Assembly: GCA_025094145.1 (NCBI GenBank)
Contig: JALLLS010000003.1
Location: 682,001-746,000, forward strand
Source of the DNA: Spinellus fusiger
Taxonomy: Eukaryota; Mucoromycota; Mucoromycetes; Mucorales; Phycomycetaceae
Length of the DNA stretch: 64,000 nucleotides
Direction of reading: 5' to 3'
Below are positions 1 through 64,000 of this stretch, one piece after another (within the stretch, counting starts at the first letter, position 1; each line of letters starts with the position of its first letter). A program made the position numbers and the translations under genes. The notes beneath the pieces were generated by a model. It worked only from the letters and a program-made list of their open reading frames with translations. It ran no database searches and was not told the DNA's origin.

Positions 1-81
1 CAACAAGAAGGATTGGATATTTTAGTCAAGCTATTGCAGTTGATACTGGCAATGCTGACAGAAAAAGGAAGGGCCAACATC

Positions 82-1338
82 CTAGGATGTTAGTATAGTT
101 GCTGGTGTTGTTCCAGCAGAAGGAATGGCAGGGGTTGAAGCAGGCTTGGCCTGTACTCCAGGGATGTGGGTGGTGGGCTTGGTGGTAGCAGAGAAAGCAG
201 ACCTAGTCACCCTAGGAAAGAGCTCCTTTGTCTTCTGCCTTTTGGTGGCAGGGGTCTCCATCTGTGGTTGCTCCTCAACCTGTTTGACCTGTTTGGCCAT
301 GGTGTGATCATGGCCAGGAGAGGGCAACTCCTCCTCCTCCCCTTCCACAGCTAATACTGCTGTTACTACCTGGGGCTCTGGGGCTTCCTTGGGGCTTTCT
401 GGGACTGTTTGACCCTCCATTGGATCATCCCTCTCCTCCTCTGTGTTCACTACAGCAGGTGCTTGAACCTCTGGATTTACCTCCATAGAGGGCTGGTGCT
501 TGCAGGTCTTGGTGCTGCAGGCATTTCTGCAAGGACAGTTGGCCTTAGAATGGCCAGTTTCTTGTCACAACCAGCAAATGCAGTTGTTGGTAGGGCAAAT
601 AGGGCAAGTGTCCCTCTTGTGGCCATCTTTGTGGCAGTAACAGCACCACTTGGGGAGGGTGCTAGTGATAGCATGGATTGCCATCTCCTCCTGCAGCCAA
701 GGGATGTTGTGTTGGAGCTGCTCAAAGGTGATGAGGTCACCTTCTGAATCTGTGTATGGGGCCACATCCAGGACCACATAGCCAGCACCCACATAAGTGC
801 AATATGTTGTGTCATAAAGGACACCTGCATCCAGGACTCAGCCATAGTGAACCATTGTGTCCTTGATCCCATCTATAATGGTCTGTGGGTCCCTTAAAGG
901 GAGTATTGAAAGGGATACCTTTCTGATATCAACCTTAGGCCCAAGAGCCAAGACACCAACTACAGTTGCATTGGCCTTTTTGAAGTACAGCCCCTTTTTG
1001 CAGGCCCTGCTGATGCTCTCATAGTCATCAGGTGCAAATCCAGCCTCAAAGATGGTCTTCTTCCCTTCTTTCTGGGAAGTGGCACCAAGTCTCTTGGGGT
1101 ATTGCTCAAACAATGCCTCATATACCTGGAGGTGGGTGGGTGAGATCTTGCTCACATCAAAGATGACTGTGCCTAGGTAGTATGCACTATGCCAAACATG
1201 AGCCTTGTATGTTTTCATGCCTTGAGTGTTGCTCAGAGGCAGAGAAGTGTTTGTTTTGTTGGCAGCAATGCTAGCCCACCTGGTGTTTGTTGCAGGGGGA
1301 TCTCCCTTAGGTTGTGATTCTCTAGTGGAAGAAGCCAT
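82..1338 (-). pseudogene. LINE ORF1-like (gag-like) protein with two CCHC knuckles, two in-frame TGA stops
   Basis: A single minus-strand frame of about 419 codons runs from the ATG at 1338 to the stop at 82-84, broken only by TGA at 838-840 and TGA at 565-567. The frame is unchanged across both stops, so these look like point mutations. Downstream of the first stop come two zinc-knuckle-like motifs (about 570-650 and 520-580): one with C-x2-C and GHKRDTC, one with TGHSKANC, the latter split by the second TGA. A Pro/Glu-rich acidic tail follows. Such proteins are ORF1 (nucleic-acid-binding gag-like) of non-LTR retrotransposons in zygomycete fungi. No reverse transcriptase is visible, although the element could continue left of base 1. 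Both stops are consistent with CGA to TGA changes. Class assignment is from memory of the family. Confidence 0.6.
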
Positions 1339-1356
1339 GAAATAAAAAGCAATCTA

Positions 1357-2263
1357 CAGTGTCACATCAAAAATCTAAAATATTTTTCATTTTTTGACTC
1401 TAAGTTTGCTAAAAAAAATCTTTTTTTTTTACACATTCCTCATTTCTTCTTTTTCCACTATATCATCTTATATGTCTAACACCACTGAACAAACCACCAA
1501 GCCTTTTGGAAACAGAAAAAAAATATTAACAACTTTACTTCTAAACTCATTGTACACAAGGCCACTCAACATGGCACCAGCCAAGGGGAGATTGCAGCCA
1601 TGTTTGGCATCAGTCATTCCACTGTCAGCCTTATTGTGAAGAAGTACAGGGAAACTGGATGTTTCAAAGCAGGGAAGAGCTATGGGCACAAGCCTGTTCT
1701 GATGTAGAAGGATGAGAGAGAGTTTGTATACAAGATGGAAAGAGATTCATTTCAGACAATAGATCAACTTTGCAAGCAGATGACCACCAAAGTGTGCATG
1801 AGCACTTTTAGAGAAATGATAAAGAATCTTGGCCTTTCTTCTTTCAGGATGGTTAAGAAACCTTCTCTTAGCATTAAACACAAGAAGTTGAGGCTTACTT
1901 GGACTAGGACCTACCTTCATTGGACCAGATGACTGTCATCCAGTCTTCATCTGTCCAATGAGTCCAAGTACCAGCTAATGAGCAACAACCACTGCAACAG
2001 AGTAGTGTGCAGAAAAAAGGAGGGACTGCTCACAAAGAATGTAAAGCCTATCATGAAGTTTGGTAGTGGTGGGGTGATGGTGTGGGGTTCCTTTTCTGGT
2101 AAAGGTGTTGGTAGACTTGCTGTGGTGGAGGGATCCATCAATAGTGCCAAATACACCAGTATTTTAAAGAAGACCTATTGCCCCAAGCTGGCTTGTATTT
2201 TGGCACTGAATCCAGTGGTAGGCTATGTTCTTCAAGAGGACAATGCCAGTTGCCATACTAGTA
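1357..2263 (+). mobile_element. Tc1/mariner element relic (element G), 3' part missing
   Basis: A TA at 1355-1356 is followed by CAGTGTCACATC, a Tc1-like terminus. Frame-broken transposase pieces follow. There is a helix-turn-helix segment (GEIAAMFGISHSTVSLIVKK, about 1580-1640), then pieces at 1735-1932 and 1978-2263 with GGVMVWGSF and the second catalytic Asp region LQEDNASCHTSTH. The first catalytic position, normally D in a WSDES-type motif, reads SNES, so the Asp is replaced by Asn. The C-terminal catalytic Glu region is absent because an E-family repeat starts at 2264. The copy is inactive. Confidence 0.75.
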
Positions 2264-3411
2264 CACACAAGGAGATTTTTGGGATATATAAGGAAATATT
2301 CTGAGGATAAAATCAAAATCTTCTTATGATTGGCTAATGTGTTTGAAAATGCCTTTTTGTTGTCCAGATGGTCGATTTCAAACTCTGCCTGCCTATCAGA
2401 ACAAAGATAATTGACTTTGCAATTATAAAGTAGAAAATTGGCTGTAAAGACAAAAAATAGAACAAGAATCTTCTTAATTTTATAACTCAGTCACTGATAT
2501 TCCTCTCTTAACATAATATGTTACTCTTAAACCCACAGTATTTGCAGCATAACACTGCTTAAAAATATTTATTGTGGGACTCACACGGAATTAACTCCAG
2601 TGGTCATTGTCCATAGAAGAGAAGCAAAACCACTTGTGTTGAGAACTTTATAGTCATTTATTGACTCAATATTCATAATAACTTCAACTGTCTCATTTTA
2701 ACTGTTATTAACAGTGGTGTTCAATGATAACAAAGCATTGTTTCTAATACTAGGCTTTAGGCTCAAGGCAAATAGAGTGTGAATTGTTTGACTTGTGAGT
2801 TTTATGAGTGGAGACTAGTGTATACACAATCAGAATAGAGAAAGAAGGATTATTATTTGTTTTGATATTCCCCTCCTTTTGCTATTTCCCACACTGTCCA
2901 TACAACTTGACACCCAAGTACTCGTCAAGATGAACATAAATAAACAAGGTATTGTACTATTATTAACAAAGAGAAACAATAGAAGTGATAGACACCACTA
3001 AAGGCTATTCTGAAAGTAAAAAGGTAGGCAATTTCTTCATCTGGGCTTGAGCTCATTGTATTCTACAAGACACCCATTGTATTGTTAATAAATAGACTCC
3101 TTTCAAGTCAGTCTCAGGTGGTCTTCTATGCTGTCTAGGGTCTCTAGGGTATACTCTTGAGCATATTTATCTATCTCCTAAGGATAAATCACAAGGCCTT
3201 TAGGTTGTGGATTCTATTGCTATGAGGGAATGCACTTGGGCAGTAGCTATAGTCATAATATAGTATTAGCTACATTATTATAATAAACAATTTTATCCAT
3301 AAACAATATATTTTACTGATAATACAATTTGATATTGAGGTATCCACAAAAGGAAACAAATATTTGTATATCCGCAAACCTTTTGATTTCAAACACAGTT
3401 CCATAAAACGG

Positions 3412-3533
3412 CAAAATACACCTTTTTAGGAAAGTATTCGCACAACCTCAGAAAAAAATCGCACACTTTTTTTTTCACTTTTTGCACACTTTATATTTTA
3501 CTTTTTGCACAATTTCATAAATTCTTTTTGCAC
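3412..3533 (+). repeat. Left terminal inverted repeat of element A
   Basis: This 122-bp arm is the reverse complement of 4883-5004. It contains tandem-like TTTTTGCAC(A/G) blocks separated by AT-rich DNA. Confidence 0.85.
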
Positions 3534-3611
3534 GCTTTTCGAAATACTATTTCTTCAACAATAAGCTTACAAATTTACTATGAAGATGGACAGGAAAATT
3601 CTATCAAAAAA

Positions 3612-4865
3612 ATGGGCAATGAGCCCGTATTGATGGATGTAGATAAAGAATATTTTCCTCTTCAAAATATCGTAGACTACAGTACTTACTTGGACTTAAA
3701 ACCACCCGAGAAGCCTCAGCCAAAACCCAAGGCCACCAAAAAGGATACAACTTCTACTCCAGCACCCGTGTCTTACTACAAGAAACATGGTGATGATGTT
3801 AAAGGTCACTTTTCTCATCTGGTTTATGAACTAGATATGACTGCAGGTAAAGCAGCTAATCAGTTGGGTATTGCTCGTTGAACCGCATACAACTGGCTTG
3901 AAAGAGATCAGGAAAAAATCATACAAAATATGAACAGAGATCTCGAAGTTGAGCCAGTAGAGATCCCAAAAAGAGGCCGACCAGCATTATTAAATGAAGA
4001 CTATAAGAAACATCTTTCTGAAAAGTTTTTTGATCACCCTTCTGCAACGTTAGATCAAGCAATGGACAGTCTTACTGAACAGTTCAAAGACTTGAAAGTT
4101 GCCAAGACAACGGTTTACAGCTTTATGACAGAAAAGTATGCCTTGTCATTTAAGAAAGCACACCTTTATTCAAAGGAAAGAAACTCGCCTGAGAGTATCG
4201 AGAAAAGATTTGACTGGGTTATCAGATGGAACCAAACAGACATGGATTACAATAGTAACTGTGTGTTTATTGATGAGTCCGCTTTTCATATAAATCTGAA
4301 AAGAACCATGGCTTGGTCGAAGAAAGGAACCAGAGCAGAGGTTGTTCAGCCCACAACAAGAGCAGAAACAACAACAATTTTGGGAGCTATATCTTCTCGT
4401 GGCATTATTAATGTTAAAGTAAGAGTGCCTTATACTTCTTCACCAAGAAAAAGAAAAGCAAACGGAACAACCAAAATGCAGAAAACTACTGGAACAGTCA
4501 CTGGTCATTACTTTAACTTTATTGCAAGCACTTTGGATGTTTTGGATCTTTACAGTGAATTTAAAGGACATTATATAATAATGGATAATGCACCTATCCA
4601 CACAGCTGAAAGTATTAGCAGACTTATTGAAAGTCGTGGCTATGGATGTGTATACCCTCCACCCTACTCTCCTGAGCTTAACCCCGTTGAGCAATTTTGG
4701 TCTGTTGTGAAGAGTAAGCTTAAAAGAAAAAAGCTCTTAGAAAATGAGAATTTAAACATGAGGATCACTGAAGCATGTAGCAATGTTCTTATCAGTGATC
4801 TTAAGAGATTTTGTCGTTACTCTTCTTTGAAATTTAAGACATGTTTAAGTAGACATACCCTTTAA
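3612..4865 (+). pseudogene. DDE_3-type transposase of element A with one in-frame TGA
   Basis: One frame, 418 codons from the ATG at 3612 to TAA at 4863-4865, is broken only by TGA at 3879-3881 in the helix-turn-helix segment, after ANQLGIAR and before TAYNWL. The catalytic residues are visible: D in FIDESAFH, D in IIMDNAPIH, E in NPVEQFW, with 34 residues between the second D and E. That is a DD34E triad of the IS630-Tc1-mariner superfamily. MAWSKKGTRAEV is typical of the zygomycete branch. The TGA fits a CGA (Arg) codon mutated by C to T. The frame stays open upstream of 3612 into the TIR but without an ATG. Either one point mutation killed this copy or the product is made by readthrough or re-initiation at the ATG at 3930. 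Confidence 0.75.
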
Positions 4866-4882
4866 TAAATTTCGCACACTTT

Positions 4883-5004
4883 GTGCAAAAAGAATTTATG
4901 AAATTGTGCAAAAAGTAAAATATAAAGTGTGCAAAAAGTGAAAAAAAAAGTGTGCGATTTTTTTCTGAGGTTGTGCGAATACTTTCCTAAAAAGGTGTAT
5001 TTTG
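4883..5004 (-). repeat. Right terminal inverted repeat of element A
   Basis: This 122-bp arm is the inverse of 3412-3533 and ends GGTGTATTTTG. Confidence 0.85.
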
Positions 5005-5058
5005 GACTTAAAGGGATGATCGTGTCACTGATTAAAAGCCAGAAAAGCTCTGGGTGTG

Positions 5059-5629
5059 TAACTGTTCTTGTTTGTCAATAATAGGAAATGTAGTATATAG
5101 GAGATGTACGTTTGGGCAAGGGGTAGTCTCTTGAGACACGCAGGACCTCGGGGAAGTCTGGCTGCTCTTATATTGGTATATAAAGGGGGGTGATCTGGTA
5201 TGGGAAGTGGGGAACTCGATTCTCTAAGGCTGCGAGAAAGTATAGATAAGACGGTCTGGTGGAGGTCCTCTGGTAGCGGGCCTATGGAAACACGAAAGAA
5301 CAGATACAGCTAATCTTCCTACCGACGGACCAACGAAAGGGACAAACAAAGAGAACAAACACAAACAGAACAAGAACCAATAACTATACTTGACCTTTAG
5401 GTGTAAACTACCCTTCTCTAGGAATCCAAGACTTGAGATAGCTTCTTTTATATTTGAAATGTAGACTTTGCTATTTTATATTCTTTCTATCTGAAACATT
5501 CCTTTCTTCTAGTTCATTTTAGCAACATCTATATATCGCATTTCGTCAAAGCCATCCATGCGAATAGGTGACGTATCTCCACCTATTCTACAGAGACATG
5601 AAGTACTATAGATACCAAAGAGATGTGAA
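5059..5629. other. Non-coding spacer
   Basis: No supported gene. The stretch from about 5090 to 5400 is less AT-rich than its surroundings and purine-rich. It weakly resembles the solo-LTR-like family seen at 22571 and could be a decayed long terminal repeat. Confidence 0.3.
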
Positions 5630-5631
5630 TA

Positions 5632-6956
5632 CAGTCACACAACATTAGAAAGTATACGACCCCCTAATTTATACATTTTTAAACACGATTCTTCTTCTAT
5701 TCACAACAGAATCACATTCCGTTAAGCAATCTCAAATGTCAAACACAGAATCCTCAACTAGAAACTCTAGAGTTTATAATAAGCTTAAAGAAAGAGAGTA
5801 ATGGGGTGTTTACAGGCTTAATAAAAGAAAACTACTCCATGGGTAGCATGTCAAAGGTCATTGGCATTAGCAAGACTACTGGCATACCTCTACCAAATCC
5901 TGGTTCTCGTGCACTAAAAAAACTAAACTAGAGAGATCTCAGACGACTTGAGGCTATTCTAAGAGGCAACCCATTTGCCTCCTATAACTACATAAATTTG
6001 GAACTTAAAGCACGTGAGATAATTATCTGTAGAGCAACATTCATCAAATAAATACACCAGATTGAGTTTGGTTCCTACTTCGCAGCATACAAGCCAAGGT
6101 TGTCTGAATAAAACATGAAGAAAAAGACTTTGTTGGGCAAAGGAACAGGTCAATTGGACCCCTGAGGACTGGAGACGTGTTGTATGGTCTGATGAGTCAC
6201 GGTTTGAAGTAGAGGGTTACTAGAGTAGAACCAGAGTGATTCGAAAGATAGGAGAGAGGTATAAGGTTACTCATGTCATACCTACAACTAAATGGGGGAA
6301 ATGTAGCATAATGATCTGGAGCTGTTTCTGGGCAGGTGGATTTGGGTCTTTAGTCTTTATTGATGGCACTGTAAATCAGGACATATATGTCAACATTCTG
6401 GCAGGAAAATTTCTGCAATGGTTCATTGAATTGAATGAGAAGGAGGATAAGGACTTCATATTTCAAAAAGATAGGGTTAGCTGCCATACAGGTGGCTATA
6501 CAACATGGTGGAAAAACACACATACAATCAGGCGTTTTGATTACTGGCCTGCCCAAAGTCTTGATCTCAACCCAATTGAACACGTCTGGTGAGCTATAGA
6601 AAAAGAATTAAATAAATAATGGTATCTATTACCAATTTAGAAATTTTGAATACTCTACTTGCAGAGGAGTGGGAGAGGGTTGGTGTTGAACTTGCACAAC
6701 GATGAGTTCAAAGTATGACAGATAGATGCCAGGCTGTAATAGATGCCAAAGGAGGCCATACAAAATATTAATTATATTATTATTATTATTATTATTATTA
6801 TTTTATTTTCTACAATTAAATATGTCGAGCTTTATTGTGTGAAAGTTTGAAGCTTCTATATCAAATGTGGAGTGTTTTATCTAATGTTGAACATGTCCTA
6901 AATATTTCGTCCTGAAATTTATTTTTAAAAGTATTAAATTCAATGGTGCGTGACTG
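5632..6956 (+). mobile_element. Tc1/mariner element B, copy 1 (degenerate)
   Basis: TA (5630-5631) is followed by CAGTCACACAACATT. The right end reads GTGACTG followed by TA (6957-6958). The longest surviving frame (6236-6592) encodes the middle and end of a Tc1 transposase: WSCFWAGGFGSLVFIDGTVN, the second catalytic Asp in QKDRVSCHT and the catalytic Glu in LDLNPIEHVW. Upstream, a WSDESRFEV segment (about 6187-6213) supplies the first Asp in another frame. Many stops and shifts interrupt the N-terminal half. The last 170 bp before the right TIR is closely similar to the same region of copy 2. A (TTA)n run lies near 6770-6800. Confidence 0.8.
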
Positions 6957-6958
6957 TA

Positions 6959-7358
6959 TAATAAATCATTGAGGTTTTTATTACCATTTCGTTGTGTATC
7001 ATTCCAAGTAGCGCGGCTATCAAAGATATCACACAAGCCTGCCATTGTATCTTCTCTCACTGAATCTGTTCTTGCTCTGTTCTTTGTTTCTTTTCTGGTT
7101 TTGTTCTAGTATCTGGTATTTATCCACTCTCTGTCTTTCCTGTTGGTCGTAGCCATTGACCATCATTCTCTGTTCGTTCCAAGTCACTGTTCTGAGCCTC
7201 CCATCATATCCTCAAATCAGTCTTCGTTGTGTCCCCATTGTGTTAGTAGCCTTCCTAAAAGAGACCTACGTGCTTTACTAAGATCTAATATGCCCAAAAC
7301 TACACTATTTTCGGAAATTATTCACACAATCTCAGAAAAAAGTTGCACACTTTATAAA
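6959..7358. other. Spacer with a decayed element-A terminus
   Basis: No supported gene. Bases 7301-7356 (TTTTCGGAAATTATTCACAC and following) resemble the outer part of element A's TIR, which suggests an A-like terminus into which D copy 1 inserted. Confidence 0.35.
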
Positions 7359-8330
7359 GTGACCCTCAACAAATAACTGGAAATATTCAGATACAAACTT
7401 TCTTTTTTAGATTCATACTTTTCTTAATAGTGTTATAACTTCATGAATTCATTAGATAAAGACAGAAAACTTTCAATAGATACATAGAAGAGTGTTTAAA
7501 ATACATAAAAGTGGTTTTTATTGTAAGGCTGCTTAGTAACCAATATTATTCTTTGGCATCAATGACGGCCTGGCATCTCCACCCCATGCTAGCAATCAGG
7601 GTGTCTGTCACTTCTTTCGATATATTGCCCCATTCCAGCATCAGAGACGCCTTCAACCTCTGTTTGGTGGAATAAACCTATTTATCCTTCCTAATAACCT
7701 TTTTGAGGTGGGCCCATAGATGCTCAATTGGATTGAGATCGGTACTATGTAAGAGCCAGTAAAGAGTCATTACTATACCATTAACCACTCTCTAATTGAA
7801 TTGTTTTACTCGTATGGGGTCTAGCATTGTTTTCCTGTAGGTGGTAACTAACTCCAGGTTTCATGAGAGAGGGATGTTCGAGTTCATAGAAGTAGACTTC
7901 TCCCAAGACATTGATGTACTTGTTAGAGTTTATCCTACCCTCCACTACGATCCATCTCCTAATAACCTCCCCACTAAAACAATACATACCATCACTCCAC
8001 CACCTCCAAACCAACTTGTTTCTAGGACATTCTTAGGCTCAAAGGCCGTACCAGGCTGCCTGATGACTCTTATTCCCTTACCATAGCTTATGAGCTCTAC
8101 TCTGAACTCATCGGACCAGACGACCTCACATCACTGCTTGAGTCTCCAGTCAATGTGCTCACGGGCCCACTGGAGTCTTGCCTCCATATGTTTCTTAGTG
8201 AGAAGAGGCTTCACCACTGGAATAAAAGAGTGGAAACCCATCTCATCAAGGTATCTCTTCATAGCCTTGTCTGATACCTTGATGGCCATGTCTGCCATGA
8301 TGGCCTTCTTGGTCTAATTGGAATCAGATA
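7359..8330 (-). mobile_element. Tc1/mariner element D, copy 1 (long degenerate copy)
   Basis: It starts GTGACC after A/T-rich DNA and shares its first 200 bp with D copies 2 and 3. On the minus strand decayed transposase pieces are readable. Residues GGRINSNKY and QENNARPHTSK fall in 7781-8014, and DLNPIEHLWAHLKKVIRK with the catalytic Glu is near 7690-7740, followed by a normal Tc1 C terminus ending about 7552. It retains transposase DNA (8110-8330) that copies 2 and 3 have lost. No matching right terminus is seen. Confidence 0.7.
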
Positions 8331-9403
8331 GTTTTCATAAATAAGGAGAGTAATTACCTCTTTTGTCATGCCCTATAACACTCATTTTTCTATGATGAAT
8401 ACTTCATCTAATAAAATCAATGGCTTTATAAAGAGATTATATATGACTGTATGAGAAATGTCGATGATAAGGACACGATTGAACCTACAAGTGGGGATAT
8501 TATGTTTTTTAATCTAATGAGCTGTACTGTGAGTTTATGATTTTTTATTCTAGTGGTCCTATGCTATTTAATTTAGGCACAAGTCTAATGAAAAAAAGTG
8601 AAAGAAATCCAACAACAGGGCTGATAGTGTGAATGACATATTAGGAGGTATTTATAGTGGTAAAGATATTGAATGTATGTTCACAGTAGACAAGTATTTA
8701 CACCTTTGTCGCATATTAAGAAGAAGAAAGTGTATGTTCACAGTAAACAGTGATATAAACTCTGGAAAGGATATGAATGGCTTAAGGAAAATAATATTAC
8801 CCAGTCTTTGCCACATGATATTTCCAAAACCTTGAGATTGGCTACTCAAAAGATAAGGAAGATTGCGATTTTTATAACAGTACTCTATCAAAGCACTGGA
8901 AGGAAAGAACTGGAATAAAGACACTACTCCATTAGCCCTATCAAATCATGAATTTAGATCCAATAGAGTATGTCTAGACCTACCCAAAAAAATCTCTGGG
9001 CAAAAATTGGGTTATCTTTACAATTAAGAAACAGTTGAACAAAGCCATATTGCTGAAATGGTGTACACTATCCAAGTTAGAATGTCCATCTTCCTTTTGA
9101 GCTCTCAGTGTATATCCTACAAGCGACTGATTGCCTCTACTCCTATTTCATTCATAGTCCTTTCTATTGCACTAGTACCAAACATTACACATTAGATTAA
9201 TTTAATCCATAAAAGAAATAAACATGGTTTAGTTGTCTGTGATGTTGGCTATTGTTGAAAGATCTTTATGATCTTTAGATGTGAACATTGTCAGATATTA
9301 ACAAATACTTAGTGAAACTCAGAAGTAACAAAAATAGAAAAATCAAAGTATTCAAGCCTCCGGACATTGAATAATGTGTTATATCTGTTTATAAATACCA
9401 TTG
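8331..9403. other. AT-rich spacer with faint transposase traces
   Basis: No supported gene. Near 8946-9010 the plus strand reads MNLDPIEYV followed by lysine-rich codons, like a decayed Tc1 C terminus. A word around GTATGTTCACAGTA occurs twice (about 8674 and 8731), a short direct duplication. Confidence 0.25.
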
Positions 9404-9417
9404 GTTGCCATGGCAAC
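9404..9417. promoter_or_regulatory. Perfect RFX X-box palindrome upstream of the PARP gene
   Basis: The 14-bp perfect palindrome GTTGCCATGGCAAC is the canonical symmetrical binding site of RFX winged-helix factors (yeast Crt1/Rfx1, fission yeast Sak1, animal RFX). It lies 168 bp before the predicted start codon at 9586 and about 115 bp before a TATA-like box. Yeast Crt1 represses DNA-damage-inducible genes through such sites, which fits a PARP target. Occupancy is an inference. Confidence 0.55.
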
Positions 9418-9532
9418 GGTATATTAATAGACACAATAGGAAATTTTTGAAGCAAACCGCGCAGAAAGTTTAAATTGATAGTTGTGGCTAGCGTTATAAG
9501 AAATGTATAGGAAGAAAAATAAACTGAGATAG

Positions 9533-9541
9533 TATATAAAG
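9533..9541 (+). promoter_or_regulatory. TATA-like box of the PARP gene
   Basis: TATATAAAG lies 44 bp before the predicted ATG at 9586, in an otherwise AT-rich leader. The short distance implies a very short 5' UTR. Confidence 0.35.
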
Positions 9542-9585
9542 AGGATATGTTGTATCTCTGATTTATTTTAAAAAAAAAACACCCC

Positions 9586-12500
9586 ATGCAGAAATCAAAC
9601 AAGAAAGCAGCAACAAAGGCTCAAGACTCAATGACGGTAACTCTATTATGAACATAAACATAAAGATAGTTCTTAAAGTACTTATGCCATATACCTTTTT
9701 AGAAACCAAATAGAAAAGGCAGAGATGGCATTATCAACCACACTCTTGGTCTTTCTACTAGAAGCAGAACTCAAATGAAGAATTCAAAAGATTCAAATGC
9801 AAGTAATGCGATAGGTTCCATGAAAACAGTGAAAAGAAGTAGAAAAGGACGAGATAACAAGCAGCAACAAGTTCTCGAGACATCAGTTATTGAATCTATT
9901 CATGATTTTAAACTGATAAAGGTCAGTGCATGTTGTTTATAAAGAATAATTACTAGAAAGAAGAGACTTATACATGAGTGCTGTGGTTGGATAGGGAGAA
10001 TATCACTACCTTGTTCATCGTAGTGGTTCTTCAGTATCTGAAAGTGTATGGGAAAAGGAGAGCTTGATTGGCTCGTGTGATGTACTGAAAAGTTTCCAAA
10101 ATAAAGTACATGTGGATTCTGGCTATTCAATGACATCAACAGATACACAGCAAAGTGTGAATCAACGACCCTCACGCGCATCAAAAATCAAAGCTGTGAT
10201 AAACATTAAAAGTACGATAAGAGACTCAATTGAGGTGGAAGAAGATAAAGTACCCTCGAAAAAGATCAAACTTGGTGATGAGGATTCAAAAAGATCTGGC
10301 AAGGGAAGTACAAACACCAAGTCAAGTCCATTGTTGAAGAAAGAGAGACAAGAGCAAGAGGAAAAAAGACAACGCGAAGAACGAAAGCAAGCACGAGCTC
10401 AAAATGAGACATTAGTTCTTGATTTGAAAGAAATGGAAGATCGAGATATTAAATGCTGTATAGTCTGTTCTATCGGTGCCTACCGAGTCGCTGTGAAGAA
10501 TAACAACATGGATGCACTACGAGAACTCTTTACTAAAAAAGATACTATTCCTATTTGGAGCGATGAAGACTGCCTTCACTATGGAGATCAAGTTCTTTCT
10601 TTGGCCATATTAAAGGGAAACGTAGATGCTGTTGAACTACTTATCAAGAACAACACCCGTGGATACATCAAAGTACCCGAGAAATATGTTAACCATCAAT
10701 CGAATACGGGTTATATTGGTATATCTACATTTGGTCATGCTATTCGGTATGTTAAAGAAGAGACACACTACTATCAATAACTTGATCTATATTAATAACC
10801 GAACTATATAGAACTGTTTCAGAATCGAGAGGTAATCGTGAAGGCGATGCAGCATTCTATAGACGCACTACGGATAATCCAATGGAGATTGATACCAACA
10901 AATGTCTGAAATCGGACATATTTGCCAAGAATATAATGTCATGCACCCACGAACTCCCATCATTGTCAGAAAGAAATATCATTGATTCCATGATGATGGC
11001 TGAACCTAATATATGGAATGGTGTGGCCATCTACTTTCTTGCAGCCTCTGGAAATTACTTGGCTACTGCAAGTATTATAGAAGGAAAGTTTGACCCAACA
11101 TGGTATAACCATCTTCATATCAGCACTCTTTCAGTAAGTCTTTTCGTCTGATCTTAATGGTGTTGGGATACAGGCTAACACAGCACTATGCTTTTCTTTC
11201 TATTAACAGTTCGTGAATAATGAGGATTTACCAACCTATCGTCGTAACCAAATCACAAAGAAACTTGTCAGCGGCGGCTCTCTTACTCCTTTGGAATGTT
11301 CTGCCATCAACCCATCTGCGAGATATCTAAAAGAACTTTTTGAAAAGGCTGAACCACATGAAAGAGTGAACCTTGATGATTATGGCCGAAATGTCTCTCA
11401 CTTTTCTGCAGCGAACGAGGCACCAGAGTGTATAGAATATCTCATTTCTCAAGGCTTCAATATGTCAACTGGTGACAAGTATCGATTGACACCACTATTA
11501 CAAGCAGCAAGATTTGGCAGACACAGAAATATAAAACCACTCTTGATGTATCTTGCCCAAGAAGAATTTCCCTCATCAGAATCTGCGGACTATACGCTTC
11601 TTTCCTCAAAAACAAGGGCACTTCACTATGCAGCCTACTATGGTCACACTGAAACTTGTCTTGCTTTGATAGAATGTGGAGCAACTATTGAAGCTGTTGA
11701 AACTAAAACAAAATCTACGCCTCTTATATTCGCAGCTCAAAGAGGTCATGTTGAATGTGTTCGTCTTTTATTGCAACGTGGTGCCAATATCGAAGCCAGA
11801 GACAAATTCTCAAGGAATCCTCTTCATTTAGCAGTAAAAAGCGGACATTACGAGGTGGTCTATCATTTGCTTGAACAAGGTGCTGATGCAAACGTTCTGG
11901 ATACTTCTTGCAATACCCCTGCTCACTATGCTGCTGCTTTTGGATATATAAAGGTGCTTCAGCTTCTTATTGTTTATGGCGGCGCAGATCCTACACTTGA
12001 GAATGCATGGAAGCGATCTCCTTGTGCTATTGCAAATCTCAAGGGACATACATCTGTTGTTCAGTACCTTCTTTCCCAAACCCATAAGATGGTGGATGTG
12101 AATTTTAAAGATGAAAATGGAAACAGTATGATTCATCAATGTGTATCCGATAAGATCCAAAGCCAAGTGGAATCTGACAATAACTTATATAAAATTCGGA
12201 TGTTGCTGATGAGAGGGGCTAATCCCAATCTTACCAACATTAAATGTAAGTAGTATATGATCTGTCTTCTTTTTTAAATACTCAAACTAAATACTGTTAT
12301 ATGTTCTTGTTTAGTGGAAACACCTTTGCACTGTCTAGCAAAAAGTCCTTATTTTAAAAACTATTTCCCAGAAAAACCGAATGGAATTTGTTTTGACGAA
12401 ATGATCGGCATTGAATACCATCAGAAATTGGTAGACATTCTTACTGGGGCTGGTGCTGATATCAACATAGAGAATCGCTATGAAGAAACACCTTTGGCAG

Positions 12501-15500
12501 TTGCAATGCACAACAAAAACCATATTGTAGTAAAAGCACTTATTCAAAAGGGTGCTCAGTATTGGATTGACAAAGATCGCTCTGGAAATAATTTCTTTCA
12601 TTATTTTCTGTCTTCTGCTGCCTTTATAGACGGTCGGCCTACTTTTATCAGTGTAAATAGGATTAGCAGAAATCGCCTTACTGAAGCACTTGAAGAAGTT
12701 TATCAGTCAGTGCTTGAACATCCCGCTGAAAAAAGTCTATTGGATGATCTGGTAGGTGGAGGTTTATTAGTAATAATAACAAGTGATGGTTCTAATAATC
12801 CTTATATTTAACTAGGCTAATGCTGTAAACGATGAAGGATATACTCCCTTTATTCAAAGTGTCTTTATGGCACTGAAATACCAAGAGGAACGTATTAGTG
12901 CAAACAAGGAGAGAGTAAAGCAGAAAGTTGTGAAACATCAAACAAAGTTGAGTCACTATATGTTTGCCACTCCAGTTGAAAGTGAAGAGAAATCAATAAC
13001 TGTTAGTTTTATATTCAATACTAAGCAATGGGTGAGTTTTTCATATTACAAGTTAATCCCATAATCTCAAATTACTTACTAAACACATTATAATTAGCTT
13101 ATCTTTGCAGAAAGATTCATTGGTCTCTGTAAATCAGACTTTAATGCCACTGTCCAGCTTCCTAAATCGTTTATGGAAGAGAATCCAAAAGCAAAGATAT
13201 CAGATTATCCCGAAAACGTAGGCTATGGTGCTTTACAGTTAGGTAAAAAATTAATTTTAAATTTTACTCCTTTATGTTGAATGATGATATTCACTTTATT
13301 GTTTTATAGCTGCTGTTGGTCAAGATGAAGAACTACTTGAGTTCCTTCTATTGCAAGGATGTGACCCCAACCAAGTCATTACTACTAAAAAATACCCTCG
13401 AGCTACTGCATTATCCATTGGATATGCTAAGAAAAGAGAGAACTTGTTGGAGTACTTGCCAGACAAAAGCTTACAAACAATCGAATATGCCAAAAAGTTA
13501 TTCAATATCAGAAAGCCTGACTTTGGTGAACTACAGTCTGACTTTGTTAAACTGTTTGCAAAATATGGAGTCAATCCTTGTATCCCAGAAAAGGAGGGTG
13601 TTACTGCTCTTATGAATTCAGCCCGAAGCTTGGACAGTACACTACTATCCTATCTCTGTGAAAGTGCTACAAATTTATCTGCTGATATTGACACAAAAGA
13701 TGATAACGAAAGAACGGCACTGATGTATGCTTTGGATGCCTTCAATGTAGCTTTCAAGTCGAATGAAAGACTAAATGATATAACGCCATTTCTTCATCTG
13801 CTATCTTCTGGTGCAAACTTTAACATGTTATACCAAGACGAAAATACTGTGCTAATGAAAGCCATTCGTGCTGGTATTCCTTGTATTGTGAATGCACTAC
13901 TTTCACACTCAAAACATCCTGTGGATTGGGACATTGAAAATAGAGGTATGCTATATACTTTTTTTACGCGTGGTATGATTCTAATATATATACTTATCAA
14001 TAGATAAAGAGACAGTATTAATTTTAGCTTTTAAGAGCAAAAATACTGATATTGTTCAAAGATGCATTGATTATGCCCTGCCTGTATTGAGAAGTAGTAT
14101 TCACATTGTCAATCACTGTGATGAACAGCAAAACAACATACTTGCACTGTCAGCAAGAAATGGATACACACACCTTGTGGCCTTACTACTCGAGTGCAAT
14201 GCAGACCCGAATATATCGAATAGCGGAAGTGACGCACTCTTTGAAGCCATAAAGAATAAACATGTTGAGATCATTGAACTCTTGTTGAAAGCAGGGGCCA
14301 ATGTTAATCAGAAGGACAGCGATGGAACATACCTATTACATCATGCTGTTAATTCTGATAAACTACTCATTGTTAAAAGTCTACTCGATTATGGAGCAGA
14401 CGTCTCTGTCAGAAACAAAAGAGGTCAGACGTCTCTTCATTTGGCAATCGAAAAAACCAAACATCATATCAATGCCTCGTTTAAGATCGAAAAGATATTA
14501 TTGGATGCTGGAGCAGATATTAATGCAGCAGATGATCTAGGTTAGTGAATCTTTTTGATGACTCCATTATAATTACTAACAAAAAATGTTATAGGCCGAG
14601 TACCACTTCATATTGCATTTACTCCTCTGAATATAATTCCACATATGCAAAAAACATTTTTTGATTATGACATATTTATCAGAGTTAAAAAGAATGATGA
14701 TGAGTTGAAGAAAAAAGAAGAAATAGTCAACCACTACACCAAGAAATATGGCTCTCGTGATTTAAAGACCAACAAATGGATTGAAGATGCCAAAAGAAAA
14801 AGTCTTACCCAGAAGGATGAATCAAAAAATATGGACGCTGAGAAATCTAAACTGGAAAGATATGGCAACTTTGAATGGGAAAGGAGTGTTGGGCCTTGTT
14901 TTAAATCTGATCATATCAATATTGTCAAGTTTCTATCTCTCTCGAAAGATATACTTTATGATATTCATGACTGTTTTGGACGCACTCCTATCCACTACTC
15001 TGCATGCACTGGTGCATTTTCGTGTACTTCTTTTCTTTTGGAAAAGGACATCAATATAGATGCCGAAGATGAAGATAAGGTAATTTCTTACATAGTCTTA
15101 TGGTTTGATTTCTAAATTATTTTTATACTACTCTTCTATAGAACACACCACTTCATTTAGCTTTGCTTTATGGCTATATTGATTACTCTATTATGCTATG
15201 CAATAGAGGTGCAAATGTCTCAAGGGATATCTTTATACCAGATGGTCAAGTTGTCACACTTATTCATTACACTCTATCAGCGGGATTCATGAATTTAGCT
15301 TACCTTATCTTGGATAAGGATATAAAGGCATTAGGTAAGTAGATTATTCTTTTGATTTATCCATATAATTTTCTAATGAACTTGCTTTTATATGTATATA
15401 GAATTTATCAGAGATGCCTTGAGAACAGGTAAATATAAATATTTTATAAATTATAATATATCTTTGCTTACAAAAACTATTTATCAAATAATAGGAAAAT

Positions 15501-18500
15501 TTGAATTAGCAGACATGTTGCTTCATTCGATAAATGACTCTACTATCCTAGAGTCAATCACAAGTGAACAACAAAATCTCTGGCACACTATTTCTTGCTT
15601 CATTCCTTATGATTTGTAAGTAGAATAATATTCAACACTCTCACTAATTATAATTAATAATGCTGACACTGATACTTTTTAGTGAGGTTTGGAATGAGTA
15701 CATTTTGGGATTTCTGGATATATTTTCAAAAGTGGATCTGAAAATGGGCTTTGATGTGTATGGACGTAGCCCAGCTCATTATGCAGCCATGAATCATCAG
15801 GAAAAAATGCTGAGTACCATCATTCAGTCAAAGTTATGTTCTTTAGGAGTAGATGATAAAGATGGAAATAGTGAATTGTATTATGCCGTACTATCAAATT
15901 CAACTGGATGTGTAAAGGTAGTTACTATATTGAAGTTTGTAGAAAAATACATGAATTACCTAACATTTCAACTCTCAAAAGATGCTGCTAGGTGCTGGTG
16001 TTTCTACGTCTCACTCTGTTGACCAAACAAGAAAATCACTTGTTCTTATGGCAACTGAACATAAGAATATTGAAATGCTAAAGATGTTACTGGACTCAGG
16101 CATAGAAGTGAGAAATGATGAGCAATTCGAGAAAGCAGGTGCCATTACTGTGGCATGTTTGAATAACACTATAGAAATATTAAAGGTATTGATATACAAA
16201 CTATATATATTTATATATATATATGTCTATAAGTCTCTTACTAATTAATTTCATTGAAAACAGCTTCTTATTCAGTCAGGAACAAACTTGGATGTTATAT
16301 CAACCATTTATACTAATGGCGGTTATAAGTATTATCATAAATGCCCACCACTATTTACTGCATCTTTTATTAATGACTTGGAGCCATTTAAGGTACATGA
16401 ATTTTGATAGAGCTCTACTGATCTAGCTGTACTTTAGATATTGCTCGAAGCAGGTGCAAATCCTAATGCCATCTCAAATTCATTCAGTTCAAAAGGTCAT
16501 ACAAAATCTCTGCTCTTTATGTCACTTTCCAACAGAGTGTGTGATGAGAAATTACATGTAAGTAAATGTGTACCAATTTACTCCTTGTTGTTGTTTTTGA
16601 AAATAAGAAGCTGATACTAAAAGATGCCTAATTTTTAGTTATTACTAAAACACAAGGTCGACCTGAATACTACTGTTGTTGATTCTCAACGTTCTATATT
16701 CTATCAGTATTACTTTGATCTGAAAAGAAAAGTAGAACACAAGGTATACATCTATTGGCTGGCTGAAACAATATATACCTACTAATAACTCATATTTCTG
16801 GATTAATAGATAATATATGAAAACATGCTTCAATATTCCTTAGTTGATATAAATGTAGTTGATTCTGTAACAAAGGCTACTCCACTGGAAATTGCGATTA
16901 GAGAAAATAATGCAATTATTGTTGAGGTAACATCTATTGATAACATGAAATATGAACAAAATACTAACCTCTCTCTATAAAAATACAATAGCGTCTTTTG
17001 GAAATCGAGGCAAACCCTAATATTGAAAGCTGTAAGGTGCTGCGTGAAAAGGAATATAGCCTTTATTCAGATAAAGTCAATGCTATATTCCACACTATTC
17101 TCCAAAACCAACCTGCTATCCTAATTCTCATTCATGAAAAGTCAAGACATCCTGTAAATTGGTTTGCTCAAGATGAACAAGGAAGAACTATTCTAGTTCG
17201 ACTTATTAATGGAACTCATGAATACTCCTACGAAAGTGAACAGATGCTCACTAATATCCATAACATTATGGGTGAAAAGTTCTTTGATTTATTGAAAATA
17301 CCCGATAATGAAGGTGTGTTATTTTGTTCTTTATCTTTTGAATAGCACTCTAAGACAATATTTATACATTCTTTATAGGAAATCTACCTTCATCCCATGC
17401 TCTATCAAGATTCTCAAATACTTTGTATAATACACTCGTTGGCTTTGGGATGCCACCTACAGAAAAGATGCTACCAAGAGACAGAATTATCCCAATGGAG
17501 ATTGACAGCTATATTTCTTTGCAAAGAGTTGAAGAAGATGCTGATGCGGAAAGAAAAAACATGCAAGATGAAAAAGACTCTCTTATGGCAGATGGAGAAA
17601 CCCACACACCAGAAGATTCACAAGTTGATGATTACTCCAACCTTCGATCTATGGGATATGTCGTTTTCTTGGATGAAAAGTTTTTGAATGTTATGCTAAG
17701 AAAGATTGACATATCTACATACTCATGGAATGTTAACATGTAAGTAAAACTATACACATTGTATTTTGAATGTCGTGATTAATAGTATTACAGGTTCTAT
17801 AAAATGTCTGTTATCTACAATATGTTACTCGATGTTTATATTCTTTGGACACGATGGGGATCATTTGGAGAAAAAGGAATGCACCAAAAAACACCATTCT
17901 TAACGAAAGAAGAAGCTGTGGCAGAGTTTAAGACTTTGTTTCGATCAAAAACTGGAAATCTTTGGGATGAAAAGGATACAAACTTTGTTCCAAAAGTTGG
18001 GCGTTATGAGCTGATGTATTTCAGAAATCCCAACAAGTATCCTATCCTGAAAAGCTTTGACTTTAATGAATCATGTGTTAAATCAACACTTCCCAGGAAT
18101 CTTAAAAACACTATGAGAATAGTGTGCGACTATGAACATCTTCAAAAAGCTTATAAACGAGTTCATTTAGATATTCATAATGGCCAAGTATCACAAAAGT
18201 CATTGGATGATGCTCTTGAAATGTTAGATAAAATTGAGAGATTAAAAGAAGAATTCCAGAAAAACTATGTCAGAAAACCACGCCATGAAAGAGAAATAGA
18301 GAAGAAAAGTAAGTCAATTATACCCTGATATATTTTTTCAAAGATTCTCTTTTCGCTACAATTACTAAATTATTTTGAAACTTAGAACTTGATAAAGAGA
18401 TTGCAGAATTAAGCACTGCTTGTTATCGTATACTACCTCGAATGAGCAGCCAAAACGGTGTTATAGACTCACTTAAAAATGAAGATCATATGTCGTTGGA

Positions 18501-19974
18501 AATTGCCAAAATCGCTGATCTATCCTATCTCAATTTTGCTGCTAATGTTGCATTGGCGGCCAAGCATCATAAATCCGAAATATATCCTCTTGATTATGTA
18601 TATCAGGCCCTTGGATGTTCATTGCAAGAGATTACTGCTGATGGACCCTCTGGCAGAGAATATAATTTAATCAGAAACTATATGACATCCACCTCTTATA
18701 AGGCCGATTACGAAATAACTCATCTATTTTCGGTCGATCGTCAAATAGAAAGACAAAGATTTTCACCTTTTGAAAACAATCCAAATCGTAAACTTCTCTG
18801 GCATGGATCAAATGTTGGCAATATTGTTGGAATTCTTAATCAAGGTCTACGATGCAAACCAGCATCGGCAGATGAACATGTAAGTTTCATTTCTATTATT
18901 TCAATGGGAAACAAACATGAACATAGCTCTAACATTATGTTTTAGGGATCAATGTTTGGAAGAGGAATATATTTTGCTGATATGTTCTGTAAATCAATTA
19001 ACTATTCGAACACTGAAGACACTCTCTCTGATAATGCATATAGTATCTTGTTGCTTTGCGAAGTAGCTCTAGGAGAAGAATGCTCAATGATAAATTATTA
19101 CCCACACACCTTTGAAAAGGAGAAAGGTCATATGTCGATCAAAGGACTAGGAAAATACCATCCTGATCCTAAAAACACTGTATGCGATGAAAGTGGGGTA
19201 TGCATTTTATATTTTTATATAGACAGAATAACTTCAAGATTTTATGATGCTTACAAAGAATATACAATCCTTAGATGTTTATCCCACTCGGACCATCGGT
19301 GGCCAGAACTTTAGAAGAAACCTCCTACATCAACTATGATGAATATATTGTCCATGATGCTGCACAAGTAAAAATACGGTATCTTGTCTTGGTAAAGAAC
19401 AGCAAGTGCTGTTCTTTATGCCAAAAAAGCTTTGAAAAATCAGAAATCAAGCCTTTAAAGAACTACATGCTAAGAAACTACGATTACAGCTTATTCAATG
19501 AATATGAGACAGAGATTCTGAAATTACTATTGATAACAACTGATATGAAACTAAAGCAAGTATTCGATCGATATTTGGATGAGTTCATTGATGGTGAAGA
19601 ATATTGTAAGTAGCTGATACTATTTCTGCGTACAATTGAAAAGATTTCTCATGTAAATGTTTATTTGTAGTGAAAAAATGGAATCCTCTTGTGGGATTTT
19701 CAGCTGAGAACAACACTTGTTCAAATTGTTCAGATTTGGTCGCTGCAATGACACTAATGAAGTATGTGGAATCAAGTATTGAACATATACCTGGTAAGCA
19801 GAAAATTCATTTTTTCAACTTGACATAAATAAACATAGATTTCTAATGATTTTATGTATTTCAGATGATATTCTTAACAAACCTATCTGTAAATATGGAA
19901 AAGAATGCCGTACAAAAGAAAATATCAATCATGCAAAGAAATATCAGCATTGGTTAAACGAAAAAAAAGACTGA
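9586..19974 (+). CDS. Chromodomain-ankyrin-WGR-PARP-PBZ protein (poly(ADP-ribose) polymerase), 2,864 aa
   Basis: Twenty-eight exons join in frame: 9586-9636, 9703-9921, 9995-10746, 10812-11133, 11210-12245, 12315-12751, 12816-13031, 13098-13242, 13310-13945, 14004-14540, 14595-15079, 15142-15334, 15402-15428, 15495-15615, 15683-15917, 15982-16185, 16264-16392, 16438-16557, 16639-16743, 16810-16926, 16992-17313, 17379-17739, 17794-18308, 18386-18879, 18946-19197, 19275-19605, 19671-19793, 19865-19974. The intron before 15495 is itself in frame and may be retained. Domains: chromodomain-like about 74-125 (GEYHYLV, then SVWEKESLI); charged coil about 200-245; ankyrin repeats from about 500 to 2000; WGR about 2235-2335, with WGS at 2278-2280; PARP regulatory domain; catalytic domain with the H-Y-E triad H2568 (LLWHGS), Y2602 (GRGIYFAD), E2700 (YDEYIVHD), so polymerase activity is predicted. 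The tail has C2723xxC2726, C2804xxC2807 and a PBZ finger at 2837-2857 (CKYGKEC, then H and H). Probably nuclear, modifying chromatin proteins at DNA damage. Exon ends are by eye. Confidence 0.85.
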
Positions 19975-20046
19975 TGATCAATCTGAAGAATTTAATGCCT
20001 AATTTTATTTATTGAGAATCTGTAACTTAAACACTGTAGTTTAATA

Positions 20047-20111
20047 TGCCTATGCCTATGCTTATGCTTATGCTTATGCTTATGCTTTATCATTATCATT
20101 ATCATTATCAT

Positions 20112-20160
<49 letters not shown>
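20047..20160. repeat. Compound microsatellite 3' of the PARP gene
   Basis: Successive runs of TATGCC/TATGCT hexamers, then ATTATC hexamers, then (TAA)n, starting about 70 bp after the stop codon, so probably in the 3' UTR. Confidence 0.9.
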
Positions 20161-20246
20161 TTTTAATGCTCTTATATCAACCATTTTTAAGGGAAAAAAG
20201 TCTATTTAGTTCAAGAATATGAGAAATAGTAAAAATATGTAATATA

Positions 20247-21276
20247 GTGACCAACAGAAAGAATTGGGATATTTTAAATGATTTCCTTCTTTAGTCTTGT
20301 AATTTTTATCAATAGTGTTATAACTTCATGAATTCATTAGATAAAGACGTGAAACTTTCAATAGATACATAGAGTAATGTTTAAAAATAAACAACACTAG
20401 TTTTATTGTAAGGTTAACTAATAAACACCGTGGCCACCTTTGGCCTCTATCACTGCCTTTCATCTCCGCCTCATGCTGGCAATGAAGGTATCTGATACTT
20501 CTTTCAATATTTTATCCCATTCCAACATCAAGGCAGCCTCTAACTTTTCTTTGGTGGAATATACCCTTTTATTCTTTCTAATAATTTTCTTTAGATGGGC
20601 CCCCACAGATGCTCAGTTAGATTGAGATAAGGGATTCATGAGGGCCATTAAAGAGTCATTGCTATACCATTTGTGACCTTTCATTCTCGAGTTGTTTTAC
20701 TCATATGGGGTCTAGCATTGTCCTCCTGTAGGTAGTAATTGATTCCAGAGTGTATATGAGAGAGAATCACTTGAGTTCATGGCAGTAGACATCTCCCAAG
20801 ACACTGATGTACTTGTCAAAGTCTATCCTACCCTCCACTACAACCCATCTACCAACATCTTCCCCACTGAAACAGTCTCATACCATCACTCTACCACCTA
20901 CAAACTTCCTTGTTTCCAAGAGATTCTTGGGCTAAAAGGCTGTGCCATACTTCTTATTGAATTTAATGCTCCTGTCAAAGCTCATGAGCTTGACCCTAGG
21001 CTCATCTGACCAGACGACCTCCTGCCACAGTATTTATTAGCCAACCTTACAACAAAACCAGTGTTGTTTATTTTTAAACATTACTCTATGTATCTATTGA
21101 AAGTTTTATATTTCTATCTAATGAATTCATGAAGTTATAACACTATCAAGATAAAGTATGAAACTAAAAAAGAAGTCTACATTTGAAAAAAAGACGGTTA
21201 CTTATTATGGATCATTTTATTTCTCGTATAAAAATAGCCCGAAATTTGAAAAACCTCAATTCTTTCTGTTGGTCAC
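20247..21276 (-). mobile_element. Element D, copy 2 (internally deleted, long TIRs)
   Basis: Long inverted termini (about 200 bp each) run from GTGACCAACAGAAAGAATTG on the left to its complement CAATTCTTTCTGTTGGTCAC on the right. Inside is only the C-terminal half of a Tc1 transposase on the minus strand (20440-21010), with stops. The transposase 5' part is replaced by a direct join to the right TIR near 21025. This makes it a non-autonomous derivative mobilised in trans. Copy 3 has the same junction. Confidence 0.8.
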
Positions 21277-22394
21277 TTTACATTGCTTAAACTAACATTA
21301 GTGAGAATATTTTAAATCAATGCATTTTTGGTATTTTCATTCAAAAAATAACTCAAAAGAATAAAAAGAACATAATTTTATATGATTTTTTGAAGAAACA
21401 ATTGTAATAAGTAGAGAGCTGCCTTTCAAACCTTTTTTTATTTTTATTTTGGATTGACTTTCCATTTTCTGTTTTAATCACAAATCTACTAACCAATATA
21501 ATTAAAAACAATGTAAGATCTAAGAGGTACGTAGGTCTCGAGAGAGATTGACTACCAACACAAAGACCGCACACAAAAGAGGGAATTGGGGGATGTTCTT
21601 AACGGAGTAGTCTTTCTGAATTAGCAGAAAGAGTGATAACGGAGACGAAAGAGTGTTCACCAACAATAGTGACAGAGACCAAAAGAGGGTATGTAACCTA
21701 CAGTGTTACAGGGACGGATAAAGAGATAGTGATAAAATGGAGAAGAGGTGAAAGAATAGAAAGCACTGTTCGTTTCGATATTTAGAGCGACATGGCCCCA
21801 CAATACGATTCAAAAGATACCAGGGAAATTCGATGTTTATTAGAGAGGTCTATCCCAAGGTATATATACACACTATTTTCAGTGGAATGCTAGTCCTATG
21901 TATTTAGCTATTTCGATATATATTAATCAACGTCTCAGTAACTTCCGAGCCAACAGATAGTCACTCCTGCCTATCATTACACCAAGTATTAAATTACTAA
22001 ATACAATCAATTTTTTCTTTACACAACCAAATAACTTATTTACACTATCCCCGGAAAATATTGGGAAGAAAAATGAGAAAAGTTTGAGATATAATAAATT
22101 TAAAGATTGGAACACAGATTGAAAAGAGATTGATACAGAAAATGAAAAAAAAAAGTTGGGACATTTTTTAGATCTTAGTTTTACATTGAACATTAAATAA
22201 GTGAAATCTAATAGAACACTTCTAGTCAGTTATAAGGGGTAGAATGAGGGGAATTTTTTTTAAAAGAGAACTCTTTATCTTGAATTATCCAAGAAGTCTT
22301 TGTAGGTACTATGTATTAAGATGTGATGATTGTCTTAATCATAGACCTGTTTAATAAAGAATTCATTCTGGGACATTAGAGACATTTGGCACAG
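21277..22394. other. AT-rich spacer with a possible decayed LTR
   Basis: No supported gene. From about 21508 (CAATGTAAGATCTAAGAGG) to about 21960 the sequence is alignable by eye, with gaps, to the 22571-23066 insertion, for example around GTAGGTCTC. This suggests a second, older copy of the same LTR-like repeat. Confidence 0.3.
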
Positions 22395-22396
22395 TA

Positions 22397-23638
22397 CACA
22401 TCAGGAGATTTTTCTGGCTTTTAAGCAGTAGTCCCATCTTTCCTTTACGTCCAAACAAGATATTTGCTTTTATAGACGGTATTTTAAAATCAAAGATCTA
22501 CGGATATCCAAATTATTATTTCTTTTTGTAGAATACCTCAATATCAGATTGTATTATCAATAGAATATATTGTAATTTTGGGCAATGTAAGATCGTAGGA
22601 GGCTCGTAGGTCTCAGGATGAGGTAGCTACTGACACAGAAGACAACTACTTGAGAGTAAGCTTAAGGATGTACTATGGTAGTTGGTCTTCAGAACATACT
22701 GAACAATAGAGATTTTTGGCCAAAGAGATATACGACTAAGTAGGGCAGCATCCTTGTAACGGATAGAGCCAAACAAAGAAACAGAACGACGGTGGCGGAA
22801 AGTGAAGATATAGAAAAGAGTATCTAGGTCAATAAAATCAGACTTGCACGATGTCTAGACAGCTCTTGCTTCTACGATTGGTACACAGTTACTGTTTGAA
22901 AACCTCGATGCTTTATTCAAGATAAAATGCTACCTTTTATATAGCTATGAATTCAAGGAGTTTTGAATATTTACCATGAAAGTAAGACTTTACCGTTCAG
23001 GGATGTTTTGTTTCTCTTCTTCATCTTGTCTTAAATTACTGTCAGGGAGGGTGGGCATTACTCACAATATTATTTATGAATAAAAATATTATAATATTAT
23101 AGCTACTACCTAAGTGAGTTCTTTCATAGAAATAGAATCCACAACCTAAAGGCCTTGTACTTTATCCTTAGGAGATAGATAACTATGCTTAGGAGTATAC
23201 TTTAGACACCCTAGACAGTATAGAAGACCACCTAAGGCTGACTTAAGAGTCTTTACTTGCATAATAACAATACAATGAATATCTTGTGGAGTAAAATAAT
23301 CCCAATTCCAGATAAAAACACTATTTATCTTTTTACTTCGAGAATAACCTTTGGTACTGTCTATCACTTTCATCTATTGTTTTGCTTCATTGATGATAGC
23401 ACATTATGTTAAACAATAAATACAGTAACTGAGTTTAAATATAAGTCTCATTTCCTGTTATATTTAACTTTATAATATTCAATTGCAGTCAATAACCATT
23501 GCTAAAATAGGCAGATATAGTTTGAAATAGACTATTTAAACATCGACAAGACTTTTTCAGACACATTGGCCAATCAAGAATATATTGTGATTTTATTCTC
23601 TGTATTTTTTTTATATATCCCAAAAATATTTAGGTGTG
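22397..23638 (-). mobile_element. E-family element, copy 3 (minus, interrupted by LTR-like insertion)
   Basis: Flanked by TA at 22395-22396 and 23639-23640. The termini are CACATCAGGAGATTTTT at the left and AAATATTTAGGTGTG at the right. The interior matches the reverse complement of the intact copy at 57915-59140 in the segments 22480-22570 and 23070-23290, and in the terminal 120 bp. A 496-bp insertion occupies 22571-23066. The middle of the E body is shortened. Confidence 0.7.
22571..23066 (+). mobile_element. Solo-LTR-like insertion inside E copy 3
   Basis: The insert begins TGTAATTTTGGGC and ends ATTACTCACA (TG..CA ends). It is flanked by the 4-bp repeat ATAT (22567-22570, 23067-23070), and the E sequence resumes correctly on the far side. 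It is 496 bp with no open frame. A solo long terminal repeat is the simplest reading, and a related copy may lie at 21508. Confidence 0.5.
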
Positions 23639-23640
23639 TA

Positions 23641-26411
23641 CCGGAATATTGAGTGAAATTGTTCGATTTTTCTGTATTATGAGGGTTGACCTCTTCTAAG
23701 TCCATTGTCTCATTTTTTTTACAGAAATCTCTTTGACCATTCTCTAAAATAATTTTTTCATTGATTGAATACATACTGTTAATAAATAAAAAGTAAAAAG
23801 TAAAAGGTCTATTAAATAAACTGCGAGTTAACTAAAGACTCAAATTTAGTTCGGCCAAACACGCGAGATTAGGATTCCAGTAACGCAGATTGGCCAATCA
23901 AATCAATGTAATTTGAGGTCTTCAAGTGCACAATATAATTTGGACTCGCGCGAATTGGTACCGTAAGCACCGTACTCAATATCTTTACTGGAATCATTGC
24001 ATGCTGTCACACTAACATCAAGTGTTTCTGTAAATAGTGCGTTATTATTTTTATTTTTTATTTATTTATTTATTTTTTTTAAAAAAAAAAAAAAAGTCAT
24101 AAGCCTTCTCAACTCTTGAAGCAATGTCCTATTTTTTACTGAATAATTTTTAAAAGAAATGTATGTATATTGATTAAGGTCAGTTAAGGCTGATCTATTA
24201 GTTAGTTAAAATATACCTGTATAGTTTACATCTAATTGCTTGGTATTAATTATAGAACTACCACAACTAGGAAAATATGATAACCATCTACACTCCAGTT
24301 TAACACTACTTTTTATGAAATCTACGTTTGTTTTATCTTTTGCTTATTTAAAAAACTGATATCCAAAGCGTCTGAATTTTTAGATGGCTTCAAAGACTAA
24401 ATTCGGTAACAGATATTTGTTAAAAATACTGAGAATTAGTCTTGAACGTAATTCTACAATTCTCCTAACTACTTGAGTCTTTTTCACCAATTCTCTCCCT
24501 TTGGTTGGGTAAATATGTAAATAACCACAGTCTTTGAAGTTTCTACAAATTTCATAACTATTTGAGCTGGATTACAGACCCTTTCAGAACATAAAAGCTA
24601 AGCAATTTCCCCTCAGTATACTATAAATTGAGGCATGTCCATTTTTAACAATAATACTATGTCACATGACAAACAAATGTAACCGTATCTTGAACATGAC
24701 CACAGAAGTACCTTAAAGAGATGGCAGATTTTAGTCGGTATTTTCTTCTATACATAAATATCTTTTCCAGAACTTTCATATCAATACTACTCAAGTCTTC
24801 CTTGAGATGAATGAAGGATGTTGTTCCTTCTATTCTAATAATGAACACGTGGTCGACCTTTCTGACTATTCTTATGGATGATAGGTTCATAATAAGCATT
24901 AGTAGATCCATCGATAATGGCTATCAAGTATAAAAATAGTGGTAACTGTTGAGATAAAAATAAAACAATGAACAAGAATATGATTTCTATGATAAAATCA
25001 GTACTTGTTTTATCACTTTTTTCTTTAGTTGTGGATGCAGCCTACTATCTCAATAATTTAATCACCTTTAACAATTGTTGGGTCAAATCAAGCATCTAAT
25101 AAATTATTTAGTTCTATAGATTTTCATTTGTAATACTGTTTGTTGCATTAACCTCCTCAAAAGAAACAATCTTATCTGTAACAAAGGTCGGAGCAAGCAT
25201 TGTGTATTCTTAATTGGACCAGAAAATTAAACTTATAATAAAAGACGTCATATTCAGCATGTTGCATGATCATTAAAACCAAAATGCTGTAACATTCTCT
25301 TGGTATTATATAGCTCACTCATGAAATTCTGTGTATGCCAGATGTAGAGATGAACCCCGTAAATGTTTTATATATTTGTCTAATTTCTCACTTTACAAAT
25401 TTATAGAAAAACTACCTACACTGTAATATCAGAAAATATACTTTCAGTATCGTTGCTATAAGAAATATAGCAAGTAACATTTTAATTTATTTGCGATTTT
25501 TGTAATTCCTATAATTGTATTGTACTATTCACTTTTAAACACTTGATTGAGGAAAAGACATTTCTGGTTTAAAGATTACACATTCAACAGTAGTACATCA
25601 TATATGCACTGTTATAGAGAGCTCGTATCCGCCATTACTATTATTTTATTTCAATGGGGTAAGTTGTACTTGGTGCAACACTATGGGGAAATATACATAT
25701 TAAACTACAGCCTTACCGATTTTACTTGTCTTTGTATGAGGCACATTCAATCTGAATAAAATCTTAATATTAGGTATTCTTCTTACAATGAAACGAGTGG
25801 TATTCAGTAAGATCAAATTAATGACCCATCTTTATTAAATTTATCGATAATTGTTTAGTCAGCGCATTGAGAAGTGTATTGAAATCAGAAAATGAAATAG
25901 AAAAAAAGTCCCAAAAAAGTATCTAAAAAAAATCCTAAAAAAGAGAAAATATTTATTTGTATTGAAGATTCCAACACTAGTTTTGTAGTTTATATACTCT
26001 ACACACTATTGCCCACTTTAATAATGGTACAAATACCAAATTGGTTACGCCTAACTACAGAATAGTATGGATTGGGAATATGCCCCAGACTGTAGTATCA
26101 ATACCTGAACATCTATACACTTTAGCAATCCAGTCTGAGCAACAAATACATGTGCTTTACAAAGATAGTATTACACAGATACTGGACGAATAATAATGTG
26201 CAGCCATAGTGATGGTACTGATTACGAATAAGTCAAAAGTAGAAGTTAGCGGAGTACTGTCTTGGAAACACCTTTATCTGTCAAAAGTGGTCTTTATCTT
26301 ATCGTACCATGAAAGGAGGAATTAGGATATATCCAATCACAAGATCCGATTGGCACAGAAGACCATATAAATATTACTGTTTCCTTGAGACCTCCCTTTT
26401 GTTCTCACATT
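23641..26411. other. Long AT-rich intergenic region
   Basis: No gene supported. A homopolymer-rich stretch (T-rich then a run of A) occupies 24046-24096. TTGGCCAATCA occurs near 23891. A minus-strand frame at 24657-24911 is open but not recognisable. Confidence 0.4.
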
Positions 26412-27198
26412 ATGTTTTATACTACTCCTGATTGGACAGGTAATAGTTAAACAAGATACATGTTCTCATAAAACCAGACTCTCCTTCCAAGGCAACTCTT
26501 CTTGAACACAATAGCTACGATGTCTACAACCAAGTGTATCAAAACGACGACCTAACCACAGTCACTGACAGCACTATGACTACACTGGCTGAGGTCGAGG
26601 AAGAAATATCTTCTCCATGTATTCTTCCTCCTCCCATACACTCCCCCGAGAGCATGCAAGTTGTACACCACCAAAACACTTATTTCATGGACGGTGGCAA
26701 TCGATTTATTTCAGTAAGATCATATTTGTTTGTTTAATACCTACTCACCCAACTTAGCTACCAACTCTCGGGAATTCTACTACAAAAACAGCCTCTCACA
26801 TATCTCGTGCCTTTGAAGAATGGCTGCAACAAAAGCTTTACAAAGCTACATTTGATACCTTACCTATTCTCGAAGACAGTGTTGAACTATTAGCAGAAGA
26901 TGTACTTAACACTCTCAAACAACGTTCATCATTGAAGAGTCTTACTGGTGTATCCCGTGTGTATGTAAAAATACGCACAGGTCATATTTACACCTATCAC
27001 CAATTGGAAGATGGTCAGCCGCTGATTACAGAAGATATGGAAGACTTTTTTCAGCAATTTCCTCTGTTCATTGAAGTCATTATTTATACAAGCATCTGCC
27101 ATCACACAAAAGATTCACTTCAGCTGCTGGTATCTGTGGAAAATCTGTCGATAAATCCTAAAGAACCTGTCAGCCTCTCAGAAGAAGTCTCCTTCTAA
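26412..27198 (+). CDS. Unrecognised protein, about 240 aa, three exons
   Basis: Proposed exons are 26412-26439, 26478-26713 and 26758-27198, and all join in frame. A TATA-like ATATAAATA lies about 45 bp before the ATG. The first intron would be only 38 nt, short but close to the 40-45 nt introns in other genes of this window, so the true start is uncertain. The product is acidic and soluble, with no signal peptide or membrane segment. Its N-terminal third is Ser/Thr/Glu-rich (TDSTMTTLAEVEEEISS); the rest has amphipathic helices (SRAFEEWLQQKLYKATF) and ends ...SLSEEVSF. I do not recognise a family. The coherent splicing and composition argue for a real gene. Confidence 0.5.
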
Positions 27199-27235
27199 TA
27201 TGTCCCTAATGCATTTATAGCCATACCTGTACATA

Positions 27236-27325
27236 CTTTTCTCTCTCTCTCTCTCTTTGTTTGCTCCCCTTGCTCTAATAATACAATACAATACAATACA
27301 ATACAATACAATACAATAAATACAT
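27236..27325. repeat. (CT)n followed by (AATAC)n microsatellite
   Basis: A short CT run at about 27240-27256 and about eight AATAC units at 27280-27318, downstream of the 26.4-kb gene. Confidence 0.85.
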
Positions 27326-30042
27326 AACTTCATACATACATAACATTTTTACTGACAAGTCTTAAGTGTGTACTTTTCATCTCTTCTTTGTAGCTACCAC
27401 AGCTATCAATGGCAAGTATCTCTTTTTACTGCCAATTCAGTACTTCTTTTTGCTCACTTATCACGTGCTTATATCGGGCTTTCATTTCTACTTCCTTGGA
27501 ACTTGAAGGGTTCAGGAAGGGTTCTACCTTCTAAATGTACCCGAGGTGGTGCTCCTGAGTCAATACTGCTTGTATTTTATCACACTAAAAGAATTTATCA
27601 CACTATAAAATTGAATGGAATTCAAATCTCTTTAATCTTCTCTACTGAAAATTAAAAATAAAAGATGAAAGGAGAAATGAACAGTGGTGATGAATGGCCT
27701 ACAAGATACTGAGATTAAAGAAACTGAGTTTAGTCTATAATTGCTTATCCGATTATTTATATGAGCGGCCCCTAGCTACTGGTCACGTGTCGCACTCGAC
27801 ATCATTATCAAGTCCAAATCTCAGCAGGAGGCAAGAATAACTTTATCGTGCTAAATCTAGGCTAGCTTTCGGATATCTTAAGGTAGACCTAGCCAAACCC
27901 ATTTGGAGTAATTAAAGTTGCATGTTGTTCCTTTGCTTTCTTTATTTCTTTTAAAACGGACCAGGACAATGAAGATCCGTCATTATTGATTCACCGTGCC
28001 CTGTTCTGTGCTTGAACAACAGAACAATAATGAACTCATGGACTCAGCTATTGTCTGCATGGTCAACGACAGTTCAACACCTTTAACGACAAAAGGCAAC
28101 TGATTTCGAACTTTATTAACTGATATGATTTTGGATACTCTGTTCCTACAACCTCTTATTATTTCCACTATGATCACTGTCTTTGTTTTATAAATGACAT
28201 GAGTGAAAATAGGCTTAGTATTCAACATTTTGAAGGGTATACAAATAGTACCAGTCTTATTTCAAAGTGCATTATTTAAAAAAGGGAAATCAATCCACTA
28301 ATCCATCCATCAGTCAGTCAGTCAGTCAGTCAATCCATCCATCCATCCATCCATCCATCCATCCATCAATCTATCCGGCACCAGTGAATACGAACTTTCT
28401 TTTGTTACATCATTTTCTAAAAAGATCTCTTCAACTGTCGTGATCAATCGTAAAGTTTATTTTTATTTTAAAGTTTAGAAATTAAGGCTATTATACTTAA
28501 CAAATGTTAGAGATAAAGCCTAGTACACAACTGTATCCTATTTAAATCATTTCTTTGGATTCTGTTTATGAACTGAAGATGCTTTGATTATTCTAAAGAA
28601 GAGTGAACTCATTTACTATGCAATGCATATAATCAACCACTCAAGATAAACTAATGCTAGTGAATGACAACCTGTTTTAATTCTCTAATACATTCACTAC
28701 TATGAAAATTAGCAGCCAGTCATTAACACTATAGACTATTGTGGGGCAGATCATCCTAGAGTTGGTCGAATAGAGCTGTTCTGACTTTAGAAGACAAATG
28801 TTCATTGCTTTTATAACTTTGTTTGAGACCAAACATGCAGGAACCATCCCTTTAAAGTGTGATGGTGATCAATGACTAAGAACTGCGAGGCATGGTACTG
28901 TTGTGATTGATTTTAGTAGAGAGAGAGAGAGAGTCAGGGTTCTCCTACTAATAAAGAAACAACTATAGTTACTTGTTTATATTTACTTAATAGTGTGTGG
29001 GGGAATAGAGAATATAGAGCCAAAGTAGATCAAAGGGTAGATCAAAGCAGTAGTCTTGCAAAAGAGTAAAGCTGTTTATGGCTAGAATGGTTGGATATGA
29101 TTTTCAAAAGATATATCACAATAGTATGTGGCCCTATCTAAAGAGATCAACACTGTAGAGAGCCTATTGTTACTGTCACTGTTGATGCACTCTGTATGAA
29201 TCTGCTAAATTCTCAGATTCAAAAAGGAATTTTAGTCTGTTTAGTTTTAATTATGGTAGGTGTTGTACACTAAGTTTGAGTTTTTTTTGTCTAGACACAT
29301 CATCCAAATGTTTGTATTGGTTATTTCAAAGAGAGGAATATAGGTGTCATACTGCTTTATGTAATATGTAAAGGTTGAGTCGTCTATTTTGATAAATAGT
29401 GTACTGCTTTGAAATTTGTAGAGGGTTTTCAGAGTAAGCTATACTGCTGGGGTTTCTTTCAATTGATGAAGCACTGACTCCTCGTGCAACCATAATACAT
29501 TGATGGAGGGGTAATACCAATCTACTTTTTATCCTGAATTAGTGGCCTTTACAAACAGTCATTCTTTCAGATTTTGGGATAGCTTGTTCTTTTGAACAAA
29601 CTCAATAGTTTTGTCTGCCACTATGACAACTCTTCTCATTAAGTGAAATGTACTGAGCACTGCCGATCTCAATGATCTAATTGGCTCAGATTGTGTTTCT
29701 CGAACCATTGAGGCTGTTGAATAGAAAAAAGTACTCGTCGCCAGTTAAAAATCCATAATGATATTCACTGTTAGATGATGAGAAATAGCCTTAATATCTC
29801 AGTCTTTTCTTTATATTAACATTCTTTATATTTACTGTGTAGTATCATTCAATCAAATTTTTAGTGTATTATTTTAAAACAGTGTTCAACTTACTGTGGT
29901 TTACTATTTATTCAATGGATATCATCTGTAGAAGTTTCTGGACAAAAATTTCTGATAAACATCCAATTATGTGTAAAATAAGAATACAAAAAAAAAAAAA
30001 AAAAGACATTCAATTTTTTAGACAAGTTCTGAAACGAGTACC
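27326..30042. other. Intergenic region with microsatellites
   Basis: No gene supported. It contains a compound (CAGT)n/(CCAT)n tract at about 28313-28369 and a (GA)n run at about 28919-28934. A run of A lies at 29989-30004. Open frames such as 27368-27655 lack recognisable features. Confidence 0.4.
28300..28372. repeat. Compound CAGT/CCAT microsatellite
   Basis: Tandem CAGT units are followed by tandem ATCC units. Confidence 0.9.
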
Positions 30043-30329
30043 ATGATGTCGAGTCTAAATGAAGAAAGGGTTTATGATATTTTAAAAGAATCAAAAGAAT
30101 CCCAGATTGAGTCCAAAAAAAAAGCAGAGTTGAAACAACTAACTCACCCACTAAAAGTAAAGGTATTTTTAAGGCTTGTGAAATGATAAATAGAGAAATG
30201 TCAATGCTACTTTTTTTTAAATCAAAATAGTTTTTGATATGGATCATTTCTATAACTAATGTTAAAGCCTTCATTCTGAACCATGGAACAAAGAATAAAA
30301 TAATTGAACGATTTGAGGTTGAAAACTAG
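30043..30329 (+). CDS. Possible small two-exon gene (73 codons)
   Basis: Exon 30043-30162 starts MMSSLNEERVYDILKESKES and is Lys/Glu-rich. A 68-bp GT..AG intron leads in frame to 30231-30329, which adds a hydrophobic stretch (FLIWIISITNV) and ends at TAG. Each exon is too short to stand out alone. Composition is protein-like but no family is recognised, so it may be chance. Confidence 0.2.
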
Positions 30330-32519
30330 TGTTATATTTTCTGTGGGTATAACAAATATTTGACTAAATGCTTAGAAAGAAGCCAATAAAGAACTTAAGA
30401 GTTCTTTTTTGTAGCAGTTAATCTTTCTCTCTTTTTCTTTTCGGATAGCTAAATGATATTTGTCTATTGATAAGCGGTATCTACAGATAGGAATGAGTAA
30501 GTGAAACCGTATATGAAACAAACGAAAACTTTATTTAACAAGCACTTGCAATTAATATTTGTTTACTAATTGATTTTTTATATTAAAAACTGAATGAGAT
30601 ATGTTTCTGCTGTTGGTTGAATGAGTGGAAAAATCGAGTTGTTAATACAAAAGTCTTTGTTGAAGTTATTGAACCTGTGAAGGGGTGTTCTGGGTGTACA
30701 AGGAACTTTCTGTTTGTGACTGACTGGTCCACAGAAAGAATTAACTGTGCGGAGATTGAGGTGTGGAAGGTCTAATTGGTAAAATAAATATGTGGTTTGT
30801 CCTTACAAAGTGGTTTTTGTGCATTATCATAGTGAGCAATCTCATATTGGGAAGTTTTCAAGGCATAATATAGTATTTCTGCTCCAAATTTGGGTAAAAT
30901 TTGTTAATTGTATAAAGAGCAAGATTATTCCTTACTTGGTTGATAGGTTCATTTTTGTGGATAAAAAGATACAACTATCTTGAAAAGTGGAGGGGGTTTT
31001 TTTTTTATAAAAAAAAAAGTGTCTTGATCTTTTATGAAGGTAAGATAGACTTAAACTCGGTGGTGTTTAGTGGCCAAGACATCCGGTAGCCAGAATTCTA
31101 TTGATAGCTGATATTGGGTTGATTGAGAATTACAGTGACCTGTGGTTGGTGTTTCTTAAGCTGTGACTGTCTAGAAACTTAAGAGATCAACTGCATTAAA
31201 GACATCAGTATTTGTAGGTTTAATCAGTAGGATACTTTCTATTCAGTAATAAACATATTGAATACTATGACCAAGTTGTAAATATTTGAGAAAAATAAAT
31301 ATAGTATAAGTATAGTTGGTAAGCAGAAACAGGAAAATAAGAAGCCTCCAGTAAGAAAAAGAGAAAGAGAAAGAAGATTTCAGAAGGGAAAGGGCATCGA
31401 TAAGAAAATACAAGGGCACCAAAAATATGAGCATCACTCACTCTCTCTTTTTCATGTTTGGCCTTGTCTTCATAAGACTCTTCATACTTTTTATAGGTGA
31501 ATAGGTCTTCTATTACTCTCGATTTTGGTGCCAAGATTGGATGTATTTGATGCTTGTTGTAGCATATCTCGAATTGGAGCATTTATTTTCTAATTAAAGC
31601 ATAAGCTATCGATATATGTGTATGAAATGTATGATTTAAATCAAATAAAGAAATTATTTTTAAAAAAAAAAACTCATATTAAATGTTAATATAAATAAGA
31701 TGATATCAGCATCTCATACATTTATGCTTAGTTGCCATGAAAACAGTTACATTGATCATCACAAATTGATAGATATTATCAAGTGTTTAACAATTCAAGG
31801 AGATAAACAAATCAGTCTATTGAAATAGGCTTGATAGCCAAAAGTTTCAATTTTTCATAGTAGATTTTCTTTTTTAGACAACTCTAAAATTTATCCTATG
31901 TGTCAGTCTTTATTGGCTCACATCTGAAAGTCCATTGAATGTTAGTTCTTCTCAGACAGCTTTAAAGAAGAAAAAGGTACTATTCCAATGTGTGGCAAAA
32001 ATAATAAGCAGTGGCGATGGTGTCCCATGTGCTATATAAACTTCTCTGTGATTGAATATCTTTATCATTACATCTATAGCAAGAGAGACGCATTTGATAA
32101 GATAGGGAATTACTCGGCCATACTTATTCCCTGCAGTGTTTTCACGTGGTTATTCAATAGCCAATCGGGACATTTTCCTAAAATGAACTTTCTTTTAACC
32201 ATAAACTGTTTACTTTTTACTTTTTCTTTCTTTCATATTCTTATTTTATCATATGAAAAAATAGTTGTCATAAAAAGCATAAATGTACTGTGAACCTTAA
32301 ATATCTACATATCCGTCAATACACTCCCAAGCAATTAGTGACTAGACAAAAAATTAATTATTTTGATTTTGATTTTGATTTTTTGAAAAATAAAGGCATA
32401 TCTATTAGTCTAAAATGTTCATAATAAAAGGTTCATGGAATAACACAATATTTGGAATAGTTGTTCTTTAGATAACTTTCTACATCATCATTATAAAAAT
32501 ATTGCTCAGTACTTTTTTT
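30330..32519. other. AT-rich intergenic region
   Basis: No gene supported. A minus-strand frame at 31265-31582 starts with a charged segment (YKKYEESYEDKAKHEKERV) and then turns into hydrophobic low-complexity sequence. It could be one exon of something but cannot be extended by eye. Confidence 0.35.
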
Positions 32520-34880
32520 TTATTTATTTTTAGCAAAACCTCTATTCTTCATCACAGCGGAGCACCTCTTTGGCATGCTATCCACTAAAATTTCCAGAAA
32601 TTCATTTGGGATCTTCTCCCATTCACTACGCAAGCATCGTTCAAGCTGTTTTGTATTGGTTATGCTTATTCGAAGCATTTCAATCTTCTTTTTCAAGATA
32701 GGCCCAGACATGATCAATTGGGTTAAGATCTGGACTTTATGCAGGCCAAAAATCAAAACCTTTAATCATAAATCTCTCTTGTTTGTACCATCTACTACAG
32801 TCACACACCATTGAATTTAATACTTGCCTAAATTTTAATATAAAAAAACTTTTTTTTTTGCATAAAACTCTTCTTCTTTCCAAATATTATTTAACCAACA
32901 CAATATATCAGATACATTTTCAGAAACACACACTCGTGGAGAATATGATAAAGCAGAAGATAAAAAGCTATGGGGAATTTATTACCTGTTGAAGGCTGGA
33001 TTAAAATTGGCTGTCATTACAAACGTAGTTGAGATGAAAAGGCCCACAGTTCAAAATATTATCAGAAACATCAAAGTTAGTGGGTCCTCCTTGCGTTTAA
33101 AGAGTCATGGAAAGCCTAAGAAATCCAGTGAGAGGGACTTCAGACACCTGGAAAAGGTCATTAGAGAGAACCCATTTGCCTCATATAATCAGTTGAAATT
33201 GGAAATGTCGAAGATTCAGGTTGATGTATGTAGAAACACCATGATCAGTTACTACAATCAGCCAGGGTTCGGATTTTTTCTCCAGCTAACAAGCCAACCT
33301 AAATTGAAATAACACAAAGAAAAGTGACTTGGCTGGGCTAAAGAACATGTCAATTGGACGAACGACCAGTGGAAAAGTGTCGTCTGGTCTGATGAGTCCA
33401 GGTACACCGTGAAAGGAAACGATGGAGGTACCCGTGTCATCAGAAAAGTTGGAGAAAGTTATGATCCTAATCCTATTGTTCCAACAACAAAGTTTGGTGG
33501 CGGAGAGGTCATGCTTTGGAGCTGTTTTTGGGCAGGCGGATTTGGCCCATGAGTCTTTGTTGATGGCACTGTAAACCAGGACGAATATATCAAAATTTTG
33601 GCTGGTGAGTTCCATCTTTGGTTCATGGAATTGTATCAGAAAGAAAACAGTGAGTTTCTGTTACAATAAAAGAGTGCTAGTTGTCATACTGGGGCCTATG
33701 CCAGATGGTGGAAAGAGATACATCAAATTAGGGTGCTTTGAGTACTGGCCCGCACAAAGTCCTGGCTTGAACCCAATTGAACATGTATAGTGGGCCTTGA
33801 AAAGACGAATTGAGGAAAGAAGGGTATCTATTACCAATGTTGGAAGTTTGAATACTCTACTTGCAGAAGAGTGGGAGAGGGTTGGTGTTGAACTTGCATA
33901 ATGATTAGTTCTGAGTATGACAGATAGATGCCAGGCTGTAATAGATGCCAGGCTGTAATAGATGCCAAAGTAGGCTATACAAAACATTAACTATTTTATT
34001 ACTATTTTATTTTCTATAATTAAATACGTCGAGCTTTATTGTGTGAAAGTTTGAAGCTTCCATATCAAATGTGGAGTGTTTTATCTAATGTTGAACATAT
34101 CCTAAATATTTCGTCCTGAAATTTATTTTCAAAAGTATTAAATTCAATTGTGTGTGACTATATGTTTCTGTGTGACAAGATACACTGTCTTCTTGGTAGA
34201 GCATGGTCTCATTGAGATATTCTTAAAATTTGGCAAGTACATTGACATACTTGTCTTGATTAACTGATCCCTCCAAGAGTACAAGAGGTTCTACACCTCC
34301 ACACCAAAAGCAACCCCACACCATGACTGAACCCTTGCCATAATTGTATGCTCTTTGCGTATGACGCTCCACATACCTTCCATCTTTCTTCCTGATTAGC
34401 CTAGTCCCTTTATCATTGCCCACAACTGTAAAACAGGACTCATCAGACCAAACGACGTTACCCCATCTCTCCACTGGCCAATCAGCCTTGTTTTTACACT
34501 ATTCCAATCGCCTTTGCTTGTGAGTAAGTGTCATACCAGGTTGTTTTGACGGTGAGCATGAAAAAACCCCAAGTTCATTCATGTATTTTAAAAATGTGCC
34601 ACGGCAAATATCCACGCCTGTATCATTCATATTTTTAAATGAAATTTAATTATTTGTATAGGGTATCTACGAATAGACAAAACCATTGCCAGTCTTGAAG
34701 TAGATAAAACCTTTTCAAGTCTTCCTGTAAGCATTATGGGTCGGTTTCTGCCTTTGTTATTATACAATGGGACAATCTTGCCCACTGTGCTCTTTGGGAT
34801 GTCAACATCGTCAGCAATCTCTTGATAGGTAGCATGTCTTTTCCATTGTCCTATGATTTGACCTCTAATAAACATATTAT
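32520..34880 (-). mobile_element. Tc1/mariner element C, split by a B element
   Basis: Minus-strand transposase pieces are 34875-34627 (helix-turn-helix with TYQEIADDVDIPKSTVGKI), 34474-34165 (WSDESCFTVVGNDKG with the first catalytic Asp; GKGSVMVWGCFWCGGV; second Asp in QEDSVSCHTET) and 32797-32520 (KGFDFWPA, a stop, then SPDLNPIDHVW). The reading passes directly from CHTET at 34163 to WYKQERF at 32795 once element B (32798-34160) and one TA are removed. The catalytic Glu position reads Asp (NPID). Several stops show it is dead. Confidence 0.8.
32798..34160 (+). mobile_element. Tc1/mariner element B, copy 2 (nested in C)
   Basis: TA (32796-32797) then CAGTCACACACCATTGAATT. The right end is the inverse (AATTCAATTGTGTGTGAC) followed by TA (34161-34162). 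The TIRs are close to perfect over about 28 bp, apart from an A where the final G of GTGACTG is expected. Transposase fragments occur at 32989-33312 (VVEMKRPTVQNIIRNIKVSG helix-turn-helix region), around 33380-33600 (VWSDESRYT; SCFWAGGFGP) and at 33605-33790 (second Asp lost to a shift; SPGLNPIEHV). It is homologous along its length to copy 1 at 5632-6956. Near 33935-33965 the phrase AGATGCCAGGCTGTAAT is duplicated. Confidence 0.85.
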
Positions 34881-35505
34881 GCTCTCTTCTTTTGGTGGGA
34901 CTATCTTCATATCCTTGGCTAATAGCCTGCTTATTTCTATTGCTTAATATTATTTTCTGAATAAGTTTTAAAAGACAAGAAATAGAAATTCATCTTTTGT
35001 CTAGTCACTTATTACTGGAACTGTAGTATTCTCCCGAAACAAAAGAGAGATACTTAATAAAAAGTATTGTCTGAGTATAAATCCTAAATAAATATAATTT
35101 ATTAATGTATTGATTATTGCCCGAGTTTCCTACCGAGATTCTTCCAGCAAAACCCTCTAGCCTCAAAGTCTTTTCTAACTTTTCCTTTTCTTTGATCCTC
35201 CCAGTCTTTAATTCTCCAATCAACACGAAATTTTTTTCCAAGATCAAAAAATATCGGGTGAATTGACATGACAATGTCCACACGATCTTTTCACATCACT
35301 AAAAACATTGCTATTTTGACTTCTAATTGCCAAAAAGAAAAAAGAGAGACGTTCATCTTTTTAGTGCTATTGTATTTTCTTGTCAACTCTCCTTCTCATT
35401 TAAAAATCTCATCTTATGAGCTCATAATGCTGTGTTTATCCCCACTTTTTTCCCTAGAAGTTTGTTTCTTTTTTGTTGAAAAACTATTATTATTTCTCAA
35501 TTGTA
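34881..35505. other. Spacer, no gene seen
   Basis: AT-rich DNA between Tc1 element C and D copy 3. A minus-strand frame at 35005-35283 shows no recognisable motif. Confidence 0.4.
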
Positions 35506-36476
35506 GTGACCAAAAGAATGTAATCGACTATTTTAAATGCAGATTTCCTTTTTTGGATCCATACTTTATCTTAGTAGTGTCATAGCTTCACGAATTCATT
35601 AGATAAAGACGTGAAACTTTCAATAGATACATAGAGTAATGTTTAAAAATAAACAACACTGGTTTTATTTTAAGGTTAACTAATAAACACCGTGGCCACC
35701 TTTGGCCTCTATCACTGCCTTTCATCTCCGCCTCATGCTGGCAATGAAGGTATCTGATACTTCTTTCAATATTTTATCCCATTCCAACATCAAGGCAGCC
35801 TCTAACTTTTCTTTGGTGGAATATACCCTTTTATTCTTTCTAATAATTTTCTTTAGATGGGCCCCCACAGATGCTCAGTTAGATTGAGATAAGGGATTCA
35901 TGAGGGCCATTAAAGAGTCATTGCTATACCATTTGTGACCTTTCATTCTCGAGTTGTTTTACTCATATGGGGTCTAGCATTGTCCTCCTGTAGGTAGTAA
36001 TTGATTCCAGAGTGTATATGAGAGAGAATCACTTGAGTTCATGGCAGTAGACATCTCCCAAGACACTGATGTACTTGTCAAAGTCTATCCTACCCTCCAC
36101 TACAACCCATCTACCAACATCTTCCCCACTGAAACAGTCTCATACCATCACTCTACCACCTACAAACTTCCTTGTTTCCAAGAGATTCTTGGGCTTAAAG
36201 GCTGTACCATACTTCCTATTGAATTTAATGCTCCTGTCAAAGCTCATGAGCTTGACCCTAGGCTCATCTGACCAGACGACCTCCTGCCACAGTATTTATT
36301 AGCTAAGCTTACAATAAAACCAGTGTTGTTTATTTTTAAACATTACTCTATGTATCTATTGAAAGTTTCACGTCTTTATCTAATGAATTCGTGAAGCTAT
36401 GACACTACTAAGATAAAGTATGGATCCAAAAAAGGAAATCTGCATTTAAAAAATCATAGCTGCTTTTGTTGGGTTA
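35506..36476 (-). mobile_element. Element D, copy 3 (internally deleted)
   Basis: The interior is near-identical to copy 2, including an identical 61-codon frame (35702-35887 versus 20440-20625) and the same deletion junction (near 36290). The termini form about 200-bp inverted repeats that differ from copy 2 in the outer 70 bp. The identity indicates recent spread of one deleted master copy. Confidence 0.8.
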
Positions 36477-39400
36477 CTTTAATACAGTATATATGGGTAT
36501 TAGTACATATAGGTAGAGTTTGAATGCAATAGTACCAATATTCCATATAAAATTATAATAAATATACTTTTGTAAGCATAAATGTTAATAGATTAGAACA
36601 TGTGTAGTAACTAAAAACATCTAGAATAGAAAATCTTTACCATAATAGATTAGCATTCTAGTGCGTATAAAAATATAACCAAAATAATATATATAGTTAA
36701 TAGTATAACTTTGTGCCTGGTAGCTAGATACATAGTTGGTGTACTCTACATTATAATGAGAACAAATACATAGCCTCTAGAATTAAATAGAAAGATCGTT
36801 ATACCTTTTGTCTTTTTGGTCCTTTATTATTTTCTATAATATAACACTAATTTATTAAGAATGTTCTTGGACAATACTTGTACTTTAGAGAAATTCTTTT
36901 GATGTATAGAATAAATTGATATAAAACCACCCTCAGATATGTTGATCTATTCCATGTAAGTCATAGTTCTAGGATGCGGTTATATCATGTCATAATCAGG
37001 TCAATTCTATTTTATTATCACTAAAGAATATTGAAAAATACCATAATTCACAGTGATTTTCCGCCAATAATCTCTTGACACAATGTAAAGACATTACACA
37101 AGTATTTGCACTAAGTTTTGCCAAAAAGTGATAGATAGATTTAACTTGTAACGTTGAGCCGCGTTGTTTTTCATTTTTAGTTCTAGTGAAAGACAATCAT
37201 ATAATTGTTTCATATTTAAGATTACTTTGACTTTCTTCTTAACCTTGAGAGAAAACGTTTATGTGTTTTTCATGATCATAGTAGATGGCAAGATTAGTCA
37301 CCCAATGCTGAGTGATTGAAATAGAGAAAAAAATATTTCTTATTCACCGTGCAACAAGTTTTTTTTTAGTCCTGAGACTAGCGGGCCCACACAAATTTTA
37401 CTCAAATACTTGGCATACTTTTTTAGTAAAATCTGTGCCAATTTTAAAGAAAATTTCTATAAGACATTTATCAAATTTCGAAGTAAAATAGAAACAAAAA
37501 CCTTAAAAGTCACTGATACTCACATTATTAAATGCATGATAGTCTAGTTGTAAGTGTTTTATTATTCAAAAGTCTTTCTCTCTTTTAAAGCTGCTTTTGT
37601 GATTATCCGACGAGCGATAGAAAAATAGAAACCAGAAACTATGCCAATCTTAAATTGAAAGTGTGTCAAAAAATAAAATAAAAATATGCCAGTGATTTCG
37701 AAGACTGTGCCAATCATTTCCGGAAAATATGTAGACACGGATCATATTTTCTATATAGAGAAAACCCGGTTAAAATAAGAAAACTACCAATATTGGTTTA
37801 TTTCTTTTTTTTATTTCAGCTTACACAGTCCTAATATTCTTTCAAATTATTTCTGTTATCGTAAATATATCATCACTATGAAGTATTTGGTTAAGACCCC
37901 TTCACTTTCATCATGGCCTGTTTCTATAAAATCCTTTTCCATATTATTTTTGGTATTTTTCAAATAGTGTTCATTGACTTTATGAGCATAAGATAAGATA
38001 AATCCTTTACATTTCAAAATGTTAAAAGAATGCTCACAACTAAAATAGATAAGTGAGCTTAAAAACTCTCATCCTGGCGGAGAAAATGCTGTCCCACTCT
38101 AGCCAACCAAATAGTTTCCAACCGTAGAATTATTAACTACCTTATCAAGAGACAAGGCGTCTTTGAATGTGATAAAATATATTTACCCCTTTCTACTAAA
38201 GCAGTCTGAATAAAGTTATGGAAAGTTAATACATTTTACTTGAAAAAAGGAAAAAAATTCGGAAACCATGTTAAAATGATGTAAATATTAATTCTTTAAT
38301 TAGTTTTTAGTATAAGATGCTGTTCAGCATCTGTCTAATTTTATAGACCACCATTAATTATTTTGTAATTATGTGTCAAAAATCAGTTGCATACCAGTTT
38401 TTTTTCAAGCTCCTGATACTATTATCGACTACATGTCCTTTTACAGGGAAGATCTTGTGCCTTGTCCTTACTCTCTTGCCCAATAAACATTCTGATATAA
38501 TATAGAAATTACATAAAAGCAGGTAAAAAAAAACTATATATTAAAACAAAAAATGATTCGTCGATAGCAGTATTGTTACAAAGTTTCTCCCTCAATAAAT
38601 ACAAATTCAATTTATATACAAATGTTATAAAGAAAACTATCAACCCATATCCTTAGATTTCAAACCAAAATGCGAACACAAAGAAGTCATTCAAAATAGC
38701 AAATGTAAGTTTATTAGATGCAAAGCCCTAAATTTCTTGTGTGTCCATCAAACTTCTACAACGACGTTTAATCCCAGATACAAAAAGTTAGTAATGTTGC
38801 GTGCCTTCATCAGATGTTTCTTCTCAACCCCATCCCACAGTATCTTTCAGCCTCAGGACAGTATTGAAAGTCTATTTGTAATATACTTTCTCTTTTCAGC
38901 TCATTTATTTTATTATTATTGATATTTGATGAGGACCAATGTCTCATTGTATTAGTAGATTATTTTTCTTTCTATTTCTTAGTCATTTTACAAGTATAAC
39001 ACTTGGCATTGTATTTCCACTTTTCTCATAAAAATGAGCTCCCGACATTATAACCCCACCACTATTAAACTACTTAATAGATTGTATGGGCTGGCAAATA
39101 TTTGTGCTTCTGTCACATTTTTAAAAATAAATAAAAAAGTAAGATATGTATAGTTTGGCTCTAGAGTTCAGCGATTTCTTCTTGAGTCACTCTGTTTACC
39201 ATTGTTTGTGTAGAAACCAGAGCCTAATTCAATTCACATAGGAAGCTACTCCATAAGGTTTCTCGCTCTCTTGTGTGTATTCTTTTGTGAGGGTAGCTTT
39301 ATCAATGACAAAGAAAGACATGTTATACTCCTTTATCCCTTATTATGAAGTCACTCTGTCATTCTAATGCCTATTTCTTTGATAATCACTTCAATTATCT

Positions 39401-40385
39401 TGAATAGAGTGTAGTACATATAATAAGCACCATTTTTCTTGTCTATAGTGTTCAGAGTAGTCATTCTTGCACAGAAGATTGTTTTCTTATGCACCAAGGA
39501 TTCCAGAAACAGCTGTTGATCCAAGTTTGAATGGCAACCATCTGAGTTTACTGATGTCATCTACAATACTTTATGTTTAATAAAACTGTGAATAGGGTCG
39601 ATGCAATGTTTTTTTTTCTCTTTCATATTTCATATTTCATATTTCTCTCTACTTTCCTACAAGAAAGAAGAGATTTCTAGTATCTAATAAGAAATAGAGA
39701 GAGCCATGGCTTAGAATAAATAGACTATTTAAACAGTCTTACTCTTTTATGATGTATTCTGGTTAGAAGCTAAAGCTAATTTTTTTTAACTAACTTTAGC
39801 ATGTTTCCCAGAAAGCACAGCGAGTCCTTGGGCTGGATTTGCGTGATCTTTTACTTATTAAACTTCCCATTGAAAGAGCACAAACTCAGCTACACAAACT
39901 GGCATGCAGTATCCAAAATAGGAATAAAAAAACAAAACAAAATACAGGGTGTTTGGACAGTCCTTACCAAGATTGAATTTCACTGTATAAGACTATAGTT
40001 TGAATCACTAAATTCATTCTTGAAATCTCAAATTTTGTTCATAGACTCATAGGCTAGTGAAATAGAATGTACACTATTATAAATATATTGTTTTCATTTA
40101 TACCAATGTGTGTGTATGTGTATGTATGTGTATACTCCACTTTTATCTCAGCATACATCAACCAAACCATCCCTAGCTATGGAGGATACCATATGTATCC
40201 CGACCTTGTTGTTCTCTGAGGCGTATTTCTGCTACTATCGGAGTCTCTATTTGGATCTGACTGTTGTAAAGTGTTTCTAAAATTCATGTTCTATCCAAAG
40301 TATAAGTAGAGCTTTCTTTCTGTTTTTCTTTTCTAATTGTTCTATTATTGTTATTTAAAACCCACACACATCCCTACTCTTTACA
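36477..40385. other. Long AT-rich intergenic region
   Basis: No gene supported over nearly 4 kb. Around 37380-37745 the words GTGCCAAT and TTTCGAAG recur in a pattern like a decayed transposon terminus. Before the ARD gene there is a TG-rich run (about 40109-40133) and a pyrimidine-rich leader (40315-40385). Confidence 0.4.
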
Positions 40386-41059
40386 ATGAAGGCTTACATT
40401 TACACAGAGACCGAAGAAGACCAGAGAATGCCTCATGAGAGTGGTATCTTCAAGACAGTCGAGGACTTGAAGGAGCTCGGCCTCCACTACTGGAGACTTG
40501 AAGGAGACAATATCACTGAGCAAATCGATGCCATTGCTGCTGAACGCAGCTACAAGAACAGAGATGAAGTAAGCAGTCACTGTCTGTTCTTTACTAACAG
40601 GGATATTAGATTACCGTCTCTGCTGCTGCTATGGGTGCTATCTACGAAGAAAAGGTCAAGTCTTTTTTCAAAGAACATTTGCATGAGGATGAAGAGATTC
40701 GTTTTATCTTGGACGGTTCTGGTTACTTTGATGTACGTGATAAGAACGACACATGGATCCGTATCCAACTCGACAAGGGAGATTTGCTTGTCTTGGTAAG
40801 ATTATTTTTCTTCTTTTTTAGTGCATATTCTAAGCTTTTCTTATTATTATTATAGCCCTCTGGTATCTACCACCGCTTCACTACCGATGAGTCTGACTAC
40901 ATCAAGGCCATGCGTCTGTTCAAGGAAGACCCCAAGTGGACTCCCATCAACCGTAAGTGAATAGACTACAATCATTATACTCATTCTATCCTAGGCCCTG
41001 AAGCTGATGATAACAAGTTCCGTGAGCAGTACTTGAACACTCTTAGCTCTGCTGCTTAA
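40386..41059 (+). CDS. ADI1: Acireductone dioxygenase (ARD), methionine salvage
   Basis: Exons 40386-40568, 40610-40795, 40856-40952 and 40995-41059 give 176 aa, the usual length of the family. The enzyme oxidises acireductone to the 2-keto acid precursor of methionine and formate in the cytosol (Fe form; a Ni form gives an off-pathway product). The cupin metal ligands are visible: the two His and the Glu in [14 protein letters not shown], and the later His in SGIYHRF. The N terminus [20 protein letters not shown] matches eukaryotic ARDs. Introns are 41-60 bp. The pyrimidine-rich leader upstream fits an active fungal promoter. Confidence 0.95.
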
Positions 41060-41069
41060 ATGTCAATAT

Positions 41070-41093
41070 TAAACAAACAAACAAACAAACAAA
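41070..41093. repeat. (ACAA)n microsatellite in the ARD 3' region
   Basis: About five tandem ACAA units shortly after the ARD stop codon. Confidence 0.7.
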
Positions 41094-41242
41094 AAAGTTA
41101 TTATTTCGAACATACAAATAAATAGCTAATATTCTTTTGCTGGGCATACAAGTATTTCTTGAGTGAGTAAACAAACAGGGAAGAGATATAAAACTATATT
41201 AGTACTCTTTCTTTTTCCCTTTTTTTTTATATAGTTGTTTGA

Positions 41243-41735
41243 ATGACAAATCAAAACATAGGCTGCTCAAGCTGCTTAGGGCTTGAACATTCTCAAAGAG
41301 CTTATTACAGATGTTCCCTTAATTCTGTAAACCAACAGAACAAGAAAATATAGGTTGATATTGAAGAAATTGACACCGATATGCAAGAAGCTGAGACAAA
41401 TCAGTCATACAATCCTATGAGCTACATACCTCCTTTTTCCTACAGAGCAGTTAGGTTGGGATATGAATGTATTCAGTCAATGACCAAAATATCATGATAG
41501 GCACACTAAAACACTACTGCTTCAGATGGATGTACAGAAAAATAAATCATTTGCATTTATTTGGAAAGCCCTTTCATCAGTATAGAGTATATGCTAACAT
41601 TGAACAAGATCGCTTGGATTTTATATAGCATAAACAAGACACACTGAGAAGAGATCTACTAAGCAGTGTACAGAATGCTGTTGCCTTGGGTCTTGCCATG
41701 CAAAATGACATTACAATGTCTAGTAAGTTATACTA
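41243..41735 (+). pseudogene. Possible relic of a small zinc-finger (C-x2-C..H..C) gene
   Basis: A 36-codon frame (41243-41353) has CSSCLGLEHSQRAYYRC, a Cys2-His-Cys pattern. Open pieces follow, EIDTDMQEAETNQSYNPMSY (about 41360-41450) and RRDLLSSVQNAVALGLAM (about 41645-41705), separated by stops. The pattern recalls short zinc-binding segments of repeated zygomycete genes, but no family is assigned. It may also be an unusually spliced gene. Confidence 0.25.
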
Positions 41736-41825
41736 AGCTAAGAAAACATACACACACTGAACATCTCAATGATTATTACTATTATTAATGTTGATACAAA
41801 ACATATTATTGTTCATTTATTATAA

Positions 41826-44800
41826 TTATTGCTCATCATTCAATTCCAAATCCTCATACCTGGGTCCTTGATGAATACCACTGACTGCCATGTCCTTACG
41901 TGTCTGAAGATAAGCAAATGTAGTGTGGAAATGGTTGCTCACAAAACTAGCAGCGGGACCTGTTCGTTCTGTAATAGAAGAGGATCTGGAAGCAGGAGGG
42001 TGCTGGTCAGGATCCTTCATGTTGCTTAGATTGGTGTTGATCAGATCAATAAGACCATTGAGATATTTGGCAGTAACCTAACACATTGCCCTTTTCAATA
42101 TATGCTTCTTCTTCTTATCACTTACTGCCTCATTGCCCATTTCAAAGTAGTAAATATAACGGTTCAATATCTCAACAAAGAGTTCGACAGTAGTGATAGT
42201 ATCCATACAACTATCAGCAATCTTTAGGGCCTTTTGTAAACATTCAAGAGCTTTTTTGCCATTCTGAAGTATTTCTTTCTCTTGCGATCCTTTCTCTCTC
42301 TCTGCTGCCCACCAAAGATGGGAGCTCAAATAGACAGCTCTGCATTGGTCAGGTCTTTTGAGCAGCTTAGAGCTATGGAGAGTTGCCTTTGTAATCAATG
42401 TATCGTAATTGTCTACTGAAAATACACTTGTTTGTTGGAGAGTGCCTATAATAGACGTAATGGCCTCCAGCTGTGCTTTGGAGTCAGAGATAGATTCCTC
42501 GTAAATAGTGAATGCTTCTACAAAGAACTCATAGGCAATTTCTTCAAATCCAATCTCATCTGCACTCTGGCCTGCCAAGAGAAAAAGGTGTAGACATAGA
42601 GTAGCGCACTCATATTGATGAAGCGTAGAAATGACTTGATGAATAAACCTAAACAATGTAGCTGTTTTTGATTCCCATGCTTCGTTCTAGTTGTGTTAAT
42701 AGATCTTTCTACGGCGACTTACATGCTCCAGTGACTTGTAGCGTCTTGCTAGAGTGATGGATGCAGTGACAAGAGATGGGTAGGTATAACGAATACGCTG
42801 TCCTCCCTTACTAAATTGTTTTCTTGCTGAAGAGAGAAGCTATCTCTGTGAATACACATCTAGTAAATAGGACTTACTAGTAACTGAGTGTCTTCACTGT
42901 CAGACTGAAAGAGATGCACCAGCTTGGCCATCCACCTCTGTTTTTCTACAAACTCCTCATGTTCTGTGCTATCTGAAAAATTATTACGATCGTTGTAGAG
43001 AGGAGAGTTAGGACTGGTAGGCACATCCTTCTGATCCTGCACAAGAACATTGCACAGTTCAAGCACGTCCTGGATATTCTCTGGTGTGCTAATTTCTGTC
43101 TTCTTTCGTAGTAAGCTAGCAAGAAGAGCATGGGCTACTGTGCGGCGGGTAGTAAAGGGCTGGATGGCCAGAAGGGGTTGATAGTGTTTGAAGGAAAGGA
43201 GGGTGAGGATAGAGCCATAGTGAGTTACAGGAGAAAGTAAGAGAGCAAGTAAATTGGCTTCTGTTGTCTTGTCAAGAAGATGAGGAGAGTCAGACAATTT
43301 CACTAAAATCTCTTTACAGTAGGCAAGAATCTGTTCAACATAATCCAGCTTCTCAGGATAGCAGGAGAGAGACAGGTTAATTAATGACACAAGTAGACCT
43401 GTTAAGTCTTGGATAGAAAGATCAGGTCGAGCCTATGTTCGTTCCAGCAGAGTTCAACAGAGAAAGAAATTCACAACAAATGTTAATGTTAATGTTATTA
43501 TTATTATTATTATTGTTATTATTATTATCATTATTATTAAAAGAGTCCTCATTCTCTTTTTTTTTCTTTTTTTTTCTTTTGGTATATTTACCTGTACTAA
43601 TTCCACAATCTGTCCCCAGAACACTACAAATAGCTCAATGTCTTGAGGAATACCGCGTACTTTCTTCACATTTTCCTGCTGAACTTCTTTGCCTTGTTCT
43701 TCAGTGTCTTGTGTTATTTCTGTTTCTTGATTGAAGTCATTGAGAACATCCTCCTTGGATTCATCATTCTGTTCTTCTACTACTTCAGTCTCTTCCTTTT
43801 CTTCTTCCGCAGGTTCTTCTGATGGTTCCTTCACAGGTTCTTCCTTTTCTTCCTCCACAGGTTTTTCCGATGGTTCCTCCACGGCTTCCTCCACTGGCCC
43901 CTCGCTTTCTTCCTCTGATTCACGATTAGCATAGGCAGCCAATCGATCAATCAATGAAATGATAATCTGCTTCACATTCACTTTGGGATGCAATTGAGCA
44001 GTTGCAGACAAAAAGGGTTGCAGAGTTCTCAAATGGAAATCATCAGGAAACACCTATACACTGTATAAAAAGAGCATTCATGACCCCCTTCTTTACCTGA
44101 GTAATCACTTCCATAAGGTATTCCTGAGCAATGACATCACGGCAGCTCACGACTTGATCCAATATTCCTGGCAATATGTCCTGTACTGCTTTATACTACT
44201 ATTAGCCTACAAAAAGACCTACTGTTTGATACACAGCAAGATCCACGCCTTCCAGATGACTCAATCTCACGAGATTGGTGCCTACAAGAATCTTCAACTC
44301 CTTGCGTTCTGCTTCTCTTCTCTCTCTTTCTCTCGAGTGTCCTTGGTGCTGAAGACGCACCCATAACTTGTTCATCTCAGTGAAATTGGTAAGGACAAAA
44401 GCAATAGAATCATGGACATTGCCTTGAGGTCTAGTATAACCAATGAATTCAAGCCAACAACAACATTCCATCTTTTTACCCAGTGCTTTCTCCCAGTGGC
44501 AGATGGTCTCGGGTCATTCCACTCAGGTAGTGTCGAAGGAAGAGACCGCGTATAGGATGTTGTACTCCTTTAGTCATCTCCATCATATCTCGCATGATCT
44601 CACGCACAGGAGCTTTGGGCACACTCATATAAGCAGCGCCCACAGTAATCATAAGGTAGAGACGAGGGACAATATTGCCCGCATACTGTACTAGTTCATA
44701 CAGGTCAGCCAAGTGGTGGCGGTCTGCCGAGTGGGCTTCTATAAGGTACACCGTCAAGTGTCTTAATGCGTCAAATATTGCCATATCTAGGTATCTTGTT

Positions 44801-45137
44801 ATCAGTCCACTCTCTTCTTTGTCCATTCCACTCCATGCTTAGTATGCTTACAAAGTTCATAGTATGTTTTTGGTGTAAGAGAAGATGTTCTTAACTCGGC
44901 CAACATATTAGAACAGTGCTTGAGTCCGTCCATGAGCCTATTGTCCTCCTGTAGAAACACAAGTCAGTTCTTCAGTCAGTCATTGGCCTTTCCTTCTCCT
45001 CTTCTCCCTCAAGGACTGTTAGGACTCACAAGACACTTTTTCATTTGGTGTGCCTGTATTTTGACAACATTCAGCACTTCATCCAAGAGTCTTGCTTGGT
45101 CTTCCAGGGGTACAGAGTGATTGGGTAGAGTGTTCAT
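41826..45137 (-). CDS. VPS35: VPS35, retromer cargo-recognition subunit
   Basis: About ten exons on the minus strand; the start is ATG at 45137 and the stop at 41826-41828. Exon 1 is 45137-45030, exon 2 44948-44852, exon 3 44786-44480, exon 4 begins 44430; the last exons are near 42684-42127 and 42080-41826. The product is about 920 aa, normal for the family. VPS35 is the alpha-solenoid core of retromer that recycles receptors from endosomes to the Golgi. Family landmarks are the N-terminal [20 protein letters not shown] with the PRLYLM signature, [35 protein letters not shown], the C-terminal [14 protein letters not shown] and [14 protein letters not shown]. Odd feature: an acidic Glu/Pro/Val repeat of roughly 90 residues (43640-43930) sits where homologs have a short loop. 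The gene is transcribed divergently from the Mad3-like gene, sharing a 420-bp promoter. One intron (about 43435-43593) contains an ATT-rich tract. Confidence 0.93.
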
Positions 45138-45227
45138 GGCAAAGAAGAAACAAAAAGGGTAAAAGACTCGCTTTATGACAAAAAAGGAGATACTGTAGGA
45201 GCGCCCGACACCCGACTTCAATCTACG

Positions 45228-45237
45228 TCACGCGTGA
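45228..45237. promoter_or_regulatory. MCB-type palindrome in the VPS35/Mad3 divergent promoter
   Basis: TCACGCGTGA is a 10-bp perfect palindrome containing the MluI cell-cycle box ACGCGT (45230-45235), recognised in yeasts by MBF at G1/S genes. It is 91 bp from the VPS35 ATG and 322 bp from the Mad3-like ATG. Regulation of the checkpoint gene by this site is an inference. Confidence 0.4.
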
Positions 45238-45340
45238 CTCTTATAAGATAGAAAGGGATATCCTATGATCCCCAACTAATTTTTTTTTCATTTCATTTCA
45301 TATTCCTCCCATTCTTTACATATACAATTTGATAGGGCTC

Positions 45341-45462
45341 ATTGAACTCATTGAACTCATTGAACCTATTGAACTCATTGAACCTATTGAACCTATTGAA
45401 CCTATTGAACCTATTGAACCTATTGAACCTATTGAACCTATTGAACCTATTGAACCTATTGA
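45341..45462. repeat. 9-bp minisatellite in a divergent promoter
   Basis: About 13 units of ATTGAACCT or ATTGAACTC. Because the unit is 9 bp, all frames stay open, producing false repeat-rich frames on both strands (LLN-, FNR- and IGS-type). It ends about 95 bp before the Mad3-like ATG. Confidence 0.95.
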
Positions 45463-45558
45463 CTGAAGGTTGTTGTTGTTTTTTCCTCTTGCCATTCTCT
45501 CTTTCAGAAACAAGCAACAACAAAAGAGTGACAAAGAAAAGATATACTCCTATCAAAC

Positions 45559-47285
45559 ATGGACCCAAGTCAGTTGGAGGAACCCGATGAGGCACTGCGC
45601 CAACAACTGCTCAGTACTATACCCCACTTTGAAGATATTTACATTTCCAACGAGAACATTACAGCATTACCCCAGGGAAGAAAACCCGACACCCTGAGGA
45701 GACTAGCCACAGAGAGCCACCAAGACACCCTCCACCGAAAGGACGATGGAGAAGCACGGTTTCGTCAGGCACTAGAAACCATGGATACTATGGAAGACCC
45801 CCTTGATGTTTATCTAAAACACATTGCATGGATAGACCAAGTCTACCTCCAGGGCAACCAACACCAAAGCCCACTCAATGATACCCTTAAAATGGCTGTC
45901 CATCGATTTGAGGATGAAGAAAAGTACAAACACGATCTACGATTCCTTCGTTGTTGGTTGCGGTTGGCTAGTTTACAGGAAGACCCACAGAAAATATACC
46001 TTTATCTTATTCATAAAAAAATTGGACAGACATCAGCGTTATTCTATGTAGAGTATTGCAAGTATTATGCAAAACGGAAAAAGTACACAGAGGCAGGCAA
46101 GGTATTAGAATCAGGAATCAACAATAGTGCAGTGCCAATGAAAATGCTGGAAAAGGCACGGGCGGCATTGGAGGCAGAGATAGAGCAGTCACAGCCATCT
46201 CCTTCCTCAACAGAGCTGCACCAAGAACGTATGCGGGATTTGGCAAAGCATGGAAGGAGCATTCTCGGTGTTATTTATGATGCGTCCAAACCCACGGGCA
46301 GAGGTGTGGGTGTGAGTGGATCCAATAGATTGAGTGGATTGGGTGCAGGTGGATTGGGCAGACTCAACCCACCCCGTACACCGCTTGGACTCGGCTCAAG
46401 GAAACGCACACTCACACCCCATACATCTATGCCTGTGTTCAATGATACAGACAGAACACCAGAACCCACTCTTCCTCCACCACAGACTACACTCAACCTC
46501 ACACCACCCAAAACAACAGAAAACAAAATAGCATCAGAACCCATGCAGGGTGCCATTCTCAAATCAAGGCCCTGTAAGAAACCAAAAAAAGACACATTTG
46601 TAGTCTACAGAGATACGGTAAGCCCCATTCTCTCACGGGAAGAAAGAGAAAGAATAGGAAAAATAAACACAGCTGATGGGTGGAAACAATAGCCAGTGTC
46701 GGGATCCACTTTGCCTTCTCCTGCAAAGAGTAGTAAAATCCCCCTCCCCATCTCACGCAAAGAAGCAGAAGAGTTGCGGTATATGCAGTACAGATTCAAC
46801 CGTATTAAAGTGCTCTGTCCCAAGAGTGCTGATTCCCAGGGCAACATTGAATATGTCTCTCATATTATGGACCACCCCAATCCCAATCTAATGAGCAGTT
46901 GTGATGAGATCCGTGCTAGGGTATATATCAACCAGAGTAAGTGGGAGGAGCATAAACACTCTACTAAGAAGGAATGTGGTTAGGTGAGAAGCTGAACCGG
47001 ATGTATTCTGAGGAACATACATGCGACTTAACCACAGAAACAAGAGCAGCAATAAAAGAAGTCAAGCCCATGCTGGCCCGTCTTTCGAGCAGTGCTTTCA
47101 AGCTTACTCTACCAGCAGAAGAGAAGTATGACTATAAGCAGTGGGTGCAGCAGCAGGAGGAAATGCGCCGTATGAGAAAGACAACCAATGAAAATGAGGA
47201 CGGTTTGCCTGTTGAGTCTGGCTCTGATATGTCACTGGTTGCATTTGAAGAGACTGAGGAAAGAGAAAAGAAGCAGTCACGATAG
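45559..47285 (+). CDS. MAD3: Mad3/BubR1-like spindle checkpoint protein (no kinase domain), 534 aa
   Basis: Exons 45559-46617, 46693-46936 and 46984-47285 join in frame. The N-terminal Mad3/BUB1 TPR region spans about residues 25-205: TALPQGRK, then DPLDVYLKHIAWIDQVY, LRFLRCWLRLASL and GQTSALFYVEYCKYYAKRKK. A Pro/Thr-rich linker follows, then FVVYRDT and SCDEIRARVY, matching the conserved middle segment of Bub1/Mad3 proteins. No kinase domain is present, so Mad3 rather than Bub1 is favoured. Mad3 binds Cdc20 and inhibits the anaphase-promoting complex until chromosomes attach. Odd feature: the usual KEN box before the TPRs reads NEN (N31-E32-N33), and no KEN occurs elsewhere in the model. The gene is divergent from VPS35. 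A T-rich 3' end with TTATTC repeats follows. Confidence 0.88.
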
Positions 47286-47733
47286 CAGAGAGTAGATGAA
47301 TCTACGCTGCTTTATATTCCCTCCTATTGTAAATATCCCCCAGTGCATTGATGCCTACTTTTCTTATTATTCTTATTCTTATTCTTATTCTTATTTTTTG
47401 TATTTATGCACCCTCGTCATGACCCATTCAGAAAAATAAAATAAAAAATAAAAAAACAAAAAAATAGTCATACAGTATGCATTGCCATTATCAGTGGGCA
47501 CTCTTCCTATCTGTAGGACCAACCCTCCTTGTCATGGGTGGAGTCTTCATGACCAGCAAGGGTGGAGACACTATAGCCAGTGCCAGTCTCCTGGTGTGTA
47601 GATTGAGTCTCCGATAAGAGACCACTTTCTCTGTTTTTTCTTTCTCAATTCTATTCTAGGATGACGTCGCTTCTATTATTCTTGATGATCGCTTGTTTCT
47701 CTCTCTCCACCCAGACACACTTATCTACACACG

Positions 47734-48061
47734 ATGGAAGCACAGCAAGGCACGCGTTCCCCCACTGACTTTCTTAATTCTGTGCTTGGAAGACAGGTCA
47801 TTGTGAAGCTTAACTCTGGTATTGACTACAAAGGTAAGAGTGTTTATCCGTAGTGCCACTGTCTGAAGAGTCAGGTGTGCTTGCTTGTTTGGATGGTTAT
47901 ATGAATATTGCCCTTGAGAACACTGAGGAATATGTCGATGGTGTATTAAAGAACAAGTATGGTGATACATTTATCCGTGGTAACAATGGTAAGTGGCCTA
48001 TGTGTGATGTTTGTTTCTTATTGTGTTAGTGTTGTATATCAGTGCAGAGAAGTCTTTGTAG
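47734..48061 (+). CDS. LSM6: U6 snRNA-associated Sm-like protein LSm6, 81 aa
   Basis: Exons 47734-47833, 47875-47988 and 48030-48061, with introns of only 41 bp. LSm6 is a subunit of the LSm1-7 ring (cytoplasmic mRNA decapping and decay) and the LSm2-8 ring (nuclear U6 snRNP). Sm1 motif: RQVIVKLNSGIDYKGVLACLDGYMN is recognisable as the stretch around 47790-47910, with the Asp/Gly pattern DYKG..DGYMN. Sm2 motif: GDTFIRGNNVLYIS with RGNN. Length and C-terminal end are typical. A GTGTGT..CTAG interval at 47594-47659 upstream may be a 5'-UTR intron. Confidence 0.92.
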
Positions 48062-48111
48062 TGGCCCACTTTAGGACTAGAAAGAATAGCAGAAGAATAA
48101 ATGCATAAAAG

Positions 48112-48142
<31 letters not shown>

Positions 48143-48752
48143 GAGAGAGAAAAAGGAAATTGGGGCTGTTAATGCCACGTGAGTGATTTTTCACTGTGAC
48201 AAGAGAGAGAAAAAAATAGTAGTAGTAGTAGTGGTGGTGGTGGTGGTAGTAGTAATAGTGGTGAAGAATTGTAAGTCCGAAAAAAGAAAAGAGAGAGATT
48301 TCCCCATGGGGTGATTGTTAGGTAGCACCAACACACCCCACAGAAGTAGAAGTAGAAGTAGAAGTAGAAGAAGTAGAATTAGTAGAGAGAGAAAAAGAAG
48401 GAAGAAAAAAGGGAGTCTACTGGGGGCCCTGTTTTTAGAATCAAAAGTGTATAATGATAACTGCTTATGATAACTGCTTATGATAACTACCCACAGTAAC
48501 TCCCCTTCCATATGTCATCACCACGGAGAACCTCGGGTAGATTTCATTATCCGTGTCGTCATGGAAACCACTCTTTTCCCACGATAGCATAGACAAAACA
48601 CACCCTAGCAACCACACTATAGAATAGCACGGAGCAAGGGGGGAGGAATAGCAATCCTTAGACTGGCGTACCACGCGTCCACTCACATGGACTTATTTAC
48701 TTACTTGGGACTGCATTTCTAGTCTCCACTTGGCCCATGGAAGTGGATCTCT
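48062..48752. other. Simple-repeat-rich spacer upstream of the aldolase gene
   Basis: No gene supported. It contains A/AG-rich runs (48105-48150), (AGT)n/(GGT)n (48219-48262), (GAAGTA)n (48342-48385) and a CTTATGATAA-type direct repeat (48460-48490). ACGCGT occurs at 48673-48678. Confidence 0.6.
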
Positions 48753-48760
48753 TATAAATA
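48753..48760 (+). promoter_or_regulatory. TATA box of the aldolase gene
   Basis: TATAAATA lies about 113 bp before the ATG. A long pyrimidine-rich tract (48789-48845) lies between, as in strongly expressed fungal glycolytic genes. Confidence 0.5.
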
Positions 48761-48872
48761 GTAGGAGGGATCTTCTGTAGTACTGGCGTTTCTTTTCTAT
48801 TTTCTATTTTCTTCTTTTTCCTTTTTATTCTTTTCTTCTTCCTATATTAAACAATAGAGTAGTGTGCTTATC

Positions 48873-50062
48873 ATGGGTATTCTTGACATTGTTCCTGCTG
48901 GTGTAGTGACAGGTGATCATCTGTACAAGCTATTTGATTATGGTAAGTCCCTCCCTATCCACACACACACACACATCTATCTATCTATCTATATATCTCA
49001 TCTGTGAATAGCACGCGAACATGAATTCGCTATTCCTGCCATCAACTGCACTTCCACAAGGTACATTGCATTCTCATCCACACAAACTCATCCTAATGAA
49101 ATAGCACTGTGAATGCTGCTCTTGAGGCTGCTCGTGACATCAAATCCCCCATCATCATCCAGTTCTCCAATGGCGGTGCTGCCTACTTTGCTGGTAAGGG
49201 TCTGGACAACAAGAACCAGAATGCCTCCATCATTGGTGCTGTTGCTGGTGCCCAGTACGTGCGCACAGTAGCCAAGGCCTATGGTATTCCTGTCATTGTC
49301 CACTCTGATCACTGTGCCAAGAAGCTCATTCCTTGGTTCGATGGCATGTTGGCTGCTGATGAGGAGTACTACAAGAGCAATGGCGAGCCTCTCTTCTCCT
49401 CCCACATGTTGGATCTGTCCGAGGAGTCCAAGGAAGAGAACATCGAGATCTGTCTCAAGTACCTGAAGCGCATGGCTGCCATTGACTGTCTTTTGGAGAT
49501 GGAGATTGGCATCACGGGCGGTGAGGAAGATGGCGTCAACAACGAGGGTGTCGACAATGCTGCTCTTTACACCCAGCCAGAGGACATCTGGGACATCTAC
49601 CAGTCCTTCTCCAAGATCACCAAGCTCTTCTCTATTGCTGCTGGCTTTGGCAATGTCCACGGTGTGTATGCCCCTGGTAATGTCAAGCTGCACCCAGAGT
49701 TGCTGGGTAAGCACCAGGCCCATGTCGCTGCCCAACTGGCATCAGAGCACAAGAAGCCTGTGTTCTTTGTCTTCCACGGTGGATCAGGCTCCTCAGAACA
49801 GGAGATTGCTATTGCTGTTAAGAATGGAGTGATCAAAATGAACGTAGACACTGACACCCAGTGGGCCTACTGGACAGGTCTCCGTGACTACTATGAGAAG
49901 AAGAGAGACTATCTCCAGACACAGGTGGGCAACCCTGAGGGAGAGAAGAAGCCCAACAAAAAGTACTATGATCCCCGTGTGTTTGTGCGTGAGAGCGAAA
50001 AGTCCATGTACAAGCGTATTCAACAGGCCTGTACTGATCTGGGTAATGTAAATGTACTTTAA
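48873..50062 (+). CDS. FBA1: Fructose-bisphosphate aldolase, class II, 358 aa
   Basis: Exons 48873-48942, 49012-49060 and 49105-50062. The enzyme cleaves fructose-1,6-bisphosphate to dihydroxyacetone phosphate and glyceraldehyde-3-phosphate, zinc-dependent, in the cytosol. Visible landmarks are IIIQFSNGGAAYFAGKG, the metal and catalytic region VHSDHCAKK, EMEIGITGGEEDGV, the zinc His in FGNVHGVYAPG, VFHGGSGSS, and the substrate-binding NVDTDTQWA. The C terminus ends ...ACTDLGNVNVL. Length matches fungal class II enzymes. Codon use is GC-richer than in the neighbours, as expected for high expression, and introns cluster at the 5' end. An opposite-strand frame of 215 codons (49088-49735) is a shadow. 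Confidence 0.97.
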
Positions 50063-50432
50063 CAACAAAAACAAAAACAAAACAGCCAATACAATGTGTT
50101 TATTTCCTTGCGTGTTTATTTCTTCAACTATCTATTCGTTTGTTTATGTGTGATTGTAGAGAAAAGTATTTCTCTGTTTGTATATCTATATCCCTCTTGA
50201 TGATGTGTGTAGAGAGGTGTCTATTCTTGCCACCTATCCAAATATCCATAAAAGGAAAAGGATAGCCCACATCGGACTTTGTAAGAATATCGTGGCCTGT
50301 CTGTCTATCTGTCCGTCCAATCCAACTTCTCGGCTTCTTCTTTTCCTTCTCTCTGTCGTAAGACTACTTTCCAAAAATGGATGTTTATCATTTGGGTCGC
50401 AGTTTCACCAAAAATAGAAAGGATACTGCACA

Positions 50433-50605
50433 CACACTCAAAGATTTCTCTGACTTTAAAGCGGTAACATCACCTTTCTGTTATGTTGTGAAAGACAATT
50501 CCTTTTTATGGAAATATGTTTAAAAATCAAAAGGTTTATGGATTCAATCTATTATTTCCTTTTGTGGAATACCTCAATATCAAGTTGTATTATTATCGTC
50601 TTTGG
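50433..50605 (-). repeat. E-family fragment (copy 4)
   Basis: It begins CACACTCAAAGATTTC and matches the reverse complement of the right-hand 170 bp of the intact E element, including TACCTCAATATCAAGTTGTA. The rest of the element is absent. Confidence 0.55.
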
Positions 50606-50834
50606 CTTTCAACTAAAGGGAAATCCTGGACAGTTCAAAGAGTAATCAAAGTCTGATCTTTATCTACTCCTCTGTACTTCTTTTATAATTTTATAGTTAC
50701 TACTATCTACTAATAAAAAGCTATGGAAATCCCCCTCTTGATAAAGTATCATTCTTTAGATATACGCCTTGCTACTCACTCTTCTTCTACTACACTCTTT
50801 CCGGAAGTTATTAGTGCAAAATTTGCTCAAGGAT

Positions 50835-50985
50835 TCTTAACATTGTAAAGAGTAAAGTGAAGCAGAATAAGTTTCTGGAAAAAGAAACACCGATGACAAG
50901 AATTAGTTAGGCATGTGATAGCTTATACATAAGTGATTTTAAAGGCTTTGTTTTTTATTCTGTTAAATGTTTTGGTAAGTGACAA
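50835..50985 (+). pseudogene. C-terminal fragment of an A-type DDE transposase
   Basis: Translation gives VKSKVKQNKFLEKETPMTRI, a stop, then ACDSLYISDFKGFVFYSVK. This parallels the C terminus of the element A transposase (VKSKLKRKKLLENENLNMRI and onward). Only this tail survives, directly upstream of F copy 1. Confidence 0.6.
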
Positions 50986-51036
50986 AGTAAGGCTATGATC
51001 TGTTATTTTTTTCTCGAGCCTTCTTTTTCTGCCAAT

Positions 51037-51189
51037 ATGGTGATCATCTCCAGGGAACAAGCAGTGTGTATGTTTTACTGCGAACCCTACAATGAATCGA
51101 ATGTCATTAAGTTTTCAAAGTTGATTGACGATATAAACAATGTCGAAATCTGTTACTCAGTCGACCCGACAGAGCCAATGCTACTTTGA
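51037..51189 (+). CDS. F-unit ORF a, unrecognised
   Basis: A 50-aa frame with MVIISREQAVCMFYCEPYNE at the start and YSVDPTEPMLL at the end. The same frame is at 63146-63298 (one Ile/Val difference) and, with a longer C terminus (SLKSLYANPFKYHQYLAFLK), on the minus strand at 52946-53218. The longer version suggests this copy is truncated after PML. No family recognised. Confidence 0.4.
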   Translation: MVIISREQAVCMFYCEPYNESNVIKFSKLIDDINNVEICYSVDPTEPMLL

Positions 51190-51216
51190 CAAACACAAAT
51201 AAACCAAAATTCATTC

Positions 51217-51559
51217 ATGTTCAAAACGTACATTAGCAAAGATATGCATTTGCCTGTTGCAACAGAGGATGGGATGGATAATCAAAACAAGGATTTCCTC
51301 AGTAAGTTTTATTTATTTTTTAAAAAAACATTCTTGCATAAAGTGTTTACAGCTTTGTCATTCTTTACAGCGAATCATCAACAGATTGTGCAGTTCTTGA
51401 ATGCTGTTTTTTTAACCATATGATCCGGATAATGATGAAGTCTATGAACAGAAGACTGTTAAGAATGGCGACATGTTGTCAATGTTGGGGAAGTACATAG
51501 AAATATTCAACGATAAGAATGTCACGTCGTTCGGAAACTGGTTGTTTTATCTGAACTGA
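51217..51559 (+). pseudogene. F-unit ORF b, unrecognised, frame-broken
   Basis: Exon 51217-51301 (MFKTYISKDMHLPVATEDGM...) is followed by a 69-bp intron and an exon from 51371 (NHQQIVQFLNAVFLT). After a run of T the reading moves to another frame, YDPDNDEVYEQKTVKNGDML to FGNWLFYLN, ending about 51559. Copy 3 carries the same break, so it predates the duplication. AATAAA lies just after the stop. Confidence 0.4.
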
Positions 51560-51799
51560 AGAATAAAGTAGAGACTGATAGATGACAGGACTTTATCCAA
51601 GAAAATAGATTGCTTTTTATTTAGTGGAATATACAACTCTTTATATACTAATCAGTTCTTTGCTTCCTGTAGTTGAGTATACACACATGACTCTAACTAC
51701 TTATCAGTGTTAATGCAATTGACGGGTGCTACTTATGTTAGACATGTTTCTGTATTGACTCTGGATACAACACTGGTGTTCATCAAAAAAGGTGAGCTT

Positions 51800-52720
51800 T
51801 TTGACGCCCAGACCGAAAAGAAAGTGTATTGCTGGTTCGTCAATGATCTCTGTTCGACCACTATACATTCTTAAAGAAGAATATATTGGTAAGTCAAAAT
51901 GAATGTTTTTTAAAGAAACAAATGCAAAAATTGACGTTTTCGTATGAAACAAAACTTTTAGCTGAAACAGTCAAAAGCATTCTTTGATTTCCAGTTCAAT
52001 ATCAAACACAGATTCGAGAATTGAAGAAGCAAGGATTCAGTATCATCGGATACGCAAGAAAATCAGTTGGATCTGAAGACCATGAAACACGGATCAAGTT
52101 ATTGAGACTAATGTATCGTCGTTTAAAGGAACGATCGATGGTCGACCGTGTTTTTGTCTCTTATAGTTCTCAAGCAAGTGATCCGTTGTCTCAAAGGGAT
52201 ATGAACCAGGAATATGAGCTGCTCACCACAGCTATCAGCGGAAGGAAGTACCCAATGTAAGCAAATTCGTGTCTTATTGTACAAATATTTAATCCGTTTA
52301 TTTACAGATATGCTGGGGTACATGACCAACACCAATAAAGTTTGTTTGGTAGCGCTGGACTATGCTGGCTTATCAACAGACTGCAATGACTTTACGGATT
52401 CTTGATGTAAGCAGATGGTTTGAAACTTTATGAAAAGAAAAGGTTCTTTAACAATTATCTTAATAGACAACATCCAAGCCTTGAAAAAAATCATTATCGA
52501 CAACATACCATCCAACAACATCATTCATGTTTATGACCGTAATGAATTATTGAATGAACCAGAAACGTTGAAAAAAAGCTTGACTGCAGGAAGAAACCAT
52601 GTCAACGATCAAAGTAGAAATATTGAAACAGCACAAAGTCCTTATCATTGTTACAAATGAGGAGATACTCTGTCCCTGGAAGTCTGTTAAAGGAAAGATG
52701 ATTGTCTGTGCATTTTAGAA
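51800..52720 (+). pseudogene. F-unit serine-recombinase-like (YARKS) gene, probably broken
   Basis: An exon around 51805-51892 (RPLYILKEEYI) splices in frame to 51996-52258, which reads QIRELKKQGFSIIGYARKSV and later DRVFVSYSSQASDPLSQRDM. The YARKS Ser and the downstream Asp/Arg motif resemble the N-terminal catalytic segment of serine recombinases (resolvase/IS607 type). Later pieces are MLGYMTNTNKVCLVALDYAG (52310-52400) and LKKIIIDNIPSNNIIHVYDR with NELLNEPETL (52478-52570). Similar multi-copy genes are, from memory, common in Mucorales. The junctions after 52258 do not close in one frame by eye, so the copy is called a pseudogene with reserve. Confidence 0.5.
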
Positions 52721-52853
52721 GAGAATACTATTGAATAATGAGTCCTATATCAGTTATACCTTAGAAGATGTATACAAGTAGCCTTGAAATCTATAGAATA
52801 AAGTCTTTGATAAATATAACTTAACTACTTAGCACACCTCTTGTTTATTGGGG

Positions 52854-52890
52854 TTTTGAACATAATAAAAACTTTTTATTATGTTCAAAA
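52854..52890. repeat. 37-bp perfect palindrome at the tail-to-tail F junction
   Basis: TTTTGAACATAATAAAAA (18 nt), a single C, then its exact reverse complement. It lies between the 3' end of F copy 1 (plus) and the 3' end of F copy 2 (minus). Confidence 0.95.
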
Positions 52891-53240
52891 TTTACAAGTT
52901 ATGAATAAAAATTATGACAAGAGATTTCTCTAGTGTATCTTTCTCTCATCTAATGGCTTGAATATCGTTATCTTCCTTCCTTTCAAAATCTTTCAAAAAA
53001 GCAAGATATTGATGGTACTTGAAGGGATTAGCGTAGAGTGATTTGAGAGAGATTAGCATTGGCTCTGTCGGGTCGACTGAGTAACAGATTTCGACATTGT
53101 TTATATCGTCAATCAACTTTGAAAACTTAACGACATTCGATTCATTGTAGGGTTCGCAGTAAAACATACACACTGCTTGTTCCCTGGAGATGATCACCAT
53201 ATTGGCAGAAAAAGAAGGTTCGAGAAAAAGACAGTAAAAA
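52891..53240 (-). mobile_element. Mobile unit F, copy 2 (inverted, partial)
   Basis: The minus strand from 53240 carries the same sequence as copies 1 and 3 down to about 53060 (end of ...DPTEPML). It then diverges into a longer ORF a C terminus ending at 52946. ORF b and the recombinase-like gene are missing. The unit ends at the 52854-52890 palindrome. Confidence 0.55.
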
Positions 53241-53866
53241 AGAGCAACTTGCACAATAAAAAAAGCAGCCTAAACAAAAACAAAAAAAGGAGCATCATAG
53301 CCTTTATTTGTTTAAACATTTTGTCAAGAGTAGCCTTTAACAAGCTCGGATAATGTCCTGTCACTGTAACAATTGCAGGAGTTTCCTTCTTTGACCAAGC
53401 CATACCTGGTTTCAAGTTAACATGAAAGGCTGATTCATCATGAAAGACACAATTTGTTGTGAAATCCAGATCAGTTTGCTGCCACTTTTGGACCCAATTC
53501 TATTTTTGTTGAATCTTTTCTTTGCTATTTCTTTCTACAGGCTAGAGCTGTACTTGCTGAATGGACAGATTCCGCTCAGTTGTCATGAAGTTATAAACAG
53601 TACTAAGAGAAACACCAAGATCCACAAAGTGTTGCATACTTATTTCGAGTGTCTGTAAAATAACTTGTAATCAGGAAAAAGAAAAAGAAAAGAAAAGAAA
53701 GCAAGCAAATAGGGTCGAGAAACATTCGCTCCCCTTTTATATAATAAAAATAAACGAACCTCATGAATACGTCTTTATTGCTGGGCCAAGTGATATTATT
53801 GTTGGACAAGAATCTTTTGCATAATATTAAACTCAAAATTAGCGACTTTATTTTCTGAAATGACTG
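53241..53866 (-). mobile_element. Element H (DDE transposase N-terminal half), inverted copy
   Basis: TA at 53867-53868, then on the minus strand CAGTCATTTCAG. A TATATAAAAGGGG promoter-like motif follows, then decayed transposase: LGVSLSTVYNFMTTERNLS, VFHDESAFHVNLKPGMAWSK. The first catalytic Asp is present, the rest of the triad is lost. From 53850 inward it is nearly identical, in inverse, to 62498-63120, so the two form a large inverted duplication about 9 kb apart. Confidence 0.65.
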
Positions 53867-53907
53867 TACCTTTGAATTGCTCTTTCGTGTAATCAATATT
53901 AACCCAA

Positions 53908-55105
53908 AAGAGTAAAAATACAAATCGCAAAACTCAACATAAGCAACATCCATCCATCGGCAACAATCCCCATCCACCCACATAGTACACAGTACACATT
54001 GGATACACCAACTAAGGATCCTGGCCAACCACCAACCATCAAGCAACCTCCTGTACCAGCACCTGTCAGACCCTTTGTGTCTGAGGCCACCACTGCTACC
54101 ACCATTCCTAACTCAGACAGCAGAAAACCCAGACTACTTACCAAACGCACTCGTGCAAAGACTTACGAGTATCAAATGACTGAGGTAGAAAAGTCTGATA
54201 CCTTCACCCAGCAGATGATGGCATTTCTGTCAGATATTCAGAGACAAATGGCAACAATTGGACTCCGCATCCAGGAATTGGAAGCACAAGTCAAGGTCAA
54301 GGATGACCTTATTACATCTCTCCAGGCTCAGATCAATGCCAAGAGTGCAGATAATCCACCCAAATCACCTCCCGCCCCTACTCCCACACCCATCCCCACA
54401 GTGAAACCCACAGATGCCATAGAAAAGGCTACTGTCACTTATGCCAACATGGCTAAAAAGAACGCCTCCCCAGCAAAGAAGACAGCAAAGGCCAGAGCAG
54501 TGCTTAGAGCACAAACAGTTCAGGCCTTACAAGAGCCTACTGGGCCCTCAGTATACGACTTTGTATACTTGCCCTGTCGCCGCTACCTCAAGTACGGCCA
54601 GATCCGCAAGATGTTGGGATCACTGAAGATCCAACAGTCACGGATCATAGACATCCACTTCCCAGCAAGGGGCACAATTGCACTGCTTGTACACGGTAGC
54701 TTCAAGCAAGAACTCGAGGAGAAACTCGAGAAATCAAAGATCAAGCTACAGGCAAGCTTTGATCCAGTAGCTGCAACGGTGATTGCAGACCCTAAGCTCC
54801 AGCAGGAGTCAGATAGCACCAAGGCTGTAATGGCCCAAAAACTCTTTGAGCAACGAGTGTCCAACACCTGTCTTCGTGCCCCCATTCATTTAGGGTACAG
54901 CATTGCTCGCCACTTTGGCTCAAGCATTGCCACACCCCGTCTATCCACCATTGCCTTTGAGAAGCTCTTGGCAGACCTCAAGGCCAAGGCCACAGTCACC
55001 AGCCCTCCCGCCACCCTTGAAAAAGAAGCCCTCCAGGCATTTGGGTCTGACTCAGCCATGGAAGGAGTCGAGGGAGACAATCAACACACCCAACAAGACT
55101 TGTAA
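53908..55105 (+). pseudogene. LINE ORF1-like protein, 5'-incomplete, without ORF2
   Basis: An uninterrupted frame ends at TAA 55103-55105. It is open back to about 53908 but contains no upstream ATG, so the start is lost or non-ATG. It has a Pro/Thr-rich N terminus, a coiled-coil (QQMMAFLSDIQRQMATIGLR), then a Lys/Ala-rich linker. The conserved globular region (about 54553-54760) includes YDFVYLPCRRYLKYGQIRKM and RGTIALLVHGSF. It resembles the ORF1 nucleic-acid-binding protein of zygomycete LINEs. Unlike the relic at 82-1338 it has no zinc knuckles. No reverse transcriptase follows. Confidence 0.6.
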
Positions 55106-55833
55106 ATAGACCCATCTTTGGTCTATTGAGAAGCTTGTGGGACTAGGCTCAAACTAATGTCTATGTCTGCATTGTCATTTTCTCCCATTTCTCATATTTC
55201 TCTTCATTTTTTCCCTCATTTCGAGGTTTTATATACTCATATCTTCTGTTTCTTTTTTCCTTGCATTTATTCTTTCCACTTTTGTATTTGAAAGTGTTTA
55301 TATGTATATCTTAATTGTTCAAAAGTTCTCATAGGGTGGCTAACATGCCCAATGCGCGAATAGCAACCAACACCTAAAAATAAAAAATACTTTGAACTGT
55401 ACCTTTGAATTGCAAAGTCAACCGTCATTGCTAGAATAGGCAAGTAGAGTTTGAAATATCCTTTTCAGACAACAAACAAGCATTTTCAAACATATTGGCC
55501 AATCATAATAATAATGTGATTTTATTCTCAGTATATTTCCTTATATATCACAAACATCTTTGGGTGTGTAGGGATGCGCAAGAAATACTATTCATTATAC
55601 CACCAAATAGTATATTTCATATCATAATTTTTTAGCAGTAGAATAGCAGCGGAAAATAATCATACAATAAGCCTCTAATGAATTGAATCAAAGAACAGAG
55701 GTCTACTCTACGTTTTAATTGGCCGGATTCCTTTGATACTAAGGTTGAAGATGATACCCCTTCTTCTTGGTCATTTCCAACTCCTACACTTTCTATTTCT
55801 ACTCCTTGTCCTTTTTCCTTGTCTTCTTGTTGA
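55106..55833. other. Spacer containing an E-family fragment (copy 5)
   Basis: Bases about 55405-55573 match the reverse complement of the left 170 bp of E, ending CATCTTTGGGTGTG before TA (55574-55575 region). The rest is T-rich, with no gene supported. Confidence 0.55.
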
Positions 55834-57588
55834 ATGGCATGTCCAATCATGTTTCTCACAAACACAAGGAAAAAACTAGCACTGACAGTGACGGGTGTGA
55901 CTATTCTTCTGTTGTTGACACTGCATATTCACTCTCCCCATTCTCACTTTGCACTGTCTAACCACTTCCTACACTGGTCATCTCCTACCAAGACACCAGA
56001 TACCCCTCCACCACCACCACCTTTTGTAGAAGAGACACATGAAAAGTATATCACCTACCTGCCTTATTCTCGCTTCTCCAACCAACGCAGCACGCTTCTC
56101 AATGCCTGCCTACTTGCCAAACTACTCAATCGCACACTGCTGGTGCCTCCTATGATATTGGGGTCTGCCAATGGATGGTCTCCTGCACCCAACCTGTATT
56201 CAGTACTAAAGGCCATGACAGATGCCCACTATCAGGAAAAGTGTTTTTCCAATGAGAACAATGAAAATGACCCAGTGGCATTGGATGACCAGGGCCTTCT
56301 TCTCTTTGGATGCACCAACTTCACCTCCTATGAAATGCTGCCGTGGGGTTGGGCCACGGATCTTCACCAGCTAGCACGTCCAGAGAAGGAAGGAGGACTC
56401 GGGATCAGAATAGTAGAGAGAAAAGACATGTCCTTGCATGGATTGCAGCAGCAACTGGGACTGTCTTCTAAAGACATCTTCACTATGCAAGACACCACTG
56501 TAGGTCTCTCTCTTCATTCATTTTCTTTTGACGGATCTAACTCATCCATAGAATATGCAATAACGTATACAAAGAGATACCAATGGCATATAGTAGATAC
56601 CCTAAAACAGCCTGCAAATCCTCGCTATCAGTATGAGATCAGTCTGAATGAATTAGCAGGCATTCGTGAGCGCATGTTGCACTTTTACGGTCTGTTTGGC
56701 TATGACCGCATTGCACTGACCTATTCTGAACATCAAGAAGACCGACGGAGGATAGAGCAGGCCCTGATCTTCAAGCTCAAGGCAGTCTCAGAGGCCTCCT
56801 CGGTGATTCTCCAGCAGATCATCAAGCCAATCCGATATCCTGGTCATCTCCTTCCACTGGATCCAGAACAGGCCCATGCGCATCACCTAGAGATCAAAGG
56901 CACCTTCACTCCTCCCCACTTTGTGGCTGCTCATATTCGGGCAGGAGACGGTGTGTTCCTTCGTGGACTGGAGGACCGTGTGCCTGAGTTTGTCCATCAG
57001 CTGTGGGCCATCATGACAGGCAATGAAACAACACTGGATGACTTGGTAGGGGCCAGTAACAGTGGACTTGCTCCTCCGCTTCCTGTTTCCTCTTCTCCCC
57101 TGCCAAAAGCACCCCTCCTGTTACGCCAGCGTCTGTTGTCTCTTCCACTCAAAAGACGGATCAGGGAGTGTGTTCGTACAAAGACCATGGTGCTGTATGT
57201 GGCTACAGATGCACAGAACCCAAGACACCACCGCCCACTGAGGCCTATTCTGGAGGCATTCCCATGCACTGTGTTTATGGCTGATTTTGATGCAGTGTGG
57301 CAGGTAGCATTGCAGCAGGTACGGTCGCCCTTGGATCCTCACAAGAGTCTGTCGGATTCTCTGGTGATGTTTGTGGATGCGTCTATTTGTGCTTGGGCTG
57401 AGCGGTTTGTAGGCACCCGCACATCTACGTTCACAGTAAGTCACAGTGGATTAGAAGGAGAGAGGGAGAGTGAGAAAGAGAGAAAATAGAAAGTGTGTCT
57501 GGGTTCTAATCATGTCCTATAGAATTATATTAAGCAGTACCGCCATGCCATATTTGATGAAATTATTGAACATCAGCACCTCAATTGA
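55834..57588 (+). CDS. O-fucosyltransferase-like type II membrane protein, 555 aa
   Basis: Exons 55834-57435 and 57523-57588; a TGA directly precedes the ATG. A signal anchor at about residues 14-32 (LALTVTGVTILLLLTL) places the catalytic part in the Golgi or ER lumen. The stem is Pro-rich. The fold-start motif ITYLPYSRFSNQRSTLLNAC and LLNRTLLVPP match the GDP-fucose protein O-fucosyltransferase-like superfamily of fungi. Later landmarks are AAHIRAGDGVF with the conserved Arg, LYVATDAQNPRHH and the C-terminal FVGTRTSTFTNYI. Acceptor and sugar donor cannot be read from sequence. Length is typical. The coding region is GC-richer than its flanks. Confidence 0.8.
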
Positions 57589-57912
57589 GCTGTTGCTTCT
57601 CTTTCTTTCTTCTTTTGTACATAGACACACTCATTCCATGCCCTTTTTTTTCTTTCTTTCTTTCTTTCTCTTTCTTTTTCTATATATCATTTTTCACATG
57701 CAGATATATATACTATATATACTATATAATATATGTATATTGATACATAGATGATATATCAAAAGATAAAATGTGACTGAATGGGTGGTGACAGTCCTTT
57801 GGTCTGTTCTAGGAGGCAGAGAAGAGGGTTATCAACCGATCAGGCATGGAAAAGCGTCACACATAGGATTATGCAGTCCTTGGCTATGATTGGAGGGAGG
57901 AAGTTCATCGTA
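57589..57912. other. Spacer with microsatellites
   Basis: (TTTC)n at about 57650-57680 and a TATATACTA-type AT repeat at about 57700-57735; no gene seen. Confidence 0.6.
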
Positions 57913-57914
57913 TA

Positions 57915-59140
57915 CACACCCAAAGATTTTTAGGATATATAAAGAAATATCCTGAGAATAAAATCGCAATATTTTTATGATTGGCTAATGTGTTTTAAAA
58001 TGCCTTTTTGCTGTCTAGATGGGCTATTTCAAACTCTACCTGCCTATTCTAGCATTGGCTACTGACTTTGTAATTAAGAAGTATAGAATTGGCTGTAAAA
58101 ACAAGAAATAGAACAAGAATCACCCCAAAATTACAACTCAGCCACTGCTATTCTTCTCTTAACATAATTTGTTATCCTTAAGCCCATAGTATTCGCAGTA
58201 TACCACTGCTTAAGAAAGATGTATTATAGAACACACTGAATTAACTCTAGTGGTCATTGTTCATAAAATAGAACCAAACTCACTTATATTAAGAACTGTG
58301 TATTCATTCATTGACTCAATATTCATAATCACTTTAGTAACTATGTTATTGTAACTGGTATTAACAGTGGTGCTTAATGATTACAAAGTATTGTTTCTAA
58401 TACTGGGCTTTAGGCTCAAGGCAAATAGAGTGTGAATTGTTTGACTTGTGAATTTTATGAGTGGAGGCTAGTGTATACCCCACCAGAATAGAGAAAGAAT
58501 AATTATTATTTGTTTTGATATTCCCCTCCTTTTGTTATTTCCTACACTGCACATACAACTTAACACCCAAGTACTTGTCAAGATGAGCATAACTGAGCAA
58601 GTTAATGTGCCATTATTAACAAAGTGAAACAATAGAAAGAAGTTGTAGGCACCATCAAAGACTGTTCTTGAGGTAAAAAGGTAAGTAGTGTCTATCTGAG
58701 CTTGAGCTCATTGTAATCCACAAGACACTCATTGTATTGCTATTAGGCAAGTAAAGACTCCTTTCAAGTCAGCCTCAGGTGGTTTTCTGTACTATCTAGG
58801 GTCTCTAGGGTGTACTACTGAGCATAGTTATCTATCTTCCAAGAACAAAGAATTGGGTTTTTAGGGTATGTATTCTATTGCTATGAGGGAATGCACTTGG
58901 GCAGTAGCTATAGTCATAATATAGTATTATCTATACTATTATAATAAACAATTTTATTCATAAACAATATATTCTATTGATAATACAATTTGATATTGAG
59001 GTATACTACAAAAGGAAACAATAAATGGTATACCCACAAACCTTTTGATTTTAAATACATTTCCATAAAAGGGAACTTTCTATTGTGTCGTAAAAGGAAG
59101 AAGATATCACCGCTTAAAGGCCAGAAGATCTTTGGGTGTG
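57915..59140 (+). mobile_element. E-family TIR element, copy 2 (intact, 1,226 bp)
   Basis: TA at 57913-57914 and 59141-59142 flank CACACCCAAAGATTTTT on the left and AGATCTTTGGGTGTG on the right, 13-bp perfect inverted termini. There is no coding frame. It is closely similar to copy 1 (2264-5058 minus element A) throughout. Best reading: a non-autonomous DNA transposon family of the TA-targeting superfamily. Confidence 0.75.
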
Positions 59141-59341
59141 TACATCTTAATTTATTTCTACTCCGTCTCAAATCGATGTCATTTTTAAACAATTGTAGTT
59201 CGACTATTTCCTTTTATATCCTAAGGATCTCCTGGTGTGGAAATCATCCAACAACAGACCTGTTATTTGTTTCTGCATAAGCTGTACTTTTCCATTTCTC
59301 TCTTTTCCATTTCTCTCTTTTTCTCTCTCTCTTTTGGCACG

Positions 59342-62264
59342 ATGAAAAACACACGAGTAGAAATAGCCTACCTAAGGCCAAATGTTTATATTCATCCTTC
59401 TGCATATCCCTCCGATGCTATTCCTGGCTACTTGTCGGTAGTAAAGGTAGTCTTCACAAAGAGAGTGGGCTGGGTGCTTATGGCATGACAGGGTGTTCAT
59501 CACTACCTCGTTGCATGGTCACCAGAAACCACATACGAAATTAAAGACACAGAGTCTTTTGTTCAAGTAGACTGCAATCCAGAAGAGTCTACAGAAGAAG
59601 GTAGGAAACTCTTAAGAAAAAAAGAAAAAAGAAAGAAAAAAAAGTCTGAGGAAGTGATAGCACCCATGGTGCCTTCCATGACAGAAACAGCAGCAGAAGA
59701 CCACTCCTTGTATGCCATGACATGTCCTATTGAGAACATCCATTCTCTTGTCATTCATCCCCCCTCTCTTACTCAGTGGTATGGAAGCCTCGTCATTAAC
59801 TTCAAGGAGGGACACTCGTCACCACCCCTTTGGTTTCATGAGGACGAGAAGAATAAGCTAGCAAGTAAACAGGCAGAAGATCATACTCAGGTGTGCTGGG
59901 GAGGAGATGAGTTTGTGGATCATCTGGAGCGACTGACTCGAGTCATCAGGTAAATGAGTGTGTCAATGGACTTGTTGAGAAGAGGGTCTCTTGTACGTGA
60001 CATGTAACATGTAATATGCAATGTATACACAAAGATGTTCTGAAGATATTTCCTTGTATTGGGTTGGATCCACAGCACAGGAGAACAGTCCAGACACTGT
60101 CACTCAGCAGGAAAAGGCAATGGTGTCTTCCCCAAAGACAGTGTTTGATTCATCTCACATGGATCCTCTGATGACAGTGAGTGGATAAACAGTGTTCCAC
60201 TGTGTCTATGCAAAAAGAAAAGAAAAAAAGAAAAGGAAAAGAAAACTTAACATCTGCTGTAGGTATTAAAAGAAGCACGGTGGGGAATCCTTGAGAAATT
60301 GTCACGAGTCACTAAATTCTCCCGAGACACAGCAGGTAAAATAAATAAACAACTCCCTTGGACATTAGCACAAGACAGCGACTCAACGACCCAACCAACC
60401 ATTCTAGTCAGTATTCTGGGCCATCCTTCTTCTCGTCCTATTATTGCCTTGCTGCCTCCTGATCTACAGTCATTGTGCAATAATGAAACAGTCAAACAGA
60501 CCATGGACGATTATGATTCTGCTCGTATTTACCTGGCAAAATGGGCAGCTGATTTGGCAGCACAGTCTGAAAAATCCACCCCCTTGGAGCGACGGTACCG
60601 CCATGTTGGGATTTGGGGTCATGGCGGGTGGGAAGAAGACACTGCCCTGGGTGTATTTGAAATCCTCAATGTAAGTAAAGAAATAGAAATAGAAATAGAA
60701 AAAAAATAGAAATAGAAAAAAGACTTGGCAGTTTATTATATTTTATTATTTCACTAGTCAGAAAATGACTTTTCCATTCCAACTCATACACGAACAAGCC
60801 CCATCACACCCCAACAGTGGTCCTCTTTCTTTGATGAACAAGGAAGACTACAGGTGGGAGAAGCTTACCTCCATAAAAGTGTATTCTGTGGTGGACTGGA
60901 TCCATCCCTAAGAGAGGAGGCATGGTTGTTTCTGACAGGTGTGTATGCATGGAGCTCTACCGCTACAGAGAGAGAAGTCCTCCGAGAAGAAAAGAGGTAT
61001 GTCTGATCTACAAGGACGAGCATGTTAACAAAAGAGGATGTGTGGAAATAGAAACACCTATGTTCAGCTGAAAAGTCAATGGGCAGACGATGAAGTATAC
61101 CAAAGCAATCCTGAATTCCAAGACCAAAGACACAGAATAAGTAGGTGATAAGAATTAAATAAAAGAAAAAAGTCCATCTCATCCAGTGGGGGCACCAGAC
61201 AAAGATGTGCATCGTACAGACAGAACAGTACCCATGTATGCTAAAGAAGACATGGAGAATCCAGATCCTACCATGCATGTTGGTACCAACAAACACCTTG
61301 AGATATTAAAGGATATTCTATGCACTTACAATATCCACAATAAAGAACTAGGTAAGAGTAGCCTACACATTTCCTACTAGCTTATTCAACCTCTGTTTTA
61401 GGCTATGTCCAGGGTATGTCAGATCTTCTATCGCCCTTGTATGCTGTGATTAAAGATGAATCCCTTGCCTTTTGGGCTTTTACAAGATTCATGGATCGTA
61501 TGGTAAGTGATGAGTGTTATTATTGTTGTTGTTGTTGGCTCACTTGTCTATAGCAGTCCAACTTCTTTATGGATCAGTCAGGCATGCATGAGCAACTATT
61601 AACATTGGATGGTCTCTTGCAATTCATGGATCCTAGTCTGTACAAGCACTTTGAACGTACAGAGTGTGGTAATCTTTTCTTTTGCTTTCGATGGTTGCTC
61701 GTATGGTTTAAGCGTGAGTTTTCGTGGGAGGATACATTGAGTTTATGGGAAGTACTATGGACAGACTCTATTTCTGAAAAGTTCCATATGTTTGTTGCTC
61801 TATCAATTCTTGATCAAGTAAGTTCACCCATCAAAGAAAAAAAAGAAAGAAAGATCTTGATAAAAATACGTGCATTAATATCCATGAACAGCATCGTGAA
61901 GTGATTATTGACTATTTGAATAACTTTGATGAGATTTTAAAGGTAAATAAGAACATCAACACAAGACCATTCATATATATATATATATATATATATTTAT
62001 ATTTATGAATGTATATAGTATATCAATGATCTATCAATGAATATTCCTTTGAAAGAGACATTACAACGTGCAGAAATTATATTTTATCAGTTTAAGCAGC
62101 GTGTGGAGGCTGTAGAAACAAAACGAGATAAACTACACCAGGATAAAGTCCAGAGAAGACGGTCTACTAGCAAGACATCCTTTTCTACGACAGACATGGG
62201 GATTGATCATCTCCCAGTGGTGAATGATTTGCTCAAAGGACTTTTAGTATCTAAAAGTCACTAG
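59342..62264 (+). CDS. GYP7/TBC1D15-type Rab GTPase-activating protein
   Basis: Multi-exon: 59342-59446, 59492-59949, then exons near 60078-60177, 60263-60670, 60758-60998, 61050-61140, 61185-61351, 61402-61502, 61557-61818, 61891-61940 and 62020-62264. The N-terminal part (PNVYIHPSAYPSDAIPGYLS, then HHYLVAWSPE) matches the GYP7/TBC1D15 N-terminal Rab-binding region. The TBC domain begins WSSFFDEQGRL and FCGGLDPSLREEAWLFLTG. The arginine-finger motif is visible in DKDVHRTDRT and the glutamine finger in GYVQGMSDLLSP. Such proteins stimulate GTP hydrolysis by Ypt7/Rab7 in vacuole and endosome traffic. Oddity: joining 59949 (phase 2) to the acceptor at 60075 gives a stop, while the next exon is open only in another phase. 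An unmodelled splice or a frame error lies there. Confidence 0.85.
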
Positions 62265-62479
62265 TTTTTATATATTTTATCTTATCTTTTTATCTTTTAG
62301 TCTTTTCATCGCCTCTTGTGTGTATATAAATAAACAAAACATGTTAACAATGATAAAAATGATAAACAAAAGAAAAGCAGGTGATAAAGTGTTTTTCTAT
62401 TGAAATGATTGATTTGTATTGTATTTATAAACATATATTATTAGAAAAAAAGAAGAAAACGCACAGAGTAAGAACTCTA
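62265..62479. other. Short spacer downstream of the TBC gene
   Basis: T-rich then A-rich 3' flank with TTATCTTTTTATC repeats; no gene seen. Confidence 0.5.
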
Positions 62480-62481
62480 TA

Positions 62482-63107
62482 CAGTCAATTAGAAATAAAG
62501 TCGCTAATTTTGAGTTTAATATTATGCAAAAGATTCTTGTCCAACAATAATATCACTTGGCCCAGCAATAAAGACGTATTCATGAGGTTCGTTTATTTTT
62601 ATTATATAAAAGGGGAGCGAATGTTTCTCGACCCTATTTGCTTGCTTTCTTTTCTTTTCTTTTTCTTTTTCCTGATTACAAGTTATTTTACAGACACTCG
62701 AAATAAGTATGCAACACTTTGTGGATCTTGGTGTTTCTCTTAGTACTGTTTATAACTTCATGACAACTGAGCGGAATCTGTCCATTCAGCAAGTACAGCT
62801 CTAGCCTGTAGAAAGAAATAGCAAAGAAAAGATTCAACAAAAATAGAATTGGGTCCAAAAGTGGCAGCAAACTGATCTGGATTTCACAACAAATTGTGTC
62901 TTTCATGATGAATCAGCCTTTCATGTTAACTTGAAACCAGGTATGGCTTGGTCAAAGAAGGAAACTCCTGCAATTGTTACAGTGACAGGACATTATCCGA
63001 GCTTGTTAAAGGCTACTCTTGACAAAATGTTTAAACAAATAAAGGCTATGATGCTCCTTTTTTTGTTTTTGTTTAGGCTGCTTTTTTTATTGTGCAAGTT
63101 GCTCTTT
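62482..63107 (+). mobile_element. Element H (DDE transposase N-terminal half), direct copy
   Basis: TA at 62480-62481 then CAGTCAATTAGAAATAAAG. The body matches the inverse of 53241-53850. TATATAAAAGGGG lies at about 62604. The transposase pieces are TLEISMQHFVDLGVSLSTVY, VFHDESAFHVNLKPGMAWSK and TVTGHYPSLLKATLDKMFKQ, with stops between. The reading ends at KAMM where unit F begins, so the second Asp and the Glu are missing. Confidence 0.65.
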
Positions 63108-64000
63108 TTTACTGTCTTTTTCTCGAACCTTCTTTTTCTGCCAATATGGTGATCATCTCCAGGGAACAAGCAGTGTGTATGTTTTACTGCGAACCCTACA
63201 ATGAATCGAATGTCGTTAAGTTTTCAAAGTTGATTGACGATATAAACAATGTCGAAATCTGTTACTCAGTCGACCCGACAGAGCCAATGCTACTTTGACA
63301 AACACAAATAAACCAAAATTCATTCATGTTCAAAACGTACATTAGCAAAGATATGCATTTGCCTGTTGCAACAGAGGATGGGATGGATAATCAAAACAAG
63401 GATTTCCTCAGTAAGTTTTATTTATTTTTTAAAAAAACATTCTTGCATAAAGTGTTTACAGCTTTGTCATTCTTTACAGCGAATCATCAACAGATTGTGC
63501 AGTTCTTGAATGCTGTTTTTTTAACCATATGATCCGGATAATGATGAAGTCTATGAACAGAAGACTGTTAAGAATGGCGACATGTTGTCAATGTTGGGGA
63601 AGTACATAGAAATATTCAACGATAAGAATGTCACGTCGTTCGGAAACTGGTTGTTTTATCTGAACTGAAGAATAAAGTAGAGACTGATAGATGACAGGAC
63701 TTTATCCAAGAAAATAGATTGCTTTTTATTTAGTGGAATATACAACTCTTTATATACTAATCAGTTCTTTGCTTCCTGTAGTTGAGTATACACACATGAC
63801 TCTAACTACTTATCAGTGTTAATGCAATTGACGGGTGCTACTTATGTTAGACATGTTTCTGTATTGACTCTGGATACAACACTGGTGTTCATCAAAAAAG
63901 GTGAGCTTTTTGACGCCCAGACCGAAAAGAAAGTGTATTGCTGGTTCGTCAATGATCTCTGTTCGACCACTATACATTCTTAAAGAAGAATATATTGGTA
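63108..64000 (+). mobile_element. Mobile unit F, copy 3 (runs off the window)
   Basis: Almost identical to 51001-51893: ORF a at 63146-63298, ORF b from 63326 with the same intron and the same frame break, and the beginning of the YARKS gene up to the donor site at the last bases. Only one difference was noticed by eye in the first 200 bp (GTCGTTAAG versus GTCATTAAG). Everything to the right is outside the window. Confidence 0.65.

Follow-up and report, generated by a model that had tools for sequence, protein, structure and literature searches.

PARPs that combine an ankyrin array, a WGR domain, a regulatory domain and a catalytic domain (Ank-WGR-PRD-PARP) have been published as Clade 1A, fungal ones included (PMC2964712). 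The Clade 1A proteins of Dictyostelium, fungi and Paramecium, like the ankyrin Clade 1 PARPs ADPRT3 of Dictyostelium and PME-5 of C. elegans, share these four parts with the Spinellus protein described here, and no chromodomain-like N terminus or C-terminal CRD-PBZ is mentioned for any of them in the relevant passages of PMC2964712 and PMC4245714. Among the Mucorales, PMC2964712 lists Clade 1 PARPs for Rhizopus oryzae and Mucor circinelloides, and we infer that these belong to Clade 1A. According to the same passages, Phycomyces blakesleeanus has no PARP.

PARP and PBZ were found together in single proteins of Entamoeba, Capsaspora and lancelet, for which no CRD or chromodomain is mentioned in the corresponding passages of PMC4245714. 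The same source reports a failure to find PBZ in Fungi, a statement already contradicted by the PBZ published in a Mortierella ligase (PMC6264785, PMC10665377). In mammals, CHFR is a PAR reader that binds PARylated PARP1 via its PBZ (PMC4741567). A sequence-only reading of the locus had considered its whole domain order to be novel; this was partly overstated: the Ank-WGR-PRD-PARP core, PARP plus PBZ and a fungal PBZ have all been published. What seems to be new, in the open-access literature that we searched, is a CHFR-type CRD-PBZ tail on a PARP, spread over early-diverging fungi.

Domain organisation of the Spinellus PARP

We analysed a stretch of 64,000 nucleotides from Spinellus fusiger, hereafter the window, in which one gene carries the following features.

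9586..19974, + strand: whole gene, PARP of 2,864 aa (exon table, translation; orthologues P0002-P0016)
9586..9873, + strand: N-terminal extension of residues 1-74, basic and rich in Lys and Arg, from exons 1-2 with intron 9637-9702 (translation)
9874..10132, + strand: chromodomain-like module, residues 75-136, across intron 9922-9994 (Pfam Chromo, PDB profile)
10454..10468, + strand: residues 244-248, a C-C-x2-C motif immediately ahead of the ankyrin array (translation)
10460..17389, + strand: array of ankyrin repeats encoded by exons 3-22, approximately residues 246-2140 (exon pieces match Pfam Ank_2, best E 2.7e-50; orthologue Pfam lists)
17687..17977, + strand: WGR domain, residues 2240-2318, across intron 17740-17793 (Pfam PF05406, 61.7 bits, cut-off 22)
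18083..18603, + strand: PARP regulatory (helical) domain, residues 2354-2501, across intron 18309-18385 (Pfam PF02877, 40.7 bits, cut-off 26.8)
18655..19397, + strand: PARP catalytic domain, residues 2519-2718 (Pfam PF00644, 182.1 bits, cut-off 26.7)
18802..18804, + strand: catalytic His H2568 (alignment to PARP1)
18970..18972, + strand: catalytic Tyr Y2602, exon 25, skipped in the deposited model P0001 (alignment to PARP1)
19341..19343, + strand: catalytic Glu E2700 (alignment to PARP1)
19398..19768, + strand: candidate CHFR-type cysteine-rich domain (zf-CRD-like), residues 2719-2820 (Pfam PF17979, 20.5 bits, below the cut-off of 26.3)
19888..19950, + strand: PBZ zinc finger, C2837-C2843-H2851-H2857, exon 28 (Pfam PF10283, above cut-off)

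The Pfam profile check agreed with the earlier proposal that an ankyrin array, a WGR domain, a PARP regulatory domain and an intact H-Y-E site lie in one chain, with WGR, PARP_reg and PARP above cut-off, and the WGR-to-PARP part matched PARP1 structures with E 2.5e-57. The catalytic Glu is required for PARP1 polymerase activity. H-Y-E is complete in 21 of the 22 tail-bearing proteins, the exception being P0001, whose model skips the exon of the Tyr. The WGR motif reads W-G-S here, with Ser in place of Arg, and therefore the coupling to DNA may differ from that of PARP1. The C-C-x2-C pattern was observed in 13 of 21 proteins checked (the spliced protein, P0001-P0016 and P0104-P0107). An exon-wise, six-frame count gave one PARP locus in the Spinellus genome, which is a lower bound.

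Tankyrase (Clade 4) also combines an ankyrin array with PARP, but the Spinellus protein has WGR and PARP_reg where Tankyrase has SAM. Pfam scanning of residues 2137-2864 (E 0.01) found no SAM domain, and a tankyrase identity was rejected on this ground.

The CHFR-like tail and its distribution

The C-terminal PBZ predicted earlier was confirmed at the profile level: PF10283 passed its cut-off of 22.7 bits in each scan of the Spinellus protein (25.8-31.7 bits), and the C2H2 ligands and the C-x-[FYW]-G-x2-C core are present. All 13 complete tails of the family conserve the four zinc ligands of the PBZ, and 10 of these tails conserve its Tyr-Gly pair. Across the 64 kb window, read in all six frames, the PBZ pattern occurs a single time, and the six-frame, exon-wise search of the genome found at least one PBZ above cut-off, namely that of this gene. 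The CRD between PARP and PBZ had been missed in the earlier reading. PF17979 is above cut-off in three orthologues (P0004, P0016 and P0104) and below it in the others scanned singly; it matches at E 1 or better in 12 of 14 tails, and zf-CRD is absent from the Pfam list at E 0.01 for the spliced residues 2137-2864 (728 aa).

When a profile of the tail was compared with the PDB, human CHFR was matched with E 3.4e-8 over positions 41-150 of 153, with CRD and PBZ in a single alignment; the first 40 positions, including the first CxxC pair, have no counterpart in CHFR. By hhalign against human CHFR, the CRD plus PBZ stretch reached 97.8% and the CRD part alone 82%. The CHFR CRD stretch scored 14.8 bits, a score reached by none of 2000 shuffles (best shuffle, 6.4), and a CRD-only profile against the PDB retrieved CHFR at E 0.17, ranked behind a designed protein. 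The stretch between PARP and PBZ appears to resemble the CHFR cysteine-rich domain, although the CRD taken alone is weak. An unrelated zinc knuckle at this place was rejected in view of the zf-CRD and CHFR matches.

In the CHFR structures (2xoc, 2xoy, 2xoz and 2xp0) the CRD precedes the PBZ, which is the order of the Spinellus tail, and the PBZ cores are alike in C-R-T-[QK] and H-A-x-K-[FY]-x-H. Unlike that of CHFR, the Spinellus tail sits on a PARP catalytic domain. The CHFR ubiquitin ligase also carries FHA and RING domains, neither of which is in the Pfam lists of P0001-P0016 or in the scanned pieces of the Spinellus protein.

Orthologues were found in Mucorales, Basidiobolus and chytrids among the matches listed (the best 120 of 152 proteins). 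Orthologues from several genera share the domain order, and the idea of an isolated fungal oddity was rejected on account of the many genera represented among these matches. The tail profile, which was built from 14 of the 22 proteins that it detects (not from P0001, P0007, P0104-P0107, P0109 or P0112), matched those 22 of 224 proteins at E <1e-5. In a PARP tree computed without the tail sequence, all 22, with the tail whole or partial, belong to a single clade with SH-like support of 0.97; this clade has 27 tips, and its five remaining tips are proteins that end before the tail. The tree, which has no named Dictyostelium reference, groups the fungal Ank-WGR PARPs together. Among the 22 tail proteins, eight stop before the PBZ and one stops within it. 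For P0001 the DNA shows that this is because the last exon was missed, and missed last exons may be the reason why the tail was overlooked in other species. When the Basidiobolus tail region was used to look for CHFR-like relatives, the only match among 53 candidates was the query itself.

Proposed function of the tail

The locus is a single genuine gene, which on balance we take to encode a PARP of Clade 1A type found in early-diverging fungi, most probably a DNA-break-activated PAR polymerase with a built-in predicted PAR reader. The sequence shows a PARP1/2-type set of WGR, helical and catalytic domains with an intact H-Y-E site and, behind it, a CHFR-like tail ending in a PBZ; the link of writer and reader in one chain that had been suggested is plausible. 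In such a protein, the WGR domain would detect DNA ends and relieve the helical domain; the catalytic domain would then put PAR on itself and on partners bound by the ankyrin array, which is very long. The CRD could position the PBZ near the catalytic domain, and the PBZ would bind PAR from the same or a neighbouring molecule. The PAR-bound enzyme would stay at the lesion, chain growth or clustering would be favoured and the local signal amplified.

More tentatively, the early-diverging fungi might carry a PAR writer and a CHFR PAR-reading tail in an ancestral fusion; the enzyme would read its own product in a self-amplifying and self-retaining signal, and may here be the whole PAR system. In the Spinellus genome we observed a single PARP, a single PBZ above cut-off, and neither a PARG nor a macrodomain match; since the genome searches for zf-CRD and PARG were silent for their controls too, no absence is shown. 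If true, the fusion would serve as a natural 'Rosetta stone' of how CHFR and PARP1 came to be partners, and the CRD-PBZ-like module on a PARP in Mucorales, Basidiobolus and one chytrid suggests that this partnership is old. The protein would also offer a single-protein system for testing writer-reader feedback. Two published claims are concerned, as worded in passages of their sources: that PBZ is not found in Fungi (PMC4245714) and that a PARP is missing from Phycomyces blakesleeanus (PMC2964712). P0003, named as from P. blakesleeanus, is an orthologue with a PBZ.

We regard it as rather unlikely that the tail, built around zinc, is a module for protein-protein contacts, docking for example another repair factor or a ubiquitin ligase, and in most species is no PAR reader, with PAR binding by the PBZ weak or lost. 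Such a role would fit the CRD cysteines C2723, C2726, C2804 and C2807, invariant across the 14 aligned tails, and the four PBZ zinc ligands, which none of the 13 complete tails has lost. Three of the 13 no longer have the C-x-Y-G Tyr-Gly pair (P0008, P0013 and P0015, of which P0008 keeps the Gly); in these the PBZ core is degenerate with the zinc ligands remaining, and PAR reading may therefore be dispensable in some lineages. The presence of a single PBZ would also fit: the affinity of APLF for PAR is more than 1000-fold higher with two working PBZ modules than with one (PMC4030884), and the Spinellus protein has one module where APLF has a pair. However, the C-x-Y-G-x2-C core, Tyr-Gly included, is kept in the other 10 complete tails, and the Basidiobolus tail retains the CHFR-like core C-W-Y-G-x2-C-R-T-Q. 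The Spinellus PBZ, moreover, has the best Pfam E-value among the 14 tails and also scores above two further tails. Of the 14, P0011 and P0012 end before the PBZ, which Pfam detects at E 1 or better in eight; P0104 gave no Pfam match to PBZ.

The N terminus and the gene model

The chromodomain-like N terminus noticed earlier was retrieved by Pfam Chromo with 25.9 bits at tight bounds and 24.5 at wider bounds (cut-off 25.1), and an N-terminal profile against the PDB gave CDY1 as best match (E 1.9e-8), then MPP8 and CBX7. The likeness to HP1/CDY/MPP8 chromodomains is at profile level over about 50 residues, but the aromatic cage of these proteins is absent from the Spinellus module. The positions that we take to align with the HP1/MPP8 cage are S78, R99 and S102, all non-aromatic, and a full cage at these positions is found in none of eight aligned family members. 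The first cage position is aromatic in none of the eight and the third only in P0009; the second is Arg in six, Leu in P0004 and ambiguous in P0013. Chromatin reading by the classical route, as first proposed, is therefore unsupported.

It is very improbable that the N terminus genuinely reads histone methyl-lysine and takes the PARP to heterochromatin, in spite of the match to HP1-type chromodomains and of the Trp and flanking hydrophobics of the later part, kept in all eight members or nearly so; an HP1-type reader was rejected for want of the cage. A cage-less protein- or nucleic-acid-docking module is more likely than an H3K9me reader. No known reader domain was found by Pfam in the N termini of four animal, oomycete and JGI relatives.

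Rebuilding from the raw sequence gave the same numbers as first reported, with 28 exons at 9586-19974 (+) joining in frame into 8,595 nt and 2,864 aa plus stop, from ATG 9586 to TGA 19974 with no internal stop. That the terminal exons come from other transcripts, the protein being an ordinary Clade 1A Ank-WGR-PARP, is hardly credible: residues 1-261 and the exon of the PBZ are missing from the deposited model P0001 of the same gene, but P0001 also has no catalytic-Tyr exon and has lost most of the WGR, and is therefore plainly incomplete, all 27 introns (45-81 nt) are GT-AG with junctions in phase, exons 2, 3, 26, 27 and 28 have their best codon bias (the gene's own) in the joined frame against either other frame, and independent orthologues from several genera show the identical domain order. 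For exon 1 (51 nt), the comparison of frames gives no decision.

Both doubted gene ends are supported by homology. The chromodomain-like stretch crosses the exon 2/3 junction, and its own profile, built from eight of the nine proteins that it detects, finds the spliced protein and eight orthologues; the parts joined at the exon 27/28 junction follow each other directly in human CHFR and in orthologues as well. The region of the start Met is similar to the 'MKQSKK' of P0002.

The PARP gene and its core domains

We reconstructed the gene directly from the raw DNA and recovered the figures of the sequence-only reading, namely 28 exons from 9586 to 19974, 8,595 nt and 2,864 aa. The 27 introns are all GT-AG and 45-81 nt long, and the joined frame has no internal stop. 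Judged by codon bias against the rest of the gene, the joined frame beats both other frames for exons 2, 3, 26, 27 and 28; for exon 1, codon bias does not decide between frames. P0001, the protein deposited for Spinellus fusiger, comes from this same gene (2218/2219 letters in colinear exact blocks, tree distance 0.00). Its model starts at residue 262 of the spliced protein, and the stretches missing from it include 2257-2334 (most of the WGR), 2594-2677 (exon 25, which carries the catalytic Tyr) and PBZ exon 28.

Features in the window
3882-4865, DDE_3 transposase open frame, upstream of the PARP gene
9586-19974, plus strand, PARP gene
10454-10468, C-C-x2-C motif, just upstream of the ankyrins
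about 20044-20165, simple repeats just past the PARP stop codon (units of ATGCTT followed by runs of ATC and ATA)
42078-42686, minus strand, Vps35 retromer gene
45532-46692, plus strand, Mad3/BUB1 spindle-checkpoint gene

The predicted WGR, PARP_reg, PARP and PBZ domains were all found above the Pfam cut-off in the joined translation; ankyrins were scanned on exon pieces, where Ank_2 reached E 2.7e-50. The WGR-to-PARP stretch aligned with human PARP1 structures (E 2.5e-57), and H2568, Y2602 and E2700 match the PARP1 catalytic triad, which is intact. The C-C-x2-C motif recurs in fungal orthologues (13/21 by pattern), and a similar-looking one occurs in P0020, a eukaryote protein.

Pfam matches in the spliced C-terminal 728 aa, all above cut-off
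PARP, 182.1 bits
WGR, 61.7 bits
PARP_reg, 40.7 bits
PBZ, 25.8 bits

The C-terminal tail and its relation to CHFR

The PARP domain and the PBZ are separated by about 100 residues that contain two CxxC pairs, a stretch that the sequence-only reading had overlooked. It resembles Pfam zf-CRD, which we take to be the cysteine-rich domain (CRD) of CHFR, as borne out by the structural match below. In the spliced protein zf-CRD scores 20.5 bits, below the cut-off of 26.3; it is above cut-off in the tail proteins P0004, P0016 and P0104. Among the 14 tails used to build a profile, zf-CRD was matched at E 1 or better in 12 and PBZ in 8.

When this profile was compared with PDB chains, the top match was the solved human CHFR C-terminal region (E 3.4e-8), in a single alignment that covers positions 41-150 of 153, that is the later CRD part and the PBZ. 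With hhalign, this stretch gave 97.8% and the CRD part alone 82%. The human CHFR CRD stretch scored 14.8 bits against the family profile, a value reached by 0/2000 shuffles (best 6.4). Against the match speaks a CRD-only profile, with which CHFR came out among PDB chains at no better than E 0.17, behind a designed protein. From these comparisons we conclude that the tail is homologous to the CRD-PBZ of CHFR as a unit, with moderate confidence for the CRD alone.

All four PBZ zinc ligands are kept in the 13 complete tails, with stretched spacing in P0013 (Cunninghamella). The C-x-Y-G is kept in 10 of these 13 and lost in that protein, in Absidia (P0008) and in Halteromyces (P0015). Eight of the other nine tail proteins stop in or just after the CRD; P0016, whose record is labelled partial, stops within the PBZ.

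To follow the tail in other species, we used 224 proteins (103 from one listing, the best 120 of 152 from a second, and the spliced protein). Among the matches listed, 22 had a hit to the tail profile with E under 1e-5, eight of them outside the profile build (P0001, P0007, P0104-P0107, P0109 and P0112). They come from Spinellus (this gene and its deposited copy), Phycomyces (2), Apophysomyces (2), Phascolomyces, Fennellomyces, Absidia, Mucor, Mycotypha, Sporodiniella, Cokeromyces, Cunninghamella, Halteromyces, Rhizopus, Circinella, Syncephalastrum, Basidiobolus, the chytrids Dinochytrium and Fimicolochytrium, and a metagenome (P0112). Among the matches listed, tailed orthologues occur in Mucorales, Basidiobolus and chytrids.

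In a FastTree phylogeny of 154 PARPs, built on the WGR-to-PARP region with the tail left out, all 22 group in a single clade, which has 27 tips and an SH-like support of 0.97 and in which chytrids and Basidiobolus stand beside Mucorales. The five members without a tail (P0108, P0110, P0111, P0115 and P0118) stop before its position. The tail profile had no match in the remaining 127 tips, including Batrachochytrium, Mortierella relatives and animal and oomycete Ank-WGR-PARPs, beyond chance-level hits in P0187 (E 0.08) and P0125 (E 0.1); 118 of the 127 sequences run to the end of the catalytic domain, and just 7 of those continue for 30 residues or more beyond it. Therefore, from the tree, the five short members and the lack of a tail in the other 127 tips, the tail would most simply be ancestral to this fungal clade.

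The architecture had been thought new. Ank-WGR-PRD-PARP, the order also seen here, is already published as Clade 1A (amoebae, fungi, a ciliate; PMC2964712); what seems new is the tail, since in the accessible text of open PMC papers we found no description of a PARP with a CRD-PBZ. Such a protein is of interest to specialists of PAR and of fungal DNA repair. Three Mucorales were scored in that paper, Rhizopus oryzae and Mucor circinelloides with Clade 1 PARPs and Phycomyces blakesleeanus with none (PMC2964712); P0003, named as Phycomyces blakesleeanus, contradicts this negative. PBZ was stated in one survey as not found in Fungi (PMC4245714), but a Mortierella ligase carries one (PMC6264785, PMC10665377).

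The PAR system and a possible role of the tail

Exon-wise six-frame searches of the 38 Mb genome, whose counts are lower bounds, found this gene as the only PARP locus. Its PBZ was also the only one above cut-off, with one weaker match elsewhere (15.6 bits). No macrodomain was matched, in a search that matched 8/14 control genomes; a PARG search had no match either, but none in any control. One ADP-ribosylglycohydrolase-like gene was found (PF03747, G000:C148:164711-166082, L021), and its C-terminal piece reads GGAADANG. Metal-binding ARH enzymes have GGDxDT at that place, and because of this difference the only eraser-like gene found may be without the usual metal ligands. In a survey, Mucor circinelloides and Rhizopus delemar had no obvious PARG and the macrodomain eraser TARG1 was present in some Mucorales (PMC4245714).

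The sequence shows the order of the domains and their conservation, an intact catalytic triad, and a tail that resembles a known PAR-binding unit. WGR and the helical domain link DNA ends to PARP1/2 activity. The tail could bind PAR made by the same enzyme, which would retain or cluster it at lesions and favour local amplification, while the ankyrin array might hold substrates. One PBZ is able to touch two neighbouring ADP-riboses (PMC4030884), and CHFR binds PARylated PARP1 via its PBZ (PMC4741567).

The N-terminal module

A profile of eight N-terminal modules (residues 75-136 here) matched HP1-family chromodomains, the best being CDY1 (E 1.9e-8) and MPP8 (3.3e-8). The Pfam chromodomain scored 25.9 bits in the spliced protein with tight bounds (cut-off 25.1) and 24.5 with wider ones. 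It was found at E 1 or better in 5/8 members; with wider bounds the P0004 module had no Pfam match. A chromodomain-like fold is likely. At the positions that we take to be the cage in the HP1/MPP8 alignment, the residues are S78, R99 and S102, and none of the eight aligned members has a full aromatic cage, so that methyl-lysine reading through the usual cage is not likely. The chromodomain-like N terminus was upheld and the chromatin reading attached to it, by the usual route, was not supported; on the whole, the gene and its domains are as first described and their interpretation is right in part.

The module's own profile matched nine proteins, all from Mucorales, and several other models begin downstream of its position. 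In four non-fungal or other Ank-WGR-PARPs (P0017, P0018, P0021 and P0028), the N-terminal stretches of ~100 aa are unlike the chromodomain profile and have nothing above the Pfam cut-off. In the genome as a whole, 27 of 35 chromodomain matches are above cut-off and scattered over contigs, a pattern that would be expected of chromodomain-bearing retrotransposons; exon 3 of the PARP gene, at 21.4 bits, is among the eight below it.
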